From: Desulfovibrionales bacterium
Lineage (GTDB): Bacteria; Desulfobacterota; Desulfovibrionia; Desulfovibrionales; Desulfomicrobiaceae
Assembly (NCBI GenBank): GCA_012727515.1
Contig: JAAYGZ010000210.1
Location: 1-8,197, forward strand
Reading direction: 5' to 3'
DNA length: 8,197 nucleotides
Shown: one piece after another, positions 1 to 8,197 of the stretch
Layout of the letters: every line of letters begins with the position of its first letter
How positions within the stretch are numbered: position 1 is the stretch's first letter
Made by a program: the position numbers and the translations under genes
The notes under the pieces: generated by a model
The model's input: only the letters and a program-made list of their open reading frames with translations
Databases searched by the model: none
Told to the model about the DNA's origin: nothing

Positions 1-465
1 GACCACAATTTGTTCTGCACCAATGCGATTGCGCCATAAAAAACGGCCATTGGCCAAGTTGCAGGCGTATCTGTACCCAAGTTCTAAAAATCCGTACTCT
101 GCTACATAGGAGCTGACTGTGGAAATAAGCTTTTCTCGGTATTTTGGTTCATTACAGGCTGAAGGATGTCCTGTTCCGGGCAACACGCGCAAGGTAAAAC
201 TAACCTTCAGGGTATCGTGGCCTGTTGCCAGGGTAGCAACATCAACTGTCTGGAGGTTAGGGTTTTCAATAGCCGCATCCAGTTTGGCCGGATCTTGTGC
301 TTTAGTACTTAAACGGTTGGAAATTGTGCCGCGCACAGATTTTTCGCGCACAGCAACAGGAAGCCAGCCCTGGGCATTGTCACGCATCTTCCATGTACCT
401 GAAAACAACAAAGCATCAGAAGGATCAAGCTTTCGTTCAAAGGCTAAAACAGAGGCAGTCTTCAT
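1..465 (-). CDS. csy3: Csy3 (Cas7f), type I-F backbone subunit, N-terminal part
   Basis: This is the crRNA-binding backbone protein of the type I-F Csy complex; in known complexes six copies coat a 32-nt spacer. The first 155 residues are visible and the gene runs off the left edge, so a little under half of the usual ~340 residues is present. The N-terminus reads [20 protein letters not shown], followed by [24 protein letters not shown] and [14 protein letters not shown], all very close to Pseudomonas aeruginosa Csy3 as I recall it. The start at 465 is preceded by GGAG six bases upstream. An in-frame ATG at 471 directly abuts that GGAG and is a less likely start. It lies 68 bases after csy2 and is presumably the third gene of the csy operon, with csy4/cas6f next outside the window. 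The visible part shows no frameshift. Confidence 0.96.
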
Positions 466-533
466 GGTCATCTCCTTTACTTGATATGTGTATCTGTTGT
501 GTGGTGCATTATCAGGCCTGAAACGGCTCATAC

Positions 534-1484
534 TCATACTGCATAATCATTACGACAACGATATACTCCAGCCTTTTCATTGTAATCTGCATACCAAAGC
601 ATTTGGTGCAGATCTGTTAAACGATGTGGTCCTATCCACTGTCCAATCCCCAGCATAGCTTCTACAAAACAAAATGGGGTTGTAGTATCCCTGGCATTTA
701 ACACCGCTCCTGGTTCCTGCACGTCTGTCAAGGCTGCATAACCAAGAGGAATAGGCACGATCCATTCCCTGCTGCGATCATGCTCCCATGTAACGGTATT
801 TTTTTCTTCATCTTCCCACTTTGCCTGATAATTGAGCCTGGAAAGATCAAGCCAGGCATCAAGACGAGTTGTGCTGGTATCTTGCCTTACAAGCTGCTGA
901 TAGTGTTTTTCCAAAAGATCCGAGCGTTCAACCAGACAGAAACCAGGCAAAAGTGTACGCAGAATTGAACGAAATAGTCTGGTCTGTTTTTCTTCATCAT
1001 CGTCTATGACCCAAAGCAGAGGAGCACGGGAAAAAGATGCAGGCAAAATGGTTCCGCCAGCAATGCGCATGGATGTCAGAATATCCTGAATATCCCGCAA
1101 CGCCTGATCCTGATCCTGAACTGGGGCGGTCAGCAAACCCCCATCCACTGCAAAAACTAAAGAAAGATCCAGATGCACACGGCCTTCTTCAACAATGGAC
1201 GCAGATTTGCCATCCTTGCCCACAGGATTGCGCGACAAAGAAAAAGATTTGGTAAATCCGCCTGTACTCACCTGGGGCGCAAAATCATGACACACAACAC
1301 CAACAGCATGAAAAATAAGAGGGTAGCGGTTGTTTAACTTGCGTTCTAACGCCCACATAAAACCCAAAAAAGCGGTCATGGATGGAAAACCCCAGGTCAT
1401 GGGGGAAGAAATGGCATTGGCATTTTGTATGCGTAAGCGTGGCAAAATCAACACGCCGTCACTTTTGCGCAACAGATCAGACAT
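534..1484 (-). CDS. csy2: Csy2 (Cas5f), type I-F Csy complex tail subunit
   Basis: This 316-residue protein is the Cas5-type subunit that, with Csy1, forms the tail of the Csy complex and holds the 5' handle of the crRNA. Family length is about 320-330 residues, so it is full length. The N-terminal block [39 protein letters not shown] (residues 4-42 in part), the FSLSRNP segment near residue 81 and the C-terminal region around [11 protein letters not shown] (273-283) and [12 protein letters not shown] (289-300) are typical of Csy2. It starts within the last codons of csy1 (8-base overlap), with the strong ribosome-binding site GGGAGG shortly upstream, which suggests coupled translation and a fixed Csy1:Csy2 ratio. 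Repression or activation of the csy1 promoter would also affect this gene. Confidence 0.96.
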
Positions 1485-2808
1485 GTTGACCTCCCTTTAA
1501 GATCATGCTCGCATCAGAATGAATATGACGCTGCCATGCTTCATCATCGAAAAAATCAGCCCAATATGCATGCTCAATATCACCCAGGGGTATGTTTTGG
1601 CCAAGCCCGGCATTAAGCCAGTTTGCAAATCGGTGCTTTATTTCTCCTGCCCATTCCATGCGTTGCCAGAGATCCGCAAACTCGGCATCCAGAACAGAGC
1701 GTCCAGGATCGAGCCAGCACATCTCTGCTTCTGGCAAAAGGCAGCGTGAGTCTTTGCTCCAGCCAGCAGGTAAATTGCGGTATTCCGCAGCAAGGCTATG
1801 TATGTCACCCAGGATACAGGAAAGAACATTATCACGTTTGTCACGGGTTGCCTGGTTGGAGGGAGGGTCTGACTCAAGAAAAAATCGCAATTCCCGAACC
1901 AAGGTCCGTACTTCTTTGTTGCGACCAAAACGATCAAATATGGATGTGATTCTGTATGGGGGATGCAAAAAACGCGAACGCCACACAGGCGGGCATGATG
2001 CCAAAAGGTAGTTCATGCCTTTGCGTTCACTATTGAGCTGGCTGATATTTTGTGGCTTGGTTCCGCCAAATTTCTGCACAGCAAGGTCAGGATATGTATG
2101 TAAAATATGCTCACAATGTTGGTTATTTTTTTTGGCCTCACGAGCCAATTTGGTTTTTTCTCCAAACCGATGCTCCTGAATGGTAGTATAGATGTGCTGC
2201 GTCAGGGAGCTGGGATATAAAGGGGCAAGGAGATGAAAGCCCTGGTCATCATGAGGATCATCCCGGACAAGCCAGTACATTTGCTTGGCCAATGTGTGGG
2301 AAGCATATTCTTCTGGACTTGTGGACAAAAAACCAAGGAAAGACTCAATCCATTCGTGGGCAATACCTGGATCATCAACCTGCATGGCTGCAATCATGGC
2401 GTCTTTGTCCTTGTCCATCCAGGTCAGCAAGGTCTTTTGTTCATATTCCTGAGTTAAAAATTTATTCACATCAAGGGCAGCAGCATTACCAACAACATCA
2501 GTTGCATGATCGCGCAAAAGATGGCTGCCAATAAGTTCGTGTTCTGATAACTGCTTTGGCTTGCAGTATAAGTTAATGCCCCGTGCATCTGGATTGATGG
2601 CTTTTAGAATATGTGTGGCCGCCTGAATTTGTCTCACTCGTTTGGCTGCATCGGCCAACCAGGCCTGACGGTCATATTGGTTATGGATTTTGTCCCAATT
2701 GGGGTCATCTGGAGTGAGTTTTTCCAGCCTGGCATCTCTGCGGGCAGCAAGAAAGTCATCAATGACAGCGCGTAGTCCACGTACAACTTCCGGATCAGGT
2801 TGGTTCAT
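1477..2808 (-). CDS. csy1: Csy1 (Cas8f), large PAM-reading subunit of the Csy complex
   Basis: This 443-residue protein is the large subunit of the type I-F surveillance complex; the P. aeruginosa protein has about 434 residues. It pairs with Csy2 at the crRNA 5' handle and reads the double-stranded PAM (CC/GG). Diagnostic blocks are GNAAALDVNKFL (107-118) and FGGTKPQNISQLNSERKG (247-264). From the alignment I recall, N108 corresponds to the PAM-contacting N111 of P. aeruginosa, and K251 and N254 correspond to the PAM-wedge/PAM residues K247 and N250. All are retained, so PAM reading should be intact. The ATG is preceded by GGAGGTG with a short 2-3 base spacer. It is the first gene of the csy operon, downstream of a promoter at 2857-2886. 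That promoter contains a site matching the spacer of the upstream mini-CRISPR, so csy1 is the likely target of autorepression. Confidence 0.97.
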   Translation of the reverse strand: MNQPDPEVVRGLRAVIDDFLAARRDARLEKLTPDDPNWDKIHNQYDRQAWLADAAKRVRQIQAATHILKAINPDARGINLYCKPKQLSEHELIGSHLLRDHATDVVGNAAALDVNKFLTQEYEQKTLLTWMDKDKDAMIAAMQVDDPGIAHEWIESFLGFLSTSPEEYASHTLAKQMYWLVRDDPHDDQGFHLLAPLYPSSLTQHIYTTIQEHRFGEKTKLAREAKKNNQHCEHILHTYPDLAVQKFGGTKPQNISQLNSERKGMNYLLASCPPVWRSRFLHPPYRITSIFDRFGRNKEVRTLVRELRFFLESDPPSNQATRDKRDNVLSCILGDIHSLAAEYRNLPAGWSKDSRCLLPEAEMCWLDPGRSVLDAEFADLWQRMEWAGEIKHRFANWLNAGLGQNIPLGDIEHAYWADFFDDEAWQRHIHSDASMILKGGQHV

Positions 2809-2856
2809 AACACCTCCGTCAAGGTAGGTTGGTTGTCAGATGAAATGTTGGTTATA

Positions 2857-2886
2857 GTTATAAGCATATTCCATTCTATGGGTCAA
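2857..2886 (-). promoter_or_regulatory. Predicted sigma70-type promoter of the csy operon
   Basis: On the minus strand the -35 box TTGACC (2886-2881) matches five of six consensus bases. After 18 bases comes the -10 box TATAAC (2862-2857); reading the -10 as TTATAA gives a 17-base gap. A second TATAAC (2856-2851) follows in tandem. Transcription would start near 2850, giving a leader of about 40 bases before the csy1 ATG at 2808. This is the only convincing promoter in the 252-base gap between cas2-3 and csy1. The leader holds two copies of AACCAAC (2853-2847 and 2834-2828), of unknown meaning. There is no reading frame of note between promoter and csy1. The last two C residues at the -35 end also form the CC PAM of the mini-CRISPR target site. 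Confidence 0.75.
2860..2881 (-). promoter_or_regulatory. Protospacer-like operator with CC PAM inside the csy1 promoter
   Basis: On the minus strand, CC at 2881-2880 is followed by ATAGAATGGAATATGCTTAT (2879-2860). This matches the mini-CRISPR spacer ATAGAGTGGAAGATGCTTCT (3018-2999) at 17 of 20 positions, with mismatches at positions 6, 12 and 19. CC immediately 5' of the protospacer on the non-target strand is the established type I-F PAM. Type I complexes flip out every sixth crRNA base, so mismatches at 6 and 12 should cost nothing. The complementarity stops where the second repeat begins. The site fills the gap between -35 and -10, so a bound Csy complex would block RNA polymerase. That it is a repression site is inference from this geometry; the match itself is read directly from the sequence. 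Confidence 0.85.
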
Positions 2887-2900
2887 TCCGTTTTGCATAC

Positions 2901-2923
2901 ATTCCTTTCATAGGAATTTCATA
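2901..2923. repeat. Short inverted and direct repeats upstream of the csy1 promoter
   Basis: On the plus strand, ATTCC (2901-2905) and GGAAT (2913-2917) form a small inverted repeat with a 7-base gap. TTTCATA occurs twice, at 2906-2912 and 2917-2923, spaced 11 bases apart, which is about one helical turn. The cluster starts about 15 bases upstream of the -35 box, a position where an activator could bind. It is short and lies in AT-rich sequence, so chance is a real alternative. Confidence 0.3.
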
Positions 2924-2970
2924 AAAAATTGGATGAATTAGCAAGAAATTTGCTTTGTCCACGAAAATCT

Positions 2971-3046
2971 CTGCCAGGCTGCCTGTTCGGCAGTAAAAAG
3001 AAGCATCTTCCACTCTATTTTCTAAGCTGCCTTTACGGCAGTTGGC
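2971..3046 (-). CRISPR. Degenerate two-repeat mini-CRISPR with a 20-nt spacer
   Basis: Two type I-F repeat-like units lie on the minus strand directly after cas2-3. The E. coli-type I-F consensus is about GTTCACTGCCGTACAGGCAG followed by CTTAGAAA. Repeat 1 (3046-3019) matches 24 of 28 bases and keeps hairpin CTGCC-GTAAA-GGCAG (3041-3027) and handle CTTAGAAA (3026-3019). Repeat 2 (2998-2971) matches 21 of 28 and keeps hairpin CTGCC-GAACA-GGCAG (2993-2979), but its handle is degraded to CCTGGCAG. The first four bases of both repeats also differ from consensus. The spacer (3018-2999) is 20 nt instead of 32. No further repeats follow, so this is not a normal array; those usually lie beyond csy4, outside the window. 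The conserved parts are exactly those needed to make one processed RNA. Confidence 0.88.
2979..3026 (-). ncRNA. Predicted 48-nt crRNA-like regulatory RNA (CreR type)
   Basis: Cas6f cuts I-F repeats directly 3' of the GGCAG stem. Applied to the two repeat units here, this releases a 48-nt RNA: 8-nt handle CTTAGAAA, 20-nt guide ATAGAGTGGAAGATGCTTCT, and a 20-base 3' part ending in the CTGCC-GAACA-GGCAG hairpin. A standard I-F crRNA is 60 nt (8+32+20), so only the guide is shorter, by 12 nt or two 6-nt Csy3 units. The guide matches the csy1 promoter with a correct PAM. The inferred role is to guide the Csy complex to its own promoter and repress it without efficient cutting. Cas-regulating RNAs made from degenerate repeats (CreR, and CreA in CreTA modules) are known in other type I systems. 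No clear own promoter was found; the RNA may come from read-through of cas1-cas2-3. Confidence 0.78.
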
Positions 3047-3060
3047 AGAAGAGTTCTTGA

Positions 3061-6000
3061 TTATTTTTTCTCTCCAAACCCCAAGGCAGGATGAAAGGTC
3101 CAGCCCTGGGTGCTTTGAGGCAGGGAGAGTGTGCCAAATTTTTTAGCGCATGTATGCAAATCCATATCCATTTCTTCAGCTAATCCCGTCAATATCTCCA
3201 TATAACTAATCTGTCCCCATGGGCAGACCATGCCTGAAAAATTGATACCAATTTCTGTCAAAAGCTCATCTTGGGGTTGGGGAGCATAAGAGGTATGGGC
3301 ATAGTCACGCTGAATTTTGTTGAGCACCCAATGCTGTTCATCTTCATCAGGCAAAAGGGCTAAATCTACCTCTGGCCTGGTCTGTTTACGAAAGGGCTGT
3401 TCTTTTTGTAAAATACCACTAAGCATACTGCCGGGCATACGCCACCAGCTATATGCGCCTACAGATGAAACTGGTTTTTTCCCAGCCCGCAATTCCCTCG
3501 CACTTAAGGGACGTACCGCTTCACCCTGCATAATACGAGCAACTCTGGCATGTTCTAAATCTACCAGACTTTGCGCGGCATTGGGTTTTTCAGGAGCCAC
3601 TATACGTGGACGTGCAGTAATGATTTCGTAGTGTTCCGGGTGTAGAATATGTTTCAGGTCGTGATGCTGTAATTTAAATATGCTGGCTTCACTTTCAAAG
3701 CCTGGTTTTAGAAAGGCGGCTTTGCCTGGATTTATGATACTTTTAACATTGCGAGACAAAATAAAAATATTAGGCTCAGTGCATGTACATGGCCGGTGCC
3801 TGCGGATTCGACCAGCTAATTGAATAATAGAGCGCATGGACGATGGCTCAACTACTGCCCAATCATAATCATGATCGCGCCCCACTTCAGTCACTGGCGA
3901 GCCTAAGACCATAAAGATATGCTCCAGGTTGGGCTCAGCATCCAGTAACGCACGAATATCTGGTGTATCAAAAACAGCCAGAGGGTTTTTGCGATTAAGT
4001 ACCCTGTCTAATCGCTGCTCAATTGCAGAGCGCATAAGGAGGGGAAATTGCGAATGATATACACAAAGATGGATACGGATCGGCCCTGATATTTCCTGAG
4101 TAAATAAATAATGGGCTATTTCTCGTAAGGGCCTGATATTGGCCATGCGAACCAGGCCAAAGCTGACCTTGGTTTGCGTTATGGGGTCAGTGCTATGGTG
4201 TTTTGTGTGCAGGTCCATAGCCCCTTTCAAAATGATCTGGGAAAAATTTTCGCAAGTTTTTTTAAAATCCCCGGAAATGCTGTCAGGGACCAAAAGCAAG
4301 GCTCCTTTTCGCAATGCAGGTGCCAGGCTGATCTGTTCTATTCTTTTGTTCACAAAGTCTGCGTGGCCCTGCATGAATACAGTCACATCTGAACAGTCGT
4401 TGGTGTGAACATGGAACTCATCAGTCCATATAGAACAGACAGACAGCGGTGCGTTTAATTGCTCTCCGCGATTGTGCTGAAAAATACGTCGCCCTTCCAG
4501 GTAGGCTTCAAACATGCCTGTAACCAGGCCCGGCGGGAGAGTTGCAGAAGAAATAAGTACTCTTGAGCCAAGCATTCCCGCCCAGTGAACCAGGCGGGCA
4601 ATAGCAGGCAGATCGTCAATGTCGTAGTCGTCAAGCTCATCTAAAACCAGATCACTGGTGAGCAGACGCAACATAGGCACGATCTGGTGTCCTCCCCGAA
4701 GGCTTTCTGTGGCCGGAATCAAATGATCAATGGTGCAGGAAACAATAGGTGCCGCTAGCATTGCCCGAACCTGAGCATCTTTAACTATGCGACTTAACAC
4801 TGGGTGGGCATCCATATTGCCCTCAAAAACAACATGGCCATCACCAGGCAGCAAGCTCTGCGCTGATTCCGCACCAAAAGATTCCCCAGAGGATTCCTGG
4901 GAAAAATGTTCAAACAATGCACGGCTTGCTGATCCACCCACACAAACAGCCACTTCATTTTCACTCAGATTCAGACGTTCACGGTACTCTCGCCCGGTTT
5001 GTAATGTCAGCGTCCGTAACCCCAGGGCAAAGGCGCAGCGCATTCCCTGGCTCTCACCTGCCAAGGCATACATGATACGAGCATTACCCAATGTTTTACC
5101 ACACCCTGTTGACGCCATATTGACGATAAAGGCTCCTTGGTTTGCTGCCTTTTCTCGGATACTCATTGCTGCATCAAAAGCCTTGTCCTGCCATTTGAAA
5201 CGCTCTGTTTTTGTACGCCTGCGCAGCCCCTTGTGCCGGACCAGACGTGGAAGCTCATTTGTTAGCTTTGGCAAGGCATGTGCAATGTGGCCACAAAGTC
5301 GTTCAACGCCGAGCAAATGCTCCTCAAGAGCTTGGTTAAGGACGCCTTTGGCAGTGTTGGCAAAAAATTGTTTGCTGTCAGGAGCTGTTTTGCGGTTTTC
5401 AGAAAAATCAATACCGGAGAAGCTATGGTCAGCCAAGGTCAGGGATAGCCGGGCAAGGTGCAACACATACTGATTATCAAGTTGTATAGGTCGGCTGGAT
5501 AAACGTTCCAGAAGTTTTTTTGCATGTTTGGCAGCACGCTCCTGCCAGGAGGATACATCAACAGGGAGTTTTTTCGCAAACTCCCAATACTGCGTAACTT
5601 TGTGCAGATCAGACAGGTCTGACGGCTCGTTCCAGAAAGCAGTGATGTTATTTTGAACATTTTCAAGCATGGCTGCCTGCAAACCAGTGTTTTTATCGCC
5701 AGGGCGCACAGGAAGACGGTGATGAGTAATAATAAGCCAGCCAATGACCCGGGCCAGCGGTGGCAATGCAGGAAAAGGGTTGGGCGAGAGAGCACCTTGC
5801 CCATCGGATTGTAAAGACTGTAAACAGTCGGGGGTGGAGATGTTTTGTTCTGCCAGACGTGTGAGCCATGTTACATCATCATCCTGGCCAACAAAGGCCT
5901 GGAAAAGGCGCAGGGAAATCCATTCATGGCGAATCAGATTGCGCTCCATACTGGGCTTTTTTAGCCGTTGCTGGAATTGGGTGCAGGCTTTGCCCAGGTC

Positions 6001-6369
6001 ATGCCAGAGAGCAGCAATGGATGATAGGAGATGGATTTCCGAAAGCGTGCGCCAGTCGTTTTCATCTTTGGAGCGTAAAATATTTCTCGTTGTCTCGTTT
6101 GTCGGCACTACCCCTTGTGCATTAAAACGGCTTGCTGCGCCAACTATCCACAGCAGCTCAGTATGATCTACTCCCCGAATCCAATAACAGGCCACAGCAG
6201 TATTTTTGCGTGCAGTTTGTCGGAGTAAACGATGCAATGTATCACGGCCGGCCTTTGTGATGGGAGTTTGCCACGTCCGCACCCCGCGACGCTGGGAAAA
6301 TTGGTCCAAAATGCGCCGCGTCTCTTTAATGGCATTACCGGTGCACTCAGAAATAAGAAGGATATTCAT
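3061..6369 (-). CDS. cas3: Cas2-3 fusion: adaptation subunit plus HD nuclease/helicase
   Basis: This 1102-residue protein is the Cas2-Cas3 fusion that defines type I-F. Residues 1 to about 95 are the Cas2 part (MNILLISECTGNAIKETRRI, then QRRGVRTWQTPITKAG and ACYWIRG), which joins Cas1 dimers for spacer integration. An HD nuclease follows: WHDLGK at 122-127, H148 (IRHEW), H216-H217 (THH) and D314-H315 (LADH) are the likely metal ligands. The SF2 helicase has Walker A STGCGKT (420-426), the DEAD-like box DELD (577-580), SAT (608-610), EVGRD (828-832) and motif VI QLAGRIRR (850-857). The C-terminal domain extends to 1102; P. aeruginosa Cas3 has about 1076. All motifs look intact. AGGA lies seven bases upstream of the ATG, which overlaps the cas1 stop (ATGA). 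It degrades DNA recruited by the Csy complex. Confidence 0.97.
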   Translation of the reverse strand: MNILLISECTGNAIKETRRILDQFSQRRGVRTWQTPITKAGRDTLHRLLRQTARKNTAVACYWIRGVDHTELLWIVGAASRFNAQGVVPTNETTRNILRSKDENDWRTLSEIHLLSSIAALWHDLGKACTQFQQRLKKPSMERNLIRHEWISLRLFQAFVGQDDDVTWLTRLAEQNISTPDCLQSLQSDGQGALSPNPFPALPPLARVIGWLIITHHRLPVRPGDKNTGLQAAMLENVQNNITAFWNEPSDLSDLHKVTQYWEFAKKLPVDVSSWQERAAKHAKKLLERLSSRPIQLDNQYVLHLARLSLTLADHSFSGIDFSENRKTAPDSKQFFANTAKGVLNQALEEHLLGVERLCGHIAHALPKLTNELPRLVRHKGLRRRTKTERFKWQDKAFDAAMSIREKAANQGAFIVNMASTGCGKTLGNARIMYALAGESQGMRCAFALGLRTLTLQTGREYRERLNLSENEVAVCVGGSASRALFEHFSQESSGESFGAESAQSLLPGDGHVVFEGNMDAHPVLSRIVKDAQVRAMLAAPIVSCTIDHLIPATESLRGGHQIVPMLRLLTSDLVLDELDDYDIDDLPAIARLVHWAGMLGSRVLISSATLPPGLVTGMFEAYLEGRRIFQHNRGEQLNAPLSVCSIWTDEFHVHTNDCSDVTVFMQGHADFVNKRIEQISLAPALRKGALLLVPDSISGDFKKTCENFSQIILKGAMDLHTKHHSTDPITQTKVSFGLVRMANIRPLREIAHYLFTQEISGPIRIHLCVYHSQFPLLMRSAIEQRLDRVLNRKNPLAVFDTPDIRALLDAEPNLEHIFMVLGSPVTEVGRDHDYDWAVVEPSSMRSIIQLAGRIRRHRPCTCTEPNIFILSRNVKSIINPGKAAFLKPGFESEASIFKLQHHDLKHILHPEHYEIITARPRIVAPEKPNAAQSLVDLEHARVARIMQGEAVRPLSARELRAGKKPVSSVGAYSWWRMPGSMLSGILQKEQPFRKQTRPEVDLALLPDEDEQHWVLNKIQRDYAHTSYAPQPQDELLTEIGINFSGMVCPWGQISYMEILTGLAEEMDMDLHTCAKKFGTLSLPQSTQGWTFHPALGFGEKK

Positions 6370-7385
6370 TGTATTGTCCTGGCGACATTTATAGCCAGAT
6401 CTTTGAGCGTATCAATCATAAAATCAAGGGCTTCATTACGAGTCAGGACATCAATACACGACTGGCGGAAAGTTTGTTCATCATCACCACGCATGGCAGA
6501 AATAAAGGCCTGGGGGAGAATAAGCGCATCTTTGACTAAATCAGCCACGTCAAAAACCAATCCGCCCCGTCTGGTTTTTCCATGCATTACAGCCAAACCA
6601 TGCGGGATGCCCAGCACCCAGGTCGCCGTAGCTCCAAGGCCATAGGCAAGATAGTTGCCATGATCGAGCAGCCTATTGGCCGGGTCAGTGCCAGTGCCTC
6701 GCTTGGCGCGTTTAAACTGGCCATAACCAACGCTTCGTGCTGCCAGCTTGAAAAGTTCCTTTGTCAGACGTGCTTCTTCTGCGAGCAGCGCCATTGGCTC
6801 ATGTATGTGCTGGATAGCTTGGCGCGTAGAGCCCACAAGAGATTCTAACCGCTCGTAGTCAACTGAAAAATCCTGATCGCCAAAAGTTTTTGGATGCCCC
6901 CAACTGCGCATGATAAAATCTAGCCGTCCATCCTGAAGTGATTTAGCAGCAGCCAGCCTGGCAGCATCGTCAAACCAAAATTTGACCCATGCCTGAAGAT
7001 ACTGAGTTGGGCGGTATTCACTTTGCGGCGAAAGCCATGAAACTTCAATGTCATATTCGTTGGCACTGAGTAATGGTGTCCCTCCGCCACCACAAAATCC
7101 AACCATGACGCCAGCCTTGGCCAGTTCGCGCATGGCTGCCTGAGTAATTGAAGTTCCGGTGCCAAGTAAAATTGACGTTGTGTTGGCAATGGGTATGTTC
7201 CAATAAAGCGATTTTTTCCCCGCCTCTGTAACATACTCCACCCGACCGCCGTGGACTAATACACGACAATGCTCAAGATAATAGATGTTAGCCCGCTTGG
7301 AGTGCAGGATTGTCTTGAGATCTGATGCCATAAGATCATGTTTGCGCGTATGTGCCCTGCTCTCTGCTGTTCTGCTTTGCTCCAT
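6366..7385 (-). CDS. cas1: Cas1 (Cas1f), CRISPR integrase
   Basis: Type I-F Cas1, the integrase that inserts new spacers together with the Cas2 domain of Cas2-3. The segment from LKTILHSKRANIYYLEHCRV to DFMIDTLKDLA is nearly collinear with the 324-residue P. aeruginosa protein. The expected active-site residues are present: E204 (LLAEEARL), H268 (AVMHGKTRRGG), and D279 and D282 (VFDVAD), numbered from the chosen start. The start at 7385 (339 residues) was chosen because GGGGGA (7397-7392) lies six bases upstream. A TTG at 7436 would give 356 residues but has no ribosome-binding site. The ATG at 7331 would give 321 residues, closest to the family length, but also lacks one. Its stop overlaps the cas2-3 ATG by four bases, so the two are probably translated together. 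Confidence 0.95.
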   Translation of the reverse strand: MEQSRTAESRAHTRKHDLMASDLKTILHSKRANIYYLEHCRVLVHGGRVEYVTEAGKKSLYWNIPIANTTSILLGTGTSITQAAMRELAKAGVMVGFCGGGGTPLLSANEYDIEVSWLSPQSEYRPTQYLQAWVKFWFDDAARLAAAKSLQDGRLDFIMRSWGHPKTFGDQDFSVDYERLESLVGSTRQAIQHIHEPMALLAEEARLTKELFKLAARSVGYGQFKRAKRGTGTDPANRLLDHGNYLAYGLGATATWVLGIPHGLAVMHGKTRRGGLVFDVADLVKDALILPQAFISAMRGDDEQTFRQSCIDVLTRNEALDFMIDTLKDLAINVARTIQ

Positions 7386-7391
7386 AACAAA

Positions 7392-7397
7392 TCCCCC
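7392..7397 (-). promoter_or_regulatory. Ribosome-binding site that sets the cas1 start
   Basis: GGGGGA on the minus strand, six bases before ATG 7385, can pair with the anti-Shine-Dalgarno CCUCC through one G-U pair. Neither the upstream TTG (7436) nor the downstream ATG (7331) has such a site, so this element decides the start. Between here and the palindrome at 7490 I see no convincing promoter for cas1, although one must be expected in this divergent region. Confidence 0.55.
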
Positions 7398-7489
7398 AGG
7401 CCTGAGTTGCGGTGTATGGGATGAAGGTTTGGACAAGTGAGGGAGATGGTAACATGGCTATTGGACTGAGTTCCAGAAAAATGCTTGTC

Positions 7490-7515
7490 ACTAATTAACT
7501 AATAAGTTAGTTAGT
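7490..7515. promoter_or_regulatory. 26-bp palindrome, probable operator of the TetR regulator
   Basis: On the plus strand ACTAATTAACT (7490-7500) and AGTTAGTTAGT (7505-7515) are inverted copies with one mismatch in 11, separated by AATA. It lies directly upstream of the TetR start codon at 7520 and overlaps the alternative GTG start at 7514. Palindromes of this size in front of their own gene are typical of TetR autoregulation. TTGTCA (7485-7490) may be a -35 box running into the left arm. If the -10 is TAGTTA (7508-7513), the transcript would start almost at the ATG. Because cas1 is divergent and starts about 105 bases away, the regulator could in principle also affect cas1, but nothing visible proves this. 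Confidence 0.65.
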
Positions 7516-7519
7516 GGTC

Positions 7520-8194
7520 ATGAAGAAAACAAATCGCAAATACTCACACCAAGGTCGCCCTCCGGCAAAGGAGAGCGAAGGCCGGCGCGAAAGAATTCTG
7601 GACAGCGCCCTGACCCTATTTGCCGGGCACGGCATCGCCGGAACAACCATTGCGCAAATAGCCAAGGACTCCGGGGTCACCTCAGCCATGGTGCATTACT
7701 ATTTCGGTAACCGCGAAGGTCTGTTGGACGCCATTGCTGCTGAACGGCTGGCCCCTGCCATAGAATACATCTGGGCGGGAGTTTCGGAGGAGGCTCTGGC
7801 GGAACCGCGCCGGATTGTCACAGAATTTGTAGATCGCCTGCTCGAAGCAGTGGAAAAGATGCCGCAACTTCCACAGTTATGGAGCCGCGAAATACTTAAT
7901 CCGGGCGGTATGCTGCGGGAGCGGTTGCTGACACTTGTTCCATTGGAGCGTCTCGCCACTGTGATCAGTGCCCTTTCCCTGGCGCAACAGAAAGGAACCG
8001 TAAACCCCATGATCAGTCCACCTCTTGTAATGACATCCATCATGGCCGTGGTCATGCTTCCGATAACGGCGTGGGACATGCTCGGTAAAATTCCGATTAT
8101 GCCTGCCTTGGACAAAGAAGTTTTACGGCATCACGCGCTCGCGCTGCTGCTGGACGGACTATGCCCTGAAAAGAGTCGGGAGGGTCAGCAATGA
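7520..8194 (+). CDS. TetR/AcrR-family transcriptional regulator
   Basis: A 224-residue one-component repressor with the family's N-terminal helix-turn-helix: RRERILDSALTLFAGHGIAG at 22-41, then TTIAQIAKDSGVTSAMVHYYF at roughly 42-62, then NREGLLDAIAAERL. The C-terminal ligand and dimer domain (about 75-215) is mostly helical and I cannot assign a ligand. The ATG at 7520 is preferred, giving MKKTNRKYSH; a GTG at 7514 would add two residues (MV) and lies in the palindrome. Neither has a good ribosome-binding site, so the mRNA may have a very short leader. The stop codon overlaps the ATG of the next gene (ATGA), indicating an operon. TetR genes ahead of membrane-fusion or efflux genes are common, but the partner cannot be read here. 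The segment looks richer in GC than the cas genes and is probably not part of the CRISPR system. Confidence 0.9.
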   Translation: MKKTNRKYSHQGRPPAKESEGRRERILDSALTLFAGHGIAGTTIAQIAKDSGVTSAMVHYYFGNREGLLDAIAAERLAPAIEYIWAGVSEEALAEPRRIVTEFVDRLLEAVEKMPQLPQLWSREILNPGGMLRERLLTLVPLERLATVISALSLAQQKGTVNPMISPPLVMTSIMAVVMLPITAWDMLGKIPIMPALDKEVLRHHALALLLDGLCPEKSREGQQ

Positions 8195-8197
8195 AGC
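8191..8197 (+). CDS. Start of a downstream gene, cut by the window edge
   Basis: ATGAAGC at the end of the window looks like a start codon: it overlaps the TetR stop by four bases (ATGA) and is preceded by GGGAGG about eight bases upstream. Only Met-Lys is visible, so no function can be given. Co-transcription with the TetR gene is likely, and a transport or efflux component would be the usual partner, but that is a guess. Confidence 0.45.

Follow-up and report, generated by a model that had tools for sequence, protein, structure and literature searches.

A type I-F mini-CRISPR whose guide pairs with the upstream region of csy1 is a likely CreR-type autorepressor of the csy operon

The closest relatives of the element described here are crRNA-like guides that reportedly turn Cas effectors on their own genes. 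Liu et al. are said to have described such a cas-regulating RNA, CreR, in 2023 (Cell Host Microbe). Standalone repeats forming mini-arrays against cas8 promoters were reportedly found by Shmakov et al. in 2023 (NAR gkad495), one I-F1 case being tested as a regulatory guide. The natural single-guide RNA of Cas9, which Workman et al. (2021) are said to have shown turning the effector on its own promoter, differs in belonging to type II and in having the form of a tracrRNA instead of a mini-CRISPR. The best reading of our element is a CreR-type autorepressor of the csy operon, CreR and CreTA being kinds already known.

According to the excerpts available, CreR has been reported for types I-B, I-E and V-A (PMC13131331) and is a crRNA-like RNA that is partly complementary to a cas promoter and responds to crRNA abundance and anti-CRISPRs (PMC13131331, PMC12737573). 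The present element shares with it the crRNA-like unit, the partial match to a cas promoter region and the absence of a coupled toxin gene, but it belongs to type I-F, faces the upstream region of csy1 and carries its guide between cas2-3 and csy1. No description of a type I-F CreR was found among the titles listed and the excerpts available, an absence that says little; the excerpts of PMC11035748, PMC12669027, PMC10910872 and PMC12373910 held citations only or nothing on the subject. In the type I-F CreTA of Acinetobacter, the Csy complex is the repressor (PMC10097628, in excerpt). That system is alike in its location in the cas3-csy1 gap, its 20-nt guide, its CC PAM and a mismatch at position 6, but there the guide acts on the RNA toxin creT, which it silences and to which it is divergently oriented (PMC10097628), whereas the mini-array here runs with the operon, has csy1 as the next gene and has no toxin-like frame that we could find. 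Racr, the single repeat units of phages, are likewise repeat-like RNAs that engage Csy proteins; they differ in consisting of one repeat, in being phage-encoded and in forming aberrant Cas subcomplexes rather than matching a promoter (PMC10651486, PMC11656645, both in excerpt).

The window, that is, the whole stretch of 8197 bases analysed, is one entire contig of an assembly of 2.32 Mb that is fragmented into 453 contigs and 93.9% complete. Its minus strand carries a type I-F locus with cas1f, cas2-3 (cas3f), csy1, csy2 and the first part of csy3. NCBIfam profiles identify the Cas genes without ambiguity, and five of the six genes expected of such a locus, which include csy4, scored above the cut-offs. 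csy4 was not found in the host assembly, possibly owing to an assembly gap, as the contig ends inside csy3. A pattern search of the assembly outside the window found no other I-F repeat, bar two matches with three mismatches that we took for chance. That neither csy4 nor a pattern-detectable array was found in the assembly is a point against the regulatory reading developed below. The true start of cas1f probably lies inside the listed open frame, because this frame begins at TTG and the family match sets in only at residue 43. A TetR-like gene at 7514-8194 (+), divergent from cas1, gave several weak family matches, none above the cut-off. Between the last base of cas2-3 (3061) and the start of csy1 (2808) lies a gap of 252 nt. 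The features of the locus are collected in Table 1.

Table 1. Coordinates of the genes, the mini-CRISPR, its target and the predicted csy1 promoter in the window
Feature	Position	Strand	Basis or remark
cas1f	6366..7436	-	NCBIfam TIGR03637, match from residue 43
cas2-3 (cas3f)	3061..6369	-	NCBIfam TIGR02562
Upstream repeat-like element, hairpin CTGCC-GTAAA-GGCAG (3041-3027)	3019..3046	-	Exact pattern match at 3019-3041
8-nt 5' handle CTTAGAAA	3026-3019	-	Part of the upstream repeat-like element
20-nt guide (spacer-like) ATAGAGTGGAAGATGCTTCT	2999..3018	-	Sequence
Downstream repeat-like element: 20-nt 3' handle, hairpin CTGCC-GAACA-GGCAG (2993-2979)	2979..2998	-	Rfam, folds
Predicted -35 of csy1, TTGACC, sharing one base with the PAM	2881..2886	-	Prediction only
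CC PAM directly 5' of the target	2880..2881	-	Sequence
Target site ATAGAATGGAATATGCTTAT	2860..2879	-	17/20 identical to the guide; mismatches 6, 12, 19
Predicted -10 of csy1, TATAAC, first 3 bases inside the target	2857..2862	-	Prediction only
csy1 Shine-Dalgarno GGAGG	2813..2817	-	Read from sequence
csy1 (cas8f), first gene of the csy operon	1477..2808	-	NCBIfam TIGR02564, 366 bits
csy2 (cas5f)	534..1484	-	NCBIfam TIGR02565
csy3 (cas7f), cut by the contig end	1..537	-	NCBIfam TIGR02566

The two-repeat mini-CRISPR occupies 3046-2979 of the minus strand and begins 14 nt past the stop codon of cas2-3. Rfam CRISPR-DR4 matched both repeats, with E 4e-4 for 3042-3019 and E 0.32 for 2993-2978, both below the curated cut-off. 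The centroid fold of the mini-CRISPR contains both hairpins; the minimum-energy fold keeps them and adds a stem that would sequester part of the guide. The guide length of 20 nt presumes a 3' handle of 20 nt, as in I-F crRNAs. As in the crRNA-like unit of CreR, repeat-like hairpins flank a short spacer and a 5' handle is present. A canonical I-F CRISPR array was ruled out by the two dissimilar repeats and the 20-nt spacer, canonical arrays having near-identical repeats and spacers of ~32 nt.

An earlier note on this DNA had claimed that the guide matches 17 of 20 bases of a site upstream of csy1, with mismatches at 6, 12 and 19 and CC in front. On re-reading, the letters and coordinates of guide, site and PAM were all correct, and the match was reproduced in the sequence comparison. 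The second-best match of the guide in the window, on both strands, was 13/20. When the guide was shuffled with its dinucleotides preserved, 2 of 20,000 shuffles reached 17 with CC in the 190-nt region on both strands, and 1 of 4,000 guide shuffles reached 17 when CC was not demanded; no shuffle of the 190-nt region itself (0/4,000) was as good as the real match. Across the host assembly, no CC-flanked site other than that at csy1 is free of mismatches at the non-flipped positions among 1-17; the next best has two.

The predicted csy1 promoter consists of TTGACC, an 18-nt spacer and TATAAC. Its consensus score is 10/12, and it was the sole pair scoring at least 9/12 in a csy1-strand scan of the gap. 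By itself, this promoter call is weak. Promoter-like pairs scoring at least 10 occurred in 149 of 2,000 (7%) mononucleotide shuffles of the gap, and a second promoter scan that required T as the final -10 base listed none in the gap. The target ends 51 nt ahead of csy1, and the predicted promoter reads directly into csy1. The statement of the earlier note that the site fills the interval between -35 and -10 proved nearly exact: 17 of the 18 spacer bases are covered, but three bases of the site run into the -10. As in CreR, a PAM-flanked partial match is found in the promoter region of its own cas operon, the promoter being a predicted one. Among the 12 loci with a pairing guide described below, a csy1-strand promoter-like pair touches the target in six (window, L042, L022, L030, L034, L026), in varying register, and no such pair was found touching the target in L021. 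Conservation of the promoter as a rule was dropped, since six of 12 loci with differing register are not strong enough.

A guide placed in this way might also recruit the Csy complex for some purpose other than repression, such as activation or primed spacer uptake from the locus, and in an I-F system partially matched guides have been reported to prime such uptake (PMC5059440, in excerpt). However, polymerase would be blocked by binding at this site, which covers the predicted -35/-10 spacer, and priming would presumably harm the cell when aimed at its own operon. We consider such a role extremely unlikely, and repression of csy1 is the reading followed below.

The cas3-csy1 gaps of 36 type I-F loci, the window and 35 others, were compared. 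Three of these loci came from genome contigs, eight were stretches from genomes of the same genus or phylum, 13 came from the 17 plasmid records with a csy1 match, one from the family of G302 and 10 from the order, two of the latter (L050, L051) being below the Csy1 cut-off. A second plasmid search with the Csy1 of L029 as query returned the same number of records, 17. The gap was located by a single pipeline; three of the 36 loci yielded no gap length, and 600 nt upstream were scanned instead. The loci were picked by csy1 likeness, so that the counts given here are not prevalences.

A stem-plus-handle detector found a mini-array in nine loci, with guides of 20 (window), 20, 21, 23, 24, 26, 26, 26 and 31 nt, all shorter than 32 nt. 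The mini-arrays of L030, L034 and L038 were first spotted by eye; L030 was also recovered by a looser hairpin rule, and all three by a scan for the exact 8-nt handle. For 12 of the 36 loci, a CC-flanked site to which the guide pairs lies within the same cas3-csy1 gap, the pairing being 14-16/17 in 10 of them and only 12/17 in L026 and L034. Nine of these 12 loci (not the window, L021 and L042) have guide letters different from those of the window, and seven of the nine pair at 14-16/17. The scan of the 36 gaps for the exact handle CTNAGAAA gave 13 handles: nine guides pair at 14/17 or better, one at 12, and the three that do not pair are the second repeats of L029 (11) and L032 (6), and L036 (8). 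Shuffled guides reached 14 in 1 of 3,900 cases. L004 and L026 have imperfect handles and were found by the stem detectors only. Of the 12 loci whose gap measures 200 nt or more, 10 have a pairing guide, as do one of the 21 with a shorter gap and one of the three that yielded no gap length.

Several loci gave no pairing. Handles with up to three mismatches brought up extra hairpins in L025, L029 and L011 that do not pair (best 9-10/17), and a hairpin of L033 found by the looser rule stayed at 10/17. The long gaps of L043 and L033 yielded no pairing guide in the stem, looser and handle scans. L024 has a diverged repeat-like stretch and L023 one repeat only, and neither was counted as paired. Both congeners with csy1 (G004, G014) were without a mini-array.

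The survey also turned up features of the gaps themselves. In L030 (Psychrobacter plasmid pA11BP5), L034 (a Methylobacter plasmid) and L038, the stems are diverged or bulged and the CTTAGAAA handle is intact; their CC-flanked targets sit 79, 30 and 202 nt before csy1, respectively. The cas3-csy1 gap of L025 (4465-5499, Vitreoscilla filiformis plasmid) holds a small frame, a VapC-family toxin gene and an XRE regulator along with the mini-array, and that of L033 a DUF1778/GNAT pair, with no mini-array detected. As for viral csy1 relatives, the pattern found none in viral contigs; two records under one Acinetobacter phage name came up.

The specificity of the pairing was evaluated with swapped, shuffled and real spacers. 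In an 8 x 8 guide swap, own pairs reached 12-16/17 and the 56 swapped pairs averaged 8.6; the one swapped pair that reached 14/17, the L004 guide on the CC-flanked site 1803-1819 of L029, is unexplained. Shuffled guides attained the score of the real guide in 0 of 3,000 cases for seven of the eight loci and in 6 of 3,000 for L026. When 360 distinct canonical spacers were compared with the nine mini-array gaps, none of the 3,240 comparisons reached 14/17. The best score of 410 spacers against the gaps of their own nine loci was 12; 12 loci had been examined in this test, three of which gave no spacers. Judged from sequence, the guide-target pairing is strongly supported.

Type I-F Cascade flips out each sixth base and is little affected by a mismatch at such a position (PMC7305327, PMC12774636, in excerpt). 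The earlier note had regarded the mismatches at 6 and 12 as falling on such ignored positions, which was borne out across the loci and fits the I-F mismatch data excerpted from PMC7305327. Within positions 1-12 of the 10 exact-handle guides, mismatches occupy 13 of 20 cells at 6 and 12 and 0 of 100 elsewhere (Fisher 9e-13). For all 12 guides, the corresponding figures are 17/24 at 6 and 12 versus 1/120 at 1-5 and 7-11; they become 15/22 versus 1/110 when the window is left out and 13/18 versus 1/90 with one locus per related group. A mismatch rate of ~70% at 6 and 12 is near the expectation for free drift. Position 14 was mismatched in six of the 12 guides for no apparent reason. This mismatch pattern is the footprint that reading by a Csy complex leaves.

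At position 6 the target carries A in 11 of 12 loci, and at position 12 in 10 of 12, otherwise T, although the guide base varies; in the window, positions 6 and 12 correspond to 2874 and 2868, with T at position 12. Within-target shuffles gave p 1e-4 for position 6 and 1e-3 for position 12, and one or other of the 17 columns reached 11 in 0.2% of shuffles, all of these values coming from the very data in which the pattern was spotted.

The window, L021 and L042 carry homologous mini-arrays, and the csy1 genes of L021 and L042 are 61% and 60% identical to that of the window. Guide-target pairing fades past position 17, and the covariation comparison proposed in the earlier note covered positions 1-17. 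Between the window and L021, the guide differs at 7, 9, 12, 15 and 16 and the target at the same five. Between the window and L042, the guide differs at 3, 5, 9 and 16 and the target at those and at 6; between L021 and L042, the guide differs at 3, 5, 7, 12 and 15 and the target, again, at those and at 6. Each of the three comparisons thus contains four compensated positions and no one-sided change at a non-flipped position: all changes outside 6 and 12 are two-sided and keep the pair. The earlier note had made its reading depend, among other things, on conservation of the pairing in relatives, and L021 and L042 indeed retain PAM, register and pairing through compensatory changes.

The order of these loci on the Csy1 tree is (L042,(L021,(window,L017))). 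L017 belongs to the same genus as the window and has a gap of 37 nt; given this order, L017 most simply lost the mini-array, a reading that rests on three alike guides. On the whole Csy1 tree, mini-array presence needs 10 changes, and shuffled labels need 10.4 on average, 250 of 500 being as low. This patchy presence indicates that the mini-array comes and goes. Such loci have probably also moved between lineages, since L021 comes from another family of the phylum.

The patchy distribution, the two congeners without the element and the Rfam scores of the two repeats are what would be expected if the mini-CRISPR were a decayed array or a chance direct repeat with no function. The compensated changes in the three homologous loci, the pairing in nine more and the confinement of mismatches to flipped positions, on the other hand, require selection on the pairing. 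We therefore regard decay or chance as very unlikely.

Another reading would make the mini-CRISPR the antitoxin half of a CreTA, whose guide silences not csy1 but a gene for a small RNA toxin lying in the cas3-csy1 gap. The mini-CRISPR lies in exactly the same gap as the proven CreA of Acinetobacter type I-F, and the excerpted description of that CreA gives a 20-nt guide with mismatches at 6, 11 and 18 (PMC10097628). L029 is one of the strains named in that paper, and its guide and 33-bp toxin frame were recovered by our scans. The frame, which fits the published creT, served as positive control in a test for Shine-Dalgarno-led start codons between target and csy1. The same test found no toxin mini-ORF with a Shine-Dalgarno sequence downstream of the target in the window, where this interval is only 51 nt, and L021, L026, L034 and L038 were likewise without such a start. 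Moreover, the predicted promoter leads straight into csy1. The element is thus uncoupled from a toxin gene, as in CreR, by a test that a toxin without such signals would escape. We consider a CreTA in the window improbable, and prefer repression of csy1.

Short Shine-Dalgarno-led candidate frames were found between target and csy1 in L042, L022, L025 and L032; the candidate of L030 is csy1 itself, with an in-frame TTG one codon upstream. L004 has a short frame with paired AGA codons that resembles the toxin-like frame of L029. This frame of L004 (7854-7889, Chromohalobacter canadensis) is Shine-Dalgarno-led, lies past the target and reads VVSYHIVRRAE, as compared with MFSTHLVRRV of L029, and L004 is likely a type I-F CreTA in a halophile. 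Across the loci, the start-codon test suggests two sorts of I-F gap element, the window belonging with the sort that faces csy1.

The mini-CRISPR of the window likely guides its own Csy complex onto the predicted csy1 promoter and so turns the csy operon down. We infer repression of csy1 and its feedback by analogy: the small RNA, the repression and the response to crRNAs and anti-CRISPRs follow the CreR model as excerpted from PMC13131331 and PMC12737573. Csy4 would cut the guide RNA, possibly out of the cas1-cas2-3 message, since the mini-array lies only 14 nt after cas2-3. The guide RNA would then load a short Csy complex; by the rule L = 6N - 4, a 20-nt I-F spacer corresponds to four Cas7f (PMC7296934). 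An R-loop of at most 20 bp would occupy the -35/-10 spacer and block RNA polymerase, and binding would block csy1 transcription because the site overlies the predicted spacer. The chromosome would not be cut, as an R-loop far shorter than 32 bp would not be expected to recruit Cas2-3. PMC7296934 reports that I-F complexes whose spacers lack 6 to 18 nt form R-loops without triggering Cas2/3, that the same holds for I-F Cascade when its spacer is cut down to 20 nt, and that degradation stays off with R-loops of up to 26 bp. It also reports that I-F binding weakens with spacer shortening, so that the 20-nt guide would bind less tightly than a full-length one. When the complex is plentiful and ordinary crRNAs are few, the csy operon would be shut; when crRNAs or anti-CRISPRs draw the complex away, it would open.

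A fuller scheme can be put forward tentatively, and we hold it to be possible rather than probable. The mini-CRISPR might be the 3' tail of the cas1-cas2-3 message, from which Csy4 would cut the 20-nt guide to give a four-Cas7f complex that binds and cannot call Cas2-3. Guide and promoter would change in step at every base but those at 6 and 12, where A would be kept in the target whatever the guide base, the flipped base being read or having to melt easily. How strongly the locus transcribes its nuclease and adaptation genes might then tune the csy operon.

The autorepressor reading would bring another type I-F lineage under CRISPR self-control by crRNA-like guides, the pairing being backed by evolutionary evidence at the level of single bases. 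The footprint of a PAM, pairing at 1-5 and 7-11 and free positions 6 and 12 offers a simple sequence signature for finding such regulators, and the same footprint separates them from decayed arrays. For anti-CRISPR biology, it predicts that phage inhibitors should turn the csy operon on.
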